From contig NZ_FNIR01000013.1 in assembly GCF_900103975.1 (NCBI RefSeq), positions 1-64,000 of the forward strand: a stretch of 64,000 nucleotides of DNA, in the 5' to 3' direction. Position 1 is the first letter of the stretch, and every line of letters begins with the position of its first letter. The notes below the pieces were generated by a model that worked only from the letters and a program-made list of their open reading frames with translations, was not told the origin of the DNA and made no database searches. Shown one piece after another: positions 1-64,000 of the stretch. The stretch comes from Klenkia soli (lineage in GTDB: Bacteria; Actinomycetota; Actinomycetes; Mycobacteriales; Geodermatophilaceae). The position numbers and the translations under genes were made by a program.

Positions 1-70
1 GGAAGCTAAGCCTCTCAGCGCCGATGGTACTGCCCGGGGGACCGGGTGGGAGAGTAGGACGCCGCCGGAC
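1..70 (+). rRNA. rrf: 5S ribosomal RNA, 3' part
   Basis: The window opens inside a 5S rRNA. The bases contain the conserved 3' half of bacterial 5S: AAGCCTCTCAGCGCC, then the GGTACTGCCCGGGGGACC stem-loop region, then GGGAGAGTAGGACGCCGCCGG, close to the usual 3' terminus. The 5' part and the rest of the rrn operon lie before the window. The exact 3' end is estimated at about base 70. A strong terminator follows directly. Confidence 0.93.
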
Positions 71-78
71 ACCATTCC

Positions 79-114
79 CGAAACGGGCCACAGCATCTGC
101 TGTGGCCCGTTTCG
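79..114 (+). terminator. rrn operon terminator hairpin
   Basis: Perfect 15-bp inverted repeat: cgaaacgggccacag (79-93) pairs with 100-114 around a 6-nt loop. The 3' side runs into ttcgtgc. It sits directly after the 5S rRNA, so it most likely ends the ribosomal RNA operon. Confidence 0.88.
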
Positions 115-137
115 TGCATCCCGGGTCATTATCCGCG

Positions 138-803
138 TCAGCGGCGGCGATCGGGTGGGGCAGTGGTGGCGCCGACGTTGTCGGCGAGCCAGTCGTTCAG
201 GGGCTTCAGGGCCCGCCAGGTCTTCCGCACGCGGTCGACGACCTCACGGCTGTCCAACCAGTCCTCCGGCGTCCAGTGCCGGCCGCCGTGGATGCTCTTG
301 TGACGCAGCAGCTCGATCCTCGGGTGATCCGGGTCGTAGCCCCGCGGGGCGCGCTTGAGCTGCTCGCCGTCGACCGAGAGTCCGGCGCGGCGGATCTTCG
401 CGACGAGCTGCTCCAGCTGTCCGCCGGGCAGGTCGCCGTCGACGGCGCGGCGGTAGCGCTCGACCTGGTCGGGCTGCATGCGCCAGCTGCCGCCCCGCGC
501 GGCCAGACCGTCCGCGGAGACCTCGACGTACCAGGCGCCCGGGCCCGCGCCCTCGGGGTGCAGCACGGCACCCTGGTGGGTCTTGTAGGGGGTCTTGTCC
601 TTGCTGAAGCGGACGTCCCGGTAGGGGCGGAACAGCTTGTGCGCGCCGAACTCGGCCGTCAGCTCCTCGACCAGGGCCAGCATCGGCGCCCGGACGTGCT
701 CGTCGTAGGCCGCCTTGTGCTGGGTCCAGTAGGACTTGCTGTTGTCGGCCTCGAGGCCCTCGTAGAAGACCAGACCCTCGTCGGGGAACCCGGTGAAGCT
801 CAT
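138..803 (-). CDS. DUF2461 family protein
   Basis: 221-aa soluble protein of the DUF2461/TIGR02453 family. The N-terminus MSFTGFPDEGLVFYEGLEAD followed by NSKSYWTQHKAAYDEHV is the family hallmark, as are the FRPYRDVRFSKDKTPYKTH segment (about residues 63-81) and the WYVEVSADGL stretch. The family is widespread and its biochemical role is unknown; I do not infer one. The start at 803 is fixed by the ATGA overlap with the upstream GNAT gene, whose stop lies at 800-802. The two genes are therefore translationally coupled. Confidence 0.9.
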   Translation of the reverse strand: MSFTGFPDEGLVFYEGLEADNSKSYWTQHKAAYDEHVRAPMLALVEELTAEFGAHKLFRPYRDVRFSKDKTPYKTHQGAVLHPEGAGPGAWYVEVSADGLAARGGSWRMQPDQVERYRRAVDGDLPGGQLEQLVAKIRRAGLSVDGEQLKRAPRGYDPDHPRIELLRHKSIHGGRHWTPEDWLDSREVVDRVRKTWRALKPLNDWLADNVGATTAPPDRRR

Positions 804-1372
804 GCCAGCCCTTCGTCGTCGACCAGCAGGGCGTGCCACCGCTGCTCGTGGATGGTGGTGGCACCGGCGTCCAGCGACCGGGTCCACCCGTCAGCTGCCC
901 ATCCGGCCGACTCGAGGAAACCCGCGGTGACGTGGTCGGCGTCGGGCACCCACGTCTGCAGCCGGCGCACCCCGGTGGGGACCAGGACGTCGACGGCGGC
1001 GGCCAGCAGCCGGCTGCCGTGCCCGCGCCGGCCCCACCGCGGTTCGACGAGCAGTGCGTGGACCTCGCTGGTCGGGCCGTCGGCCGAGGGGGTCTCGCCG
1101 GGCGGCAGCTCCGCCGGGCCGTGCACCAGGTAGCCGACGACCACCCCGTTCTCGGTGGCGACCAGCACCCCGTGGCTCGGGGTCGGCGGGTTCTGGACCG
1201 AGTCGGCCCACCGGGCGGTCACGGCGGCGTCGTCCCACTCGTCGAGGACGACGGCCGGCAGCAGGTCGCGGTAGGCGGTGCGCCAGGTGACCCGCTGCAC
1301 CCGAGCGATCTCCGGTGCGTCCGGCGGCGTGGCCGGTCGGACGGAGTAGTCGGCGCGTCCGGTGAGCTGCAC
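800..1372 (-). CDS. GNAT family N-acetyltransferase
   Basis: 190-aa acetyl-CoA-dependent N-acyltransferase. The acetyl-CoA pyrophosphate-binding signature (R/Q-x-x-G-x-G/A) appears as RWGRRGHGSRL at about residues 112-122, preceded by the beta4 strand SEVHALLVEP. The N-terminal part (VRPATPPDAPEIARVQRVTWRT) matches beta1/alpha1 of the fold. The substrate is unknown. It overlaps the downstream DUF2461 gene by 4 nt and is transcribed away from the ycaQ-like gene. Start ATG at 1372; nothing contradicts it, but a shorter start cannot be excluded. Confidence 0.85.
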   Translation of the reverse strand: MQLTGRADYSVRPATPPDAPEIARVQRVTWRTAYRDLLPAVVLDEWDDAAVTARWADSVQNPPTPSHGVLVATENGVVVGYLVHGPAELPPGETPSADGPTSEVHALLVEPRWGRRGHGSRLLAAAVDVLVPTGVRRLQTWVPDADHVTAGFLESAGWAADGWTRSLDAGATTIHEQRWHALLVDDEGLA

Positions 1373-1395
1373 CCCCGCACCCTAGGCGGCGCGGC

Positions 1396-1418
1396 ATGTC
1401 GTACCGGCGGGGCAGGAT
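1396..1418 (+). promoter_or_regulatory. Damage-type promoter element (GTCGkAC-N8-NAnnnT) of the ycaQ-like gene
   Basis: The 9-mer atgtcgtac (1396-1404) is followed by exactly 8 nt and then caggat (1413-1418), 7 nt before the GTG at 1426. The layout matches elements before the AlkA-like, lhr, recA and LysM genes of this window and resembles the mycobacterial RecA-NDp/PafBC promoter. The -10 is the weakest of the five. The ATG at 1396 lies inside this element and is probably not a start codon. Confidence 0.45.
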
Positions 1419-1425
1419 CGGGCCC

Positions 1426-2640
1426 GTGCACCAGCTGCCCCCCGTCGAACGGCTCCCCGCCCCGCTGGCCCGGCGCATCGCGCTGGCCGCCCAGGGGCTG
1501 GTCGACGAGCGCCCGACGACCCAGCCGGGCACCCGTCAGCTCGGCGCGCTGGTCGACCGGCTGGCCGTCGTCCAGATCGACTCGGTGAACGTGCTGTCCC
1601 GGTCGCACTACCTCCCCGCCTTCAGCCGGCTGGGCGGTTACCGGCGCGAGCTGTTGGACCGGCTGCACCACCCGCGGCACGACGTGTTCGAGTACTGGGC
1701 GCACGAGGCGTCCTACCTCCCGGTGCGGCTGCAGCCCTACGTCCGCTGGCGCATGGCGGCCGCCGAGCAGCACGCGTGGGGTTCGATGCTCCGGGTGCAG
1801 CGGGAACGTCCCGAGTACGTCGCCGAGCTGCTCGCGCGGGTCACCGAGGGTGGGCCGCTCCGGGCCGGCGAACTGGGGGAGCAGCGACCGAGCACCCCCG
1901 GGCAGATGTGGAACTGGCACCCCGGCAAGGCGGCGCTGGAGTACCTGTTCTACGTGGGGGCGCTGACCGCGCGGTCCCGCACGGCGGGCTTCGAGCGGGT
2001 CTACGACCTGACCGAGCGGGTGCTGCCGGCCGACGTCCTCGCCGTCCCCACGCCGCCGCGGGCCGACGCCGTCCGCGAACTCGTGCGCACCGCGTCCCGG
2101 GCGCTCGGCGTGGCCACCGAGACCGACCTGCGCGACTACTTCCGGCTGCCCGTGGCCGACGCCCGCACCGCGGTGGCCGAGCTCGCCGAGGCCGGTGAGC
2201 TGCTCCCCGTCGAGGTGCACGGGTGGGGGCGACCGGCCTGGTTGGACCCCGCTGCACGCCGGTCGCGGTGGGCGCGGGCCCGGGCGCTGCTGTCGCCCTT
2301 CGACTCGCTGGTCTGGGAGCGGCCCCGCATCGAGCGGCTGTTCGGCTTCCGCTACCGGCTGGAGATCTACACCCCGGCGGCCCAGCGGGTGCACGGCTAC
2401 TACGTGCTGCCCTTCCTGCTCGGCGACCAGCTCGTGGCCCGGGTGGACCTCAAGGCCGACCGGGCCGTCGGCGTCCTGCGGGTGCAGGCCGCCCACGTCG
2501 AGGCGCACCACCCCGACCCGGTCCCGGTCGCCGCCGAGCTCGCCGCCGAGCTGCGGCTCATGGCCGACTGGCTCGAGCTGGAGCGGGTCGAGGTGCAGCC
2601 CCGCGGTGACCTCGCCGGTCAGCTGGCGCGGGCGGTGTGA
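1426..2640 (+). CDS. YcaQ/AlkX-like winged-helix DNA glycosylase (HTH_42)
   Basis: 404-aa member of the YcaQ / crosslink-repair DNA glycosylase family (Pfam HTH_42, three winged-helix domains). Visible family features: the N-terminal RIALAAQGL, then LGALVDRLAVVQIDSVNVLSRSHYL, the FEYWAHEASYLP motif (about residues 98-110 from this start), MWNWHPGKAALEYLFYVGAL, and a C-terminal SPFDSLVWERPRIERLFGF segment. Characterised relatives unhook interstrand crosslinks and excise alkylated bases, so DNA repair is the likely job. GTG 1426 is chosen over ATG 1396 because a -10-like hexamer (1413-1418) lies 7 nt upstream, and 1396 falls inside the promoter element. Its 3' end abuts the convergent DUF4097 gene. 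Confidence 0.85.
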   Translation: MHQLPPVERLPAPLARRIALAAQGLVDERPTTQPGTRQLGALVDRLAVVQIDSVNVLSRSHYLPAFSRLGGYRRELLDRLHHPRHDVFEYWAHEASYLPVRLQPYVRWRMAAAEQHAWGSMLRVQRERPEYVAELLARVTEGGPLRAGELGEQRPSTPGQMWNWHPGKAALEYLFYVGALTARSRTAGFERVYDLTERVLPADVLAVPTPPRADAVRELVRTASRALGVATETDLRDYFRLPVADARTAVAELAEAGELLPVEVHGWGRPAWLDPAARRSRWARARALLSPFDSLVWERPRIERLFGFRYRLEIYTPAAQRVHGYYVLPFLLGDQLVARVDLKADRAVGVLRVQAAHVEAHHPDPVPVAAELAAELRLMADWLELERVEVQPRGDLAGQLARAV

Positions 2641-3435
2641 TCAGCCCGCGCGGCGCAGGCGGAGGTCGCCGGACACCGAGCGCATCCGCACCACGAGGGC
2701 CGCGGCGTCGCCGGTGTCGTCGTCCCCGCTGAGCTGCGAGTCCAGCCGCCCGCTGATGCTCTGCAGGTCCAACCACAGCCGCAGCCCGGGCGCGACGGCG
2801 ACGGTGGCGTCGCCCGAGACCGTGCGCAGGGCGACCTCGCCGCTGGTCGCCCGACCGACCGTCACGTCGGCGGAGGCGGTGGAGGCGTCGACGTCCCCGC
2901 CGACGGTGCCCAGGCGGACCTCGCCGGAGGCGGTCGACACCGTGACCGAGCCCGCGACGTCGTCCAGGCGCACGTCGCCCGAGGCCGAGCGGACGACGAC
3001 GTCTCCGCGCACGACCGCGGCGTGGACGTCGCCGCTGGCCGCACGCACCTGCAGGCCGGTGCAGGACTCCACCCGCACATCGGCGCTGGCGCCGGTGACC
3101 TCCACCGCGGCCAGCGGTCCACGCAGCGTGCAGTCCGCCGACGCCACCGTCGCGGTGACCGGGCAGCCGGCCGGCACCCGGACCGCGACGGCGAACCGTG
3201 GGCTGGACAGCAGCCGTGCCGTCGGGACGGCGACCACCAGGCGGGCGGGCGCCGGCAGGAGCTCGACCGCCACCTGGTCGAGCAGCCGCTCGGCGGAGCC
3301 GTTGAGCGGGTCGACGTCGACGGTGATGTCGGTCAGCCCGTCGACGGCGGTCACGGTGATCGTGCCGGCGGGGTTGCGGACCTCGACGGCGGGGACGGCG
3401 CCGTCGGCGCGGAAGGACTCTCGACGGATCGGCAC
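2641..3435 (-). CDS. DUF4097 family beta-strand-repeat protein
   Basis: 264 aa. The C-terminal two thirds consists of short repeated strands of the type SASGDVRLDDV / TASGEVRLGTV / TVSGDATVAV, the signature of DUF4097 (adhesin-like right-handed beta-solenoid, relatives of YvlB/LiaG). No signal peptide or membrane segment is visible, so the protein looks cytosolic. Function is unknown. It starts at GTG 3435 with an AGGAG ribosome site about 6 nt upstream, 23 bp after the ribbon-helix-helix gene, and is probably the last gene of a three-gene operon (46-aa ORF, RHH protein, DUF4097). It abuts the convergent ycaQ-like gene with no spacer. Confidence 0.85.
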   Translation of the reverse strand: MPIRRESFRADGAVPAVEVRNPAGTITVTAVDGLTDITVDVDPLNGSAERLLDQVAVELLPAPARLVVAVPTARLLSSPRFAVAVRVPAGCPVTATVASADCTLRGPLAAVEVTGASADVRVESCTGLQVRAASGDVHAAVVRGDVVVRSASGDVRLDDVAGSVTVSTASGEVRLGTVGGDVDASTASADVTVGRATSGEVALRTVSGDATVAVAPGLRLWLDLQSISGRLDSQLSGDDDTGDAAALVVRMRSVSGDLRLRRAG

Positions 3436-3458
3436 GGGGGGCTCCTGGTGAGGGGGGC

Positions 3459-3938
3459 TCAGCTGCGGGCGAAGCCGGTGAACCGGCGGCCCGGGCCCGA
3501 GCGCTGGGTGGTGGAGGTGGGGGACTGCAGGCCGCCCGCGACGGCGCGCACCAGCCAGGTGTTCAGGGAGACGCCGGCCTCGGCGGCGGCGGCCTCGGCG
3601 CGGCCCTTGAGCGACTCCGGCAGCCGCAGGCTGATCCGGGCGACCGAGCCGTCGTCGTCCCCCGCGGGGGCCTCCGGTGCCGCTGCGGCGGCGGGGGCCT
3701 CCTGGGTGACGACGACCTCGGGGTCGCGGCCGCGGATCAGCACGTCGACGGAGGCGCCGTCCAGGGCCGCGGTGACCTCGGCGGCCATCGCGGCCAGGGC
3801 ATCGGTGACCGCGAGGCGGACGGCGGGTTCCAGGGTGTCGGCGAGCAGCCGGGCGGTCGCCTGGGTCTGCTCGGTGCCGGCCGCGGCCGTGGTGCGCAGG
3901 TGGGCGCCGAGCGCGTCGACGTACTGGCTGAGGTCCAT
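3459..3938 (-). CDS. Ribbon-helix-helix (HicB/CopG-like) DNA-binding protein
   Basis: 159 aa. Residues about 98-137 (SVARISLRLPESLKGRAEAA, then AAEAGVSLNTWLVRAVAGGL) form a classic ribbon-helix-helix/Arc-like fold of the kind annotated as HicB-type antitoxin. Residues 1-60 are helical and alanine-rich; 80-97 are an Ala/Pro linker. No HicA-type toxin is adjacent, so this is more likely a dedicated transcription regulator than an antitoxin. GAGG lies upstream of ATG 3938. It lies 21 bp after the 46-aa ORF and 23 bp before DUF4097. The palindromes at 4096-4145 are the natural candidate operator. Confidence 0.8.
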   Translation of the reverse strand: MDLSQYVDALGAHLRTTAAAGTEQTQATARLLADTLEPAVRLAVTDALAAMAAEVTAALDGASVDVLIRGRDPEVVVTQEAPAAAAAPEAPAGDDDGSVARISLRLPESLKGRAEAAAAEAGVSLNTWLVRAVAGGLQSPTSTTQRSGPGRRFTGFARS

Positions 3939-3959
3939 GGGGCGATCCTCGCGGACCCG

Positions 3960-4100
3960 TCAGCGGACCCGGAGGACGCCGAGCCCGCGGTTGCGGCGCC
4001 AGGGGGAGAGGAGCCGCGCGACGTCGCGGTCGTGGGAGCGGTCGGGACGGCGTCGGCCGAGCTGGCTGCGCAGCTCCTCGACGTAGGGGTCGTGGGTCAT
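3960..4100 (-). CDS. Small basic 46-aa protein, first gene of the RHH/DUF4097 operon
   Basis: 46-aa ORF beginning MTHDPYVEELRSQLGRRR and rich in Arg (13 of 46) with a WRRN segment. I do not recognise the family. Support for reality: a -10-like catgct (minus strand 4112-4107) lies 6 nt before the ATG, as for other apparently leaderless genes here; it is 21 bp from the RHH gene; and a dense palindromic region lies just upstream. It could encode a small nucleic-acid-binding or toxin-like peptide, but nothing proves this. Confidence 0.5.
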   Translation of the reverse strand: MTHDPYVEELRSQLGRRRPDRSHDRDVARLLSPWRRNRGLGVLRVR

Positions 4101-4145
4101 GGCGTCAGCATGGCACCGCCATGACGTCATTGCAATGCCATGACG
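4096..4145. promoter_or_regulatory. Palindrome cluster, candidate operator of the RHH operon
   Basis: Two overlapping perfect 10-bp palindromes, atgacgtcat (4121-4130) and cattgcaatg (4128-4137). A ccatgacg direct repeat occurs at 4119-4126 and 4138-4145 (19-bp period), and gtcatggcg/cgccatgac (4096-4104/4117-4125) form an inverted repeat. The block covers the region where the core promoter of the 46-aa ORF should lie, divergent from thyX. RHH proteins typically bind such short iterated palindromes as multimers, so autoregulation by the gene at 3459-3938 is the likely role. Confidence 0.5.
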
Positions 4146-4197
4146 ACGTCGTGGGTCGCTGCAGCCACTGCACCGGGGCGATCGGCGTCCTCCGCCG

Positions 4198-4203
4198 TAG
4201 GGT
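4198..4203 (+). promoter_or_regulatory. -10 element of thyX (leaderless)
   Basis: TAGGGT lies 8 nt before GTG 4212. No clear -35 is visible. Transcription would start at or next to the start codon. Confidence 0.4.
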
Positions 4204-4211
4204 CGGCTGCC

Positions 4212-4964
4212 GTGCCCGACATCGCGCCGCCGACGGTCCAGGTCGTCGCCCAGACCCAGTTCACCCCGCCGCCCGACGTGCCGTGGGAGACCGACGCCGA
4301 CGGCGGTCAGGCGCTGGCCGAGTTCGCCGGGCGGGCCTGCTACCAGTCCTGGGGCAAGCCCAACCCGCAGACGGCCACCAACGCCGGCTACCTGCGGCAC
4401 ATCCTCGAGGTGGGGCACCTGTCGGTCCTCGAGCACGGCAGCGTGTCGATGTACCTCACCGGCGTCTCCCGGTCGCTGACCCACGAGCTGGTCCGCCACC
4501 GGCACTTCTCGTTCAGCCAGCTGTCCCAGCGCTACGTCCCCGAGGGCGACGCCGCGTTCGTCGAGCCCGCCGCGATCGCCGAGGACCCGCAGCTGCACCA
4601 GCTGTTCGCCGACGCCGTCGAGCGCTCGCGGCAGGCCTACGAGGAGCTGCTGGCCGGTCTGGAGACCCGCTTCGCCGACGTCCCCAACGCCACCCTGCGC
4701 CGCAAGCAGGCCCGGCAAGCCGCCCGGGCGGTGCTGCCCAACGCCACCGAGACCCGCATCGTGGTCACCGGCAACTACCGGACGTGGCGGCACTTCGTGG
4801 CCATGCGGGCCAGCGAGCACGCCGACGTCGAGATCCGCGACCTCGCCGTGCGCTGCCTGCGCGAGCTGCAGCGGGTGGCCGGCAACGTGTTCGACGACTT
4901 CCGGATCAGCACGCTGGCCGACGGGTCGGAGGTGGCGGCCAGCCCCCTGGTGGGGGAGGGATGA
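4212..4964 (+). CDS. thyX: FAD-dependent thymidylate synthase
   Basis: 250-aa flavin-dependent thymidylate synthase, which makes dTMP from dUMP with methylene-tetrahydrofolate as carbon donor and FAD/NADPH as reductant. The ThyX signature RHR-x7-S is [11 protein letters not shown] at residues 95-105. ATG 4140 is in frame, but GTG 4212 gives the length I recall for the mycobacterial enzyme (250 aa), places VQVVAQTQF at the usual N-terminal strand, and has a TAGGGT -10 element 8 nt upstream. The extra N-terminus from 4140 would be low-complexity and would overlap the operator region. It ends one base before the convergent P-loop gene. In many actinobacteria thyX lies next to dapA, as here. Confidence 0.95.
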
Positions 4965-4965
4965 G

Positions 4966-5493
4966 TCAGGCGGTCGGGGTCGCCGTGCCGGCCGCTGCCC
5001 ACAGCCGCTCGACCGCGGCCACCACGGCCGGCAGCGCCGCGGTCGCGTCGACCTCGGCGTCCACCTCGCGGACCGCCGCGTTCTCGGCGTGCAGCGCCTC
5101 GAGCTCCGGTCCGGTCAGGGGGCTGGCGGCCGCCCGGGCGCGGACGACCTCCAGCGGCGCCCGCAGTGCCACCACGAAGGGCGCCGCGGTCGACGTCCGG
5201 TAGACCTCGCCGACCTGGCCGCGCACCACGTCGCAGAGCACCACCTCGACCCCGGCCGCGGTGAAGGAGGCGGCCAGCAACCCGGCCTGCACGGCGGCCA
5301 ACCGGTGGAGGTCCTCCCCGGCGCCGGGCCGCCACGGCTGCACCGCGCCCGACCGCACCAGCCCGCGCACGTCGGCGACGTCCACCGCGGCGCACAGCTC
5401 CCGGGCGGCGACCAGCGCGCCGGCGACCGAGGTCAGGCCGACCGACGGGGGGCCCGAGAGCAGCAGGGGACGGCGGAGGGGGAGCGGCGGCAT
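4966..5493 (-). CDS. P-loop-like protein with degenerate Walker A
   Basis: 175 aa, resembling small AAA/nucleotide-kinase-like proteins. After a short N-terminus comes LLLSGPPSVGLTS (residues 11-22), a Walker A frame (G-x4-G-K-S/T) in which the catalytic Lys is Leu. Later EVVLCDVVRGQVGEVYR and PFVVALRAPLEVVRARAA resemble the Walker B/LID layout of kinases. It lies between thyX and dapA on the opposite strand. Substrate and function are unknown; it may have lost ATPase activity. Start ATG 5493; the upstream in-frame sequence is a shadow of dapA. Confidence 0.65.
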   Translation of the reverse strand: MPPLPLRRPLLLSGPPSVGLTSVAGALVAARELCAAVDVADVRGLVRSGAVQPWRPGAGEDLHRLAAVQAGLLAASFTAAGVEVVLCDVVRGQVGEVYRTSTAAPFVVALRAPLEVVRARAAASPLTGPELEALHAENAAVREVDAEVDATAALPAVVAAVERLWAAAGTATPTA

Positions 5494-5555
5494 GGTCGCC
5501 CATCCTGCCGGGAGGGACGGCGCCCTGCTCGACAGCGCCGCCCGACCGCGCTGGG

Positions 5556-5561
5556 TAGCGT
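5556..5561 (+). promoter_or_regulatory. -10 element of dapA (leaderless)
   Basis: TAGCGT is exactly 7 nt before ATG 5569, the spacing expected when the transcript begins at the start codon. It divides the divergent pair dapA and the P-loop gene. Confidence 0.5.
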
Positions 5562-5568
5562 GACGGGC

Positions 5569-6465
5569 ATGCCAGACCCCGCGCGCCCCTTCGGCCGTGT
5601 GCTCACGGCCATGGTCACCCCGTTCACCGAGGACGGGTCGGTCGACCTCGCCGGGGCGCAGGAGCTCGCCGCCCACCTCGTCGACCGGGGGGCGCACGAC
5701 GGCCTCGTCGTCAACGGCACGACGGGGGAGTCGCCGACGGTCTCCGACGCCGAGCAGACCACCCTGCTGGAGGCCGTGCTCGACGCCGTGGGCGACCGTG
5801 CGGTCGTCGTGGCGGGGGCCGGCACCAACGACACCGGGCACTCCATCGACAAGGCGCGGGCCGCCGAGCGGGTCGGGGCGCACGGCCTGCTGGTCGTGAC
5901 GCCGTACTACAACCGGCCGACCCAGCGCGGCCTGCTGGCGCACTTCGGGGCCGTGGCCGACGCCACCGACCTGCCGGTGATGCTCTACGACATCCCGCCG
6001 CGGTCGCAGGTGCCGATCGCCGTCGACACGCTCGTCCGGCTGGCCGAGCACCCGCGGATCGTGGCGGTCAAGGACGCCAAGGGGAACCTCAACGACGTCT
6101 CCTGGACCCTCGCCCGCACCGACCTGGCCTACTACAGCGGCGACGACGTCCTGAACCTCGCGCTGCTGGCCGTGGGCGCCGTCGGCGTGGTGAGCGTGGT
6201 CGGCCACGTGGTGGGTCCGCGGCTGGCCGAGTTGGTGGCCGCGGTCGAGGCCGGCGACCTGGTGCGTGCCCGTGCGGTGAACGACTCGTTGCTGCCGGTG
6301 TACGCCGGGATCATGGGCGGGGGCCAGGGCGCGATGATGGTCAAGGCCGCGCTGCACGCGCTGGGGCTGCCGGCCGGCCCGACCCGGCCCCCGCTGGTCG
6401 ACGCCACGCCCGAGGAGGTCACCCAGCTGCGGCGGGACCTCGTCGCCGGGGGGATCCCGCTGTGA
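5569..6465 (+). CDS. dapA: 4-hydroxy-tetrahydrodipicolinate synthase
   Basis: 298-aa DHDPS, condensing pyruvate with aspartate semialdehyde in lysine/meso-diaminopimelate synthesis. Visible active-site elements: TTGES at 51-55, Y140 in MLYDIPPR, and the Schiff-base Lys168 in IVAVKDAKGN. The length is typical. Start ATG 5569 is chosen because TAGCGT lies 7 nt upstream and the homologous N-terminus (FGRVLTAMVTPF) follows directly. The stop overlaps the rnj start (GTGA), so the two are co-transcribed, the common dapA-rnj arrangement of actinobacteria. dapF, another lysine/peptidoglycan gene, is at 51197. Confidence 0.96.
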   Translation: MPDPARPFGRVLTAMVTPFTEDGSVDLAGAQELAAHLVDRGAHDGLVVNGTTGESPTVSDAEQTTLLEAVLDAVGDRAVVVAGAGTNDTGHSIDKARAAERVGAHGLLVVTPYYNRPTQRGLLAHFGAVADATDLPVMLYDIPPRSQVPIAVDTLVRLAEHPRIVAVKDAKGNLNDVSWTLARTDLAYYSGDDVLNLALLAVGAVGVVSVVGHVVGPRLAELVAAVEAGDLVRARAVNDSLLPVYAGIMGGGQGAMMVKAALHALGLPAGPTRPPLVDATPEEVTQLRRDLVAGGIPL

Positions 6466-8141
6466 CCGCGCCGCGGGTCGCCCCGCCGCCGCTGGCCGAG
6501 GGAGGTCTGCGGGTGCTCGCGCTGGGCGGGCTGGGCGAGATCGGCCGCAACATGGCCGTGCTGGAGTTCGCCGGGCGGTTGCTGGTGATCGACTGCGGCG
6601 TGCTGTTCCCCGAGGCCGAGCAGCCCGGCGTGGACCTGATCCTGCCCGACTTCTCCGTCGTCGAGGACCGGCTGGACGACGTCGAGGCCGTCGTCCTCAC
6701 GCACGGGCACGAGGACCACATCGGCGCCGTGCCCTACCTGCTGCGGCTGCGACCGGACATCCCCCTCGTGGGCTCGCGGTTCACCCTGGCGCTCGTGGCG
6801 GCCAAGCTGCGCGAGCACCGGATCGTGCCGCAGCTGGTCGAGGTCGCGGCCGGTGACCACCACCGGGCCGGGCCCTTCGACACCGAGTACGTCTGCGTCA
6901 ACCACTCGATCCCCGACGCGCTCGCCGTCGCCGTGCACACCCCGGCCGGCACGCTGGTGCACACCGGGGACTTCAAGATGGACCAGCTGCCGCTGGACGG
7001 GAAGCTCACCGACCTGGGCGCCTTCGCCCGGCTCGGCGCGGCCGGCATCGACCTGCTGCTCAGCGACTCCACGAACGCCGAGGTGCCCGGGTTCGTCACC
7101 AGCGAGCGCTCGATCGGGCCGGTGCTGGACACCGTGTTCGCCGGTGCGCGGCAGCGGCTGGTGGTGTCGAGCTTCGCCAGCCACGTGCACCGCATCCAGC
7201 AGGTGCTCGACTGCGCTGCCCGGCACGGCCGCCGGGTGGCGCTGGTCGGGCGCTCGATGGTCCGCAACATGGGGGTCGCCCAGGAGCTGGGTCTGCTGCA
7301 CGTGCCCGCGGGGCTGCTGGTGCCCGTCGACGAGGCCACCGCGCTGCCGCCGCACCAGGTCGTGCTGGTCAGCACCGGCTCGCAGGGTGAACCGCTCAGC
7401 GCCCTGGGGCGCATGGCGGCCGGCACCCACGCCCAGGTCACCATCCAGCCCGGCGACACCGTGGTGCTGGCCAGCTCGCTGGTGCCGGGCAACGAGACCG
7501 CCGTCTACAAGGTGATCAACGGGCTGGCCCGGCTGGGCGCGACCGTGGTGCACAAGGAGACCGCCCGCGTGCACGTCTCCGGGCACGCCCCGGCCGGGGA
7601 GCTGCGCCTGCTGCTGCAGGTCGCGAAGCCGGCGCACCTGCTGCCGGTGCACGGCGAGTGGCGGCACCTGCGTGCCCACGCGGCGATCGCCGCCGAGGTC
7701 GGCCTGCGGCCCGAGCAGGTGCTGCTCGCCGAGGACGGCGTCGTGGTCGACCTGGTCGACGGCGTCGCGTCGGTCGTGGGCGCGGTGCCGGTCGGCAACG
7801 TCTACGTGGACGGGCTGGCCGTCGGCGACGTGGGGGAGGAGTCGCTGCAGGCCCGCCGGATCCTCGGCGACGAGGGGTTCGTGGCGCTGACCGTCGTCGT
7901 CGAGCCGGGCACCGGGACCGTGGTGGCCCCGGTGCACCTGTCCTCGCGCGGCTTCTCCGACGACCCCGCCGTGTTCGCCCCGGTGCTCGAGCTGGTCGAG
8001 GAGGCGCTGCGGCGGACCCTGGCCGACGGCCCGGTCGACAGCCACCGGCTGGCCCAGGTGGTGCGCCGCACGGTGGGCACCTGGGTGTCCCAGACCCACC
8101 GCCGCCGCCCCATGATCATCCCGACGGTCCTGGAGGTCTGA
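6462..8141 (+). CDS. rnj: Ribonuclease J
   Basis: 559-aa metallo-beta-lactamase/beta-CASP ribonuclease with 5'-3' exo- and endonuclease activity in mRNA decay and rRNA maturation. The zinc motif HGHEDHIG sits at residues 81-88. The beta-CASP core follows (SDSTNAEVPG; SSFASHVHRIQQV; VLVSTGSQGEPLSALGRMA), then LLPVHGEWRHLRAHA and the C-terminal domain ending RRRPMIIPTVLEV. Length matches the single RNase J of other actinobacteria. GTG start overlaps the dapA stop by 4 nt. A hairpin at 8208-8253 can end the transcript. Confidence 0.96.
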   Translation: MTAPRVAPPPLAEGGLRVLALGGLGEIGRNMAVLEFAGRLLVIDCGVLFPEAEQPGVDLILPDFSVVEDRLDDVEAVVLTHGHEDHIGAVPYLLRLRPDIPLVGSRFTLALVAAKLREHRIVPQLVEVAAGDHHRAGPFDTEYVCVNHSIPDALAVAVHTPAGTLVHTGDFKMDQLPLDGKLTDLGAFARLGAAGIDLLLSDSTNAEVPGFVTSERSIGPVLDTVFAGARQRLVVSSFASHVHRIQQVLDCAARHGRRVALVGRSMVRNMGVAQELGLLHVPAGLLVPVDEATALPPHQVVLVSTGSQGEPLSALGRMAAGTHAQVTIQPGDTVVLASSLVPGNETAVYKVINGLARLGATVVHKETARVHVSGHAPAGELRLLLQVAKPAHLLPVHGEWRHLRAHAAIAAEVGLRPEQVLLAEDGVVVDLVDGVASVVGAVPVGNVYVDGLAVGDVGEESLQARRILGDEGFVALTVVVEPGTGTVVAPVHLSSRGFSDDPAVFAPVLELVEEALRRTLADGPVDSHRLAQVVRRTVGTWVSQTHRRRPMIIPTVLEV

Positions 8142-8207
8142 GCACACTGTCGCGCTCCGCGCTCCAACCGCGGCCACGTAGTCGCTCGCTCTGCGACGAG
8201 CGCGTCC

Positions 8208-8253
8208 GTGCATCCGCGGCGGGAGGACTCCGTCCCCCGCGCCGCAGATGCAC
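8208..8253. terminator. Terminator hairpin between convergent rnj and S9 peptidase
   Basis: gtgcatc (8208-8214) pairs with gatgcac (8247-8253), then gcggcg (8216-8221) with cgccgc (8240-8245) after one mismatch, and a further ggga/tccc pairing inside. It lies between two converging stop codons, so it can serve both genes. Confidence 0.65.
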
Positions 8254-8258
8254 CGTGC

Positions 8259-10199
8259 CTACGGGCGGACCACCTCGATGGGCGTGATGCCTTCGGCATC
8301 GGGCAACCCGAACCCCAGCATCTGGGCGTAGAAGGACAGCTCGCCGTCCAGCGCGGCGCGGATGTTCTCGGCGCGCCGGAAGCCGTGCTGCTCGCCGGGG
8401 AACAGCAGGTAGGCGTGCGGCACGCCCTTCTCGCGCAGGGCGGCGACCATCATCTCGGCCTGCTCGGGCGGCACCACCCGGTCCTCCGAGCCCTGGAAGA
8501 CCGCCAACGGGGTGGCCAGGGCGTCGACGTGGTGGATGGGGGAGCGCTCGGCGTAGACCGCCTCGCCCGCCGGCCACGGCGCGATGAGCTCGTCGAGGTA
8601 GCGGGACTCGAAGGAGTGCGTGTCGGCGGCGAGCGCGGCGAGGTCGGCGACGCCGTAGTGGCTGGCCCCGGCGGCGAACACCCCGGGCCGGAAGGTGAGC
8701 GCGGCCAGCGTCGTGTACCCACCGGCCGACCCGCCGCGGATCACCGCCCGCGCCGGGTCCACCCGCAGGTGCGCCGGTGCGTCGTCGGAGGACAGGTACC
8801 GGACGACGGCCACGACGTCGTCCAGGTCGGCGATGCCCCAGCGGCCCTGCAGCGCGTCGCGGTAGGCCCGGCCGTAGCCGGTCGAGCCGCGGTAGTCGAC
8901 GTCGGCGACGGCGAACCCGCGGGAGGTCCAGTACTGCACGGCCAGGGTCAGGACCGGGGACGCCGCGGCGGTGGGCCCGCCGTGCACGACGACCACCAGC
9001 GGGGGCAGCTCGCCGTCCGGGGCGGTGACGTCGGGGTTGGTGGGCGGGTAGACCAGCGCGTGCGCCTCGGTGATGTCGTCGAGGTCGGTCGTCGGGAAGG
9101 CGACGTGCTCGGGCCGCGAGAACCAGGCCTCGTCGACGTCCTGCGGCGCCGGCCGCAGCACCTCGACCTCCCCGCCGGCGACGTCGACCCGGACCACCTC
9201 GGCCTTCGAGGTGGGTCCGCCGGCCACGCACACGACCGCGGTGCCGGCGGCGCGCAGCTGGGCGAAGGACCCGTACCGGGTGTCGAGCTCCCGGGGGCCG
9301 CCGGGCTCGAGGACGGCGAGCCGGTCGGCGCCGTCGCGGCCGTGGGCCACCACGAGCCGACCGTCGGGCAGCTCGGCGTACCGGCTCGCCCCGAAGACCC
9401 ACTGCGGGCCGGCCATGTCCGACCCCGGGTCCAGCAGCAGCTCGGGGGAACCGCCGGGGCGCCAGCGGTACAGCGCCCAGACCCCGGTGCGGTCGGCGAA
9501 GAACAGCAGGGAGCCGTCCGCCGACCACGAGGGCTGGACGACGGACTCGCCGCCACCGCCGGCCACCACGGTCTCGGCGCCTTCGGCACCCCGCACCACC
9601 AGCTGGGCGGCGTCCCAGGGCATGTCCGGGTGCTGCCACTGCAACCAGCACAGCGACCCGTCGGGGCCCAGGCGCGGGTCGGAGACGAAGTCCGGTCCGC
9701 CCACCAGCACCTCGACCGCGCCGTCGGGGGCCACGGCGACCACCTCGTGCACCACCTCGGCGGCGTCGCCGGAGACCGTGTGGGTCTCCCGCACGCACAG
9801 CACCTGACCACCCGGGGTCACCGACAGGTCGGCGTAGCGCACACCCGCCGTGATCTCCGGGGCCGTGGTCAGCGGCTCCGGGTCGGCGCCGGGGACCACC
9901 CGGTACAGGCGCTGGTCGGCGAAGTCGGTGAAGAACACCGCGCCGCCGCCCACCGTCCACGCGCCGCCGCCGTACTCGTGCACCCGGGTGCGGGCGTTCC
10001 ACGGCGCGGGGAGCAGGTCGGTGGTCGTGCCGTCGGGCGCCCGGCGCACCAGCACGGTCCGGCCGCCCTCGGACGCCCGGGACTCGGCCCACCAGACGAC
10101 GTCGCCGTCGACGACGACCTCGCCCAGCCGGGCCGCCGCCGCGACGACGAGCTCGGAGGTGATCGGGGTGGGCCAGGAACCGAACGGCAGCGTCTCCAT
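8259..10199 (-). CDS. S9 family prolyl-oligopeptidase-type serine peptidase
   Basis: 646-aa protein: an N-terminal beta-propeller (about residues 20-380; repeats such as [21 protein letters not shown]) followed by an alpha/beta-hydrolase domain. The nucleophile Ser is in GGSAGG (about residue 489), the Asp in [11 protein letters not shown] (about 572) and the His in GEQHGFRR (about 604). The family includes acylaminoacyl-peptidases and dipeptidyl-peptidase-like enzymes. No signal peptide is visible, so it is probably cytosolic peptide turnover. Start ATG 10199 ([12 protein letters not shown]) has TAGCGT 8 nt upstream; the longer open frame is the shadow of ftsK. It is divergent from ftsK. Confidence 0.92.
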
Positions 10200-10207
10200 G
10201 CCCTGTG

Positions 10208-10213
10208 ACGCTA
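10208..10213 (-). promoter_or_regulatory. -10 element of the S9 peptidase gene
   Basis: TAGCGT on the minus strand, 8 nt before ATG 10199. It suggests a leaderless transcript. Confidence 0.4.
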
Positions 10214-10268
10214 GTGCGGTGGTGCAGACACGCACTCCCGCCTGCCACACGGGCACCACGCACGCGAT

Positions 10269-10274
10269 TACCGT
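10269..10274 (+). promoter_or_regulatory. -10 element of ftsK (leaderless)
   Basis: TACCGT lies exactly 7 nt before ATG 10282. Confidence 0.5.
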
Positions 10275-10281
10275 CGGCGAC

Positions 10282-12861
10282 ATGCCTGCGCGCTCGTCCA
10301 CCTCGAACCGACGGCCGGCGGCCGGCGGGTCGTCGCGCAGCCGGCCGGCCACCACGTCGGCCCGCACCCCCGCCAAGAAGAAGGCGCCCGCCAAGCGGGC
10401 GCCGGCCAAGCGCGGCACCACCACCGCGGCCCGCCGTCCGGCGGCGAAGCGGCGCTCGGTCGGGGCCGGGCTGTGGTCGGCGGCCAGCGGCACCTGGTCG
10501 CTGCTGGCCCGCGGCGCGGGTGGGCTGGCCCGCTCGGTCGCCCGCCCCGACGAGACCGAGCCCCTGGCCCCCGAGCACCGCCGCGACGGCGTCGGCCTCG
10601 CCGTCCTCGGGCTGGCGATCGTCCTGGGGGTCACCGCCTACGTCGGCGACGTCGGGCCGGTCGGCTCGGGCATCGTCGGCGCCTTCCGCTGGGCCTTCGG
10701 TGCGCTGACCTACCTGCTGCCCGTCGTCCTGCTGCTGGCCGCGCTGCGCCTGCTGCGGCACGGGCCGCGCCCCGAGGCCCGCGGTCGGCTGATCATCGGC
10801 TGGATCTGCATCGTGCTCCCGGTGCTGGGGATCGCCCACCTGGTCACCGGCTCGCCCACCGGCACCGACCGGGACGCCGGCGGCGGGACCGTCGGCTGGG
10901 CGATCGGCAACCCGGTCGGCGCCGGCGTGGGCACCGCCGTCGGCGTGGCGCTGTTCCTGCTCGTGGTGTTCTTCGGCGTCCTGGTCGTCACCGCGACCCC
11001 CGTGCACCAGGTGCCCGAGCGGCTGCGCGGGTTCCTCGACCGCATCACCGGCCGCGGCGACGACGAGTACGACGACGAGGAGTACGACGACGCCGAGGAC
11101 GACGAGTTCGTCCCCGACCTCGGCCACGACGCCGACCCGCCGCAGCCGCGCAGCACCCGCCGCAGCCGCGCCCAGGCGGCCATGGAGGCGCTCCAGTCCG
11201 CCGCCGACACCACCGGCACCGGGGTCATCGACCTCGGGGACGTCGAGGGCGCCGGCGACGCGGTGGCGGTGGAACCCACCGCGTCGAGCGCGCTGCGCCG
11301 CCCGGTCGAGGACCGCACCCGGCGCGTCGAGCCGGAACTGCCGCCGATCACCGAGCCCGAGCAGATGGTCATCCAGCCCGTCGAGGGCGACTACGTCCTG
11401 CCGTCGCTGAACTCGCTGCGCCCCGGTGACCCGCCCAAGGCCCGCTCGAAGTCCAACGACATCGCCATCGAGGCGATCACCGGCGTGCTCGAGCAGTTCA
11501 ACGTCGACGCCGCCGTCACCGGGTTCACCCGCGGCCCGACGGTGACCCGCTACGAGGTCGAGCTGGGCCCGGCGGTCAAGGTCGAGAAGATCACCGCGCT
11601 GACCCGCAACCTGGCCTACGCCGTCGCCAACGACAACATCCGCATCCTGGCGCCGATCCCCGGCAAGTCCGCCGTCGGCATCGAGGTGCCCAACCTCGAC
11701 CGCGAGAAGGTCAGCCTCGGCGACGTCCTCCGGTCGGGTGCGGCCAAGCAGGACCCCCACCCGATGCTCGTCGGCCTGGGCAAGGACATCGAGGGCGGCT
11801 TCGTCTGCGCCAACCTGGCGAAGATGCCGCACCTGCTGGTCGCCGGTGCCACCGGTGCGGGCAAGTCCTCGTGCGTGAACTCGCTGCTCACGTCGCTGCT
11901 GCTGCGGGCCACCCCGGACCAGCTGCGCATGATCCTCATCGACCCCAAGATGGTGGAGCTCACGCCCTACGACGGCATCCCGCACCTGATCACGCCGATC
12001 ATCACCGACCCCAAGAAGGCCGCCACCGCGCTGGCCTGGCTGGTCGAGGAGATGGAGCAGCGCTACCAGGACATGCGCGCCACCGGGGTGCGGCACGTCG
12101 ACGACTTCAACCGCAAGGTCGAGCGCGGCGAGGTCGTGGCCCCGCCCGGCAGCGAGCGCGTCTACCGCCACTACCCCTACATCCTGGCGATCGTCGACGA
12201 GCTGGCCGACCTGATGATGGTCGCCGCCCGCGACGTCGAGGAGTCGATCGTCCGCATCACGCAGAAGGCGCGTGCGGCCGGGATCCACCTGGTGCTGGCC
12301 ACCCAGCGGCCCTCGGTCGACGTGGTCACCGGGCTGATCAAGGCCAACGTGCCCTCCCGGCTGGCCTTCTCGACCTCCAGCCTCACCGACAGCCGGGTCA
12401 TCCTCGACCAGCCCGGCGCGGAGAAGCTGATCGGCATGGGCGACGCCCTCTTCCTGCCGATCGGCGCGGGCAAGCCGCTGCGCGTGCAGGGCGCCTACGT
12501 CTCGGACGCCGAAATCGAGGCGGTCGTCGAGTTCACCAAGCGGCAGGCCGAGCCCGAGTACCGGGAAGAGGTCTTCACCGCCGCGGCCGGTGAGAAGAAG
12601 GAGATCGACGAGGACATCGGCGGTGACCTGGACCTGCTCGTCCAGGCCGTCGAGCTGGTCGTGACCAGCCAGTTCGGGTCGACGTCGATGCTGCAGCGCA
12701 AGCTGCGGGTCGGGTTCGCCAAGGCCGGCCGGCTCATGGACCTCATGGAGAGCCGCGGGATCGTGGGTCCCTCCGAGGGCTCGAAGGCCCGCGACGTCCT
12801 GCTCAAGCCCGACGAGCTCGACGCCACCCTCTTCCTCCTCCGCGGCGGCGGCGAGGCCTGA
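10282..12861 (+). CDS. ftsK: DNA translocase FtsK
   Basis: 859-aa septal DNA translocase that pumps chromosome termini through the division septum. Residues 1-60 are a basic Ala/Lys/Pro-rich tail with [14 protein letters not shown]-type repeats. Four membrane segments follow at about 104-121, 137-157, 170-188 and 216-238. Next come an acidic linker ([15 protein letters not shown]), the alpha/beta RecA-like motor with Walker [12 protein letters not shown] (about 520-530) and Walker [15 protein letters not shown], then the C-terminal gamma winged helix (about 780-850) that reads KOPS-like sites. Start ATG 10282 has TACCGT 7 nt upstream. It heads ftsK-rimO-pgsA. Confidence 0.96.
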
Positions 12862-12872
12862 CAGCGGGCGCC

Positions 12873-12878
12873 TAAGCT
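12873..12878 (+). promoter_or_regulatory. -10 element of rimO
   Basis: TAAGCT lies 6 nt before GTG 12885, in the 23-bp gap after ftsK. It suggests that rimO-pgsA also has its own leaderless promoter. Confidence 0.45.
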
Positions 12879-12884
12879 GGCGTG

Positions 12885-14324
12885 GTGACCGCTGTACCCG
12901 CACTTCCCCTCACCGACCTCCCCTCCGGCGCCACCAAGGTGGCGATGGTGACGCTGGGCTGCGCCCGGAACGAGGTCGACTCCGAGGAGCTCGCGGGTCG
13001 GCTGGCCGCCGACGGCTACGAGCTGGTGGCCGACGCCGCCGACGCCGACGCCGTGCTGGTCAACACCTGCGGGTTCATCGAGACGGCGAAGAAGGACTCC
13101 GTCGACGCCATCCTCGAGGCCGGCGACGGCGGCGCGCAGGTCATCGCCGTGGGCTGCATGGCCGAGCGGTACGGCAGCGAACTGGCCACCGCGCTGCCCG
13201 AGGCCACCGTGCTGGGGTTCGACGACTACGGCGCGATCGGCGACCGCCTCGACGACGTCCTCGCCGGGCGTCCCCTGGTCCCGCACACCCCGCGCGACCG
13301 GCGCACCCTGCTGCCGATCAGCCCGGCCGACCGCACCCGTGCCGCCGTCGCGCCGAGCGCGCCGGCCATCCCCGGGCACGGCTGGCTCAAGCGCACCCGG
13401 CTCACCACCGGGCCGGTCGCCTCGCTCAAGCTCGCCTCGGGCTGCGACCGGCGGTGCGCGTTCTGCGCCATCCCCTCCTTCCGCGGGGCGTTCGTCTCCC
13501 GCCCGGTCGAGGAGGTGCTCGGCGAGGCGGTCTGGCTGGCCGGCCAGGGCGTGACCGAGCTGGTGCTGGTCAGCGAGAACTCCACCTCCTACGGCAAGGA
13601 CCTCGGCGACCTCCGCACGCTGGAGAAGCTGCTGCCGCAGCTGGCCGGCATCGCGGGCCTGGCCCGCATCCGGGTCGCCTACCTGCAGCCGGCCGAGCTG
13701 CGGCCCGGGCTGCTCGAGGTGATCGCCTCGACCCCGGGCGTCGCGCCGTACTTCGACCTCTCCTTCCAGCACAGCTCGCCGACCCTGCTGCGCCGCATGC
13801 GCCGGTTCGGCGGCACCGAGGACTTCCTCGGCCTCGTCGAGCGGGCCCGCGCGCTGGCCCCGGAGGCCGGGTTCCGCACCAACGTGATCCTCGGTTTCCC
13901 CGGCGAGACCGAGGCCGACGTCGCCGAGCTCGAGCGCTTCCTCACCGCCGCCCGGCTCGATGCGGTCGGCGTGTTCGGCTACTCCGACGAGGACGGCACC
14001 GAGGCCGCCCGCCTCGACGGCCACCTGCCCCAGCACGAGGTCGACGCCCGCGTCGCCCGCGTCACCGACCTGGTCGAGGAGCTCACCGCCCAGCGGGCCG
14101 AGGAACGCGTCGGGTCCACCGTCCAGGTGCTGCTGACCGAGCTGCAGGCCGACGGCACCTGGGCCGGGCACGCCGAGCACCAGGACCCCGACGCCGACGG
14201 CACGACCGCGGTGGCCGACGTCCCCGCCGGCGCCGTCCCCGGCCAGGTGGTGGCCGCCCGGGTGACCGGCACCGAGGGCATCGACCTGGTCGCGTCCTGC
14301 CTGGTCGGTGCCGGGGTCGTATGA
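12885..14324 (+). CDS. rimO: Ribosomal protein S12 methylthiotransferase
   Basis: 479-aa radical-SAM enzyme that adds a methylthio group to the conserved Asp of ribosomal protein S12. It has an N-terminal UPF0004 domain ([36 protein letters not shown]), the radical SAM motif C-x3-C-x2-C in [17 protein letters not shown] (about residues 187-194), and a C-terminal TRAM domain. The CAIPSFRG and LQPAELR segments distinguish RimO from MiaB, whose gene is at 45141. Adjacent GTG codons at 12882 and 12885 are both possible; 12885 has better spacing to the -10. The stop overlaps the pgsA start (ATGA). Confidence 0.95.
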
Positions 14325-14998
14325 GCAGCACCCTGCCCGACCCGGCTGCCACCCCGCCCCAGTCGGTGCGGTTGGTGAACCTCCCCAACGCGCTCACCGT
14401 GCTCCGGCTGGCGGTGGTGCCGCTGTTCGCGTGGCTGCTGCTGGCCGACGGCGGCATGGACGACGGCCGGCGCTGGTGGGCCACGCTGTTCTTCGCCGGG
14501 GCGATCATCACCGACCGGTACGACGGCATGATCGCCCGGCGCACCAACCAGGTCACCGAGTTCGGCAAGATGGCCGACCCGATCGCCGACAAGGCGCTCA
14601 CCGGGTCCGCGCTGATCGGGCTCTCCGCCCTGGGGCTCCTGGCTTGGTGGGTGACCCTCGCGATCCTGGTCCGCGAGCTGGGGGTCACGCTGCTGCGGTT
14701 CTGGGTGATCCGGCACGGGGTCATCGCCGCCAGCCGCGGGGGCAAGGCCAAGACCGTCGTCCAGGCCCTGGCGATCGGGCTCTACCTCATGCCCCTCACC
14801 GGGGTGCTGGCGTCGGTCCGCTGGTGGTTCATGGGCGTGGCGCTGCTGCTGACCCTCGTCACCGGCATGGACTACGTGGTGCGGGCACTGCGGTTGCGGC
14901 GCACCAGCGCGCGGGCCATGCGCAACGCAGCCGCGCGGCGGGCCGCGGCCGACCACGGCACGGACGGCACCGGTCACCGCACCGACACCGCGGCATGA
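14321..14998 (+). CDS. pgsA: CDP-diacylglycerol-glycerol-3-phosphate 3-phosphatidyltransferase
   Basis: 225-aa membrane enzyme making phosphatidylglycerol phosphate from CDP-diacylglycerol. The CDP-alcohol phosphatidyltransferase motif D-x2-D-G-x2-A-R-x8-G-x3-D-x3-D is complete (D65, D68-G69, A72-R73, G82, D86, D90). Hydrophobic helices are visible at about 25-42, 52-64, 92-118, 140-160 and 165-182, and the C-terminus is basic. The start is set by the 4-nt ATGA overlap with rimO. In many actinobacteria a cinA-like gene follows pgsA before clgR; here only 136 bp separate pgsA from clgR. Confidence 0.93.
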
Positions 14999-15042
14999 GG
15001 GGGAGCGGCACGGGGGGAACGAGCCGGGGTCCGGCAGCGTTC

Positions 15043-15053
15043 TGCCCAGAGCG
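15043..15053 (+). promoter_or_regulatory. Possible ClgR operator upstream of clgR
   Basis: tgcccagagcg matches 8 of the 9 specified positions of the ClgR core CGCYNANRGCG as I recall it from corynebacteria (only the first base differs); flanking positions match poorly. It lies 82 bp before clgR, where autoregulation is known in relatives. A TACCGT -10-like hexamer follows at about 15095-15100. Confidence 0.3.
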
Positions 15054-15134
15054 GACGCGGCCCGTCCGGCCGGTCGGGAGCGGCCACCGGGCGTACCGTG
15101 ACGGCACGACCACCGATCGGGACAGGAGACGGCG

Positions 15135-15488
15135 ATGACGCTGCTGCGCACCCAGCTCGGCACCACCCTGCGCGGCCACCGGCTGCAGCAGCGACGGACG
15201 CTGCGCGACGTCTCCGGCGCTGCCCGGGTCAGCCTGGGCTACCTCTCCGAGGTCGAGCGGGGCCAGAAGGAGGCCTCCTCGGAGCTGCTGGCCTCGATCT
15301 GCGACGCCCTCGACGTCGAGCTGGCCGACCTCCTGGCCCAGGTGAGCGACGAGCTCCGGTCCGGCTCCACGGCCGCCCCGGTCACCCCGCTGGTCCCCAC
15401 GCCCGTCGAGCAGCCCTCCATCGAGCCCGCCCTCGCCCTCGTCGGCGCGCCCACCCGTCGGCGCGACCCCGTCTCGCTGGCCGCCTAG
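15135..15488 (+). CDS. clgR: ClgR-like XRE family transcriptional regulator
   Basis: 117-aa Cro/C1-type helix-turn-helix protein. Residues about 8-65 ([20 protein letters not shown], then [20 protein letters not shown]) carry the HTH with the recognition helix [17 protein letters not shown] typical of ClgR, the activator of clpP/clpC proteolysis and other stress genes in actinobacteria. The C-terminal tail is Pro/Val-rich and ends with hydrophobic residues (PVSLAA), a C-terminus of the type that makes ClgR itself a Clp substrate. AGGAG lies 9 nt before ATG 15135. Position downstream of ftsK-rimO-pgsA is the conserved one. The stop overlaps the convergent GH6 stop. Confidence 0.85.
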
Positions 15489-16480
15489 CCCACCAGGGCG
15501 GCGGCCAGCCCGGGGTCGAACTGGCCGGCGACCGTGCCCGGGCCGGTGCCGCAGTCGCCGTCGGACTCACCCGGCGGCTTGATCCACAGCAGGGCGTCCA
15601 CGTCGGGCCCCAGGCCCGGGTCGGTGGTCGGTGCCTGCCCGAGGCGCTGGTCGGCCGGGTTGCACCAGTCGGTGGTGCCGACGCCGTTGCGGCTGGTGTC
15701 CACCACGAGGCCCAGCTGCTGGCCGGTGCGGCCGGCCAGGTCCGCCGCGGCGGCCCGGCCGAACTCCACCGCGGTCGCGGTCGGGGTGTAGCTCGAGACG
15801 CCCAGGGCCAGGCCGCGGACGTGCTCCACGCCCACTGCGAGCAACCGGTCCACCAGCGCGGCCGGGTCGATCGACCAGTTGGCGGCCGAGCCGTCGAGGT
15901 ACACCTCGGCCTGCGGCGCGAGGGCGGCGAGGGTCGCGATGGCCCCGGCGAGCAGCTCCTCGCGGTCGCGGAGGCCGGCGTCGTCCAGGCAACCGGTGTG
16001 CACCAGGGCATCGGGTTCGAGGACGACGACGGCCTTGCGCGGGCCGATGCTGCGGGCGAAGGCGTCGATCCAGGCCCGGTAGGTCGCCGCATCGGCGGCG
16101 CCGCCGGCGGAGAACTGGCCGCAGTCCCGGTCGGGGATGGCGTAGGCCACCAGCACCGGGGTGGCCCCGGCGGCCGCCGCGGCGTCCACCACGTCGGCCA
16201 CGTCGTCCCGGACCTCGTCCACCGGGCCGGTGAACCACCGGGCGACGGGCTGCTCCGTGAGCGGGGCCAGGGTGGCTGCGCGCGGGTCGTCGGGGTGCTG
16301 CTGCACCCAGCGGGCCGCCTGGGCGTCGGGGTTGCCGAACAGCGGCCGCTGCGGGGTGAGTGCGGGGTCGTCGGCGTCGGCGGGTGCCGTCGTCCCCGGC
16401 TGGGCGGCGGTCGGCAGCCCCACCCATCCGGCGGCGGCGAGACCGACGAGCAGCACGACGCAGAGGACGGCGCGGCGCAC
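15485..16480 (-). CDS. Exported glycoside hydrolase family 6 protein
   Basis: 331-aa GH6 (cellobiohydrolase/endoglucanase) protein acting on beta-1,4-glucans. An N-terminal hydrophobic segment (residues 4-25) serves as signal peptide or anchor. GH6 signature 1 is YAIPDRDC (113-120) and signature 2 is VVLEPDALV (152-160) with the proton donor D157. Further family blocks are [17 protein letters not shown] and [14 protein letters not shown]. No carbohydrate-binding module is present. Start GTG 16480 has GGGGAGG just upstream. It stands alone between clgR and the TetR gene; cellulose-like polymer or capsule breakdown is plausible. Confidence 0.9.
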
Positions 16481-16649
16481 CCGACCTCCCCGCGGTGGTC
16501 GGCGGGCGGTCCGCCGAGCCTGCCCACGGTAGAGGCCCGGACGGGGTGGTGGGTGGTTGCGGCGGGCGGGACGACCCGGACGGGTGGGACGACACGAGCA
16601 CCGCTCTGCGGCCGACGTCCTTGACCCTCGGTGACGGGGATGGGACACA

Positions 16650-17321
16650 GTGTGTGTGAACCCGCTCCCGCTGCCCGACCGGTACTCGCCGCGCACGATC
16701 GAGGACACCGGCACCGTGCTCACCGCTGCGCCCCCGGCCGACGAGACCGGGCGGCACGCCACGGTGGTCCTCGGCGAGCTCCCGCTGCTCCGGCCCCCCG
16801 CCGGGACGTCGGCGGTGCACGCCCGGGCCGGGGCCACGCTGGCCCGCACCCGCCGCGGCCTGCTGGCCGGTGCGGCCGTCGCGTTCGCCGAGCACGGGCT
16901 CAAGCGGGCCACCATGCAGCACGTCGCCGCGGCGGCCGGGGTCGCCAAGGCCACGCTGTACAACCACTTCCGCACCAAGGACGACGTCGCCGCCGCCCTG
17001 GTCGAGGCCGAGCTCGCCCGGTTGGCCGGGCTGGCCGCCGGGCTGCCGCGCGAGCGCGCCCTGCTGGCCCTGGCCGAGGAGGTCGGCGGCCACCCGGTGC
17101 TCCGCCGGCTGGCGCAGACCGAGCCCGAGGTGCTGTCCCGCCTGCTGCAGGGCGCCGACGACGGCCGCTGCGCCGCCCGGGTGGCCTCCGCCCTGTTCGT
17201 CGACGACGACACCGCGGCCGTGGTGCTGTCCTGGCTGGTCGGCCTCGTGCTGCGCCCGGGCACCGCCGAGCAGCGGGGCCGCCAGGCCGCGACCATGGCC
17301 CGGGTGGCCACCGCGGGCTGA
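16650..17321 (+). CDS. TetR/AcrR family transcriptional regulator
   Basis: 223 aa. The HTH lies at about residues 70-110, with TMQHVAAAAGVAKATLYNHF (88-107) as the helix-turn-helix core, followed by a short ligand-binding region. The DNA-binding domain is preceded by about 60 residues without known domain (PLPLPDRYSPRT...), unusual for TetR; either this is a real extension or the true start is internal. GTG 16650 and GTG 16656 are both possible; acaca-g-tgtgt surrounds them (16646-16656). TTGACC at 16621 is a -35 candidate. It lies 22 bp upstream of the DUF4032 gene. Confidence 0.8.
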   Translation: MCVNPLPLPDRYSPRTIEDTGTVLTAAPPADETGRHATVVLGELPLLRPPAGTSAVHARAGATLARTRRGLLAGAAVAFAEHGLKRATMQHVAAAAGVAKATLYNHFRTKDDVAAALVEAELARLAGLAAGLPRERALLALAEEVGGHPVLRRLAQTEPEVLSRLLQGADDGRCAARVASALFVDDDTAAVVLSWLVGLVLRPGTAEQRGRQAATMARVATAG

Positions 17322-17330
17322 GCGGCGCGG

Positions 17331-17336
17331 TAGCTT
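17331..17336 (+). promoter_or_regulatory. -10 element of the DUF4032 gene (leaderless)
   Basis: TAGCTT is exactly 7 nt before GTG 17344 and 9 bp after the TetR stop codon. Confidence 0.45.
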
Positions 17337-17343
17337 CCCGCGC

Positions 17344-18585
17344 GTGCGCTACCTGTTCCGGCCCCCGGCCGTCGAGGCCGCCGCCCTGCTGCCCCTGCCG
17401 TGGGAGCAGCCGCTGGCCGAGTGGGACGAGTCGTTGCTCCTGCACGTGCCCCAGCGGGGCATCTCCCGGCACGTGGTCCGGTTCGTCGCGGCCGAGGGCA
17501 GCGTGTTCGCGCTGAAGGAGATCGCCGAGCCGCTCGCGCGGAAGGAGTACGCGCTCCTCGGGGAGTTCGTCGAGGAGGGGCTGCCCTCGGTCTCGGCGCT
17601 GGGCATCTGCGTCGACCGGCCCGACGGCCAGGAGGCGATCCTGGTGACCCGCTACCTCGAGTACTCGATGTCCTACCGGCACCTGTTCTCCAGCCCGCGC
17701 ACCCAGTACTCGACCTCGCAGCTGCTGGACACCATGGTGGTGCTGCTGGTCCGGCTGCACCTGGCGGGCATCTTCTGGGGCGACTGCTCGCTGTCCAACA
17801 CGCTGTTCCGGCCCGACGCCGACGGCCTGACCGCCTACCTGGTCGACGCCGAGACCGTCGAGCGGCGGCCGGCGCTGAGCGCGGGCATGCGGCGCTACGA
17901 CGTCGACCTGGCCCGGGAGCGGGTCGGCGCCGAGCTCATGGACCTGCAGTTCGGCGAGCTGCTGTCGGTGGACATCGACCCGATCGCGGTCGCCGAGTCG
18001 CTGCCCGGGCGGTACGAGGCGCTGTGGGACGCCGTGACCCGCACCGAGGTCTTCCGGCGCGACGAGCAGCGGTACCGGGTGGCCGAGCGGCTGCAGTGGA
18101 TCAACGACCTGGGGTTCGACGCCGGCGAGGTCGAGCTGGTGCACACCCCCGAGGGCGTGCGGCTGCACGTGCAGACCCGGGTGTCCGAGCCGGGCCAGCA
18201 CCGCCGGGAGCTCTTCCGGCTGACTGGGCTGGAGGCGCAGGAGAACCAGGCCCGGCGGATGCTCAACGACCTGCGCAGCTACCGCGCGTGGCTCGAGCAG
18301 GAGAGCGGTCGCCCGGTGCCCGAGACCGTCGCCGGGCATCGCTGGATGGCGGAGATCTACGTGCCGGTCACCGAGGCGGTGCCCCGGCACCTGGCCGGGC
18401 GGCTGGCGCCGGCGCAGATGTTCCACGAGGTGCTCGAGCACCGCTGGTTCCTCTCCGAGCAGGCCGGCCGGGACGTCGGGACGACGGCCGCGCTGGTCTC
18501 CTACCTGGACTCCGAGCTGCCCCGCACACCGGTCGAGATGACCACCCCCGCGGTGCTCGCCGCGGGGGAGGAGACGCGCTCCTGA
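17344..18585 (+). CDS. DUF4032 protein with kinase-like N-terminal domain
   Basis: 413 aa. The N-terminal half resembles LPS-kinase/protein-kinase-like folds: a lysine in FALKEIAEPLARKEYALL, a catalytic-loop-like WGDCSLSN (about 145-152; compare HGDxxxxN) and YLVDAETVE (about 164-172) in place of DFG. The C-terminal DUF4032 domain contains MAEIYVPVTEAVP and MFHEVLEHRWFLSEQAGRDV. The family is typical of actinobacteria, and its substrate is unknown. The acceptor may be a lipid or sugar, but this is inference. Start GTG 17344 is supported by TAGCTT 7 nt upstream. It is followed by a 149-bp gap before the sugar transporter. Confidence 0.88.
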   Translation: MRYLFRPPAVEAAALLPLPWEQPLAEWDESLLLHVPQRGISRHVVRFVAAEGSVFALKEIAEPLARKEYALLGEFVEEGLPSVSALGICVDRPDGQEAILVTRYLEYSMSYRHLFSSPRTQYSTSQLLDTMVVLLVRLHLAGIFWGDCSLSNTLFRPDADGLTAYLVDAETVERRPALSAGMRRYDVDLARERVGAELMDLQFGELLSVDIDPIAVAESLPGRYEALWDAVTRTEVFRRDEQRYRVAERLQWINDLGFDAGEVELVHTPEGVRLHVQTRVSEPGQHRRELFRLTGLEAQENQARRMLNDLRSYRAWLEQESGRPVPETVAGHRWMAEIYVPVTEAVPRHLAGRLAPAQMFHEVLEHRWFLSEQAGRDVGTTAALVSYLDSELPRTPVEMTTPAVLAAGEETRS

Positions 18586-18592
18586 GCGGCTC

Positions 18593-18655
18593 GAGATAAC
18601 GGCCCGGCAACGGTCCCCATCTCGGTTTGACACCCCCCGTGGGCTGGACCACAGT
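18593..18655 (+). promoter_or_regulatory. Promoter region of the sugar-transport operon
   Basis: TTGACA (18627-18632), a perfect -35, is followed after 17 bp by CACAGT (18650-18655) as a weak -10. The inverted repeat gagat/atctc (18593-18597 / 18619-18623) lies just upstream and could hold a regulator. The leader before GTG 18735 contains ggagg at the ribosome site. Confidence 0.5.
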
Positions 18656-18734
18656 CGGCTCACAGCTGGTGATCATCAATCGCCGGACCGTGTGCGGCCG
18701 CCGTGCCGCCCGACCCACCGGAGGCGGCTGACAC

Positions 18735-20066
18735 GTGCCGAGGACGACGAACCACAGGGTCAGGTCGAGGGCCGGCCGCACGGCGCGGCTGCTGGGTGCG
18801 GGGGCGGCGGCCGTGGTCGCGGCCTCCGGTCTGGCCGCCTGCGGCAGCGGGGACGACGGGGTGCCGGTGCTGAACTGGTACATCAACCCCGACTCCGGCG
18901 GGCAGGCCGAGATCGCGTCGCGGTGCACCGACGACGCCGGCGGGCGGTACACCATCGAGGTCAGCCAGCTGCCCCGCGACTCCCCGTCCCAGCGCGAGCA
19001 GCTGGTCCGCCGGCTGGCGGCCAACGACTCCTCCATCGACATCATGAGCCTGGACCCGCCCTACATCCCGGAGTTCGCCCAGGCCGGCTTCTTCGCCCCG
19101 GTGCCCGAGGACGTCGCGCAGCGGGTGACCACCGACGTCGTCCAGTCGGCGGTCGACGGCTCGACCTGGGACGGCGAGCTGGTCACGGTGCCGTTCTGGG
19201 CCAACACCCAGCTGCTCTGGTACCGCACCTCGGTGGCCGAGGCGGCCGGGCTGGACATGACGCAGCCGGTGACCTGGGACCAGCTGGTCGAGGCGGCGCA
19301 GGGCCAGGACGTGCGGCTGGGCGTCCAGGGCATCCGGTCGGAGTCGCTGACGGTGTGGCTGAACGCGCTGATCGAGAGCGCCGGGGGCTCGATCATCGCC
19401 GAGAACTCGACCGACCCCGAGGACATCGAGCTCGGGCTGACGTCCGAGGCCGGCGTCCGGGCGGCCGAGGTGCTGCGCGACGTGTCGGCCAGCGGCACCG
19501 GCGGCCCGGCGCTGTCCACGGCCAACGAGGACACCACCGCCACCGACTTCGAGGGCGACCAGGGCGGGTTCCAGGTCAACTACCCGTTCGTCTACCCGCG
19601 CGCGCAGGCCGCGGTCGAGGGCGGCACGCTCGACCAGGCGGTGCTCGACGACTACGGCTGGGCGCTGTACCCCAGGGTCGACGCCGACACCGAGACGGCG
19701 CCCCCCTACGGCGGGATCAACCTGGGCGTGGGTGCCTTCAGCGAGCACCCGGACTTCGCCTACGAGGCCACCGAGTGCATCACCTCGACGGAGAACCAGG
19801 CCTACTACTTCGTCAGCAACGGCAACCCGGCGTCGGACACCACGGTGTACGAGGACCCCGACGTGCTGAGCGAGTTCCCGATGGCCCCGACCATCCTCGA
19901 GTCCCTGCAGCTGGCCAAGCCGCGGCCGCAGACCCCGTACTACAGCGAGGTCTCCGGCGGCATCCAGCGCGAGTACCACCCGACGGCATCCGTCGACCCG
20001 GAGCAGACGCCGCAGGACGCGACCGAGCTCATCGAGGCAGTCCTGCGGAAGGAGCAGCTCCTGTGA
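18735..20066 (+). CDS. LpqY-like sugar ABC transporter substrate-binding lipoprotein
   Basis: 443-aa lipoprotein. Residues 12-35 form the signal peptide, with lipobox LAAC (Cys36). The mature protein follows the layout of mycobacterial LpqY: GRYTIEVSQLPRDSPSQREQ followed by LVRRLAANDSSIDIMSLD, WANTQLLWYR, a FQVNYPFVYPRA segment and a C-terminal TPYYSEVSGGIQREYHP. LpqY-SugABC imports trehalose; related systems take maltose or other alpha-glucosides. GTG start follows a good ggagg site. It is the first gene of a five-gene operon with both permeases, the ATPase and a GH13 enzyme. Confidence 0.9.
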   Translation: MPRTTNHRVRSRAGRTARLLGAGAAAVVAASGLAACGSGDDGVPVLNWYINPDSGGQAEIASRCTDDAGGRYTIEVSQLPRDSPSQREQLVRRLAANDSSIDIMSLDPPYIPEFAQAGFFAPVPEDVAQRVTTDVVQSAVDGSTWDGELVTVPFWANTQLLWYRTSVAEAAGLDMTQPVTWDQLVEAAQGQDVRLGVQGIRSESLTVWLNALIESAGGSIIAENSTDPEDIELGLTSEAGVRAAEVLRDVSASGTGGPALSTANEDTTATDFEGDQGGFQVNYPFVYPRAQAAVEGGTLDQAVLDDYGWALYPRVDADTETAPPYGGINLGVGAFSEHPDFAYEATECITSTENQAYYFVSNGNPASDTTVYEDPDVLSEFPMAPTILESLQLAKPRPQTPYYSEVSGGIQREYHPTASVDPEQTPQDATELIEAVLRKEQLL

Positions 20067-21025
20067 GCACGACGACGTCGCCGCCGACGCCGCGGACGAA
20101 GGCCGAACCTGCGCCCGAGCGGCACACCAGCGACCGGGCGAAGGCCGAGCGCAAGCTCGGCTGGCTGCTCGCCGGCCCGGCGCTGGCGGTGATGCTGCTG
20201 GTCACCGCCTACCCGATCGCCCAGGCGTTCTACGACTCGCTGTTCGACTACCGCCTCACCGACCCGGAGAACCGCTCGTTCACCGGGCTGAACAACTACC
20301 TGGTGGTCCTCACCGACCAGCTGTGGTGGCGCTCGATCGGCGTCACCGCGCTCATCACGGTGGTCACCGTGGCCGTCGAGCTGGTGCTGGGCTTCGGGCT
20401 CGCCCTGGTGATGAACAAGGCCCTGAAGGCGATCCGCCCGGTGCTGCGCGCGGCGATCCTCATCCCGTACGCGGTCATCACGGTGGTGTCGGCCTTCGCC
20501 TGGCAGTTCGCCTTCGACATCAACACCGGGTTCATCAACAGCTGGTTCGTCTGGCTGCCCGGGGTCGACTCCACGACCGACTGGTTCGGCGACTTCGGCA
20601 CCTCGATCTTCGTGGTCTGCCTGGCCGAGATCTGGAAGACCACCCCGTTCATCTCGCTGCTGCTGCTGGCCGGTCTGGCCCAGGTGCCCGAGGTGCTGCA
20701 GGAGGCCGCCCAGGTCGACGGCGCCACCTGGTGGCAGCGGATGCGCAAGGTGACCATCCCGAACATGAAGGCCGCGATCATGGTCGCGCTGCTGTTCCGC
20801 ACGCTGGACGCCTTCCGCGTCTTCGACTCGATCTTCGTGATGACGGCGGGGGCCAACGGCACCGAGACGGTGTCCTTCCTGGCCTACCGGCAGACCATCT
20901 CGCGGCTGGAGATCGGGCTGGGGTCGGCGGTCTCGGTGCTGCTGTTCCTGACCGTGGTGGGCATCGCGTTCACCTTCATCAAGGGGTTCAAGGTCGACCT
21001 GTCCCAGGCGAGGGGTGACAGCTGA
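20063..21025 (+). CDS. SugA-like ABC transporter permease
   Basis: 320-aa inner-membrane permease of the MalF/SugA type. After about 35 hydrophilic residues, six helices are visible beginning LGWLLAGPALAVMLLVTAYPI. The EAA loop that contacts the ATPase is EAAQVDGATWWQRMRKVTIPNM (about 214-235; quoted here only as key residues E214-G220). The GTG start overlaps the stop of the binding-protein gene (GTGA). It partners with the permease immediately downstream. Confidence 0.9.
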   Translation: MSTTTSPPTPRTKAEPAPERHTSDRAKAERKLGWLLAGPALAVMLLVTAYPIAQAFYDSLFDYRLTDPENRSFTGLNNYLVVLTDQLWWRSIGVTALITVVTVAVELVLGFGLALVMNKALKAIRPVLRAAILIPYAVITVVSAFAWQFAFDINTGFINSWFVWLPGVDSTTDWFGDFGTSIFVVCLAEIWKTTPFISLLLLAGLAQVPEVLQEAAQVDGATWWQRMRKVTIPNMKAAIMVALLFRTLDAFRVFDSIFVMTAGANGTETVSFLAYRQTISRLEIGLGSAVSVLLFLTVVGIAFTFIKGFKVDLSQARGDS

Positions 21026-21858
21026 TGTCCACCAAGGAGAAGACCGGCTGGATCGTCGGCGGCGTCCTGATCGTCCTGTACTGCCTGGCGCCCATCGCCT
21101 GGATCGTGTCGCTGTCGTTCAAGGCTCCGGCCGACCTGTCCAACGCGTCGTTCCTGCCGACGACGCCCTCGACCGAGAACTACGCGACGATCCTCACGGG
21201 CAACGCCAGCGAGCTGTTCCTCCCGGCCCTGGTGAACTCGTTCGGCATCTGCCTGATCGCCACGTTCATCAGCTGCGTGCTGTCGATGTTCGCGGCCTAC
21301 GCGATCGCCCGGCTTGACTTCCCGGGCAAGAAGTTCATCCTCGGCACGGCGCTGGCCGTGGCGATCTTCCCGGTCATCTCGATCGTCACGCCGTTGTTCA
21401 ACCTGTGGCGGCAGATCGGGCTCTACGACACCTGGCCGGGGTTGATCATCCCGTACCTGTCGCTGACCCTGCCGCTGTCGATCTGGACGATGTCGGCGTT
21501 CTTCCGCGAGATCCCCTGGGAGATGGAGCAGGCCGCGCAGGTCGACGGCGCCACCACCTGGCAGGCCTTCCGCAAGGTGATCGTCCCGCTGGCCGCGCCG
21601 GGGGTGTTCACCACCGCGATCATCGCCTTCTTCATCGCCTGGAACGACTTCGTCTACGGCATCTCGCTGACCTCGACGTCGGCGTCGCGCCCGGTGCCCG
21701 CCGCACTGGGCCTGTTCTCCGGCGCCTCCCAGTTCGAGGACCCGACCGGCGCCATCGCCGCGGCCGCCGTCATCGTCACCATCCCCGTCGTCGTCCTGGT
21801 GCTGGTCTTCCAGCGCCGCATCGTCGCCGGGCTCACCAACGGCGCCGTCAAGGGCTGA
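21025..21858 (+). CDS. SugB-like ABC transporter permease
   Basis: 277-aa permease of the MalG/SugB type with six predicted helices. The EAA motif EQAAQVDGATTWQAFRKVIV starts at about residue 169. Its ATG shares one base with the preceding TGA, so translation is coupled. Thirty-three bp separate it from the ATPase gene. Confidence 0.9.
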   Translation: MSTKEKTGWIVGGVLIVLYCLAPIAWIVSLSFKAPADLSNASFLPTTPSTENYATILTGNASELFLPALVNSFGICLIATFISCVLSMFAAYAIARLDFPGKKFILGTALAVAIFPVISIVTPLFNLWRQIGLYDTWPGLIIPYLSLTLPLSIWTMSAFFREIPWEMEQAAQVDGATTWQAFRKVIVPLAAPGVFTTAIIAFFIAWNDFVYGISLTSTSASRPVPAALGLFSGASQFEDPTGAIAAAAVIVTIPVVVLVLVFQRRIVAGLTNGAVKG

Positions 21859-21891
21859 CCGCCCGCCCTCACCCACGACTGGAGACCCCCG

Positions 21892-23153
<1,262 letters not shown>

Positions 23154-23157
<4 letters not shown>

Positions 23158-24740
23158 GCGACCCGTCGCCGTGGTGGCGGCACGCGGTGGTGCACGAGGT
23201 CTACGTGCGCAGCTTCGCCGCGGCCGGCGCCGGGCGCGCCCACGGGATCGGTGACGTCGAGGGCATCCGCTCGCGGCTGCCCTACCTGGCGCAGCTCGGC
23301 GTGGACGCCCTGTGGATCACCCCCTGGTACCCGTCGCCGATGGCCGACGGCGGCTACGACGTGGCCGACCACTGCGCCGTCGACCCCCGGCTGGGCACCC
23401 TGGCCGACGTCGAGGCGCTGCTGGCCGACGCGCACGCGCACGGGCTGCGGGTGCTCGTCGACCTGGTGCCCAACCACACCTCGGTCCAGCACCCGTGGTT
23501 CACCGAGCGGCCCGACCTGTACGTGCTCCGGCCGGGGCGGGGCGAGGCCTCGCCCAACGACTGGATCTCGGCGTTCGGCGGGCCGGCCTGGACCCGGCTG
23601 CCGGACTCCGACCTCTGGTACCTGCACACCTTCGCCCCCGAGCAGCCCGACCTGGACTGGTCGGTCGACGAGGTGCGCGACCGGTTCGACGAGATCCTGC
23701 GGTTCTGGCTGGACCTCGGGGTCGACGGGCTGCGGGTGGACGCCGTCCCGGCCATCGGCAAGGACCTCGCCCTCCCGGACGCCGGTCACGCCCCCGGCGC
23801 ACTGTTCGAGTCCGGCCGCTGGGTCGACAGCCCGCAGTGGGACGGCGACTGGGTGCACGAGGTCGTCGCCCGGTGGCGGTCGGTGGTCGACGCCTACCCC
23901 GGTGACCGGGTGCTGGTCAGCGAGTCGGTGGTCGCCGGACCCGAGCGGGCGGCCCGGTACGTGCGGCCCGGGGAGATGCACACGACCTTCAACTTCGACC
24001 ACCTGCGCTGCCCCTGGGACCCCGCGGCGCTCCGTTCGGTCGTCGACGCCACCCTCGCCGCACTCGCCCCGACCGGGGCGCCGGCGACCTGGGTGCTGTC
24101 CAACCACGACGAGACCCGGCACGTCACGCGCTTCGGCCGGGCGCACACCGGCGCCGGGGTGATGGGCTTCGACGCCGGTGCCCCGGCCGACCTCGAGCTG
24201 GGTCTGCGCCGGGCCCGGGCGGCCGCGCTGCTCATGCTGGCGCTGCCCGGCAGCGCGTACCTGTACCAGGGCGAGGAGCTGGGGCTCCCCGAGGTCACCG
24301 ACCTGCCCGACGAGGTGCTCCAGGACCCCACCTTCGTGCGGTCCGGCGGCGCCGTCCGCGGTCGGGACGGCTGCCGGGTACCGCTGCCCTGGTCGGGGTC
24401 GGCGCCCCCCTTCGGCTTCGGGGCCGACCACCCCTGGTTGCCGCAGCCGGCGTCGTGGGCCGAGCTCACCGCTGCCGCGCAGGAGGGCGACCCCGCCTCG
24501 ACCCTGCAGCTGTACCGGGCCGCGCTGGCGCTGCGCCGGGCGAGGCTGACCGACGAGCAGTTCGGCTGGGACGACGGGACGCCGGCCGACGTCCTCTCCT
24601 TCGGGCGCGGGGCGGGCTTCCGGTGCGTGGTCAACCTGGGCCCCGATCCCGCCCCGCTGGCCGGGGAGGTCCTGCTGGCCAGCGGGCCGCTGGTCGACGG
24701 CCGGCTGCCCACCGACACCGCCGCCTGGCTGGCGTCCTGA
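23154..24740 (+). CDS. GH13 family alpha-glucosidase
   Basis: 528-aa (beta/alpha)8 alpha-amylase-family enzyme of the oligo-alpha-glucosidase type. Conserved regions: DLVPNHTS (region I), GLRVDAVP with the nucleophile D197, LVSESV with acid/base E257, and SNHDETRH with transition-state stabiliser D319. No signal peptide is present, so it acts in the cytosol on the disaccharide brought in by the preceding transporter (trehalose, maltose or sucrose-like). GTG 23154 overlaps the ATPase stop (GTGA), so it is part of the operon. Exact specificity cannot be told from motifs alone. Confidence 0.9.
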
Positions 24741-24755
24741 CCCTGCCCGCGGCCG

Positions 24756-25736
24756 TCAGGCCCGGGCGGCGTCGAGCTCGGCGCGGGTGGGCGGGTCGGC
24801 GCCGACCTTCGTGCAGCACAGGGCGGCGACCAGGGAGGCATCGGTGCAGATGCGGGTCAGCACGTCGTCGGCCACCGCGTCCAGGGCGGGCCGGCGGGTG
24901 ATGCCGGCCTCCAGCAGCCCGGTGAGGAACCCGGCGGCCAGCGAGTCACCGGCACCCACCGTGTCGGCGACGGTCACCGTCGGCGGCTGCAGGCGCAGCA
25001 GCGGCTTGCCCGGGCGGGCGACCCGCAGCGGGGCACCGCCGTCGGTGAGGAGCAGGACGCCGGGGCCGCGGTCGGCCCAGCGCTGGGCGGCGTCGTCGAG
25101 GTCGGTGGTGTCGGGCTCCAGCCAGGCGAGGTCCTCGGCGCTGACCTTGACCACGTCGGCGACGGCCAGCAGGCGCTGCAGCCGGTCCCGCACCTCGGCG
25201 GCGGTGTTGCCGAACCCCTCGGCCAGGGCCACCCGGATGTTCGGGTCGACGCTGACCAGGGCCGACCCCTCGGTGTGCAGCCGCTCGGCCAGGGCGGCGA
25301 TGGCCTCGCACCCCGGTGCGGTCCACGACGAGATGGACCCGATGTGCAGGGCGTCGCTCCCGGTGGGCCAGGCGGCGGTGACCTCGTCGTCGGTCCACTG
25401 CCAGTCCGCCGCCCCCAGCACGTGGAAGCCGTAGTCCGCCGAGCCGTCGGCGGCCAGGCCGACCACCGCGAGGCTGACCGGGTCGTGGGAGGCGACCGAG
25501 CGGGACAGGTCGACCCCGGACAGCTCGGCGTGCCGGCGCAGGTTGCCGGCCAGCGGGCCGGTGCCGAACCGGGCGAGCAGGTGCACCGGGTGCCCCAGGC
25601 GACCGGCGGCGACGGCCACGTTCAACGCGTTGCCGCCCGGTCGGGCGACGAACCGGGGAGCGGTGCCCTCGGCGCCGGCGTCGGCGGTGGGGTCGGGGAT
25701 CAGGTCGACGACGAGCTCGCCGAGCACGGTCAGCAT
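24756..25736 (-). CDS. PfkB family carbohydrate kinase (fructokinase-like)
   Basis: 326-aa ribokinase-fold sugar kinase. PfkB signature 1 lies around [17 protein letters not shown] (residues 32-49), and signature 2 is [13 protein letters not shown] (about 256-268) with the catalytic Asp in GAGD. The layout is closest to fructokinases, making fructose-6-phosphate. It converges on the GH13 gene with 15 bp between stops. Together an alpha-glucosidase and a fructokinase would suit sucrose use, which is inference. Start ATG 25736 is at the family N-terminus [13 protein letters not shown]. Confidence 0.88.
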
Positions 25737-25877
25737 GGGTGGCACAGTAGTGGCGCAGGTCTCCCGGAGGACCGTGGTGGCCCCGCGCGACCTGGTACTG
25801 GGACGATGGGGGTCGACGACGTCGCCCGTGGAGCCCGCGGCCCCTCCGGGGGTGTCGGCACCCGACCAGGAGGAACC

Positions 25878-26723
25878 ATGCCCAACCCGTTCGTGAAGCT
25901 CTGGAAGTACCTGACGGCGTCGGCCAACGCGCAGATCGACGAGCGCGCCGACCCGAAGATCCAGATCCAGCAGGCGATCGAGGGCGAGCAGCAGCGGCAC
26001 CAGTCGCTGGCCAACCAGGCCGCGGCGGTGCTGGGCAACCAGCGCCAGCTCGAGATGCGGCTCAACCGGCAGCTGGGCGAGGTCGAGCAGCTGCAGTCCT
26101 CGGCGCAGCAGGCCCTGGCCCTGGCCGACCAGACCCGGGCGTCGGACCCCGTCAAGGCGGCCGAGTACGAGCAGGCCGCGCAGGCCTTCGCCACGCAGCT
26201 GGTGAGCGCCGAGCAGTCGATGGAGGACCTCAAGCGCAGCCACGACGAGGCGCTGCAGGCCGCCGAGCAGGCCAAGGGGGCCGTCGAGCAGAGCCGCATG
26301 CGGTTGCAGACCATCCTGGCCGAGCGCACGAAGCTGCTCTCGCAGCTGGAGCAGGCCAAGATGCAGGAGCAGGTCTCCGCCTCGCTCAAGCAGGTCAACG
26401 AGCTGTCGGCGCCGGGCAACACGCCCAGCCTGGGCGAGGTGCGCGACAAGATCGAGCGCCGCTACGCGAACGCCCTGGGCCAGGCCGAGCTGGCGCAGAA
26501 CTCGGTCGAGGGCCGGATGATGGAGGTCCAGAAGGCGACCCTGGACGTCGCGGGTGCCTCCCGGCTGGCCCAGATCCGCGCCGGCATGGGCGGGGGAGCC
26601 GCGGCCGGCCAGCAGGCCGTCACCGGTTCCCAGGCCGCCGGTGCGATCGAGCAGGGTGCGCCCCAGGCGGCGCCGCAGGTGCAGCAGCCGGTCGAGCAGC
26701 ACGACCAGCGCCCCCAGTCCTGA
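25878..26723 (+). CDS. pspA: PspA/IM30 family envelope-stress protein
   Basis: 281-aa coiled-coil protein of the PspA/Vipp1 (ESCRT-III-like) family that coats stressed membranes. The amphipathic N-terminus [20 protein letters not shown] and long heptad-rich helices (residues about 25-220) are typical; the last 45 residues are Gln/Ala/Pro-rich. The family name here follows the corynebacterial and mycobacterial PspA/Rv2744c type, next to housekeeping genes. AGGAGG lies 5 nt before ATG 25878. It stands alone and ends at a perfect terminator. Confidence 0.9.
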
Positions 26724-26729
26724 CCGCAG

Positions 26730-26775
26730 GACGACGAACGCCCTCCCGGCTGTCGCCGGGAGGGCGTTCGTCGTC
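26730..26775. terminator. Bidirectional terminator, 21-bp perfect stem
   Basis: 26730-26750 and 26755-26775 are perfectly complementary over 21 bp with a tgtc loop. It lies between convergent pspA and the nei-like gene; the right arm reaches the stop codon of the latter. It is one of the strongest hairpins in the window. Confidence 0.92.
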
Positions 26776-27625
26776 AGTAGCGGGCCCGCCGGGGTTCGGT
26801 GCCGGGTTGGCCGGTGCGGGCCCGCGGGTCCACCGGCCTCGGGTCGGCCTGGCAGCGGGGGCACCACCAGGTCACCCGCTCCTGCAGGTCGGGTCCCTGG
26901 TCGCCGAGCAGGATCGTCGTGCGGCACCGCCGGCACGGGCGGCCCTTGCGGCCGGCCACCCAGTGGTCCTGCCCCCGGCGGGTGTCGCCGGTCGTGCTCT
27001 GCTCGGGCCGGTCGCGGTTGGCCAGCATGAGGGTGCGGCCGCGCTCGACGAGGCCGGGCAGGTCCGGGACGTCGGCCACCCGTGCCCACGGGTTGACCCC
27101 CGACAGGAACAGGCTCTCGACCTTGTACAGGTTGCCGATGCCGGCCAGGTTGCGCTGGTCGAGGATCGCGACGCCGATCTGCTCGTCGGGCTGCGCGAGC
27201 AGGCGCCGCAGCACCTCGTCGAGGTCCCAGTCCGGCCCGAGGACGTCGGGCCCGAGGTGGCCGACCAGGGTGTCCTCCTGGCTGGTGGGCACCATGGCCA
27301 TGTCGTGCAGCCGGTATCCGACGCACTCCCACTCGGGCGTGGCCAGGACCGCGCGGATGCTGAACGCCGGTCCGCCCCGCCACCGGGCACCGGGCCGGTA
27401 GAGGTGCCAGCTGCCGTCCATGCGGTAGTGGGTGCGCAGCGTTCGTCCGTCGGCGAACCGGAGGAGCATGTGCTTCCCGCGCGGGACGACCTCGGTGACC
27501 GTGGCCCCGGTCAGGTCGACGGCGGCGAGCTGGGGCACCCGGAGCTCGCCCCGGGTCAGGGTGGCCCCGTGCAGCGCGGTGTCCATGCGCTTCGCCGCCA
27601 GCCAGACGGTGTCTCCCTCAGGCAC
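26774..27625 (-). CDS. Fpg/Nei family DNA glycosylase (endonuclease VIII-like)
   Basis: 283-aa base-excision repair glycosylase/AP lyase. The N-terminus V(M)PEGDTVW supplies the catalytic Pro2-Glu3. Lys51 in VPRGKHMLLRF and the helix-two-turn-helix segment (ILDQRNLAGIGNLYKVESLF) follow. The C-terminal zinc finger is C231-x2-C-x20-C-x2-C258. The PEGDTV start places it with Nei2-type enzymes that remove oxidised pyrimidines rather than Fpg. GTG 27625 is the only start giving the catalytic N-terminal proline, since the first residue must be removed. It is convergent with pspA. Confidence 0.92.
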   Translation of the reverse strand: MPEGDTVWLAAKRMDTALHGATLTRGELRVPQLAAVDLTGATVTEVVPRGKHMLLRFADGRTLRTHYRMDGSWHLYRPGARWRGGPAFSIRAVLATPEWECVGYRLHDMAMVPTSQEDTLVGHLGPDVLGPDWDLDEVLRRLLAQPDEQIGVAILDQRNLAGIGNLYKVESLFLSGVNPWARVADVPDLPGLVERGRTLMLANRDRPEQSTTGDTRRGQDHWVAGRKGRPCRRCRTTILLGDQGPDLQERVTWWCPRCQADPRPVDPRARTGQPGTEPRRARY

Positions 27626-27700
27626 GGCCCCATCCTCCCTGGTGGGGAGGGGTGTCGCCGGGCGGTGTGAGGCCGCCGACATCCGGAAGACATCTGGTTG

Positions 27701-27714
27701 TCTCAGTGCTGAGA
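27701..27714. promoter_or_regulatory. Inverted repeat tctcag-tg-ctgaga, likely operator
   Basis: Perfect 6-bp arms around a 2-nt centre, just upstream of a -10-like gatact (27713-27718) and of GTG 27722. The regulator is unknown; PadR- or GntR-type proteins bind sites of this build. Confidence 0.45.
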
Positions 27715-27721
27715 TACTTCT

Positions 27722-28285
27722 GTGAGCACCTGGGCACCCCTGCACGCCGGCTCCCCGCAGCCGGTGACGGTCACGGCCGCCCGGGTGGTGCGGCCCGAAC
27801 GCCGGGAGGCCTTCGAGCAGTGGGCCCGCGAGGTGCAGGCGCTGGCCGCCACCTTCCCCGGCCACCTGGGCTCGTCCACGCTGCGCCCGGGGGCCGGCAG
27901 CGACGAGTTCCACCTGGTCTACCGGTTCGCCGACGCCGACTCGATGGCGGCGTGGGAACGCTCGCCGGAGCGCGCCCGGTTGGTGGCCCAGCTGGCCGAC
28001 CTCGTCGAGGACGAGCGGTTCGCCCGGGTCGAGGGGCTCGAGGGCTTCTTCGGCCGCACCGCCTCGGCTGCCCCGGCGTGGCGCGTCGTCCTGCTCACCG
28101 TGCTCGGGGTCTTCCTGCTGACCTCGACCTTCCACCTCCTCGTGCAGCCGCTGGTGGCGGACTGGCCGTGGCCGCTCCGGCTGCTGGTCTCGGCCGTGGT
28201 CGTGGTCAACGGGCTGCGGTTCGTCGTCATGCCGGCGCTGACCCGGCTGTGCGGCCGGTGGCTGCGTCCGGGCTCACGTCGCTGA
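27722..28285 (+). CDS. ABM-domain protein with C-terminal membrane helices (copy 1)
   Basis: 187 aa. Residues about 15-105 are an antibiotic-biosynthesis-monooxygenase (ABM) fold: PVTVTAARVVRPERREAFEQ, GHLGSSTLRPG, FHLVYRFADADSMAAWERSP. Two hydrophobic helices follow (about 118-140 and 147-168) and a basic tail. ABM proteins are small cofactor-free oxygenases or heme/quinone-binding domains; a membrane-anchored form has no assigned function. Start GTG 27722 lies just after an inverted-repeat operator. A paralogue follows 39 bp downstream in the same direction. Confidence 0.82.
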   Translation: MSTWAPLHAGSPQPVTVTAARVVRPERREAFEQWAREVQALAATFPGHLGSSTLRPGAGSDEFHLVYRFADADSMAAWERSPERARLVAQLADLVEDERFARVEGLEGFFGRTASAAPAWRVVLLTVLGVFLLTSTFHLLVQPLVADWPWPLRLLVSAVVVVNGLRFVVMPALTRLCGRWLRPGSRR

Positions 28286-28324
28286 GGTCTCGCCCCGGAC
28301 GTGGCCGCCGGGCAGGCTGACCCG

Positions 28325-28894
28325 GTGCCGCCCCGCCGCCGTCCGCCGTCCCCGGACACCCAGCCGGTGACGGTGACCGCGGCCCGGCAGGTGCGGCCGG
28401 ACCAGGTCCCGGCCTTCGAGGCGTGGGCCGAGGAGATCATGGCCCTGGCGGCCACGTTCCCCGGCCATCTGGGGTCCACCCTGCTGCGCCCCGGCTCGGG
28501 CAGCTCGGAGTACCACCTGGTCTACCGGTTCCACGACCGCGAGGCGCTGGCCGCCTGGGAGCGGTCCCCGCAGCGGCACGAGGCCCTCGGCCGCGCCGGG
28601 TCGATGGTGGACAGCTCCCGGTACAGCCGGGTCAGCGGGCTGGAGAGCTTCTTCACCGCGCCCGACCGGGCCGACGGCCCCTCCCGCACCCGGTTGACGG
28701 CGCTGACCATCGCGGTGGTGTTCGCCCTGCAGCTGGTCGTCCAGGCGGTCGTGGCGCCGTGGGTCGGCCACTGGCCGCTGGTGCTGCGGGCGCTGTTCTA
28801 CGCGGTGGTGCTGGTGCTGGCCCTTGGCTACGTCTTCATGCCCTTCCTGACCCGGCGGCTGGCCCGCTGGCTGAGGCCCCGGTTGCGGGGCTGA
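28325..28894 (+). CDS. ABM-domain protein with C-terminal membrane helices (copy 2)
   Basis: 189 aa, a clear paralogue of the preceding gene: QPVTVTAARQVRPDQVPAFE, then LAATFPGHLGSTLLRPGSGS and YHLVYRFHDREALAAWERSP, followed by two helices (about 122-144 and 150-172) and a basic RRLARWLRPRLRG tail. GTG 28325 is preferred to GTG 28301 since it aligns with the paralogue and has ggcagg upstream. The pair probably arose by tandem duplication, and the two may form a heteromer in the membrane. Substrate unknown. Confidence 0.82.
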   Translation: MPPRRRPPSPDTQPVTVTAARQVRPDQVPAFEAWAEEIMALAATFPGHLGSTLLRPGSGSSEYHLVYRFHDREALAAWERSPQRHEALGRAGSMVDSSRYSRVSGLESFFTAPDRADGPSRTRLTALTIAVVFALQLVVQAVVAPWVGHWPLVLRALFYAVVLVLALGYVFMPFLTRRLARWLRPRLRG

Positions 28895-28898
28895 CGAA

Positions 28899-28921
28899 CC
28901 GTCGGACCCGTCGGGTAGACC
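28899..28921 (+). promoter_or_regulatory. Damage-type promoter element of the AlkA-like gene
   Basis: ccgtcggac (28899-28907), 8 nt, then TAGACC (28916-28921), 7 nt, then GTG 28929. Same geometry as the recA and LysM promoters of this window. Confidence 0.55.
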
Positions 28922-28928
28922 TCCGGTC

Positions 28929-29819
28929 GTGCCGACCATCGCTCCCCGGGGCCCGTTCTCGCTCGCGGCCAGCAGCCGCTTCCTGGAGGGCTTCGCCCCG
29001 GCGGGGCGGGCCGCCGACGACGGCCCCCTCCGGCTGGTGTTCGCCCCCGACGGCCGTGGACCGGTGACCGGTGCCGCCGTCACCCAGTCCGCCGACGGCA
29101 CGGTCCGGGCCGACGTCGTGGGGAGCGAGCCCGCGGGGTTCGGCGACCACCTGGCCCGGATCCTGTCCCTGGACGTCGACGGCGCCGGCTTCCCCGCGAT
29201 CGCCGACCGGGACCCGGTCGTCGGGCGGCTGGCTGCGGCCTACCCCGGACTCCGGCCGGTCGGCTTCCACTTGCCGTACGAGGCGGCCTGCTGGGCCGTC
29301 GTCGGCCAGCGCCTGCGGATCACCCAGGCCGCCGGGGTGGTCGCCGGCATCCGCGCCCGGTGGGGGGAGACCGTGGAGGTCGCCGGCCGCCCGGTGGCGG
29401 CGTTCCCCGCGGCCCCGGTCCTGCTCGACGTGGCCGGGGAGCTGCCGCTGCCCGAGGTCAAGCAGGAACGGCTGCGCGGGCTCGCCGCGGCCGCGGTCGA
29501 CGGGCGGCTCGACGGCGCCCGGTTGCGCGACCTGTCGGCGGAGGAGGCGATCGCCGAGGTCAGCCGGCTGGCCGGGATCGGGCCCTTCTCGGCGGAGCTG
29601 GTCGTGGTGCGCGGGGCCGGTCACCCGGACCGGTTCCCGACCAGCGAGGGTCGGCTGCACGACTCGATGCGCCAGCTCTACGGACTGCCCGACGCAGGGG
29701 TGGCCGAGCTGACGACCGTGGCGGAGGCCTGGGCCCCCTACCGCACCTGGGTCTCGGTGCTGCTCCGCGTCGACCGGGAGGCCGCCACCGGCGAGATCGC
29801 CCGCGGGCGCCGCCGCTGA
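28929..29819 (+). CDS. AlkA-like HhH-GPD DNA-3-methyladenine glycosylase
   Basis: 296-aa alkylbase DNA glycosylase of the helix-hairpin-helix-GPD superfamily. The N-terminal half forms a TBP-like domain; HPYEAA-like LPYEAACWAVVGQRLRITQA (about 115-134) and the HhH LAGIGPFSAELVVVRGAG (214-231) are plain. The position of the catalytic Asp (six residues after Asp234 in DRFPTSE) holds Glu240. GTG 28929 is preceded by a promoter element with the -10 at 7 nt, so it is probably leaderless. The product is expected to excise alkylated purines. Confidence 0.85.
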   Translation: MPTIAPRGPFSLAASSRFLEGFAPAGRAADDGPLRLVFAPDGRGPVTGAAVTQSADGTVRADVVGSEPAGFGDHLARILSLDVDGAGFPAIADRDPVVGRLAAAYPGLRPVGFHLPYEAACWAVVGQRLRITQAAGVVAGIRARWGETVEVAGRPVAAFPAAPVLLDVAGELPLPEVKQERLRGLAAAAVDGRLDGARLRDLSAEEAIAEVSRLAGIGPFSAELVVVRGAGHPDRFPTSEGRLHDSMRQLYGLPDAGVAELTTVAEAWAPYRTWVSVLLRVDREAATGEIARGRRR

Positions 29820-29871
29820 GCCGGTGCCCACCGGTGTCGACAGCGCGACACGTCGACCTGTCGACACCGCC

Positions 29872-32800
29872 TCAGCCGCGCAGCCGCAGTCCTCGCGGTG
29901 TGGCGCTGAACCCGGCGGCCTGCAGCGCCGCCGACAGCGGGGTGGCCTCGTGCACCGACGCGCCGTCGGCCTTCTGGACGACGATGCGGCCCAGCGCGCC
30001 GGCGGCCACCGCGTTCGACAACGCCGTCGCCGCCTCCTTCAGGGCGACCTCCTCCTCGGTCCAGGACAGCAGCGTCTTCCCCCCGCGCTCGACGTACAGC
30101 ACCAGCTCGCCGTCGACGAGCACGACCAGTGCACCGGCCTTGCGGCCGGCGCGGTGCCCGGTGCTGCCGCGCTTCTTCGCGACGCCCGGGGCGGTGCCCT
30201 CGCCGAGGTCGACCGCCTCGTCGGCCCCGTCACCGGTCGGCGCCTCACCCGGCGCGCCGATGGTCCGCTCGGGCCAGGGGAGAGCCGCGCCGTAGACGTT
30301 GGCCGGGTCGGTGGCGGCCAGCACGACCGCCGGGGTGGGGGTGCGGTCGGGGCTGGCGAAGCTGCGGAGCCGGTCGACCGAGCCCGGGGTGCCGAACTGG
30401 GCCGCGCCGAGGGTCTCCACGAAGTACCCGCGCCGGGCGCGGCCGTTCTCCTCGTAGGCCCGCAGGATCGGGTAGACGGCGGAGAACCCGCCGAGCACCT
30501 GCTCGGCCATGACGGCGCCGCGGGTCAGCACGCCGTGCCGCTCGAGCAGCGACTCGGTGCGGGCGTTGTTGCGCTTGGTCGCGTTGGTCTCGAGCTCGGG
30601 CAGCCGGGACCACCGGCCGGCGACCATCGGGGGGCCGGTGCGGCTGGGCATGGCCGGTCGGCCCACCCGGGTGCGGCCGTAGCGGGTGCGGTCGAGCCGG
30701 GCGCGGGGTGCCGCGGGGGCCTTCTTGTGCGCCCCGCCGCCGGCCAGCCGGGCCCGCAACGGGGCGAGGGTGTCGTTGGTGAGGGCTCCGGACCACACGA
30801 GGTCCCACACCACCTCGGCGAAGGCCTGGTCGTCGGTGGCCCCGACCCGGTCGGACAGCCCGCGGAAGAACAGCGCCTGCCCGCCGGACAGCTCCTCGAG
30901 CACCTGCCCGCCGACCCCGCCCTCGTCCTGGGCACCCAGCGGCGGTTCGGGCAGCAGCAGGGAGGCGAGGTCGGCCGGGACCAGGGTGATCCAGCCGTCG
31001 CCCCCGGACAACCCGCCGGCGCCGGCCCACAGCACCTCGCCGGCGCTGGTCAGCTCGTCGAGCATGCCGGGCTGGTAGCCCTGCACGCGCGAGGGCAGCA
31101 CCAGGGTCTCGAGGGCGGAGGCGGGCACGAGGGCCCCGGCCAGCTGCTCGACGACCGCGAGCACGCCGTCGACCCCGCGCATGCGGCTGCCGACGGACTG
31201 CCACGACGGCGTGTAGCGGGCCAGCGTGGTCGTCGGGACCGGCTCGACCTCCTGGCGCAGCTTGGCCAGGCTGCGCCGCCGGATGGAGCGCAGCACCTCG
31301 GCGTCGCACCACTCCTGGTCGACCCCGCCGGGCCGGAACTCGCCGGTGACGATGCGACCGGTGCCCACCAGCCGCTGGATGGTGGTGGTCACCACCGCGA
31401 CGCCCAGGCCGAGCCGGTCGGCCACCTCGCTCGGCACGAACGGGCCGTGCGTGCGGGCGTAGCGGCCGACGAGGTCGCCCAGCGGGTCGGCGACCGGCTC
31501 GGTGAACACCTCGGGCACGCCCACCGGGAGGGCGGTGCCCAGCGCGTCGCGGAACCGGCCGGCGTCCTCGATGGCGACGTACCGGTCCTGCCCCGCGATG
31601 CGCACCCGGAGCACCCGGCGACCGGCCACCAGCTCGTCCAGCCACTCCTGGGACACCCCCCGGGCGGCAGCCTCGGTGGCGCTGAGATCACCGACCACGC
31701 GCAGCAGGTCGGCGCCGGCGTCGACGTCCCGGGGGTGCCGGTCGGCCGGCTGCCGCTGCAGCTCGGCCTCGATCTCGGTGAGCGCGTCGCCGTCGAGCAG
31801 CTCGCGCAGCTCGGAGCGGCCCAGCAGCTCGGCCAGCAACCCGGTGTCCAGTGCCAGCGCCTGGGCGCGCCGCTCGGCCAGCGGGGCATCGCCCTCGTAG
31901 ATGAACTGGCCGACGTAGCCGAACAGCAACGACTGGGCGAAGGGGGAGGCGCTCTGGGTCTGCACGTCGGCCACCCGCACCCGCCGCGAGCGGATGTCGC
32001 TCATCAGCTCGACCAGGCCCGGCACGTCGTAGACGTCCTGCAGCACCTCCCGCACCGCCTCGAGGGTGATCGGGAAGCTGGAGAACTCGCTGGCCACGCT
32101 GAGCAGCTGCGCGGCGCGCTGCCGCTGCTGCCACAGCGGGGTGCGCCGGCGGGGATCGCGGCGGGGGAGCAGCAGGGCACGGGCGGCGCACTCGCGGAAC
32201 CGGCTGGCGAACAGCGCGGAGTTGCCGACCTCGGCGGTGACCTCCCGCTCGACGTCGTCGGGGTCGAGGATCGCGAGGTCGGCCTCGGGCGGCTCGCCGG
32301 TGGTGTCGGGCAACCGCAGCACGATGCCGTCGTCGGCGTGCATCGAGGCGACGTCCACCCCGTACCGCTCGCGCAGCCGGGCCGCGAGCACGAGCGCCCA
32401 GGGGGCGTTCACCTGCGCGCCGAACGGGGAGTGCACGACCAGCCGCCAGTCGCCGAGCTCGTCGCGGAAGCGCTCGACCAGCAGCGTGCGGTCGTCGGGC
32501 AGGTGCCCGGTCGCGGCCTTCTGCTCGACCAGGTAGGCCTGCAGGTTGGCCGCGCCCCACTCGTCGAGCCCGGCCGCCCGGGCCCGCTCGAGTCCGGCGG
32601 CCGGCGTGGCGCTCCCGACCTCGCGGAGGAAGGCGCCGAGCGCCCGGCCCAGCTCCAGCGGGCGGCCCAGGGTGTCGCCGTGCCAGAACGGCATCTTGCC
32701 GGGCTGCCCGGGTGCGGGGGTGACCAGCACGCGGTCGTGGGTGATCTCCTCGATCCGCCAGGAGGAGGAGCCGAGCAGGAAGACGTCGCCGACCCGCGAC

Positions 32801-34521
32801 TCGTAGACCATCTCCTCGTCGAGCTCACCGACCCGGCGGCCTCCGGTCTCGCCGCCGCCGGAGACGATGAAGACGCCGAAGAGGCCGCGGTCGGGGATCG
32901 TGCCGCCGCTGGTGACCGCCAGCCGCTGCGCGCCCTGGCGCGCGGTGAGGGTGTCGGTCACCCGGTCCCAGGTCAGCCGGGGCCGCAGCTCGGCGAAGGC
33001 GTCGGAGGGGTAGCGGCCGGCCAGCATGTCGAGCACCGCGTGCAGCGCGGAGTCCGGCAACGAGGCGAACGCCGCAGACCGGCGCAGCACCCCGGCCACC
33101 TCGTCGACGGTCTTGGGCTCCTCGGCGACGATCGCCACGATCTGCTGGGCCAGCACGTCCAGCGGGTTGCGCAGGTAGCGGATGGACTCGATCTGGCCGG
33201 CCTTCATCCGCTCGGCCACCACCGCGGACTGCACCAGGTCACCCCGGAACTTGGGGAACAGCACGCCGCGGCTGACCGCGCCGACCTGGTGCCCGGCCCG
33301 GCCGACCCGCTGCAGCCCGGCGGCCACGTTGGGCGGTGACTCGACCTGGATGACGAGGTCGACCGCACCCATGTCGATGCCCAGCTCCAGCGAGGAGGTG
33401 GCCACCACGGCGGGCAGCTGCCCGGACTTCAGCGCCTCCTCGACGACGGCCCGCTGCTCCCGGGAGACCGACCCGTGGTGGGCCGAGGCCACCGGCTTGG
33501 CGTCCGGCGGCAGGCCACCCCCGCCGCCGGCCTGGGCCATGAGCTGGGCCGCGTCGGCACCTGCCGGGACGGTCTCGCCGGTGGCCCGCTCGTAGGCGAG
33601 CTCGTTGAGCCGGCTGGTCAGCCGTTCGGCCAGCCGGCGGGAGTTGGCGAACACGATGGTGGAGCGGTGCGCCTCGATGAGGTCCAGCACCCGTTCCTCG
33701 ACCGCCGGCCAGATCGACGTCCTCGGCTGGGCGCCGGCCGCGGACCCCTCCATCTCCCCGGTGGGTTGGCCGAGCTGACTCATGTCCTCGACCGGCACGA
33801 CCACCGACAGGTCCCACTGCTTGGTCGACGGCGGCGCCACGATCTGCACCGGCCGCCCCCCGGCGAGGAAGGTGGCGACCTCCTCGATCGGCCGCACCGT
33901 GGCCGACAGCCCGATCCGCTGCGCCGGCTTCTCGAGCAGCATGTCCATCCGGTCCAGCGAGACCGCCAGGTGGGCGCCGCGCTTGCTGCCGCAGACCGCG
34001 TGCACCTCGTCGAGGATCACCGTCTCGACCCCGCGCAGCGCCTCCCGCGCCTGGCTGGTGAGCAGCAGGAACAGCGACTCGGGGGTGGTGATGAGGATGT
34101 CGGTGGGCCGCCGGGCGAACGCCCGCCGCTCGTCGGCGGGGGTGTCACCGGACCGGATGCCCACACTGATCTCGGGGCGGGGGAGACCGAGCCGGGCAGC
34201 GGCCTGGCCGATGCCGGTCAGCGGCGCCCGCAGGTTGCGCTCGACGTCGACGGCCAGCGCCTTCAGCGGGGACACGTAGAGCACCCGGCAGCGGGCCTTC
34301 TCCTCCTCCGGCAGCGGGGTGGCGGCCAGCCGGTCGAGCGACCAGAGGAAGGCCGCCAGCGTCTTGCCCGAGCCGGTGGGGGCGACGACCAGGGCGTGCT
34401 CACCGCTGCTGATCGCCGTCCAGGCGCCCTCCTGGGCCGCCGTGGGCGCGTCGAAGGCGCCGGTGAACCACGCCTTGGTGGGCGCGGAGAACCGGTCGAT
34501 CGCGGACGGGGCGGGAGGCAC
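29872..34521 (-). CDS. lhr: Lhr-family ATP-dependent DNA helicase
   Basis: 1549-aa large helicase-related protein, a single-stranded-DNA-dependent 3'-5' translocase linked to DNA damage repair in mycobacteria. The superfamily-2 core has Walker A APTGSGKT (47-54), DEVH in VILDEVHAVCGS (about 168), LSATVRP, and QRVGRAGHQ as motif VI. The Lhr-core winged-helix and beta-barrel domains follow, then a long C-terminal domain (about 900-1549). The length equals full-length bacterial Lhr. GTG 34521 follows a damage-type promoter with the -10 six nt upstream. It is divergent from an acyl-CoA dehydrogenase. Confidence 0.95.
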   Translation of the reverse strand: MPPAPSAIDRFSAPTKAWFTGAFDAPTAAQEGAWTAISSGEHALVVAPTGSGKTLAAFLWSLDRLAATPLPEEEKARCRVLYVSPLKALAVDVERNLRAPLTGIGQAAARLGLPRPEISVGIRSGDTPADERRAFARRPTDILITTPESLFLLLTSQAREALRGVETVILDEVHAVCGSKRGAHLAVSLDRMDMLLEKPAQRIGLSATVRPIEEVATFLAGGRPVQIVAPPSTKQWDLSVVVPVEDMSQLGQPTGEMEGSAAGAQPRTSIWPAVEERVLDLIEAHRSTIVFANSRRLAERLTSRLNELAYERATGETVPAGADAAQLMAQAGGGGGLPPDAKPVASAHHGSVSREQRAVVEEALKSGQLPAVVATSSLELGIDMGAVDLVIQVESPPNVAAGLQRVGRAGHQVGAVSRGVLFPKFRGDLVQSAVVAERMKAGQIESIRYLRNPLDVLAQQIVAIVAEEPKTVDEVAGVLRRSAAFASLPDSALHAVLDMLAGRYPSDAFAELRPRLTWDRVTDTLTARQGAQRLAVTSGGTIPDRGLFGVFIVSGGGETGGRRVGELDEEMVYESRVGDVFLLGSSSWRIEEITHDRVLVTPAPGQPGKMPFWHGDTLGRPLELGRALGAFLREVGSATPAAGLERARAAGLDEWGAANLQAYLVEQKAATGHLPDDRTLLVERFRDELGDWRLVVHSPFGAQVNAPWALVLAARLRERYGVDVASMHADDGIVLRLPDTTGEPPEADLAILDPDDVEREVTAEVGNSALFASRFRECAARALLLPRRDPRRRTPLWQQRQRAAQLLSVASEFSSFPITLEAVREVLQDVYDVPGLVELMSDIRSRRVRVADVQTQSASPFAQSLLFGYVGQFIYEGDAPLAERRAQALALDTGLLAELLGRSELRELLDGDALTEIEAELQRQPADRHPRDVDAGADLLRVVGDLSATEAAARGVSQEWLDELVAGRRVLRVRIAGQDRYVAIEDAGRFRDALGTALPVGVPEVFTEPVADPLGDLVGRYARTHGPFVPSEVADRLGLGVAVVTTTIQRLVGTGRIVTGEFRPGGVDQEWCDAEVLRSIRRRSLAKLRQEVEPVPTTTLARYTPSWQSVGSRMRGVDGVLAVVEQLAGALVPASALETLVLPSRVQGYQPGMLDELTSAGEVLWAGAGGLSGGDGWITLVPADLASLLLPEPPLGAQDEGGVGGQVLEELSGGQALFFRGLSDRVGATDDQAFAEVVWDLVWSGALTNDTLAPLRARLAGGGAHKKAPAAPRARLDRTRYGRTRVGRPAMPSRTGPPMVAGRWSRLPELETNATKRNNARTESLLERHGVLTRGAVMAEQVLGGFSAVYPILRAYEENGRARRGYFVETLGAAQFGTPGSVDRLRSFASPDRTPTPAVVLAATDPANVYGAALPWPERTIGAPGEAPTGDGADEAVDLGEGTAPGVAKKRGSTGHRAGRKAGALVVLVDGELVLYVERGGKTLLSWTEEEVALKEAATALSNAVAAGALGRIVVQKADGASVHEATPLSAALQAAGFSATPRGLRLRG

Positions 34522-34527
34522 CCCACC

Positions 34528-34550
34528 AGTGTCCCCAGCGGGTACGACAA
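34528..34550 (-). promoter_or_regulatory. Damage-type promoter element of lhr
   Basis: On the minus strand ttgtcgtac (34550-34542), 8 nt, gacact (34533-34528), 6 nt, then GTG 34521. The 9-mer differs from those of recA and the LysM gene at one base. Confidence 0.55.
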
Positions 34551-34598
34551 TTGCGCGGGCTCTGGAAACAGTCAGCGTTGTCTGCCACAGTCGGAGGC

Positions 34599-35744
34599 AT
34601 GCGCTCCCACCTGTACGAGGCCGACCACGACGACTTCCGCGCCAGCGTGCGCACGTTCGTGGAGAAGGAGATCGCCCCCTTCCACGACCAGTGGGAGCGC
34701 GACTCGATCGTGCCGCGCGAGGTCTGGACCGCCGGGGGCGCGCAGGGCTTCCTCGGCATCGACCAGGACGAGCGCTTCGGCGGCGGCGGCGTGCGCGACT
34801 TCCGCTACCAGGCCGTGCTGTCCGAGGAGATGACCCGGGTGGGCGCCAGCGGGGTCGGGTTCACCCTGCACAACGACGTCGTCAGCCCCTACCTGCGCGA
34901 CCTCGCCACCGAAGAGCAGCAGGCGCGCTGGGTGCCCGGGTTCTGCAGCGGCGAGCTGATCACCGCGATCGCGATGACCGAGCCCGGCACCGGCAGCGAC
35001 CTGCAGGGCATCACCACCACCGCCCGGCGGGACGGCGACGACTGGGTGCTCAACGGGTCGAAGACGTTCATCACCAACGGCATCAACGCCGACCTGGTCA
35101 TCGTCGTCGCCCGCACGAACCCCGACGTCCCGGCGTCGAAGGGCACCAGCCTGCTGGTCGTCGAGCGGGGCATGCCCGGCTTCGAGCGGGGGCGGAACCT
35201 GGACAAGGTGGGTCTCAAGGCGCAGGACACCGCGGAGCTGTTCTTCACCGACGTCCGGGTGCCGGCCGCCAACCTGCTGGGCACGCCCGACCGCGGCTTC
35301 CTGCACCTGATGGAGAACCTGCCGCAGGAACGGCTGTCCATCGCCATCGGCGCGGTCGCGGCCATCGAGACCGTGCTCGCGCAGACGGTGGAGTACGTGA
35401 CCAGCCGCACGGCGTTCGGCAAGCCGGTCGGCAGCTTCCAGAACAGCCGGTTCGTGCTCGCCGAGCTGCAGACCGAGGCCATCATCGCCCGCACCTTCGT
35501 CGACGAGTGCATCCGCCAGCTGGACGCCGGCACCCTCACCGCCGTCGATGCCGCGCAGGCCAAGTGGTGGTGCAGCGACCTGCAGAACCGCACCGCCGAC
35601 AAGTGCCTGCAGCTGCACGGCGGCTACGGCTACATGAGCGAGTACCCGGTCTCCAAGGCCTGGCGCGACGCCCGCGTGCAGTCCATCTACGGCGGCACCA
35701 ACGAGATCATGAAGGAGATCATCGGCCGCTCCATGGGGTTGTGA
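34599..35744 (+). CDS. Acyl-CoA dehydrogenase
   Basis: 381-aa FAD-dependent enzyme of fatty-acid or amino-acid catabolism, introducing the C2-C3 double bond of acyl-CoA. Visible blocks: ITAIAMTEPGTGSDLQG (FAD/substrate signature), RTAFGKPVGSFQ, and LHGGYGYMSEYPVSKAWRDA. The C-terminal YGGTNEIMKEIIGRSM carries Glu369 in the catalytic-base position of medium/short-chain type enzymes. ATG 34599 fits the family N-terminus (LYEADHDDFRASVR). The ggagg is only 1 nt from it, so it may be leaderless or start differently. Chain-length preference is unknown. Confidence 0.92.
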   Translation: MRSHLYEADHDDFRASVRTFVEKEIAPFHDQWERDSIVPREVWTAGGAQGFLGIDQDERFGGGGVRDFRYQAVLSEEMTRVGASGVGFTLHNDVVSPYLRDLATEEQQARWVPGFCSGELITAIAMTEPGTGSDLQGITTTARRDGDDWVLNGSKTFITNGINADLVIVVARTNPDVPASKGTSLLVVERGMPGFERGRNLDKVGLKAQDTAELFFTDVRVPAANLLGTPDRGFLHLMENLPQERLSIAIGAVAAIETVLAQTVEYVTSRTAFGKPVGSFQNSRFVLAELQTEAIIARTFVDECIRQLDAGTLTAVDAAQAKWWCSDLQNRTADKCLQLHGGYGYMSEYPVSKAWRDARVQSIYGGTNEIMKEIIGRSMGL

Positions 35745-35771
35745 CCTGCCCGGGCGGGGGATGAGCCGGGC

Positions 35772-36467
35772 ATGGAGCTCAGCGACGCAGCAGCCATCGA
35801 GGAGTGGACGCAGGCCCAGGCGCGGGTCATCGCGCTGGTGGCGGACCTGCCCGCCGCGGACGTCGCCCGCCGGGTGCCCGCGTGCCCGGACTGGACCGTG
35901 CACGACCTGGTCGCCCACGTGGTCGGGGTCGACGCCGACGTCCTGTCCGGCGACGAGGCCGACGACCACAACAGCGGCTGGACGCAGGCCCAGGTCGACG
36001 CGCGGGCCGGGCGGGGGATCGGGGCGCTCATCGAGGAGTGGCACGGTCTCACCGAGCCGCTGCGGGCGTGGATGGCCGAGCACGGCACCCGGCCGATGGG
36101 CGACGTCGTCATGCACGAGCAGGACCTCCGCGGCGCGCTGGGCACCCCGGGGGCGCACGACACCCCGGCGATGGCGCAGCTCCGCGACCGCTTCGCCGCA
36201 CGGGTCGCCGACGCGGTGGCCGAGGCCGGGCTGCCGCCGATCGCCCTGGTCGGCAGCACCTGGCGCACCGGGCCCGAGGACGCCGAGGTGGTCCTGACGG
36301 CGTCGGACTTCGACCTCGCCCGGGCCGTGCAGTCCCGGCGGTCGGCGGACCAGCTGCGCGCCTGGACCACCCGGGGCGACGTCGGCCGCTACCTGGCGTG
36401 CTTCGAGACCCTCGGTCCGCTGCCCGCACGACCGCTCAGCGACGGCGCCACATCATCACCAGGCTGA
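35772..36467 (+). CDS. TIGR03083/maleylpyruvate isomerase N-terminal-like (DinB-fold) protein
   Basis: 231 aa. The N-terminal 170 residues fit the mycothiol-dependent MPI-N/DinB fold: PACPDWTVHDLVAHVVG (about 37-53) and DVVMHEQDLRGALGTPG (about 113-129) hold the His residues that normally bind a divalent metal. Such proteins use mycothiol or are uncharacterised. It has its own ATG, 27 bp after the dehydrogenase, and probably shares its transcript. Its last 32 nt overlap the end of the convergent 33-aa ORF. Confidence 0.85.
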   Translation: MELSDAAAIEEWTQAQARVIALVADLPAADVARRVPACPDWTVHDLVAHVVGVDADVLSGDEADDHNSGWTQAQVDARAGRGIGALIEEWHGLTEPLRAWMAEHGTRPMGDVVMHEQDLRGALGTPGAHDTPAMAQLRDRFAARVADAVAEAGLPPIALVGSTWRTGPEDAEVVLTASDFDLARAVQSRRSADQLRAWTTRGDVGRYLACFETLGPLPARPLSDGATSSPG

Positions 36468-36537
36468 CCAGCATCAGGCAGACGATCGCGATCTGGCCGA
36501 CGGTGTCCCAGGTCGCGGAGCCGGTGCTCGGGATCAT
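36436..36537 (-). CDS. 33-aa single-helix membrane microprotein
   Basis: Begins MIPSTGSATWDTVGQ, then one hydrophobic helix (about residues 14-30, ending MMW) and a C-terminal RRR, the topology of a small inner-membrane peptide. It is too short for usual gene finding. Support: TACCGT on the minus strand (36549-36544) lies 6 nt before ATG 36537, the same layout as annotated leaderless genes. It is divergent from the DUF3046 gene, and its 3' end overlaps the convergent gene. Function unknown. Confidence 0.55.
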   Translation of the reverse strand: MIPSTGSATWDTVGQIAIVCLMLVSLVMMWRRR

Positions 36538-36543
36538 GGCTCG

Positions 36544-36563
36544 ACGGTAGCCGCGGGTACCGT
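36544..36563. promoter_or_regulatory. Face-to-face -10 elements of DUF3046 gene and 33-aa ORF
   Basis: acggta (36544-36549) and taccgt (36558-36563) form an inverted repeat around 8 bp. Each is a -10 hexamer, 6 nt before ATG 36537 on the minus strand and 7 nt before GTG 36571 on the plus strand. The two promoters overlap, so their use should be mutually exclusive. Confidence 0.5.
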
Positions 36564-36570
36564 CGAGGTC

Positions 36571-36765
36571 GTGCGACTGCAGGAGTTCTGGGGCCAGATC
36601 AGGAGCCAGTTCGGCGACCTGCGCGGCGAGTCCATCGCCCGCGACCACGTGTTCTCCGCCTTCGGCGGGCGGACCGCGGTGGCCGCCATCGACAGCGGCG
36701 TGCCCGTGCGCACGGTCTGGTTGGCCATCTGCGAGGAGTTCGACGTCCCGGCGCAGGCTCGCTGA
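36571..36765 (+). CDS. DUF3046 family protein
   Basis: 64-aa actinobacterial DUF3046 protein: [20 protein letters not shown], then [20 protein letters not shown] and a [15 protein letters not shown] end. This gene usually sits just upstream of recA in actinobacteria, as it does here (1.6 kb away with two genes inserted). Function unknown; the small size suggests a regulator or a partner protein. GTG 36571 has TACCGT 7 nt upstream. Confidence 0.9.
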
Positions 36766-36787
36766 CCTGCACCGGGACGTCGCCGCA

Positions 36788-37645
36788 TCAGCGGCCCAGG
36801 ACCAGGGCGACGTGCTCGGCCATGGTGCGGGTCGGGCGACCGGTCAGCCCGGAGATGCCCTTCCCGCCGGTGTCGAGCTCACCGGCGGCGATGCCGGCGT
36901 CGATGGCGGCGACGAAGCCCGCGGTGCCCTCGTCGAGGCCGACGCCCCGGAGCAGGGCGACGTGGTCGTCGGTCGGCAGGTCGTGGTGGACGACGTCGGT
37001 GCCGGTCTGCCGGCCGATCTCGGCGGCCAGGTCGGCCAGCGCCATGGGGGCGTCGCCGTCGAGCTCGATGGTCGCCGGGGTGACCTCGGCCGCGGTGAGG
37101 ACGGCGACGGCGGCCGCCGCGAAGTCGGCCCGCGAGGCCGGCCAGACCACACCGCCGTGGGTGCTGCCGGCCAGCTGACCGGTGCTGGCGGCCTGGCCGA
37201 TGGTGGCGTCGTAGTTCTCCCAGTACCAGTTGTTGCGCAGCACGACGACCGGCAGGCCGCTGTCCGCGAGCAGCTCCTCGGTGGCCTTGTGCTCGGGTGC
37301 GAGGACCAGCGTGCTGGTCAGCGCGCGGGGGGCGGAGGTGTAGACGAGCAGCTCGACGCCGGCGGCCTTCGCGGCCTCGACGACGTTGGTGTGCTGGGCG
37401 ACCCGCTGGCCCACCTCGCTGCCCGAGACGAGCAGCAACCGGTCGGTGCCCTGCAGGGCGGCCTCGAGGGACGCCCGGTCGGTGTAGTCGGCCACGGTGA
37501 CGACGACGCCGCGCTCGGCGAGGTCGGCGGCCTTCGCGGCGTCGCGGACGAGGGCGGTGACCTCGCCGGCCGGGACGCCGGCGTCGAGCAGGCCGGTGAC
37601 GACGAGGCGGCCGAGCTGGCCGGTGGCTCCGGTGACGGTGATCAT
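36788..37645 (-). CDS. NmrA/YtfG-like NAD(P)H-binding oxidoreductase
   Basis: 285-aa atypical short-chain dehydrogenase of the NmrA/quinone-oxidoreductase-2 type. The Rossmann motif is [13 protein letters not shown] (3-15). It lacks the YxxxK pair of classical SDRs, as is normal for NmrA-like proteins; [10 protein letters not shown] is a family block. E. coli YtfG (QorB) of this family reduces quinones with NADPH. It is divergent from the HxlR gene with a palindrome in the 91-bp gap, so it is probably induced by electrophiles or quinones. Confidence 0.87.
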
Positions 37646-37664
37646 GACGCTTCCCTTCCGATGT

Positions 37665-37685
37665 GCACTAACTCCTGGTTAGTGC
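37665..37685. promoter_or_regulatory. HxlR operator palindrome
   Basis: gcactaac (37665-37672) and gttagtgc (37678-37685) are perfect 8-bp arms around tcctg. The palindrome lies 20 bp before the NmrA gene start on the minus strand and about 50 bp before the HxlR gene. HxlR regulators next to the oxidoreductase they control bind such sites. Confidence 0.65.
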
Positions 37686-37736
37686 TTTCATCGAGAACGT
37701 ACACTGGCCCGGACATCCGTCGAGAGGAGGGGCGCT

Positions 37737-38135
37737 GTGGGCGTCGACACACCTGGGCCCGCCCCGGCCGCGGACCCCGTCGAGGACTTCGCCGCCGACG
37801 TCTTCTCCCGCCGCTGCACCTCGCGCGAGGCGCTCGAGCACGTCACCGGCAAGTGGGCACTGCTGGCCGTGACCGCCCTGCTGGAGTCGCCGCACCGGTT
37901 CGGCGAGCTGCGCCGCCGGGTCGACGGCGTCAGCGAGAAGATGCTGTCCCAGAGCCTGCAGACCCTCGAGCGGGACGGCTGGGTGCACCGCGAGGTCCGC
38001 TCGACCATCCCGCCGCACGTGGAGTACCGGCTGACCGATGCCGGTCGCGAGCTGGCCCCCCGGTTGCTCGACCTGGTCCGGTTCGTGGAGGGGGCGATGC
38101 CCGCCGTGCACGCCGCGCGGGCCGCCCGGAGCTGA
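37737..38135 (+). CDS. HxlR family transcriptional regulator
   Basis: 132-aa winged-helix regulator of the HxlR/YodB type: [20 protein letters not shown] then [37 protein letters not shown] (about 27-83) is the diagnostic HxlR domain. Cys27 is close to the N-terminal redox Cys of YodB/HypR-type quinone or diamide sensors. Divergent from the NmrA-like gene, it probably represses it. GTG 37737 start; ggagg lies at about 37724-37728. Confidence 0.9.
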
Positions 38136-38180
38136 TCCGGGACGACGCGACACGCCGGTCCTCGGGCGTGTCGCTGGCTT

Positions 38181-38194
38181 CGAACACGTGTTCG
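38181..38194. promoter_or_regulatory. SOS box (LexA site) upstream of recA
   Basis: cgaacacgtgttcg, a perfect 14-bp palindrome of the actinobacterial CGAAC-N4-GTTCG consensus, about 136 bp before the recA ATG. It is expected to bind the LexA encoded at 57411. Confidence 0.88.
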
Positions 38195-38254
38195 TCATAC
38201 CGTTGCTGTCCACAGGCCGGGCGCGGATCCACAACTTCGCCCGACCCCCCGGTT

Positions 38255-38277
38255 TTGTCGGACCCCCGCCCTACCGT
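38255..38277 (+). promoter_or_regulatory. RecA-NDp-like promoter of recA
   Basis: TTGTCGGAC (38255-38263), 8 nt, then TACCGT (38272-38277). This is the clearest copy of the damage-type element in the window and matches the mycobacterial TTGTCRGTG-N8-TAnnnT layout except at two bases of the 9-mer. Predicted start of transcription is near 38284, giving a leader of about 46 nt. Confidence 0.62.
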
Positions 38278-38329
38278 CGGACCCGACCCGCAGACAGCGA
38301 CGCACGCGACGACACCGAAGGTGGACACC

Positions 38330-39364
38330 ATGGCAACCCTGGACCGCGACAAGGCCCTCGACATGGCCCTGGCCCAGATCGACAAGCAGTTCGGCAAGGG
38401 CTCGGTCATGCGGCTGGGCGACTCGCCCGAGGTGGCCATGAAGGTCATCCCGACCGGCTCGATCGCCCTCGACATCGCCCTGGGCGTCGGTGGCCTGCCC
38501 CGCGGCCGGGTCGTCGAGGTCTACGGCCCCGAGGCCTCGGGCAAGACGACGGTCGCCCTGCACGCGGTGGCCAACGCCCAGGCCGCCGGCGGCATCGTGG
38601 CCTTCGTCGACGCCGAGCACGCGCTGGACCCCGACTACGCCCGCGCCATCGGCGTCGACACCGACGCCCTGCTGATCAGCCAGCCCGACACCGGCGAGCA
38701 GGCGCTGGAGATCGCGGACATGCTGATCCGCTCCGGTGCGCTGGACCTCATCGTCATCGACTCGGTGGCCGCCCTGGTGCCCCGCGCCGAGATCGAGGGC
38801 GAGATGGGCGACAGCCACGTCGGTCTGCAGGCCCGCCTCATGAGCCAGGCCCTCCGCAAGATCACCGGTGCGCTCAGCAACTCCGGCACGACCTGCATCT
38901 TCATCAACCAGCTGCGCGAGAAGGTCGGCGTGGTCTACGGCTCGCCCGAGGTCACCACCGGTGGTCGCGCGCTGAAGTTCTACTCGTCCGTGCGGCTCGA
39001 CGTCCGCCGCATCGAGACCCTGAAGACCGGCACCGACGCCGTCGGCAGCCGCGTGCGGATCAAGGTCGTCAAGAACAAGGTCGCCGCTCCGTTCAAGCAG
39101 GCCGAGCTCGACCTCATCTGGGGCACCGGGTTCAGCCGTGAGGGTGGCCTGATCGACATCGGCGTGGAGCAGGGCTTCGTCCGCAAGTCCGGTGCTTGGT
39201 ACACCTACGAGGGCGACCAGCTGGGGCAGGGCAAGGAGAACGCCCGCGGCTTCCTGCGCGACAACCCCGACCTGGCCGACGAGATCGAGAAGAAGATCAA
39301 GGAGAAGCTCGGCATCGGGCCGCGGCTGGACGCCCCGGTCGACGCCGTGCCCGCCGACTTCTGA
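38330..39364 (+). CDS. recA: Recombinase RecA
   Basis: 344-aa strand-exchange recombinase and LexA coprotease. Walker A is GPEASGKT (66-73), the [20 protein letters not shown] block (Walker B and L1) and the [24 protein letters not shown] stretch (L2) follow; the C-terminus is acidic. There is no intein, unlike some mycobacterial RecA. ATG 38330 follows gtggacacc with a weak ribosome site. It has an SOS box at 38181 and a RecA-NDp-like promoter at 38255, so it should respond to damage by two routes. recX follows 33 bp downstream. Confidence 0.98.
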
Positions 39365-39397
39365 GTCCGGTGATCCGCGCCGACGGTCACCCGCTCC

Positions 39398-41107
39398 ATG
39401 AGTGAGGACGACGGCACCTCGACCGGCGGCGGCCCCGTCGCCGGTCGTGGCGCCGGTTCGACCGGCACGCCGTCGGTGGTCGACTTCGGCGTGCTGGACG
39501 ACGCCCGCGAGTCGACCCGGGCCGCGGTCGAGGTGGTGGACCTCAGCTCGCTGGGCGAGGTGGTCGGCCCGTCGGCGGGCCCCGAGGTGGTCGACTTCGA
39601 GTCCGTGGCCGGCCCGGCCGACCGACGGTCGGCGGCGCAGTCGCGCACCCGCTCCGCGGGTCCTGCCGACGGTGCGCCACGCCGTCGCCGGTCGAGCCGT
39701 CCGGTCGATCCTGCCCCGGTCGACGCTGCACAGGTCGACCCTGCCCCGGTGAAGCCCCCCGCGGCGGACGAGCACGACGGGGTGGCGCGGTTGTGGCCGG
39801 CCGAGGACGCCGATCCGCTGGCCGCCGGCTCGCGCTCGGCCGAGAGTCCGGCGGGTACGCGCCGCTCCCGGCGGCCGGCGTCCTCCGACGACGACCGCCG
39901 GAGCCGATGGGTTGCCGCGGCGGATCGGGAGGGCCCTGGCCAGACCGAGGCCGCCACGACGGAGGTCGGTGACGACGGCTCCGGTGACGGCGGGGGAGAC
40001 TCCGCCGGGCGCTCCGGACGGTCGGGCTCGGGGTCGTCCGGGAAGTCGCGCTCCGGCTCGTTCGGCAGATCGGGCTCGGGCTCGTTCGGGAAATCGCGCT
40101 CCGGATCGTTCGGGAAGTCGGGCTCCGGCTCCTTCGGCGCGTCCGGTTCCAGCTCGTTCGGCGATTCCGCGTCGCGGTTGGGCAGAGGGTCGCGGCGGAG
40201 CGGCTCCTCGGGGGGCAAGCGCCGGGAGTGGGGCATCCAGCTCGACGCCGAGGTCGAAGAGCCCGTGCCCGGCGTCGCCGCGGCCGAGGGCTCGGGTGCC
40301 ACCGGCGCCGAGGACCAGGCTCCGGCCGGCGGTCGGCACGACCGCTCGACGCGCACCGCGAACAGGGGGCGGGCGGGGTCCTTCGGTCGTCCGCGCCGTG
40401 CGGAGGGCGAGCCTCCGCCGGAGTTCGACGACCCCGAGCAGACCGCCAAGCAGATCTGCCTGACCGCGCTCACCGGTGCCTCCCGCAGTCGCCAGCAGCT
40501 GGCCGAGCTGCTCGCTGCCCGCGAGATCCCCGACGAGGTCGCCGCCACCGTCCTCGACCGGTTCACCGAGGTCGGGCTGGTCGACGACGCCGCCTTCGCC
40601 GCGGCCTGGGTCAGCTCCCGCCAGTCGACGCGGGGGCTGAGCCGGCGGGCGCTGTCCCACGAGCTGCGGGCCAAGGGCATCGACCCCGAGGTCGCCTCGG
40701 TGGCGCTGGAGGCGGTCGACCCGCAGGACGAGTGGGACACCGCCCGGGCCCTGGTCGCCCGCAAGGTGCCCGGCATGCGCCGGCTCGACACCGCGACGGC
40801 CACCCGCCGGCTCACCGGCATGCTGGCACGCAAGGGCTACGGCATGGGCTTGGCGGCCTGGGTGGTCCGCGAGGCCTTGGAGGCCGACGGCACGGTCGAG
40901 GACGCCGCGGCCGAGGCCGACGACGCCGCACCCGACCTGGCCGGTGTCGAGCCGGCCGGCGACGGCCCCGCAGTGCGTCGTGGGCTGTGGTCGGGGCGCC
41001 CGCTCGGGGAGGACACGGACGGCGAGGTCGGCGAGGGCCTCACCGTCGACGGCGTCGCGCGCTCCCGTTCGGCGGCCCCACATCCCGGCGGCTTCGGCCG
41101 GCGCTAG
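39398..41107 (+). CDS. recX: Regulatory protein RecX with long N-terminal extension
   Basis: 569 aa. The RecX domain lies in about residues 345-490: TAKQICLTALTGASRSRQQL, then ELLAAREIPDEVAATVLDRF, GLVDDAAFAAAWVSSRQST and LRAKGIDPEVASVALE. Usual RecX has 150-200 residues, so the 340-residue N-terminal part is an extension: low-complexity, Ser/Gly/Arg-rich, with six 8-residue S-G-S-F-G-K-S-x repeats (211-258). RecX inhibits and modulates RecA filaments. It lies 33 bp after recA. The reading frame is open all along, and codon use with high third-position GC suits translation. ATG 39398 start. Confidence 0.88.
   Translation: MSEDDGTSTGGGPVAGRGAGSTGTPSVVDFGVLDDARESTRAAVEVVDLSSLGEVVGPSAGPEVVDFESVAGPADRRSAAQSRTRSAGPADGAPRRRRSSRPVDPAPVDAAQVDPAPVKPPAADEHDGVARLWPAEDADPLAAGSRSAESPAGTRRSRRPASSDDDRRSRWVAAADREGPGQTEAATTEVGDDGSGDGGGDSAGRSGRSGSGSSGKSRSGSFGRSGSGSFGKSRSGSFGKSGSGSFGASGSSSFGDSASRLGRGSRRSGSSGGKRREWGIQLDAEVEEPVPGVAAAEGSGATGAEDQAPAGGRHDRSTRTANRGRAGSFGRPRRAEGEPPPEFDDPEQTAKQICLTALTGASRSRQQLAELLAAREIPDEVAATVLDRFTEVGLVDDAAFAAAWVSSRQSTRGLSRRALSHELRAKGIDPEVASVALEAVDPQDEWDTARALVARKVPGMRRLDTATATRRLTGMLARKGYGMGLAAWVVREALEADGTVEDAAAEADDAAPDLAGVEPAGDGPAVRRGLWSGRPLGEDTDGEVGEGLTVDGVARSRSAAPHPGGFGRR
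40028..40171 (+). repeat. Six 24-bp in-frame repeats in recX
   Basis: Units at 40028, 40052, 40076, 40100, 40124 and 40148 encode SGSSGKSR, SGSFGRSG, SGSFGKSR, SGSFGKSG, SGSFGASG and SSSFGDSA. Codons differ between units, so the array is old or under selection at protein level. Confidence 0.9.
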
Positions 41108-41121
41108 GCCCCGCACAGCAG

Positions 41122-41163
41122 GACGGGCCCGTCGGCACGCCGGAGCGTGCCGCCGAGCCCGTC
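41122..41163. terminator. Terminator hairpin after recX
   Basis: cggcacgc/gcgtgccg (41133-41140 / 41145-41152) around cgga, with outer pairing gacgggc/gcccgtc (41122-41128 / 41157-41163). It lies between the convergent recX and the 146-aa ORF. Confidence 0.72.
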
Positions 41164-41179
41164 GTGGAGGCGGGGTGGG

Positions 41180-41620
41180 TCAGGTGGCCAGCCAGGCCGC
41201 GACGTCGACCGCGGTGCCGGCGGGGGAGTCCTCGTCGGGGACCAACCACAGCGGGGACTCCGGGCGGCCCTCGGTCAGCCACTGCTGGATGGCGGCGTCG
41301 AAGCCCGACGTCGTGACGGTCAGTGCCGCCGGCCCGCGCTCGGGGTCCACGGACCGCCGGGCCGGGCCCAGGAACGTCACGTCGGACTCGGCACCGTCGT
41401 CCCACTGCAGGACCACACGGCACCGGGAGCGGCGGTGCCGGGCCGGGGGAACGGCCTCCCGGACCACCGCCGACTGCGCGCCCGCCGCGGCCGCGAAGTG
41501 CGTCGCCGAGGACCGCAACCGGCTCACGAAGAGCTGTTCCGGATCGGTCCCGACCAGGTGCAGGACCGGCTGGTCCGGCTCGTCGGAGGGGGCGAGGGCG
41601 AGGGCGGCGGTGGTGTCCAT
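41180..41620 (-). CDS. Hypothetical actinobacterial protein, 146 aa
   Basis: I do not recognise a family. 146 aa, begins MDTTAALALAPSDEPDQPVL and contains RCRVVLQWDDGAESDVTFLG and GFDAAIQQWLTEGRP; mixed alpha/beta, no membrane segment and no signal peptide. ATG 41620 is preferred to the earlier in-frame ATG since it follows ggtggga. It lies downstream of gluABCD in the same direction, 54 bp away, and may be co-transcribed. Confidence 0.6.
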   Translation of the reverse strand: MDTTAALALAPSDEPDQPVLHLVGTDPEQLFVSRLRSSATHFAAAAGAQSAVVREAVPPARHRRSRCRVVLQWDDGAESDVTFLGPARRSVDPERGPAALTVTTSGFDAAIQQWLTEGRPESPLWLVPDEDSPAGTAVDVAAWLAT

Positions 41621-41674
41621 GGTCCCACCAGTCTCACCCGCCACAACCCTGCGTGCGCGGAGCGCCACGCCGTG

Positions 41675-42580
41675 TCAGAACGACGGTTCGGCTCCCCGCT
41701 GGACCCCCGTGCCGATGGTCGACGTCGCGAGGCTCGGCGGAGCGGCCCCGGCGGCCTTGGCCGATGAGCGCGTCCGCTTCTCCACCAGCTTGGCCACCTG
41801 CGACAGCGCGATGTTGATGACGATGTAGATCACCGCGGCACCGACGTAGAGCTGGAACGTGTAGATGTCGCCGAAGCGGGAGTTGAAGAACTCCACCAGG
41901 CTGCGGGCCTGCCGCAGCAGCTCGAACACCCCGATGATGAAGCCCAGCGAGGTGTCCTTCAGCAGCACCACGAGCTGCGCGATGAGGACCGGCAGCATCC
42001 GGCGGATCGCCTGGGGGAGCAGCACCAGGGTCATGACCTGGGTCTTGCGCATGCCGAGGGCGTAGGCCGCCTCGCGCTGGCCCTTGTCCACCGAGAGGAT
42101 CCCGGCCCGGAAGATCTCGGCGAGCACCGCCATGTTGTAGAGCGTCAGCCCGCCGACCAGGGCCGCGAAGGCCGACAGCGAGACGCCGAAGCCCGGCAGC
42201 ACGAAGTACAGCGCGAAGATCACGACCAGCAGCGGGATCGCGCGGAAGAACTCGATCACCGTGGTGACCGGGATCCGCAGCCACCGGTGGTCGGACAACC
42301 GGCCGACGGCCAGCAGCAGCCCCAGGACGGTCGAGGTCACCATGGCCACCGCGGCGATCCGCAGGGTGAGCAGCAGAGCCGACCCGAAGGCCTGCGGCAC
42401 CCCGGCGGCCGGGTCGAACAGGATCGCCCAGCGAGCAGGGTCCAGCTGCCCGTTGCCGTTCAGGCGCCAGAGGATGACTGCCAGCAGTGCCAGCACCAGG
42501 ACACCGCCGACGACGGTGCCGATCAGCTGGCGCCGCTTGGCCTTCGGGCCGGGGACGTCGAAGAGGACGAGGGAGCTCAT
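41675..42580 (-). CDS. gluD: Glutamate-type amino-acid ABC permease GluD
   Basis: 301-aa permease with a first helix at about 20-40 and at least four more. The HisM/GlnP-type EAA-like loop is KGQREAAYALGMRKTQVMTL (about 166-185). A long Ala/Ser/Thr-rich C-terminal tail follows. It is last in the gluABCD operon; the start overlaps the gluC stop by 4 nt. GluABCD imports glutamate (and aspartate or glutamine) in corynebacteria, where it also lies close to recX and miaB. Confidence 0.9.
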   Translation of the reverse strand: MSSLVLFDVPGPKAKRRQLIGTVVGGVLVLALLAVILWRLNGNGQLDPARWAILFDPAAGVPQAFGSALLLTLRIAAVAMVTSTVLGLLLAVGRLSDHRWLRIPVTTVIEFFRAIPLLVVIFALYFVLPGFGVSLSAFAALVGGLTLYNMAVLAEIFRAGILSVDKGQREAAYALGMRKTQVMTLVLLPQAIRRMLPVLIAQLVVLLKDTSLGFIIGVFELLRQARSLVEFFNSRFGDIYTFQLYVGAAVIYIVINIALSQVAKLVEKRTRSSAKAAGAAPPSLATSTIGTGVQRGAEPSF

Positions 42581-43224
42581 CGCAGGATCGCCACCCGGTG
42601 CTCGATGCGGTTCAGGGCGATCGCGGCCGGCACCGTGATGACCATGTAGGCCAGCACCACGCCCAGCAGGATGAACAGCAGGTCGTTGGGGTCGGCGTTG
42701 GTCAGCCGGGCCAGCAGCGAGCTGACCTCGCTGATCGAGAATCCCGCGGCGATCGAGGTGTTCTTGGCCATGGCGATCAGCACGCTGCCCAGCGGCGGCA
42801 CCACGGTGCGGAACGCCTGGGGCAGCACCACGGTGGTCAGGGTCTGGCTGAAGGTGAGCCCCAGCGCGCGGGCGGCCTCGGCCTGACCCGGCGCCACGGA
42901 GTTGATGCCCGAGCGGATCGCCTCGGCCACGAAGGCCGCGGTGTAGGTGCCCACCGCGACCACCGCACCGGCGAAGAACGGCAGCACCGTGTCGATCTGC
43001 GGCAGGCCGAAGATGACGAAGAAGAAGACCACGGTCAGCGGGGTGTTGCGGAAGATCTCGACGTAGGTCGTGGCCAGACCGCGCAGCGGTGCGATCGGGC
43101 TGACCCGCATGCCGGCCAGCACGGTGCCCAGGACCAGGGCGAGCACCCCGGCGAAGAACGTCAGGCCCAGGGTGTTCAGGAACGCGTCCCGGAAGAGGTC
43201 GATGTTGTCCAGGAAGAACTGCAC
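42577..43224 (-). CDS. gluC: Glutamate-type amino-acid ABC permease GluC
   Basis: 215-aa five-helix permease of the HisM/GlnP family with the EAA-like motif APGQAEAARALGLTFSQTLT. It overlaps gluD by 4 nt (ATGA). An AGGAGG lies just before the start at 43224. Partner of GluD in a heterodimeric channel. Confidence 0.9.
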   Translation of the reverse strand: MQFFLDNIDLFRDAFLNTLGLTFFAGVLALVLGTVLAGMRVSPIAPLRGLATTYVEIFRNTPLTVVFFFVIFGLPQIDTVLPFFAGAVVAVGTYTAAFVAEAIRSGINSVAPGQAEAARALGLTFSQTLTTVVLPQAFRTVVPPLGSVLIAMAKNTSIAAGFSISEVSSLLARLTNADPNDLLFILLGVVLAYMVITVPAAIALNRIEHRVAILR

Positions 43225-43311
43225 GGTGCCTCCTCTCGGGGTGGCTCAGCGGGGGTGGGCGCGCCGGTCCCCGGCCACCCGTGCGGGGTGACCGGGGACC
43301 GGTGCGGAGGA

Positions 43312-44214
43312 TCAGTAGTCGTCGATCGTGGGCGGCTCGGGGGCGTCCTCACCGGTGATCGCACCGGCGGTGGAGTCCCAGGCCTGGGCCCACGAGCCGT
43401 CCTCGAAGGACGCCTCGAGGGTCTCGTTGATGAAGGTGCGGAACTGCGTGTCGCCGAGGGACAGGCCGATGCCGTAGGGCTCCTCGGTGAAGGGGTTGCC
43501 CACGAGCTCGAAGCCGTCGGGGTTGCTGGCCACCAGGCCGGTGAGGATGACGTTGTCGGTGGTGACCGCGTCGACCTGACCGTTGTTGAGGGCGTCGGCG
43601 CACTTGGAGTAGACGTCGAACAGCGTCAGCGTCGCCTCGGGGTAGTTGTCCCGGATGTTCTGCGCCGGGGTCGAGCCCTCGACCGAGCAGACGTTCTTGC
43701 CGGCGAGGTCGTCGGGACCCTCGATCCCCTCGGGGTTCCCCGCGGCGACCATGATGTCCTGGCCGGCCACGTAGTAGGGCCCGGCGAAGTCGACGATCTG
43801 CTTGCGGGCGTCGTTGATGGTGTAGGTGGCGACCACGATGTCGACGGTGCCGTTCTGGATGAACGGCTCACGGTTGGCCGAGACGGACTCGACGAACTCG
43901 ATGTCCTCGGGGGCGATGCCCAGGTTCGCCGCGATGATCGTGGCGATCTGGACGTCGAAGCCCTCGGGGTCACCGCTGGGGTTCAGCAGCCCGAACCCGG
44001 GCTGGTCGAACTTGACGCCGACGGTCATGGTGCCGGCCTCGGCCAGCTCGGCCATGGTGGTGCCGGCCTCGAAGTCGACGTCGGTCTCGACGGCCACCGT
44101 GTTGTCGGCCTGCTCCTCGGCCTGCTGGCCGGCCTCGCTGGAGCAGCCGGCGAGCACGACGCCGAACGCCGCGACGGCTGCCGCGTACCTCGCAGGACGG
44201 GATGGGAGACGCAT
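43312..44214 (-). CDS. gluB: Glutamate-binding lipoprotein GluB
   Basis: 300-aa solute-binding lipoprotein with lipobox LAGC (Cys24). The type-3 amino-acid-binding fold shows GVKFDQPGFGLLNPSGDPEG, IVVATYTINDARKQIVDFAG and GPYYVAG, close to the corynebacterial GluB layout. It is 29 bp from gluA and 87 bp before gluC. The AGAAGAGG before ATG 44214 is a ribosome site. Confidence 0.92.
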   Translation of the reverse strand: MRLPSRPARYAAAVAAFGVVLAGCSSEAGQQAEEQADNTVAVETDVDFEAGTTMAELAEAGTMTVGVKFDQPGFGLLNPSGDPEGFDVQIATIIAANLGIAPEDIEFVESVSANREPFIQNGTVDIVVATYTINDARKQIVDFAGPYYVAGQDIMVAAGNPEGIEGPDDLAGKNVCSVEGSTPAQNIRDNYPEATLTLFDVYSKCADALNNGQVDAVTTDNVILTGLVASNPDGFELVGNPFTEEPYGIGLSLGDTQFRTFINETLEASFEDGSWAQAWDSTAGAITGEDAPEPPTIDDY

Positions 44215-44243
44215 GGGTCCTCTTCTCGTGGGGGAGCGGTCGG

Positions 44244-44999
<756 letters not shown>

Positions 45000-45002
45000 G
45001 AT

Positions 45003-45037
45003 GATCGACCCTAGGGGCGGTCCGGGACGCGTCGATC
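45003..45037 (-). promoter_or_regulatory. gluABCD promoter region with inverted repeat
   Basis: On the minus strand TAGGGT (45013-45008) is the -10 element. gatcgac (45003-45009) and gtcgatc (45031-45037) form an inverted repeat spanning the core promoter, a possible operator for nutrient control. Confidence 0.4.
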
Positions 45038-45140
45038 ACGAACCTGTAACGAAGCTGAGCGCCAGCCATGAGTTCCCGGTGCGGGGCACGAATCGGTCAC
45101 GATCCGGTCGTCGGGCGGGCGCCGTACCCTCGCTGACGTC

Positions 45141-46610
45141 ATGACGAGCACTGAGAACCGCACGTACCGGGTGCGCACCTACGGCTGCCAGATGAACGTC
45201 CACGACTCGGAGCGGCTGGCCGGCCTGCTGGAGGACGCGGGCTACGCCGCGGCGCCCGAGGGCGAGGACGCCGACGTCGTCGTCCTCAACACCTGCGCCG
45301 TGCGCGAGAACGCCGACAACAAGCTCTACGGCAACCTCGGCCACCTCCGCCCGGTCAAGGACGCCCACCCCGGTATGCAGATCGCCGTCGGCGGCTGCCT
45401 GGCGCAGAAGGACCGCGCCACGATCGTCGACCGCGCCCCGTGGGTCGACGTCGTGTTCGGCACGCACAACGTCGGGTCGCTCCCGGCCCTGCTCGACCGC
45501 GCCCGGCACAACGCCGAGGCCCAGGTCGAGATCGTCGAGGCCCTCGAGGTCTTCCCGAGCTCCCTGCCGGCCAAGCGGGACAGCGCGTACTCCGGCTGGG
45601 TCTCGATCAGCGTGGGGTGCAACAACACCTGCACCTTCTGCATCGTCCCGGCGCTGCGCGGCAAGGAGAAGGACCGCCGCCCCGGCGACGTGCTCGCCGA
45701 GGTGCAGGCGCTGGTCGACCAGGGCGTGCTCGAGGTGACGCTGCTGGGCCAGAACGTCAACGCCTACGGGGTCGAGTTCCGCGAGCGCGGCGCCTTCGCC
45801 GACCTGCTCCGCTCGGCCGGCCGCATCGAGGGCCTGGAACGCATCCGGTTCACCAGCCCCCACCCGCGCGAGTTCACCGACGACGTGATCGAGGCGATGG
45901 CCGAGACGCCGGCGGTCTGCCACCAGCTGCACATGCCGCTGCAGAGCGGCTCCGACGACGTCCTGCGCCGCATGCGCCGCGGGTACCGGCAGGACCGCTA
46001 CCTCGGCATCATCGACCGGGTGCGGGCCGCCATGCCCGACGCCGCGATCACCACCGACATCATCGTCGGCTTCCCGGGCGAGACCGATGCCGACTTCCAG
46101 CAGACCCTGGACGTCGTCGCCGCGGCCCGGTTCGCCAGCGCCTTCACCTTCCAGTACTCCAAGCGCCCCGGGACGTCGGCCGCCGACATGGACGGCCAGC
46201 TGCCCAAGGAGGTCGTGCAGGAGCGCTACCTGCGGCTCACCGCGCTGCAGGACGAGATCAGCTGGGCGGAGAACCGGGCCCTGGTCGGCCGCACCGTCGA
46301 GCTGCTGGTCGCCGCGGGCGAGGGCAGCAAGGACGCCGACCGCGGGCGGATGTCCGGCCGCTCCCGCGACGGTCGCCTGGTGCACTTCACCGGGGTCGAG
46401 GGTGTCCGTCCCGGGGACGTCGTCGAGACGGTGGTGACGGCGGGCAAGCCGCACTTCCTCATCGCCGACGGCGCTCTGCTGTCGCACCGCCGCACCCGGG
46501 CCGGCGACGCGGGCGAGGCCGGCATCCGGCCCAGCACGCGGGGGATCGGGTTGGGCATGCCGACCATCGGGGTGCCCGCGGCCCTACCACTGGCCCCCGC
46601 CTGCAGCTGA
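45141..46610 (+). CDS. miaB: tRNA-2-methylthio-N6-dimethylallyladenosine synthase
   Basis: 489-aa radical-SAM methylthiotransferase acting on i6A37 of tRNAs. N-terminal UPF0004 domain: [20 protein letters not shown] and [17 protein letters not shown]. The radical-SAM motif C160-x3-C164-x2-C167 is in [21 protein letters not shown] domain at about 385-450. The ExxR-type NVNAYG and [20 protein letters not shown] blocks are diagnostic of MiaB. The substrate-making enzyme MiaA is encoded at 50295. TACCCT lies 10 nt before the ATG. Confidence 0.95.
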
Positions 46611-46692
46611 TCGGTCGTCCACCGTCGGGGTGGTTGTCCACAGATCCGCTGCGGGCCTGGTCGACGAGGTCGGCACCGCAGAGGCTGCGGGC

Positions 46693-47850
46693 ATGTCGAA
46701 GTCCCGCCGCACCCGCCGTCCCCCCGCCCGACCGCGTCGACGGGAACCCGAGTCCGTGCTGCGCGCCGGTCCGGCCGAGTTCGCGGCCGCGCTGCCCGAG
46801 CTGCTGGGCTTCCCGCCGGTCGAGTCCTTGGTGCTGCTGTTCCTCGGCGGGGACGGCCGGCCCGACCGGCGGATGAGCCTGACCCTCCGGCTGGACCTGC
46901 TGCCCGCCGAGCACGACCGGGAGGTCGCCCGCCAGGTGGTGAGCCGGGCGGCGGCCCTGCGCCCGTGGGGTGCGCTGGTCTTCGTGGTGTCGGAGGACCC
47001 GGACGACCAGGTGGCGCTCGTGCAGCCCGACCCGTGGCGCGACGTCCTCCCGCGCGCCGACGTGGTCGAGCGGCCCACCGTGCCCGACCTGCCGAGGCGG
47101 TCGCTGGTGCACGCGGTGATCGAGGAGCTGTCGGCGCTGGGTGCGCAGACGGTGGACGCCGTGCTGGTCCGCGACGGTCGGTGGTGGAGCTACCCGGACG
47201 TCGTGCCTGCCACCGGCGCCGGCGAGGGGACCTCGTTGGACCCCGCGACCTCGCGGCTCACGGGCATCGCGGCGCTGTCCGGGGAGGTGGTCGACCCCGA
47301 CCGCGATGCGGTCGTGGCCCGCGCCTGGCCCGCCCGACCGACCTCGGCCGAACTGGCCCTGGCGTGCCGGCGGGCCGATGCCGAGCTCGACGTCGCGATC
47401 GCCCGCGGCGCCCAGCTCGACGACCTCGCCGACGACGGCTGGGCCCAAGTGCTGCGGGCGGTGGCGGCCTGCGCCCCGGGCAGCCGGACGGCGCTGGCCG
47501 ACCAGGAGCTGGCCCGGGTGGCGGTCGCGCTGACCCTGGTACCGGTCCGCGACCGGGCGCTCGCGCTGACCGCCGGGGACGACGACGACCTGCTCGCGGC
47601 CGCCGAGGCGCTGTGGGCCGACCTCAACGCCCGGGTGCCGGACGAGCTGGCCGCCGTCCCCGCGCTCCTGCTGGGGCTCGCGGCCTGGTTGCGCGGAGCC
47701 GGGGTGCTCGCGGTCGCGGCGCTGGAGCGGTCGCTGTGGTGCGTGCCGACGTCGATGGCCGAGCTGGTGCTGCAGGCGGTGGTGGCGAACACCGAGCCCG
47801 CCGTCCTCCGGGCCGTGCTGGTCGACCCGGAGGAGGTCTGGGCTGCCTGA
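46693..47850 (+). CDS. DUF4192 family protein
   Basis: 385-aa actinobacterial DUF4192 protein. The family N-terminal block is RAGPAEFAAALPELLGFPPV followed by ESLVLLFLGG. The rest is Ala/Leu-rich helical. No membrane segments and no known catalytic motif are visible; function unknown. Start ATG 46693 (MSKSRRTRRP) is preferred to the earlier in-frame GTG, since the sequence before it is not conserved in the family. It lies 82 bp after miaB. Confidence 0.85.
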   Translation: MSKSRRTRRPPARPRRREPESVLRAGPAEFAAALPELLGFPPVESLVLLFLGGDGRPDRRMSLTLRLDLLPAEHDREVARQVVSRAAALRPWGALVFVVSEDPDDQVALVQPDPWRDVLPRADVVERPTVPDLPRRSLVHAVIEELSALGAQTVDAVLVRDGRWWSYPDVVPATGAGEGTSLDPATSRLTGIAALSGEVVDPDRDAVVARAWPARPTSAELALACRRADAELDVAIARGAQLDDLADDGWAQVLRAVAACAPGSRTALADQELARVAVALTLVPVRDRALALTAGDDDDLLAAAEALWADLNARVPDELAAVPALLLGLAAWLRGAGVLAVAALERSLWCVPTSMAELVLQAVVANTEPAVLRAVLVDPEEVWAA

Positions 47851-47851
47851 G

Positions 47852-49519
47852 TCAGCGGCGCGAACCGGCCTTCTCGGCCGCGGCCAGGAACTCCTGGCGG
47901 CTGGCCAGGTTGGCCTCGGCCTCGCTGATCCGCTTGGGGTCGCCGGCCGCCTGGGCCTTCGCCAGCTGGTCGGCGGCCTTCTCGGCGGCTGCGCGCAGCG
48001 ACGTGAGCATCGGGTTCTCGGCGACCGCCCGGGGGCGGCCGGAGTCGGCCGCGCCGCGGACCTTCTCCTCGACGGCCTGCATGCGGTCCTCGAGGCTGCG
48101 CATGACCTCGCGCGGCACGTGGCCGATCGCGTCGTAGCGCTCCTGGATCTTGCGCAGGGCGCTCTGCGCGCCGCGCAGGTCGCGGGTCGGGTCGATCTTC
48201 TCGGCCTCGACGAGCAGGGCCTCCTTCTTCTCCTGGTTGCCCTTCTGCTCGGAGTTGCGGGCCTTGTCCGACTCCGTGCGGGCGGCGAAGAAGACGTCCT
48301 GGGCGGCCCGGAACTTCTTCCAGAGGTCGTCGTCGGTGTCCCGGCCCACGCGGGGCACGGCCTTCCACCGGTCCATCAGCCCGCGCATCGCGGCCGACGT
48401 CGGGCCCCACTCGGTCGAGGTGGCCAGCTTCTCGGCCTCGGCGATGAGCTCGCTCTTGGCCGCGCGGGACTCCGACCGCTGCACGTCGAGCGCGGCGAAG
48501 TGCGAGCCTCGCCGGCGACCGAAGGCGTCACGGGCCGCCGCGAAGCGGGTCCACAGAGCCTCGTCGGTCTTCCGGTCGATGCCCTTGATCGTCTTCCACT
48601 CCTCGACGATCGCCTTCAGCCGGTCGCCGGCGGCCTTCCACTGCGTGGAGTCGGCGGCGATGGTCTCGGCCTCGGCGGCGAGAGCCTCCTTGCGGGCGAT
48701 CTGCTCGCCGCGGGCCTTGGCCTTCTCCGCCCGGGCGACCGCGGCTGCGGCCTCGGAGGCGTCGATGATCGTGCCCAGGCGGGAGGCCAGCGCCGGCAGG
48801 TCGCCCACGACGTCGGCGGTGGGCACCTGCTCGGCCAGCGCCTGGGCCTTGGCACGGATCTCGGCCGGGTTGCCGGTGTGCGCCCGCAGCCGGGCCTCGA
48901 GCAGGCCGACCTCGGTGGCCAGGTCGTCGTAGCGGCGGCCGTAGTGCGCCAGGCCCTCGGCCGGCTCGCCGGCCTGCCAGGAACCCACGGCCCGCTCGCC
49001 GCCGTCGGTGGTGCGCACGTAGACGGTGCCCTCGTCGTCGACCCGCCCCCACAGCGTGGGGTCGGAGGCGGGTGCGGCGGGCGGGGGAGTGGGCACGGGG
49101 GCGTGCGGCGCGGCCGGGGCCGCGACGTCGGCGGCCTCGGTCACCGCGGTGTCGGTGGGCACCTCGTCGGTGGAGGCCCCGTCGGTGGAGGCCCCGTCGG
49201 TGTCGGCGGCGCCGACCGCGTCGGTGGTCTCGACGGTCTCGGACACGTCGAGGGCGTCACCGGCCGCGGGCACGTCGGCGGCGGCCACCACCTCGGCGGT
49301 GCCGGGCACCTCCTCGACCTCGTCGGGCGCCGGCCCGGCGGGGGCGGCGTCCGCGGCGGGATCGGCCAGCTCCGCGTCCGCGGGCTCGGGGGCGGCCGGC
49401 GTACCGGCCTCGGGGGTGACGGCGTCCGACCCGGCGGCCTGCTCGGCGGCGCGGTCGGGGGCGACCACGGCCTCCTCGGGCTGCGGGGTCACGTCTGCGG
49501 TGTTCTCCGTGCTCGACAC
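47852..49519 (-). CDS. DUF349 helical-repeat protein
   Basis: 555 aa. Residues about 1-155 are an acidic Ala/Pro/Thr-rich region without structure. Then follow several copies of the DUF349 motif (TQWKAAGDRLKAIVEEWKTI; TEWGPTSAAMRGLMDRWKAV; the W-R/K-x-F-R/A-A-x-D block). The rest is long alpha-helix. The closest well-known relatives bind nucleic acids or act in stringent-stress adaptation, but a precise role is not established. GTG start 49519. Its stop (TGA) is one base from the convergent DUF4192 stop. Confidence 0.87.
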   Translation of the reverse strand: MSSTENTADVTPQPEEAVVAPDRAAEQAAGSDAVTPEAGTPAAPEPADAELADPAADAAPAGPAPDEVEEVPGTAEVVAAADVPAAGDALDVSETVETTDAVGAADTDGASTDGASTDEVPTDTAVTEAADVAAPAAPHAPVPTPPPAAPASDPTLWGRVDDEGTVYVRTTDGGERAVGSWQAGEPAEGLAHYGRRYDDLATEVGLLEARLRAHTGNPAEIRAKAQALAEQVPTADVVGDLPALASRLGTIIDASEAAAAVARAEKAKARGEQIARKEALAAEAETIAADSTQWKAAGDRLKAIVEEWKTIKGIDRKTDEALWTRFAAARDAFGRRRGSHFAALDVQRSESRAAKSELIAEAEKLATSTEWGPTSAAMRGLMDRWKAVPRVGRDTDDDLWKKFRAAQDVFFAARTESDKARNSEQKGNQEKKEALLVEAEKIDPTRDLRGAQSALRKIQERYDAIGHVPREVMRSLEDRMQAVEEKVRGAADSGRPRAVAENPMLTSLRAAAEKAADQLAKAQAAGDPKRISEAEANLASRQEFLAAAEKAGSRR

Positions 49520-49560
49520 GCAGCAGAGTCTTCCACGGGGCGATCCGCGACACTCCCCCC

Positions 49561-50298
49561 GTGAGCTCGCATCCGTCCCCGACGCTCGTCGCGGTCGCCT
49601 TCTGCCCCCACCCGCCGCGGCTCGTCACGGGGCTCGAGGGCGCTGGGGCCACCCAGGACGACCGCCTGCGGATCGCGTGCGGCGAAGCGCTGCAGACCGT
49701 GCTGGGGCTGCGGCCCGACGTCGTCCTCGTGGTCGGCGACGGCCCCGCGGGCGTGCGCTACGGGGCCGGGGACGCCGGCGACCTGGAGCGGTGGGGAGGG
49801 TCCGGTCAGCAGCCGTTCGCCGGGCGGGTGCGACCGGGCGGGCGGAGCCTGCCGCTGGCGCACACGGTCGGGGCCTGGCTGCTGGACCGGGCCGGCCACG
49901 ACGGCACGCGGCTCGGCGTGGCCCCGGGGGACCTGGCCGAGGCACTCGCGGACCTGCCGGGCCCGGTGGGCATCCTGGCCATGGGCGAGGGCTCCGCCCG
50001 GCGCACCCGCGAGGCGCCCGACGCGCCGGACACTGCCGCGACCGACGTCGACGTCCGGGTGGCGGCGGCCCTGGGCGACGGCGACCCGGCTGCGCTGGCC
50101 CGACTCGACCCGACCGGTGGCCAGGGTCCGCTCGCCGCCGGCACGACCACCTGGCTCGCGGTCGGGCGGGCGCTGTCGGGTCGGTCCGTCACCGCCCGGT
50201 TGCTGCTGGACGGGGGTCCGCGCGACGCCGGCCACCTGGTGGCCGACTGGTTGGTGGCCGAGGTGCCCGACGGTGTCCCCGGGTGGCTGCAGCGGTGA
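49561..50298 (+). CDS. LigB-like class III extradiol dioxygenase family protein
   Basis: 245 aa, in the actinobacterial LigB-like family gene that precedes miaA. FCPHPPRLVTGLEG supplies one metal-type His, and FAGRVRPGGRSLPLAHTVGA fits the barrel core. Several of the His/Glu ligands of true protocatechuate dioxygenases are not visible, so catalysis is doubtful. GTG 49561 starts 41 bp from the divergent DUF349 start. Its stop overlaps the miaA start (GTGA). Confidence 0.78.
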   Translation: MSSHPSPTLVAVAFCPHPPRLVTGLEGAGATQDDRLRIACGEALQTVLGLRPDVVLVVGDGPAGVRYGAGDAGDLERWGGSGQQPFAGRVRPGGRSLPLAHTVGAWLLDRAGHDGTRLGVAPGDLAEALADLPGPVGILAMGEGSARRTREAPDAPDTAATDVDVRVAAALGDGDPAALARLDPTGGQGPLAAGTTTWLAVGRALSGRSVTARLLLDGGPRDAGHLVADWLVAEVPDGVPGWLQR

Positions 50299-51200
50299 GC
50301 GCGCCCCCCGTGGTGGCCGTCGTGGGGCCCACGGCCACCGGCAAGACCGCCGTGGCCGTGGCCCTGGCGCACCGCCTGGGCGGCGAGGTGGTCAACGCCG
50401 ACTCGATGCAGCTCTACCGCGGCATGGACATCGGGACGGCGAAGCCCACGGCGGCCGAGCGCGACGGCGTGCCGCACCACCTCATGGACCTGTGGCACGT
50501 GCGCGAACCGGCCAGCGTCGCCGACTACCGGGCCCGGGCCCGCGCGGAGGTGGACCGGCTGCGTGCCGCGGGCGTCGTCCCCCTGCTGGTCGGCGGCTCC
50601 GGGCTGTACGTCCGCGCCGTCCTCGACGAGCTGGAGTTCCCGGCGACCGACCCGCAGCTGCGTGCCCGGCTGCTCGGTGAGCTGGGCGAGCTCGGGCCGG
50701 GTGCGCTGCACGAGCGGCTCACCGAGGTCGACCCGGTCGCGGCCCGGGCCATCCTGCCCAGCGACGGTCGTCGGGTGGTCCGCGCGCTGGAGGTCGTGCA
50801 GCTCACCGGCCGTCCGTTCGCCGCGTCGCTGCCCGAGCCCCGGCCGCACTACCCGGCCGTCGTGCTGGGCCTGGACCGCGACCCCGCCGAGCTCGACGCC
50901 CGGATAGCCGTCCGGGTCGACCGGATGTGGGCCGACGGGTTCGTCGAGGAGGTGGCCGCGCTGGTCGGTGACGGCCTGCGCGAGGGGCCGACGGCCTCCC
51001 GCGCGCTGGGCTACGCGCAGGTGCTGCGCCAGCTCGACGGTGGTCTGGCGCCCGACGCCGCGCGCGAGGAGACGGTGCGCACCACCCGGCGCTTCGTCCG
51101 GCGGCAGCGGTCCTGGTTCCGCCGGGACGGTGCGGTGACCTGGCTGGACGCCGCCGATCCCGGCGTCGTGGAGCGCGCGCTCTCTACGATCGGGGCGTGA
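50295..51200 (+). CDS. miaA: tRNA dimethylallyltransferase
   Basis: 301-aa P-loop enzyme that puts dimethylallyl on A37 of UNN-decoding tRNAs, giving the substrate for MiaB. GPTATGKT (11-18) is the P-loop. NADSMQLYRGMDIGTAKPT and VPHHLMDL are family motifs, and LVGGSGLYVRAVLD holds the DMAPP site. GTG 50295 overlaps the previous stop by 4 nt. The 3' end contains the -10 element of dapF. Confidence 0.95.
   Translation: MSAPPVVAVVGPTATGKTAVAVALAHRLGGEVVNADSMQLYRGMDIGTAKPTAAERDGVPHHLMDLWHVREPASVADYRARARAEVDRLRAAGVVPLLVGGSGLYVRAVLDELEFPATDPQLRARLLGELGELGPGALHERLTEVDPVAARAILPSDGRRVVRALEVVQLTGRPFAASLPEPRPHYPAVVLGLDRDPAELDARIAVRVDRMWADGFVEEVAALVGDGLREGPTASRALGYAQVLRQLDGGLAPDAAREETVRTTRRFVRRQRSWFRRDGAVTWLDAADPGVVERALSTIGA
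51185..51190 (+). promoter_or_regulatory. Internal -10 element for dapF
   Basis: TACGAT inside the last codons of miaA, 6 nt before GTG 51197. It allows a leaderless dapF transcript independent of miaA. Confidence 0.35.
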
Positions 51201-52090
51201 TCGACGCGAGCGGACCCCGGGTCCTCAAGGGCCACGGCACCCAGAACGACTTCGTGGTGCTGCCCGACCCCGACGGCACCGTGTGGCCCGAGGACCGGCT
51301 GGACGCCGCCCTGGTGCGGCGGCTGTGCGACCGGCAGGGAGGCCTCGGTGCCGACGGCGTGCTCCGCGTCGTGCCCAGCGCGCACGTCCCCGACGCGGCC
51401 GGCGTCCTCGGTGACGCGCTGGCCGACTGCACCTGGTTCATGGACCACCGCAACGCCGACGGTTCCCACGCCGAGATGTGCGGCAACGGCATCCGGCTCT
51501 ACCTGCACGTCCTGGTCGCCGAGGGCCTGCTGGACGAGGAGCAGGCGCGGGCCGGGGTGCTGGTGGGCACCCGCGGCGGTCCGCGGCGCGTCGGCGTGGG
51601 CACCGACGGCTACTGGGTCGACATGGGAGCAGCCCGGCCGCTGGGCCGGGGCGAGGCGGTGGTGGCCGGCCACACCTACCCGGGCACCGGGGTGTCGATG
51701 GGCAACCCGCACCTGGTCTGCCTCACCGACGTCGCCGTGGAGTCCTTCGACCTGACGCGCGCTCCCGGCGTCGACCCCGCGCTGTTCCCCGAGGGCGTCA
51801 ACGTCGAGCTGGTGAACGTGCTGTCGGCAGCCGAGGGGCCCAGCGGCACGACCGCCCACGTGCGCCTGCGGGTGTCCGAGCGCGGTGTGGGCGAGACCCG
51901 CTCGTGCGGCACCGGCGCCTGCGCCGCCGCGTGGGCCGCGCTGGAGGCCGGGGGCCGCAGCGCCGGCACCGTGACCGTCGACGTCCCCGGCGGTCGACTG
52001 GCGGTCGAGGTCACGCCCACGACGACGGTCCTCTCCGGTCCCGCGGTGGTGGTCAGCACCGGGACCCTCACCCGCGAGTGGCTGGGCTGA
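51197..52090 (+). CDS. dapF: Diaminopimelate epimerase
   Basis: 297-aa cofactor-independent racemase converting LL- to meso-diaminopimelate for lysine and peptidoglycan. The two catalytic cysteines are C95 in AEMCGNGIRLY and C237 in RSCGTGACAA. The N-terminal KGHGTQNDFVVL is diagnostic. GTG overlaps the miaA stop by 4 nt (conserved miaA-dapF pair). Its 3' end overlaps the convergent MFS gene by 23 nt. Confidence 0.95.
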   Translation: MIDASGPRVLKGHGTQNDFVVLPDPDGTVWPEDRLDAALVRRLCDRQGGLGADGVLRVVPSAHVPDAAGVLGDALADCTWFMDHRNADGSHAEMCGNGIRLYLHVLVAEGLLDEEQARAGVLVGTRGGPRRVGVGTDGYWVDMGAARPLGRGEAVVAGHTYPGTGVSMGNPHLVCLTDVAVESFDLTRAPGVDPALFPEGVNVELVNVLSAAEGPSGTTAHVRLRVSERGVGETRSCGTGACAAAWAALEAGGRSAGTVTVDVPGGRLAVEVTPTTTVLSGPAVVVSTGTLTREWLG

Positions 52091-53330
52091 CCTCCGCGGT
52101 CGCGTCGAGCTCGACCGGCAGGTCGCGCATCCCGGTCAACGGGCTGGCCAGCACCGGCAGCGCAGCCAGCCCCTGCACGGCGACGGCCACCCACAGCGTG
52201 GGGACGACGCCCAGCGCCGTCCCCAGGACCCCGCCCAGCAGGCCGCCCAGCGGCAGGGTGCCGTAGACCAGGAACCGCACGGAGGCGTTCATCCGACCCA
52301 GCAGGCGGGGCGGGCACAGCCGCTGCCGGAAGCTGACCTGGGTCACGTTGTAGACGATCGTGGCGAAGCTGAGCGCGAACCAGGCGACCACCAGCGTCGG
52401 GGTGGCCGCGCCGAGGGAGGCCAGCGGGATCCCGGCGGCGGCCACGGCGAACGCGACGGCCGACAACGGGATGGTCCGGCCCTCGCCGACCCACCGGGCC
52501 ACCCGCGCGGCCGAGACGGCGCCGACCAGGCCGCCCACGGCCCCCACGGAGAAGACCAGGCCGACCGTGGACTCGGCCAGCCCGAGCTCGCGGATGGCGT
52601 ACAGCACCAGCAGCGCACCGGTCATCGCGCCGCCCAGGTTGGCCAGCGCCGTGCAGGCGACCATGCGGCGCAGGAGCCGGTGGCCCACCACGAAGGCCAG
52701 GCCTTCGGCGATCTCGGTGCGCAGCGGGCGGCGCGCGGCCCGCTCGGGGAGGGTGTCGGGGGTCCGGATCCGGGCCAGGAACAGCGCCGACACCAGGTAC
52801 GTCAACGCGTTGACCACGATCAGCAGCGGTGCCGCCAGCACCCGGAGCAGGACACCGGTCAGCCCCGGGCCGACCACCTGGGCGACCGCGCGGCTGGCCT
52901 CGAGCTTGCCGTTGCCGTCGACGATCTGCGTGCGGTCCACCAGCACCGGCAGGTAGCTCTGGTAGCCCACGTCGAAGAACACCGTGGCGGTGCCCACCAC
53001 GGTGGCGACGACGTAGAGCTGACCCAGGGTGAGGGCGTCGAGCAGGTAGGCCAGCGGCACGCTGGCCAGCGCCGCGCCGCGCACCACGTCGGCGGTCACC
53101 AGCACCAGCCGTCGCCGCCACCGGTCGACCCAGGCCCCGGCCGGCAGGGCGACGAGGAGGAAGGCGGCCGTCTCCAGGGCCGTCAGCACCCCCATCTGCA
53201 GGGGCGTGGCCCGCAGCAGGGTGACCGCCAGGATCGGCAGGGCGACGAGCGTGACCTGGGTGCCGACCTGGCTGACGGTCTCGGCGGCCCACAGCTGCCG
53301 GAAGTCGTGGTGCCGCCACAGGCTGCTCAT
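52068..53330 (-). CDS. MFS transporter (enterobactin/macrolide exporter type)
   Basis: 420-aa, twelve-helix major facilitator of the DHA3-like family: LWRHHDFRQLWAAETVSQVG, the loop 2-3 motif GAWVDRWRRR, and ARIRTPDTLPERAARRP before the second half. These transporters export drugs or siderophores. ATG 53330 is chosen over an earlier in-frame ATG since the family N-terminus begins there. It is divergent from the ArsR-like gene, with an inverted repeat between them. Confidence 0.9.
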   Translation of the reverse strand: MSSLWRHHDFRQLWAAETVSQVGTQVTLVALPILAVTLLRATPLQMGVLTALETAAFLLVALPAGAWVDRWRRRLVLVTADVVRGAALASVPLAYLLDALTLGQLYVVATVVGTATVFFDVGYQSYLPVLVDRTQIVDGNGKLEASRAVAQVVGPGLTGVLLRVLAAPLLIVVNALTYLVSALFLARIRTPDTLPERAARRPLRTEIAEGLAFVVGHRLLRRMVACTALANLGGAMTGALLVLYAIRELGLAESTVGLVFSVGAVGGLVGAVSAARVARWVGEGRTIPLSAVAFAVAAAGIPLASLGAATPTLVVAWFALSFATIVYNVTQVSFRQRLCPPRLLGRMNASVRFLVYGTLPLGGLLGGVLGTALGVVPTLWVAVAVQGLAALPVLASPLTGMRDLPVELDATAEVSPATRG

Positions 53331-53349
53331 GGACCCAGCCTGGCCGCAG

Positions 53350-53380
53350 TGATTGGGAGATGTCAATCAGTCGGTAGACT
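53350..53380. promoter_or_regulatory. Inverted repeat and promoter between MFS and ArsR-like genes
   Basis: tgattg/caatca (53350-53355 / 53364-53369) lies over the -35 region, followed by TAGACT (53375-53380) 7 nt before GTG 53388. It probably binds the ArsR-like protein and controls both genes. Confidence 0.5.
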
Positions 53381-53387
53381 CCCCGGC

Positions 53388-53903
53388 GTGGTCCGCGAGG
53401 GGTGGGGGGAGCGGCGACCGGCCACCGACGCCGAGGCGCGGGCGGTGGCCTCCGAGGTCCGGCTGCGGATCCTGCGGCTGTGCCTGGACCGCCCGCTCAC
53501 CAACCGGGAGATCGCCGTCCGGCTGGACCGCAACCCGGCCACGGTGCTGCACCACGTGCGCACCCTGGTCGGCACCGGTTTCCTGGTGGCCGAGCCCGAG
53601 CGCCGGGGCGCCCGCGGCGCCCGCGAGGTCCCCTACCGCGCCACCGGGCGGTCCTGGCAGCTGGACTGGTCCGGGGTCCCGGCGGCCGACCGCGACCCGA
53701 TGCTGGCCGCGTTCCTCGCCGAGGTGGCCGTGGTGGGGGAGCAGCGGTTGCGCAGCACCCGGTTGGGTCTGCGGCTGTCCGTCGAGCGCCGGCGGGAGTT
53801 CGAGGCCGAGCTGCACGCGCTGCTCGACCGGTGGGCGCAGCAGCCCTCCGACGAGGACGGCGACCGCTGGTCGCTGTACCTCGGCCTCCACCCGGAGGAA
53901 TGA
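53388..53903 (+). CDS. ArsR-like winged-helix transcriptional regulator
   Basis: 171 aa. The winged HTH (about residues 20-80) is RILRLCLDRPLTNREIAVRL followed by DRNPATVLHHVRTLVGTGFL. It resembles ArsR/HTH_20 regulators without metal-binding cysteines; the C-terminal half is a helical domain of unknown ligand. GTG 53388 is leaderless by TAGACT 7 nt upstream. It is divergent from the MFS exporter, so it is presumably its regulator. Confidence 0.82.
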   Translation: MVREGWGERRPATDAEARAVASEVRLRILRLCLDRPLTNREIAVRLDRNPATVLHHVRTLVGTGFLVAEPERRGARGAREVPYRATGRSWQLDWSGVPAADRDPMLAAFLAEVAVVGEQRLRSTRLGLRLSVERRREFEAELHALLDRWAQQPSDEDGDRWSLYLGLHPEE

Positions 53904-53979
53904 GCCGGGGCCCCGAACCCGTTGGTGCCTGGGGAATCAAGGTGCTCCCCGGTGCGGGAGCGTGACACGCTGGGAGACG

Positions 53980-55476
53980 ATGACCACAGCACAGAACCGG
54001 GCCGTACTCGAGGACGCCGCTGCACGCGCCGACAAGGCCGCCGTGTCGCCCGTCCCGACCGACACCCGCCCCGCTCCCCGGGGTCAGTGGGACGAGCCCG
54101 ACGACACCACCGGCTCCTACGTCAAGGAGGAGCGCGGCGCGCTGCGCCGCGTCGCCGGGCTGTCCACCGAGCTCGCCGACGTCACCGAGGTCGAGTACCG
54201 GCAGCTGCGCCTCGAGCGCGTCGTGCTGGTCGGGGTCTGGACCGAGGGCACCGCCGCCGACGCCGACCGCTCGCTGGCCGAGCTGGCCGCGCTGGCCGAG
54301 ACCGCCGGTTCCGAGGTGCTCGAGGCCGTGAGCCAGCGGCGGGACAAGCCCGATGCCGGCACCTACGTGGGCTCCGGCAAGGCCGCCGAGATCCGCGAGA
54401 TCGTGGCGGCCACCGGCGCCGACACCGTCATCTGCGACGGTGAGCTGACGCCCGGCCAGCTCAACCAGCTGGAGAAGATCCTCAAGGTCAAGGTGGTCGA
54501 CCGCACCGCGCTGATCCTGGACATCTTCGCCCAGCACGCCACCTCGCGTGAGGGCAAGGCGCAGGTCGAGCTGGCCCAGATGCAGTACATGCTGCCGCGC
54601 CTGCGCGGGTGGGGTGAGTCGCTGTCCCGGCAGGCCGGTGGTCGGGTCGCCGGCGGTGGCGGCATCGGTACCCGCGGTCCCGGTGAGACCAAGATCGAGA
54701 CCGACCGACGGCGGATCCGGGCACGGGTGAGCAAGCTGCGCCGCGAGATCGCCGGCATGGCCACGGCCCGGGCCACGCAGCGCTCGAGCCGGGACCGCAA
54801 CAAGGTGCCCTCGGTCGCCATCGCCGGGTACACCAACGCGGGCAAGTCCAGCCTGCTCAACCGGCTCACCGACGCCGGCGTGCTGGTCCAGGACGCGCTG
54901 TTCGCGACCCTCGACCCCACGGTCCGGCGCGCCGAGACCCCCGACGGCCGCGACTACACGCTCACCGACACGGTCGGCTTCGTGCGGCACCTGCCCCACC
55001 AGCTGGTCGACGCCTTCCGCTCCACGCTCGAGGAGGTCGCCGCGGCCGACCTGCTGGTGCACGTCGTCGACGGGTCCGACCCCGACCCCCTCGGGCAGAT
55101 CGATGCGGTGCACGTCGTGCTCGCCGAGATCGACGCGTCCGCCGTGCCCGAGCTGGTCGTGGTGAACAAGGTCGACGCGATGCACCCCGACGACGTGCTG
55201 GCGCTGCGGCAGGCGCTGCCGGGCGCCCAGTGGGTGTCGGCGGCGACCGGTGAGGGTCTCGACGAGCTGCGCGCGGTCATCGCGGGGCGGCTGCCCCACC
55301 CGGACGTCGACGTCGACGTCCTGGTGCCCTTCGACCGCGGCGACCTGGTCTCCCGGGTGCACGCCGACGGCGAGGTGCTCAGCGAGGAGTTCTCCGGCGA
55401 GGGCACCCGGCTGCACGCCCGGGTCGACGGTGCCCTGGCGGCGGCGCTGGGCGAGTTCACGGCCCCCCGGGCCTGA
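53980..55476 (+). CDS. hflX: GTPase HflX
   Basis: 498-aa ribosome-splitting/rescue GTPase. The HflX N-terminal domain contains DAGTYVGSGKAAEIREIVAA and VVDRTALILDIFAQHATSRE; then the glycine-rich GGGGIGTRGPGETKIETDRR linker. The GTPase G1 GYTNAGKS is at 283-290, G3 DTVGF and G4 NKVD follow. Length slightly exceeds the family owing to an N-terminal extension of about 70 aa. ATG 53980 has ggga-g upstream at 7 nt. In actinobacteria it commonly lies near miaA-dapF and lexA. Confidence 0.94.
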   Translation: MTTAQNRAVLEDAAARADKAAVSPVPTDTRPAPRGQWDEPDDTTGSYVKEERGALRRVAGLSTELADVTEVEYRQLRLERVVLVGVWTEGTAADADRSLAELAALAETAGSEVLEAVSQRRDKPDAGTYVGSGKAAEIREIVAATGADTVICDGELTPGQLNQLEKILKVKVVDRTALILDIFAQHATSREGKAQVELAQMQYMLPRLRGWGESLSRQAGGRVAGGGGIGTRGPGETKIETDRRRIRARVSKLRREIAGMATARATQRSSRDRNKVPSVAIAGYTNAGKSSLLNRLTDAGVLVQDALFATLDPTVRRAETPDGRDYTLTDTVGFVRHLPHQLVDAFRSTLEEVAAADLLVHVVDGSDPDPLGQIDAVHVVLAEIDASAVPELVVVNKVDAMHPDDVLALRQALPGAQWVSAATGEGLDELRAVIAGRLPHPDVDVDVLVPFDRGDLVSRVHADGEVLSEEFSGEGTRLHARVDGALAAALGEFTAPRA

Positions 55477-55515
55477 TCTGCCCCCGAGGTCACGGGGAGG
55501 TCACGGCGCGGGCGG

Positions 55516-55521
55516 TACCGT
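55516..55521 (+). promoter_or_regulatory. -10 element of the PAP2 gene (leaderless)
   Basis: TACCGT is exactly 7 nt before GTG 55529. Direct repeats of ggtcacgg lie 15-30 bp upstream. Confidence 0.45.
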
Positions 55522-55528
55522 GCTCGCT

Positions 55529-56248
55529 GTGACCTCCCCGAGCGCCGCCGCGGCGCCCGCTCGCCGTGGGGCGGCGGTCATCGGGACCGGTCGACCCCCC
55601 TGGTGGGCGGTCCTGCTCGGCGTGGTCGTCACCGTGCTGGTCACGGTCGACCTGCTCGCCCGGGGTGCGCTCGAGCGGATGGACCTCGCGGTCTCGGAGA
55701 TCGTGAGCGACTGGGGTCTGCGCGACTCGGTGGCGTACTGGCCGGTCTGGGTGCTCACCCAGGCCGGTGGCCGGGTGACGATCCTGGTCGTGCTGGCCGG
55801 GCTGGTCGGGTGGATCGCCTGGAAGCGGCGCAGCCCGCTCCCGGTCGTGCGGGTGCTCCTCGCCCTGGTGCTGCTCTCCGCCGTCGTCTACGCCTTCAAG
55901 TACGGCACCGGCCGGACGGCGCCGGCCTACCCGGGGTCCTTCTTCCACCGGGACGGTGCGTCCTACCCCTCGGGCCACGTCGCCAACGCCGTGCTGATGT
56001 GGGGTGTGGCGCGCTGGCAGGCGGTCGACTTCGGGTTGCCCGACCGGGCGCAGCGGGCCTTCTGGGTGCTGTCGGTGATCGGTCCGGTCGTGACGGGTGT
56101 GGCCATGGTGGCGCTGGACTTCCACTGGGTCACGGATGCACTGGTGGGAGCTGCCGTGGGGGTGGTCCTGCTGGGCGTGGTGCATGCACTCGACGCAGTC
56201 GTCCTGTCACGCTTCGTACGTGCTCGAGGACGGCGAACTGCTGCCTGA
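55529..56248 (+). CDS. PAP2 superfamily membrane phosphatase
   Basis: 239-aa integral membrane phosphatase with about six helices. The three PAP2 motifs are KYGTGRTAP (about 128-136), PSGH (about 150-153) and DFHWVTD (about 200). It probably acts on lipid phosphates such as undecaprenyl pyrophosphate or phosphatidate; the substrate is not given by the motifs. GTG 55529 has TACCGT at 7 nt. Its last 29 nt overlap the start of the next gene. Confidence 0.88.
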   Translation: MTSPSAAAAPARRGAAVIGTGRPPWWAVLLGVVVTVLVTVDLLARGALERMDLAVSEIVSDWGLRDSVAYWPVWVLTQAGGRVTILVVLAGLVGWIAWKRRSPLPVVRVLLALVLLSAVVYAFKYGTGRTAPAYPGSFFHRDGASYPSGHVANAVLMWGVARWQAVDFGLPDRAQRAFWVLSVIGPVVTGVAMVALDFHWVTDALVGAAVGVVLLGVVHALDAVVLSRFVRARGRRTAA

Positions 56249-57344
56249 GGCCCGGACCCGACGGTCCTGGGCCCGCTCCCGCAGGTCCGCGGCCGTCCTG
56301 CTGTGCACCGCGGTCCTGACCGGCCCCTTCCTGCCCGGTTCCTTCCTCTCCAACGGCGTGCCGCAGCGCGGCGTCGAGACCGCTGCCGCCGAGGAGCCCG
56401 CGGCCCTGTACGGCGCCCCGCAGGACCTCTGCTCGGTCACCGACGCCCGGCTGCCGGAGATCTCCGGCATGGCGGTCGACGGCGGCACCACGACGGTGAT
56501 GAACGACGGCGGCGACGCAGTGGTCGTCTACCAGCTGGACGGCGGCTGCGCGGTCACCGGCGAGCGGACCGCGGCCGTCGACCCGTACGACCCGGAGGAC
56601 ATGGCCCTGGCGGCCGACGGCACCGTCTGGCTCGCCGACACCGGGGACAACCGGTTGTCCCGTGCGACGGTCGCCCTCATCGCCCTGGCCCCCGACGGTG
56701 CTGCCACGGTCTACCGGCTGACCTACCCGGACGGCCCGCGGGACGTCGAGGCGCTGCTGCTGGCCCCCGACGGCACCCCGTACCTGGTCACCAAGGAGGT
56801 GCTGGGCACCAGTGAGGTCTACCGCCCGGTGGGCGCGCTGGACGCCGGTGCCGCGGTGCCGCTGGAGAAGGTGGCCGACCTCCCGCTCGCGCTGACCGGC
56901 ACCGAGGGCGGACCGGTCGGGCGCGCGGGCCAGCTCATGATCACCGGTGGTGCGGTCAGCCCCGACGGCGCGGTGCTCGCCCTGCGCACCTACACCGACG
57001 CCTACGTGTGGGCGCTGTCCGGCTCCGACGTGGTGGGCGCGCTGGCCGCTGCGCCGGTGGTCGTGCCGCTGCCCGCCGCACCGCAGGGTGAGGCCATCGC
57101 CTTCGCCGCCGACGGGCGCAGCCTGGTGGTCACCGGCGAGGGGCTGCCGGCGGTGGTGACGGCGTTGCCGGCGGTCGGTGCACTCTCACCGGCCGCGTCC
57201 ACGGAGCCGGCGACGGCCACCGAGGCCGCGGGCGAGACCGCCGCAGCGCCGCGCGCGCCGCTCTCCCCGTGGGCCGCGGGCGCGATCGCGGTCGTCGCCG
57301 CCGCGGTGCTGGTCGCCGGCGTCGGGCGTCTGCGCCGCCGCTGA
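56220..57344 (+). CDS. Secreted/anchored beta-propeller-like protein
   Basis: 374 aa if it begins at GTG 56220. N-terminal signal sequence at about 26-42 (SAAVLLCTAVLTGPFLP), a six-bladed-propeller-like core (repeats such as AADGTVWLADTGDNRL and LAPDGTPYLVTKEV), a Ser/Thr/Ala-rich stalk (about 310-345) and a C-terminal membrane helix followed by RLRRR (about 350-374). This is an extracellular domain anchored at its end. No family is recognised. The start is uncertain because the gene overlaps PAP2; it is probably coupled to it. Confidence 0.7.
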   Translation: MLEDGELLPEARTRRSWARSRRSAAVLLCTAVLTGPFLPGSFLSNGVPQRGVETAAAEEPAALYGAPQDLCSVTDARLPEISGMAVDGGTTTVMNDGGDAVVVYQLDGGCAVTGERTAAVDPYDPEDMALAADGTVWLADTGDNRLSRATVALIALAPDGAATVYRLTYPDGPRDVEALLLAPDGTPYLVTKEVLGTSEVYRPVGALDAGAAVPLEKVADLPLALTGTEGGPVGRAGQLMITGGAVSPDGAVLALRTYTDAYVWALSGSDVVGALAAAPVVVPLPAAPQGEAIAFAADGRSLVVTGEGLPAVVTALPAVGALSPAASTEPATATEAAGETAAAPRAPLSPWAAGAIAVVAAAVLVAGVGRLRRR

Positions 57345-57371
57345 CCGTCGCGATCGTCGCCGCGCCGGCGA

Positions 57372-57400
57372 GCGGGTGCGGGGGAGGGACGCGCACCCGC
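57372..57400. terminator. Terminator hairpin between the propeller gene and lexA
   Basis: gcgggtgcg (57372-57380) pairs with cgcacccgc (57392-57400) around an 11-nt loop, between two convergent stop codons. Confidence 0.6.
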
Positions 57401-57410
57401 CCGGACGGGG

Positions 57411-58223
57411 TCAGACCCGGCGCAGGACCGTGACCACGCGGCCCAGGACGGTGGCGTCGTCACCGGGGATGGGCTCGAAGGCCGGGTTGTGCGGCAGCAG
57501 CCACACGTGGCCGTCCCGGCGCTTGTAGGTCTTGACCGTGGCTTCGCCGTCGATCATCGCCGCCACGATCTCGCCGTTCTCGGCGGTGGCCTGCTGACGG
57601 ACGACCACCCAGTCGCCGTCGCAGATCGCGGCGTCGATCATCGACTCGCCGGTCACCTTCAGCATGAACAGCGTGCCCTCGCCGACCAGTTCGCGGGGCA
57701 GCGGGAACACCTCCTCGACGGCCTGCTCGGCCAGCACCGGACCACCGGCGGCGATGCGCCCGACCAACGGCACGTAGGTCGGGGTGGGGACGCGGGGGTC
57801 GTCGACCCCGCTGCCGGCACCGGCCGCGGCCAACCCGGCGGCGGACGGGTCGGCGTCGGGGTGGTCGCCGGGCAGCCGCACGTCGAGGGCGCGCGGGCGG
57901 TTCGGGTCGCGCCGCAGCCAGCCCTTCTTCTGCAGCGTCGACAGCTGGTGGGCCACCGAGGAAGCCGAGGACAGCCCGACGGCCTCGCCGATCTCGCGGA
58001 CGCTCGGCGGGTAGCCGCGACGCTCGACGGAGTCGCGGATGACCTCCAGGACCCGGCGCTGGCGCTGGGTCAGGCCGTCGCCGGCCTCACCGCGCTCGGG
58101 GAACTCGCGCACCGACGCACCGCGACCGCCGGACGCCGGCTCGGCGGAGCTGCTCGCCCTCGGCCGGCGAGGTCGCTTGCCGGTGCCGTCGGTCCCGCCG
58201 GGGGTGTCTCCCGCGCTCGCCAC
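57411..58223 (-). CDS. lexA: SOS-response transcriptional repressor LexA
   Basis: 270-aa LexA. The N-terminal winged HTH ([20 protein letters not shown] at 51-70; [20 protein letters not shown] at 75-94) follows 50 extra residues; the S24 self-cleavage domain has the Ala159-Gly160 cleavage bond, Ser194 and Lys231. The extension and a long linker make it longer than the 200-230-aa norm. GTG 58223 start. It is divergent from the LysM gene, with SOS boxes in between, and should also bind the recA box. Confidence 0.95.
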
Positions 58224-58344
58224 GTGTCCTCCTCGTCGGCCGCGTGCCGCAGCCGTGCTGTCCGGGCGGTCGTCGCGGAGGCGGGTGGCCGACGCGCTGA
58301 CCGGGGTGATCGATACGGACCGTAACGCCTGCGGGCCGATTCTT

Positions 58345-58358
58345 CAAACACGTGTTCG
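58345..58358. promoter_or_regulatory. SOS box of lexA
   Basis: caaacacgtgttcg, one mismatch from CGAAC-N4-GTTCG, 122 bp before lexA on the minus strand. It supports autoregulation of lexA. Confidence 0.75.
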
Positions 58359-58383
58359 AAGTTCCACCCGTGTCATCTCGATT

Positions 58384-58406
58384 TTGTCGGACCCGTGCGG
58401 TAGACA
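58384..58406 (+). promoter_or_regulatory. RecA-NDp-like promoter of the LysM gene
   Basis: TTGTCGGAC (58384-58392), 8 nt, then TAGACA (58401-58406). The 9-mer is identical to the recA copy. It leaves a leader of about 75 nt that holds the second SOS box. Confidence 0.58.
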
Positions 58407-58424
58407 TCCGCACAGACGTTCGAT

Positions 58425-58438
58425 CGAACAGCCGTTCG
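58425..58438. promoter_or_regulatory. SOS box of the LysM gene
   Basis: cgaac-agcc-gttcg matches CGAAC-N4-GTTCG exactly. It lies 50 bp before the ATG, between predicted transcription start and gene, where LexA would block elongation. Confidence 0.85.
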
Positions 58439-58487
58439 ACCGGGATGGGTCCGCGAGGGCCCGCACGAGCGACAGGAGTTGCCCCAG

Positions 58488-59120
58488 ATGGCCAGCACCG
58501 CGAGCCCCCTCCGCACCGTCCCGCGCAGCGCCGCACCCGGCGCCGCGATGCCGACCGCCCTCCCGGCGCCGGTCGTCCGTGCCCAGGCGGGGCGTGGCGA
58601 CCTCCGGCGGGGCAACCACCCGGCCGGTCGGGCGCTGTCCCGCTCGGCGGTCGCCACCCCGGGTGGGTCGATCGCCCCGGTGTTGCCCCTGCGTCCCGCC
58701 GGCGCGGTCGTGGTCCCGCTGCGTCCCGGCGCGCCGCGAGCCGTCCCCGCCCCTGCCGTCTCCGTTCCCGCCGTGCCCGCCGTCCCCGTCGCCCCCGCTG
58801 CTGCGGCGGACCCGGCTCCCGTCGGTCCGGCCCGGCTGCGGCTGACCCGCCGCGGTCGGGTGGTGCTGAGCGGGTTGGGTGTGGTGGCCGCGCTCGGGGT
58901 GGCGGCCGTCGTCGGCCCGGCGCTGGGTGGTGCAGGTGACCCCGCGCTCGAGCTGGCGGGGCGGTCCAGCGTGGTGGTGCACAGCGGCGACACCCTGTGG
59001 TCGATCGCCGAGTCGGTCGCCCCCGACGTCGATCCGCGAGGCGTGGTCGACGCCCTGCGCGAGGCGAACGGCCTCGAGGACACCCGCCTGGTGCCCGGTC
59101 AGGTCCTCGTCCTGCCCTGA
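58488..59120 (+). CDS. LysM membrane protein, likely SOS cell-division suppressor
   Basis: 210 aa. Residues 1-115 are cytosolic, Pro/Ala/Val-rich. A membrane helix spans 125-147, and an extracytoplasmic LysM domain (SSVVVHSGDTLWSIAESVAP and EANGLEDTRLVPGQVLVLP) occupies 161-209. A single-pass LysM protein divergent from lexA and upstream of nrdR is the hallmark of corynebacterial DivS and mycobacterial Rv2719c/ChiZ, and of Bacillus YneA, which halt division during damage. AGGAG lies 9 nt before ATG 58488. Confidence 0.86.
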   Translation: MASTASPLRTVPRSAAPGAAMPTALPAPVVRAQAGRGDLRRGNHPAGRALSRSAVATPGGSIAPVLPLRPAGAVVVPLRPGAPRAVPAPAVSVPAVPAVPVAPAAAADPAPVGPARLRLTRRGRVVLSGLGVVAALGVAAVVGPALGGAGDPALELAGRSSVVVHSGDTLWSIAESVAPDVDPRGVVDALREANGLEDTRLVPGQVLVLP

Positions 59121-59432
59121 CGTCGTCGACTCGCGGGGGCGGCCGTGGCGGGGTCCCGAGGGGCGGGTGGGTGCGTACGGCGTGGTGGGGCGCGTATGGC
59201 GCGAGGCCTGCCAGGTGCGGCCGGTCCTGTCGTGCACTTCTGGGAAGGCGACACGCCAGCCAGGGGTTGCACACCAGTAGGGGTCCGGAGCTACTCTCAC
59301 CACAACATCTAGTAGTTACAGAGATGTCGTTCCGTCCACAGGTTGTTCCCCAGGTTCTCCCGAGGTCGTCCACCGGATGTCCCCGACCGAGTCCACAGGG
59401 AGCCCCTCCGGACCCGTGAGGAGATGACCCCG
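59121..59432 (+). promoter_or_regulatory. 312-bp gene-free region before nrdR
   Basis: No gene is visible. Candidate -35 TTGCAC (59267-59272) and -10 TACTCT (59292-59297) are 19 bp apart. Two CACA-starting blocks, 59269-59284 and 59300-59315, start exactly 31 bp apart; the second matches most positions of the NrdR box consensus as I recall it. The leader of about 130 nt before GTG 59433 contains no obvious terminator. Confidence 0.4.
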
Positions 59433-60002
59433 GTGCGCTGCCCGTTCTGCCACAACCCCGACAGCCGGGTCGTCGACTCGCGCGAGACCGACGAGGGGGC
59501 GACCACCCGCCGTCGGCGCTCCTGCCCGGGCTGCGGCCGTCGGTTCACCACCGTCGAGGAGGCCGTGCTGGCCGTCGTCAAGCGCAGCGGGGTGACCGAG
59601 CCGTTCAACCGCGCCAAGGTCGTCGCCGGCGTGCGGCGGGCCTGCCAGGGCCGGCCGGTCGACGAGGACCAGCTCGCCGTGCTGGCCGCGCAGGTCGAGG
59701 ACGCGGTCCGCTGCACCGGGTCGGCCGAGGTGCCCAGCAACGAGGTCGGCTTGGCCATCCTGCGCCCGCTGCGCGACCTCGACGAGGTCGCCTACCTGCG
59801 GTTCGCCAGTGTGTACCGCTCCTTCACCTCGGCGGCGGACTTCGAGAAGGAGATCGCCGAGATGCGCGCCAAGGCCGCCTCGGTGGCCGAGATCGCGTCG
59901 GCCGACCTCCCGCCGCCGGTCATCCCGCGGATCGTCGGCGACGCCGGCCCGCCGGGTCCCGGCACACCCCAGCCCGGCACGCCGCAGCCCGCTGCGCCCT
60001 AG
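59433..60002 (+). CDS. nrdR: Transcriptional repressor NrdR
   Basis: 189-aa repressor of ribonucleotide reductase genes. The zinc ribbon has C3-x2-C6 (RCPFCHNPD) and C31-x2-C34 ([11 protein letters not shown]). An ATP-cone domain follows at about 48-138, and a Pro-rich tail at 165-189. GTG 59433 is preferred because NrdR proteins begin M-R/x-CPFC and GAGGAG stands 9 nt upstream; the ATG at 59424 would have it at 0 nt. It is followed by nrdJ in the same direction, as in streptomycetes. Confidence 0.95.
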
Positions 60003-60221
60003 CGGCCCACCCGCCACCCCGTCCCACCACCGGTCCGCGGCCTTCCCCACCGCACCGGCACCCGGCACCGCTGCCGGGGCAGATCCACGAGCACGGCCGG
60101 AGAACTGCCGGTACCTCCCGGTACGCAGGGACCCGGTGGCCTCACCCGTTCCACCCAGCACGAAGCAACCGGCACCCGCCCCACCGGCGCGGGTGCAGAC
60201 ACACGAATCCCAGGGGGAGTC
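60003..60221 (+). promoter_or_regulatory. 219-nt leader between nrdR and nrdJ
   Basis: No ORF is visible. Several hairpins: cccggca/tgccggg at 60061-60067 and 60072-60078, a ccggtac repeat region at about 60110-60125, and gcacccg/cgggtgc just before the ribosome site at about 60172-60196. I do not find a B12-box, so it is not an ordinary cobalamin riboswitch. Confidence 0.35.
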
Positions 60222-63101
60222 TTGACCGAGACCACCGACCGCATCTCGTCCGGCCGCAAGCGCAACGGCAAGTCCGTCGAGCGCAAGGGCCTCACGGTCC
60301 AGCGGGTGTTCACCACCGCGGGCGTGCACCCCTACGACGAGGTGACCTGGGAGCGTCGCGACGTCGTCATGACCAACTGGCGCGACGGCTCGATCAACTT
60401 CGAGCAGCGCGGGGTCGAGTTCCCCTCCGAGTGGTCGATCAACGCCACCAACATCGTCACCACCAAGTACTTCCGCGGCGCGGTCGGCTCCCCGCAGCGC
60501 GAGACCAGCCTGCGTCAGCTGATCGACCGCGTGGTGCTCACCTACACCGAGGCCGGCCGCGAGCACGGCTACTTCACCACCGAGGGCGACGCCGAGCTGT
60601 TCGAGCACGAGCTGACCTGGATGCTGCTGCACCAGTACTTCAGCTTCAACTCGCCGGTCTGGTTCAACGTGGGCACCGCGTCGCCGCAGCAGGTCAGCGC
60701 CTGCTTCATCCTCGCCGTCGACGACACGATGGACTCGATCCTGAACTGGTACCGCGAGGAGGGCCTGATCTTCAAGGGCGGCTCCGGTGCCGGCCTGAAC
60801 CTCTCCCGCATCCGGTCGTCGAAGGAGCTGCTGTCCTCCGGCGGCACCGCGTCGGGCCCGGTCTCGTTCATGCGCGGGGCCGACGCCTCCGCCGGCACCA
60901 TCAAGTCCGGCGGGGCGACGCGCCGCGCCGCGAAGATGGTCGTGCTGGACATCGACCACCCCGACATCGAGGAGTTCGTCGAGACGAAGGCGCGCGAGGA
61001 GGACAAGATCCGTGCGCTGCGCGACGCCGGCTACGACATGGACCTCGGTGGTCGCGACATCACCAGCGTCCAGTACCAGAACGCCAACAACTCGGTCCGG
61101 GTGAACGAGGAGTTCATGCGGGCGGTCGAGGAGGGCACCGGCTTCGGGCTGCGTTCGCGCACCGACGGCTCGGTGATCGAGACCGTCGACGCCAAGGAGC
61201 TCTTCCGCAAGGTCACCACCGCCGCGTGGGAGTGCGCCGACCCGGGCATCCAGTACGACGACACGATCAACGACTGGCACACCAACCCCGAGACCGGGCG
61301 GATCAACGCGTCCAACCCGTGCTCGGAGTACATGAGCCTGGACAACAGCTCGTGCAACCTGGCCTCGCTGAACCTCATGAAGTTCCTCAAGGCCGACGGC
61401 ACGTTCGACTCCCCCCGGTTCACCCGCGCCGTCGAGCTGATCATCACCGCGATGGACATCTCCATCTGCTTCGCCGACTTCCCGACCGACCCGATCGGCG
61501 ACACCACCCGGGCCTACCGCCAGCTGGGCATCGGCTACGCCAACCTCGGCGCCCTGCTGATGGCCACCGGCCACGCCTACGACTCCCGCGGTGGTCAGTC
61601 GCTGGCCGCGGCGATCACCTCGCTGATGACCGGTACCGCCTACCGCCGCTCGGCCGAGCTGGCCGGTGTGGTCGGCGCCTACGACGGCTACGCCCGCAAC
61701 GCCTCGGCGCACGCCCGCGTCATGCGCAAGCACTCGGCCGCCAACGACGCCATCCGGCCCGTCGGCGCCGACGACGCCGACGTGCTCAAGGCCGCGACCG
61801 CGCAGTGGCAGGAGTGCCTCACCATCGGTGGGCAGAACGGCTGGCGCAACGCCCAGGCGTCGGTCCTGGCCCCCACCGGCACCATCGGCTTCATGATGGA
61901 CTGCGACACGACCGGCATCGAGCCGGACTTCTCGCTGGTCAAGTTCAAGAAGCTGGTCGGCGGCGGGTCCATGCAGATCGTCAACCAGACGGTCCCGCGG
62001 GCGCTGGCCAGCCTCGGCTACCAGGAGGAGCAGGTCGAGGCCATCGTCGAGTTCATCGCCGAGCACGGCCACGTCGTCGACGCCCCCACCCTGCGCCCCG
62101 AGCACTACGAGGTCTTCGACTGCGCCATGGGCGAGCGGGCCATCTCCCCGATGGGCCACGTCCGCATGATGGCCGCGGTCCAGCCGTTCATCTCCGGTGC
62201 GATCTCCAAGACGGTCAACATGCCCGAGACGGCGACCATCGAGGACGTCGAGAACATCTACTTCCAGGGCTGGAAGATGGGCATCAAGGCCCTCGCGATC
62301 TACCGCGACAACTGCAAGGTCGGCCAGCCGCTGTCCGGCGGCAAGGGCAAGAACGACGGCACCAAGGCCGAGGTGGCCCCCGTCGCCGAGGCCCCGGCCG
62401 CGGCCGCCCTGTCCCACCCGGTGCGCAAGCGGCTGCCGAAGAAGCGCACCAGCGTCACCACGTCCTTCTCCGTCGCCGGTGCCGAGGGCTACATGACCGC
62501 CGGCATGTACGAGGACGGCAGCCTGGGCGAGGTCTTCCTCAAGCTGGGCAAGCAGGGCTCCACCCTGGCCGGTGTCATGGACGCCTTCTCGATCGGGATC
62601 TCGCTGGCGCTGCAGCACGGTGTGCCGTTGGAGACCTACATCTCCAAGTTCACCAACATGCGCTTCGAGCCCGCCGGCATGACCGACGACCCGGACATCC
62701 GGATCGCCCAGTCGGTGATGGACTACATCTTCCGGCGCCTGGCGCTGGACCACCTGTCCATCGAGAAGCGCGCGAACCTGGGCATCTTCACCGCCGAGGA
62801 GCGCGCGGCGCAGGTTGCCGGGTCCTACGGCACGGCCTCCACCGCGACCGTCGAGGAGGAGGTCGACCTCGAGGCGCTGCGTGGCTCGGCGCCGACCGAG
62901 GCCCCCGAGAAGCAGCAGGAGAAGGTCACCCCGGCCGGCCCGAAGTCGATCAAGGAGGCCCACTCCTCGGCCGAGCTGCTCGAGCTGGTCACCGGCACGG
63001 CCACCGACGCGCCGCTGTGCATGACCTGCGGCACGAAGATGCGCCCGGCCGGCAGCTGCTACGTCTGCGAGGGCTGCGGCTCCACCAGCGGTTGCAGCTG
63101 A
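60222..63101 (+). CDS. nrdJ: Vitamin-B12-dependent class II ribonucleotide reductase
   Basis: 959-aa adenosylcobalamin-dependent enzyme that reduces ribonucleotides without O2. The N-terminal part contains TTAGVHPYDEVTWERRDVV; radical-site region NPCSEYMSLDNSSCNLASLNL holds the active-site Cys; FMMDCDTTGIEPD and SKTVNMPETAT (C-terminal half) are typical. The C-terminal zinc-type cysteines in CMTCGTKM and CEGCGSTSGC renew the active site. TTG start with AGGGGGAG at 60212-60219. No intein. The class I enzyme, if any, lies elsewhere. It ends at a strong terminator. Confidence 0.95.
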   Translation: MTETTDRISSGRKRNGKSVERKGLTVQRVFTTAGVHPYDEVTWERRDVVMTNWRDGSINFEQRGVEFPSEWSINATNIVTTKYFRGAVGSPQRETSLRQLIDRVVLTYTEAGREHGYFTTEGDAELFEHELTWMLLHQYFSFNSPVWFNVGTASPQQVSACFILAVDDTMDSILNWYREEGLIFKGGSGAGLNLSRIRSSKELLSSGGTASGPVSFMRGADASAGTIKSGGATRRAAKMVVLDIDHPDIEEFVETKAREEDKIRALRDAGYDMDLGGRDITSVQYQNANNSVRVNEEFMRAVEEGTGFGLRSRTDGSVIETVDAKELFRKVTTAAWECADPGIQYDDTINDWHTNPETGRINASNPCSEYMSLDNSSCNLASLNLMKFLKADGTFDSPRFTRAVELIITAMDISICFADFPTDPIGDTTRAYRQLGIGYANLGALLMATGHAYDSRGGQSLAAAITSLMTGTAYRRSAELAGVVGAYDGYARNASAHARVMRKHSAANDAIRPVGADDADVLKAATAQWQECLTIGGQNGWRNAQASVLAPTGTIGFMMDCDTTGIEPDFSLVKFKKLVGGGSMQIVNQTVPRALASLGYQEEQVEAIVEFIAEHGHVVDAPTLRPEHYEVFDCAMGERAISPMGHVRMMAAVQPFISGAISKTVNMPETATIEDVENIYFQGWKMGIKALAIYRDNCKVGQPLSGGKGKNDGTKAEVAPVAEAPAAAALSHPVRKRLPKKRTSVTTSFSVAGAEGYMTAGMYEDGSLGEVFLKLGKQGSTLAGVMDAFSIGISLALQHGVPLETYISKFTNMRFEPAGMTDDPDIRIAQSVMDYIFRRLALDHLSIEKRANLGIFTAEERAAQVAGSYGTASTATVEEEVDLEALRGSAPTEAPEKQQEKVTPAGPKSIKEAHSSAELLELVTGTATDAPLCMTCGTKMRPAGSCYVCEGCGSTSGCS

Positions 63102-63119
63102 CCACCAGCACCTAGGTCC

Positions 63120-63157
63120 CCAGCGGGGGCGGAGCCGACCGGCTCCGCCCCCGCTGG
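63120..63157 (+). terminator. nrdJ terminator
   Basis: 17-bp perfect stem: ccagcgggggcggagcc (63120-63136), loop gacc, and its complement (63141-63157). 18 bp after the nrdJ stop. Confidence 0.9.
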
Positions 63158-63474
63158 CGTGTCCGCGGTCCGCCGACCGGATACGGGTGCGCGCGGTTCA
63201 GCCCGCCCGGCGGGGGGTAGTGCTGGTGAGTTCGCCTGCTCGACACCGTCCCGGACCCGGCGGCCCTCCGCCGATGGTCTGCGAGGTCCCCCCGTGCGAG
63301 ATCCATCACCGCATCCGCCCTGGGTCTGGACCGGGCGAGTCCGTCGTCGGCCGCTGACGAGGTCCCGCACCTCGTGCCGATTCCTGCCCGTGCACCGGAC
63401 GACGTCGTCCGGGGTGCGGTCGGGCACGCGAACCCCTGGCTCCATCCTGCGCGACCGCCCCCCTGGAGCCCCTC
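63158..63474. other. 317-bp gene-free region
   Basis: No convincing coding sequence. It holds a short hairpin gaggt/acctc (63359-63363 / 63369-63373) and an 18-bp perfect palindrome ccggacgac/gtcgtccgg (63395-63412). It is presumably the regulatory region of the next gene. Confidence 0.5.
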
Positions 63475-64000
63475 ATGACCGCTGACCGGCACACCGTCCT
63501 CCGCTCGATGCACGACATCGGCCTCGCCGCCTGGTTCGGGGGCAGCCTGATGGGTGCCTTCGGCGTCAACGGTGCCGCGGCCGCCGCGAAGGACCCGACC
63601 GAGCGCGTGCGGCTCAGCTCCATCGGCTGGGCGAAGTGGGCCCCCGTCCAGGCCGCCGCCATCGGCGTGCACCTCGTCGGCTCCCTCGGCATGGCCCGGG
63701 CCGACCGCGGCCGGGTCGCCAACCAGGACGGCGCAGTCAGCAACACGGTCATCAAGACCGTGCTCACCGCCGCCGCGATGGGCACGACGCTGGCCAGCGG
63801 GCTCGCCGGCGCGAAGACCGCCAAGGGTGCGAAGGACGCCTCGGGGGCCCCGGCCGCCGGTGCCACCGAGCCCGGTTCGGACACCCCGGCGGACGTCGCC
63901 GAGGGGCAGGCCGCACTCAAGCCGCTGCAGTGGATCAACCCGGTGCTGACCAGCGTCCTCATCGTGCTGGCCGCCCAGCAGGGCGAGCAGCAGCGCACGG
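63475..64000 (+). CDS. Unknown membrane protein, 5' part (partial)
   Basis: Open from ATG 63475 to the window edge (175 codons visible, frame continues). Starts MTADRHTVLRSMHDIGLAAW; hydrophobic/glycine-rich helices at about 15-35 (FGGSLMGAFGVNGAAAAA), 58-75 and 90-108 (TVLTAAAMGTTLASGLAG), an Ala/Lys/Gly linker at 110-145 and another helix at about 153-165. ggag lies 7 nt before ATG. I do not recognise the family; the C-terminus is outside the window. Confidence 0.72.
   Translation, partial: MTADRHTVLRSMHDIGLAAWFGGSLMGAFGVNGAAAAAKDPTERVRLSSIGWAKWAPVQAAAIGVHLVGSLGMARADRGRVANQDGAVSNTVIKTVLTAAAMGTTLASGLAGAKTAKGAKDASGAPAAGATEPGSDTPADVAEGQAALKPLQWINPVLTSVLIVLAAQQGEQQRT

Follow-up and report, generated by a model that had tools for sequence, protein, structure and literature searches.

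The RecA-NDp (P1) promoters of mycobacteria are regulated by PafBC and follow the pattern tTGTCRgtg-8 nt-TannnT, the weaker positions being in lower case (PMC5656591). In M. tuberculosis the core is TGTCGG-N10-TANNNT, with free positions after TGTCGG (PMC8151990). The trigger is single-stranded DNA; PafB recognizes the -26 element, and PafC makes contact with SigA (PMC11804915). LexA boxes are also present at M. tuberculosis recA and at the rv2719c operon, and in the latter, which is divergent from lexA, the arrangement of PafBC plus SOS control is already found (PMC8151990). A single WYL activator of M. smegmatis, SiwR, is likewise linked to DNA damage and acts at -26 (PMC10693628). RecA-NDp has been reported for S. 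coelicolor (PMC5087735), and the PafBC motif was remarked to be "not conserved" in S. venezuelae (PMC9380542).

We analysed a stretch of 64,000 nt from the Klenkia soli genome (hereafter the window), in which a first-pass annotation had placed a shared promoter element of RecA-NDp/PafBC layout before five damage genes. These sites resemble Mycobacterium RecA-NDp in their position and fixed spacing, in the core GTC(G/A)G of all but lhr and alkZ, in the repair regulon that they precede, in the presence of pafBC beside pafA, and in the predicted joint control of recA and a LysM gene together with SOS boxes. They differ in that the Geodermatophilaceae element often reads GTCGGAC or GTCGTAC, the latter often with a CA or GA -10 and absent from the RecA-NDp/PafBC descriptions consulted (PMC5656591, PMC8151990), and in that most regulon transcripts of the present genome look leaderless.

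The element at the five window sites

The five 9-mers, each with its 8-nt gap and -10-like hexamer, were all found in place, and so were the damage genes behind them (5/5 for both). The recA and LysM sites, which carry LexA boxes in addition, comprise the following features.

38181–38194: perfect LexA (SOS) box CGAACACGTGTTCG upstream of recA
38255–38263, + strand: recA -26 element TTGTCGGAC, then N8-TACCGT
38272–38277, + strand: recA promoter -10 TACCGT, from the sequence pattern
38330–39364, + strand: recA, with leader, starting at ATG 38330 (Pfam PF00154, E 1e-136)
57411–58223, - strand: lexA (Pfam LexA_DNA_bind, E 1e-27; Peptidase_S24, E 4e-33)
58345–58358: degenerate LexA box CAAACACGTGTTCG, with one mismatch
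58384–58392, + strand: -26 element TTGTCGGAC of the LysM (rv2719c-like) gene, then N8-TAGACA
58401–58406, + strand: -10-like TAGACA of the LysM gene, from the sequence pattern
58425–58438: LexA box CGAACAGCCGTTCG of the LysM gene
58488–59120, + strand: LysM-type division-suppressor-like gene, from the LysM signature VHSGDTLWSIA in the translation and its rv2719c placement

The LysM gene is divergent from lexA, whose true start may lie further downstream, and it has a leader; its N-terminal part, the part that was searched, matched no Pfam model. The features of the remaining three sites are as follows.

1396–1404, + strand: -26 element ATGTCGTAC of the YcaQ/AlkZ gene, then N8-CAGGAT
1413–1418, + strand: alkZ -10-like CAGGAT, 7 nt before GTG 1426
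1426–2640, + strand: AlkZ-like (YcaQ) glycosylase, proposed leaderless GTG start (Pfam PF06224, E 3e-75)
28899–28907, + strand: -26 element CCGTCGGAC of the AlkA-like gene, then N8-TAGACC
28916–28921, + strand: -10-like TAGACC of the AlkA-like gene, 7 nt before GTG 28929
28929–29819, + strand: AlkA-like DNA-3-methyladenine glycosylase, leaderless GTG (phmmer to solved structures)
29872–34521, - strand: lhr helicase, leaderless GTG (Pfam DEAD_assoc, WH_Lhr)
34528–34533, - strand: lhr -10-like GACACT, 6 nt before GTG 34521
34542–34550, - strand: lhr -26 element TTGTCGTAC, then N8-GACACT

In all three cases the GTG lies exactly 27 or 28 nt past the G of GTCG and the -10 ends 6–7 nt before it, so the transcripts should be leaderless. 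The lhr promoter, of the GTCGTACC form, is conserved in eight other Geodermatophilaceae genomes, and the alkZ element is conserved before the orthologue in nine. The alkZ orthologues of the family start at a GTG in the matching place, and GTG 1426 rather than ATG 1396 is probably the alkZ start. The AlkA-like protein is divergent, as no Pfam model reports a match to it; phmmer relates it to the DNA-3-methyladenine glycosylase II chains 1diz (E 1e-8) and 2yg8 (E 2e-9), and the catalytic-aspartate region of AlkA seems to read GHPDRFPTSEGRL. The SOS (LexA) regulon shares with this group the LexA boxes at recA and the LysM gene, but no LexA box, palindromic or of relaxed consensus, was found in the vicinity of lhr, alkZ or the AlkA-like gene. 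The term LexA-independent, previously given to the whole group, thus does not hold for recA (box at 38181) and the LysM gene (boxes at 58345 and 58425).

Among the five sites only recA has a strict TAnnnT -10, and only recA has the strict core TGTCGG-N10-TANNNT. The core TGTC(G/A)G is present at recA and the LysM gene, and the CGTCGG of the AlkA-like gene is one mismatch away from it. The core of lhr and alkZ, TGTCGT, falls outside TGTC(G/A)G, and their -10 has no T at the first position. After the core, all five sites have AC instead of TG. This final AC, pointed out in the first-pass annotation, does not by itself break with the mycobacterial motif, since AC falls in the free part of TGTCGG-N10-TANNNT (PMC8151990); the real departure from the published motif is GTCGT combined with a non-TA -10. 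What ties lhr and alkZ to the PafBC class is solely that the forms exchange slots at other genes.

The pattern GTCGKAC-N8-BANNNH has 10 matches in the window, against 3.0 expected from shuffled sequence (sd 1.9, maximum 8), and four of them are not closely followed by the start codon of a long ORF. Those that precede genes are five distinct elements, all five with damage genes behind them, plus a sixth match at 38276 that overlaps the recA site. This second GTCGGAC, which lies over the recA -10 and whose own -10 would be CAGACA, was taken as a chance match. We agree with the earlier caution that the heptamer alone is common by chance; it is by the -10 and the start position that real sites can be told from such matches.

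Genome-wide distribution and the genes behind the element

Throughout the 4.76 Mb genome, patterns were counted against their reversed forms as controls. GTCGKAC-N8-BANNNH, with 335 matches versus 120 reversed, was discarded as too loose to define a regulon. GTCGGAC-N8-TASNNT gives 21 versus 0, and 13 of these 21 have an ORF start at +27 or +28, although the start position was outside the search pattern and an RTG at either place has a chance probability of about 0.05. The canonical form GTCRGTG-N8-TANNNT occurs in the same genome 18 times versus 0, TGTCNG-N10-TASNNT-N5..8-RTG 33 times versus 3, and leaderless GTCGTAC sites 14 times versus 1. When the two central positions are left free, leaderless GTC-NN-ACC sites number 38 versus 8 reversed, NN being GG in 16 and GT in 13. 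Positions 6–7 of the element behave genome-wide as a two-state character, AC or TG, with rare mixtures. The first base of the -10 is other than T at 11/13 GTCGTACC sites versus 4/16 GTCGGACC sites (p 0.0025). Across Geodermatophilaceae many GTCGTACC sites have TA, so that the weak -10 is not a family-wide trait; leaderless GTCGTACC sites themselves are present in all 60 of 60 genomes of the family, with 0–1 reversed matches in each.

An excess of repair genes, for which a genome-wide scan had been suggested, is clearly seen. Among annotated leaderless genes, repair or replication functions account for 15/35 with the element and 1/37 without it (Fisher p 3e-5), the first count being strict, with operon partners left out, and the 37 comparison genes having been read by eye. 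The comparison set was drawn from the window and 20 evenly chosen stretches of the genome, 464 kb in all, where none of the 37 leaderless TA[CG]NNT genes has GTCGKAC or GTCRGTG at the slot.

The genes behind GTCGTAC are holA, era (followed by recO), a PolA-like exonuclease/polymerase gene, radA, a UvrD/PcrA-like helicase gene, polA, rmuC, alkZ, lhr and a DUF222 gene. GTCGGAC precedes recA, genes for two RecB-like PD-(D/E)XK nucleases, a RecQ-like helicase and a DEDD exonuclease, ybaB-recR, tmk-holB, mshC and several unrelated genes, and GTCGGTG precedes dnaX, nth, ligA, DAK2-recG and an RNase J gene. Related forms are found before an SbcD-like gene and rarA. The operons ybaB-recR, tmk-holB, era-recO and DAK2-recG were read directly, and the gene identities at truncated loci rest on the N-terminal parts. 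For some of the genes behind the element, such as those for an amidase, an EamA transporter and ABC transporters, no connection with damage is apparent. A phage-family search with three target genes that lack an assigned role found nothing.

Two individual loci may be mentioned. At L381:1578-2345 (G000:C17:178577), a leaderless orphan gene of 247 aa has the promoter GTCGGACCC...TAGCGT and adjoins a phage tail tape-measure gene and a WhiB-like gene; it apparently belongs to a prophage remnant or island and uses the damage promoter of the host. The other, L100:3244-4185 (G000:C8:240673), is a gene for a RecB-like nuclease that also has the element; it is situated on the margin of the pup-proteasome locus, about 9 kb before pafA-pafB-pafC.

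Exchange of spellings within promoter slots

The element is kept in the same place upstream of recA in 63/70 genomes of the class, most of which also have the LexA box. These 63 genomes spell the variable dinucleotide TG in 38 cases, AC in 16, AG in four and otherwise in five, with no TC; the corresponding two-state p-value of 6e-11 ignores kinship and is not to be taken literally. Seven families have the AC form and thirteen the TG form, family f30 having both, a scatter that implies that the spelling has switched repeatedly. At radA the element stands at a fixed distance in 29/30 genomes, in spellings that include GTCRGTG, GTCGGAC, GTCGGAG, GTCCGAC and GTCACAC, and as GTCGTAC in the present genome. 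The ligA slot has GTCGGTG here and GTCGTAC in other Geodermatophilaceae, the ybaB-recR slot has GTCGGAC here and GTCGTAC in another genome of the family, and forms are also exchanged at the RecB-like and DEDD exonuclease genes. A genome from another family of the order has GTCGTACC before alkZ, rmuC and a RecB-like gene, and, as read by eye, a DinB-like gene.

Some further promoters are of interest in their own right. In another family of the order (L393, G095), a GTCGTACC promoter precedes the gene of an HTH regulator, WYL-type in look. DUF222-type genes of other Geodermatophilaceae (L255, L262, L264 and L267) have a GTCGTACC promoter with a LexA-box-like palindrome, CGAACGTATGTTCG or near variants, over the -10; activator element and repressor box would be merged within about 30 bp. 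In genus g23 of family f20 (genomes of 7–10 Mb), which we presume is perhaps Streptomyces, GTCRGTG-N8-TANNNT occurs about 30–70 times versus 0–9 and is present at recA and radA. This enrichment is at odds with the remark on S. venezuelae (PMC9380542). The small-genome families f6, f27 and f36 show no enrichment of the pattern.

The probable regulator, rival explanations and meaning

The search for pafBC, also proposed beforehand, was successful, as pafB and pafC come after pafA in the pup-proteasome locus. The closest PafB, from Klenkia terrae, is 93% identical. Compared with PafB of M. smegmatis (7p5x), the protein matches at E 2e-74, and the helix DEAFxRMFERDK is conserved. A change of PafB specificity behind the AC spelling was considered and set aside as unneeded, the recognition helix being that of M. 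smegmatis. If transcription begins at the initiator codon, the element lies at about -28 to -22, in agreement with the -26 motif of PafBC (PMC11804915). Since position, composition and gene set all agree with the PafBC mechanism, the sites are very probably promoters of the actinobacterial RecA-NDp/PafBC type, for which we infer binding, damage induction and the start sites. GTCRGTG, GTCGGAC and GTCGTAC are most readily understood as variants of the known -26 element and not as a new type of regulon.

By this mechanism, SigA-RNA polymerase would recognize the -10, and the -26 element (GTCGGAC, GTCGTAC or GTCRGTG), whose first G lies 15 nt before the -10, would replace the -35. The winged helix of PafB would bind the -26 element and PafC would bridge to sigma domain 4 (sigma adaptation). 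PafBC would be activated by the single-stranded DNA that forms at damage and would then increase transcription of all five window genes (recA, lhr, alkZ and the AlkA-like and LysM genes) and of some tens of further repair and replication genes. At recA and the LysM gene the LexA boxes would add a second control, and most other transcripts of the regulon would be leaderless, beginning at the initiator ATG or GTG.

In a different view, PafBC would read only GTCRGTG, and GTCGGAC and GTCGTAC would be recognized by a second activator of the WYL type, either SiwR-like or another single WYL protein of this genome, giving two parallel damage regulons. The two-state behaviour of positions 6–7 speaks for it, as in the recA slot with its 16 AC, 38 TG, four AG and no TC, and so do the four further WYL matches of the genome; SiwR acts at -26 with a conserved GGA there (PMC10693628), and GTCGGAC has the dyad symmetry (GTC-N-GAC) that a homodimer site might show. 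GTCGTAC, however, is neither symmetric nor endowed with GGA, and SiwR is a homodimer that requires a 19-bp imperfect palindrome, described at one operon, whereas the present element is short and precedes tens of genes. The forms interchange in the orthologous recA, radA, ligA and ybaB-recR promoters, which makes a second activator improbable.

Two other readings are less probable still. Many matches are leaderless and some of the genes are not repair genes, as would be expected if leaderless or housekeeping promoters of this GC-rich genome had the element in general and its link to repair were incidental. This reading was rejected on the complete absence of the element from the 37 leaderless TA[CG]NNT genes of the 464 kb, among which, moreover, a single repair gene was found, against 15 of the 35 genes with the element. 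It is about equally far-fetched that a dedicated ECF-type sigma factor recognizes GTCGKACC in the role of a -35, along with the -10-like hexamer: the frequent lack of the first T at GTCGTAC sites (11/13, compared with 4/16 at GTCGGAC sites) would suit such a factor, but the 8 nt from the 9-mer to the -10 leave too little room for an ordinary -35/-10 pair, the -10 retains the A and the last T that mark the housekeeping type, and the slot is common to the PafBC element across the class. We regard as doubtful, though more plausible than any of these rivals, the idea that the AC form, the TG form and GTCGTAC with a weak -10 are functionally distinct promoter classes encoding a graded damage response in the -26 element, based for example on differing damage thresholds, on basal activity or on a second WYL activator.

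Geodermatophilaceae are noted for life on sun-exposed, dry surfaces. The PafBC-type damage regulon would be extended to this family, with some 20–30 candidate targets, and the -26 element has interchangeable forms that the mycobacterial consensus misses. These forms may account for the remarks on a "not conserved" motif in other actinobacteria (PMC9380542, S. venezuelae), and they make the way in which PafB reads DNA directly testable through swaps of two or three bases.
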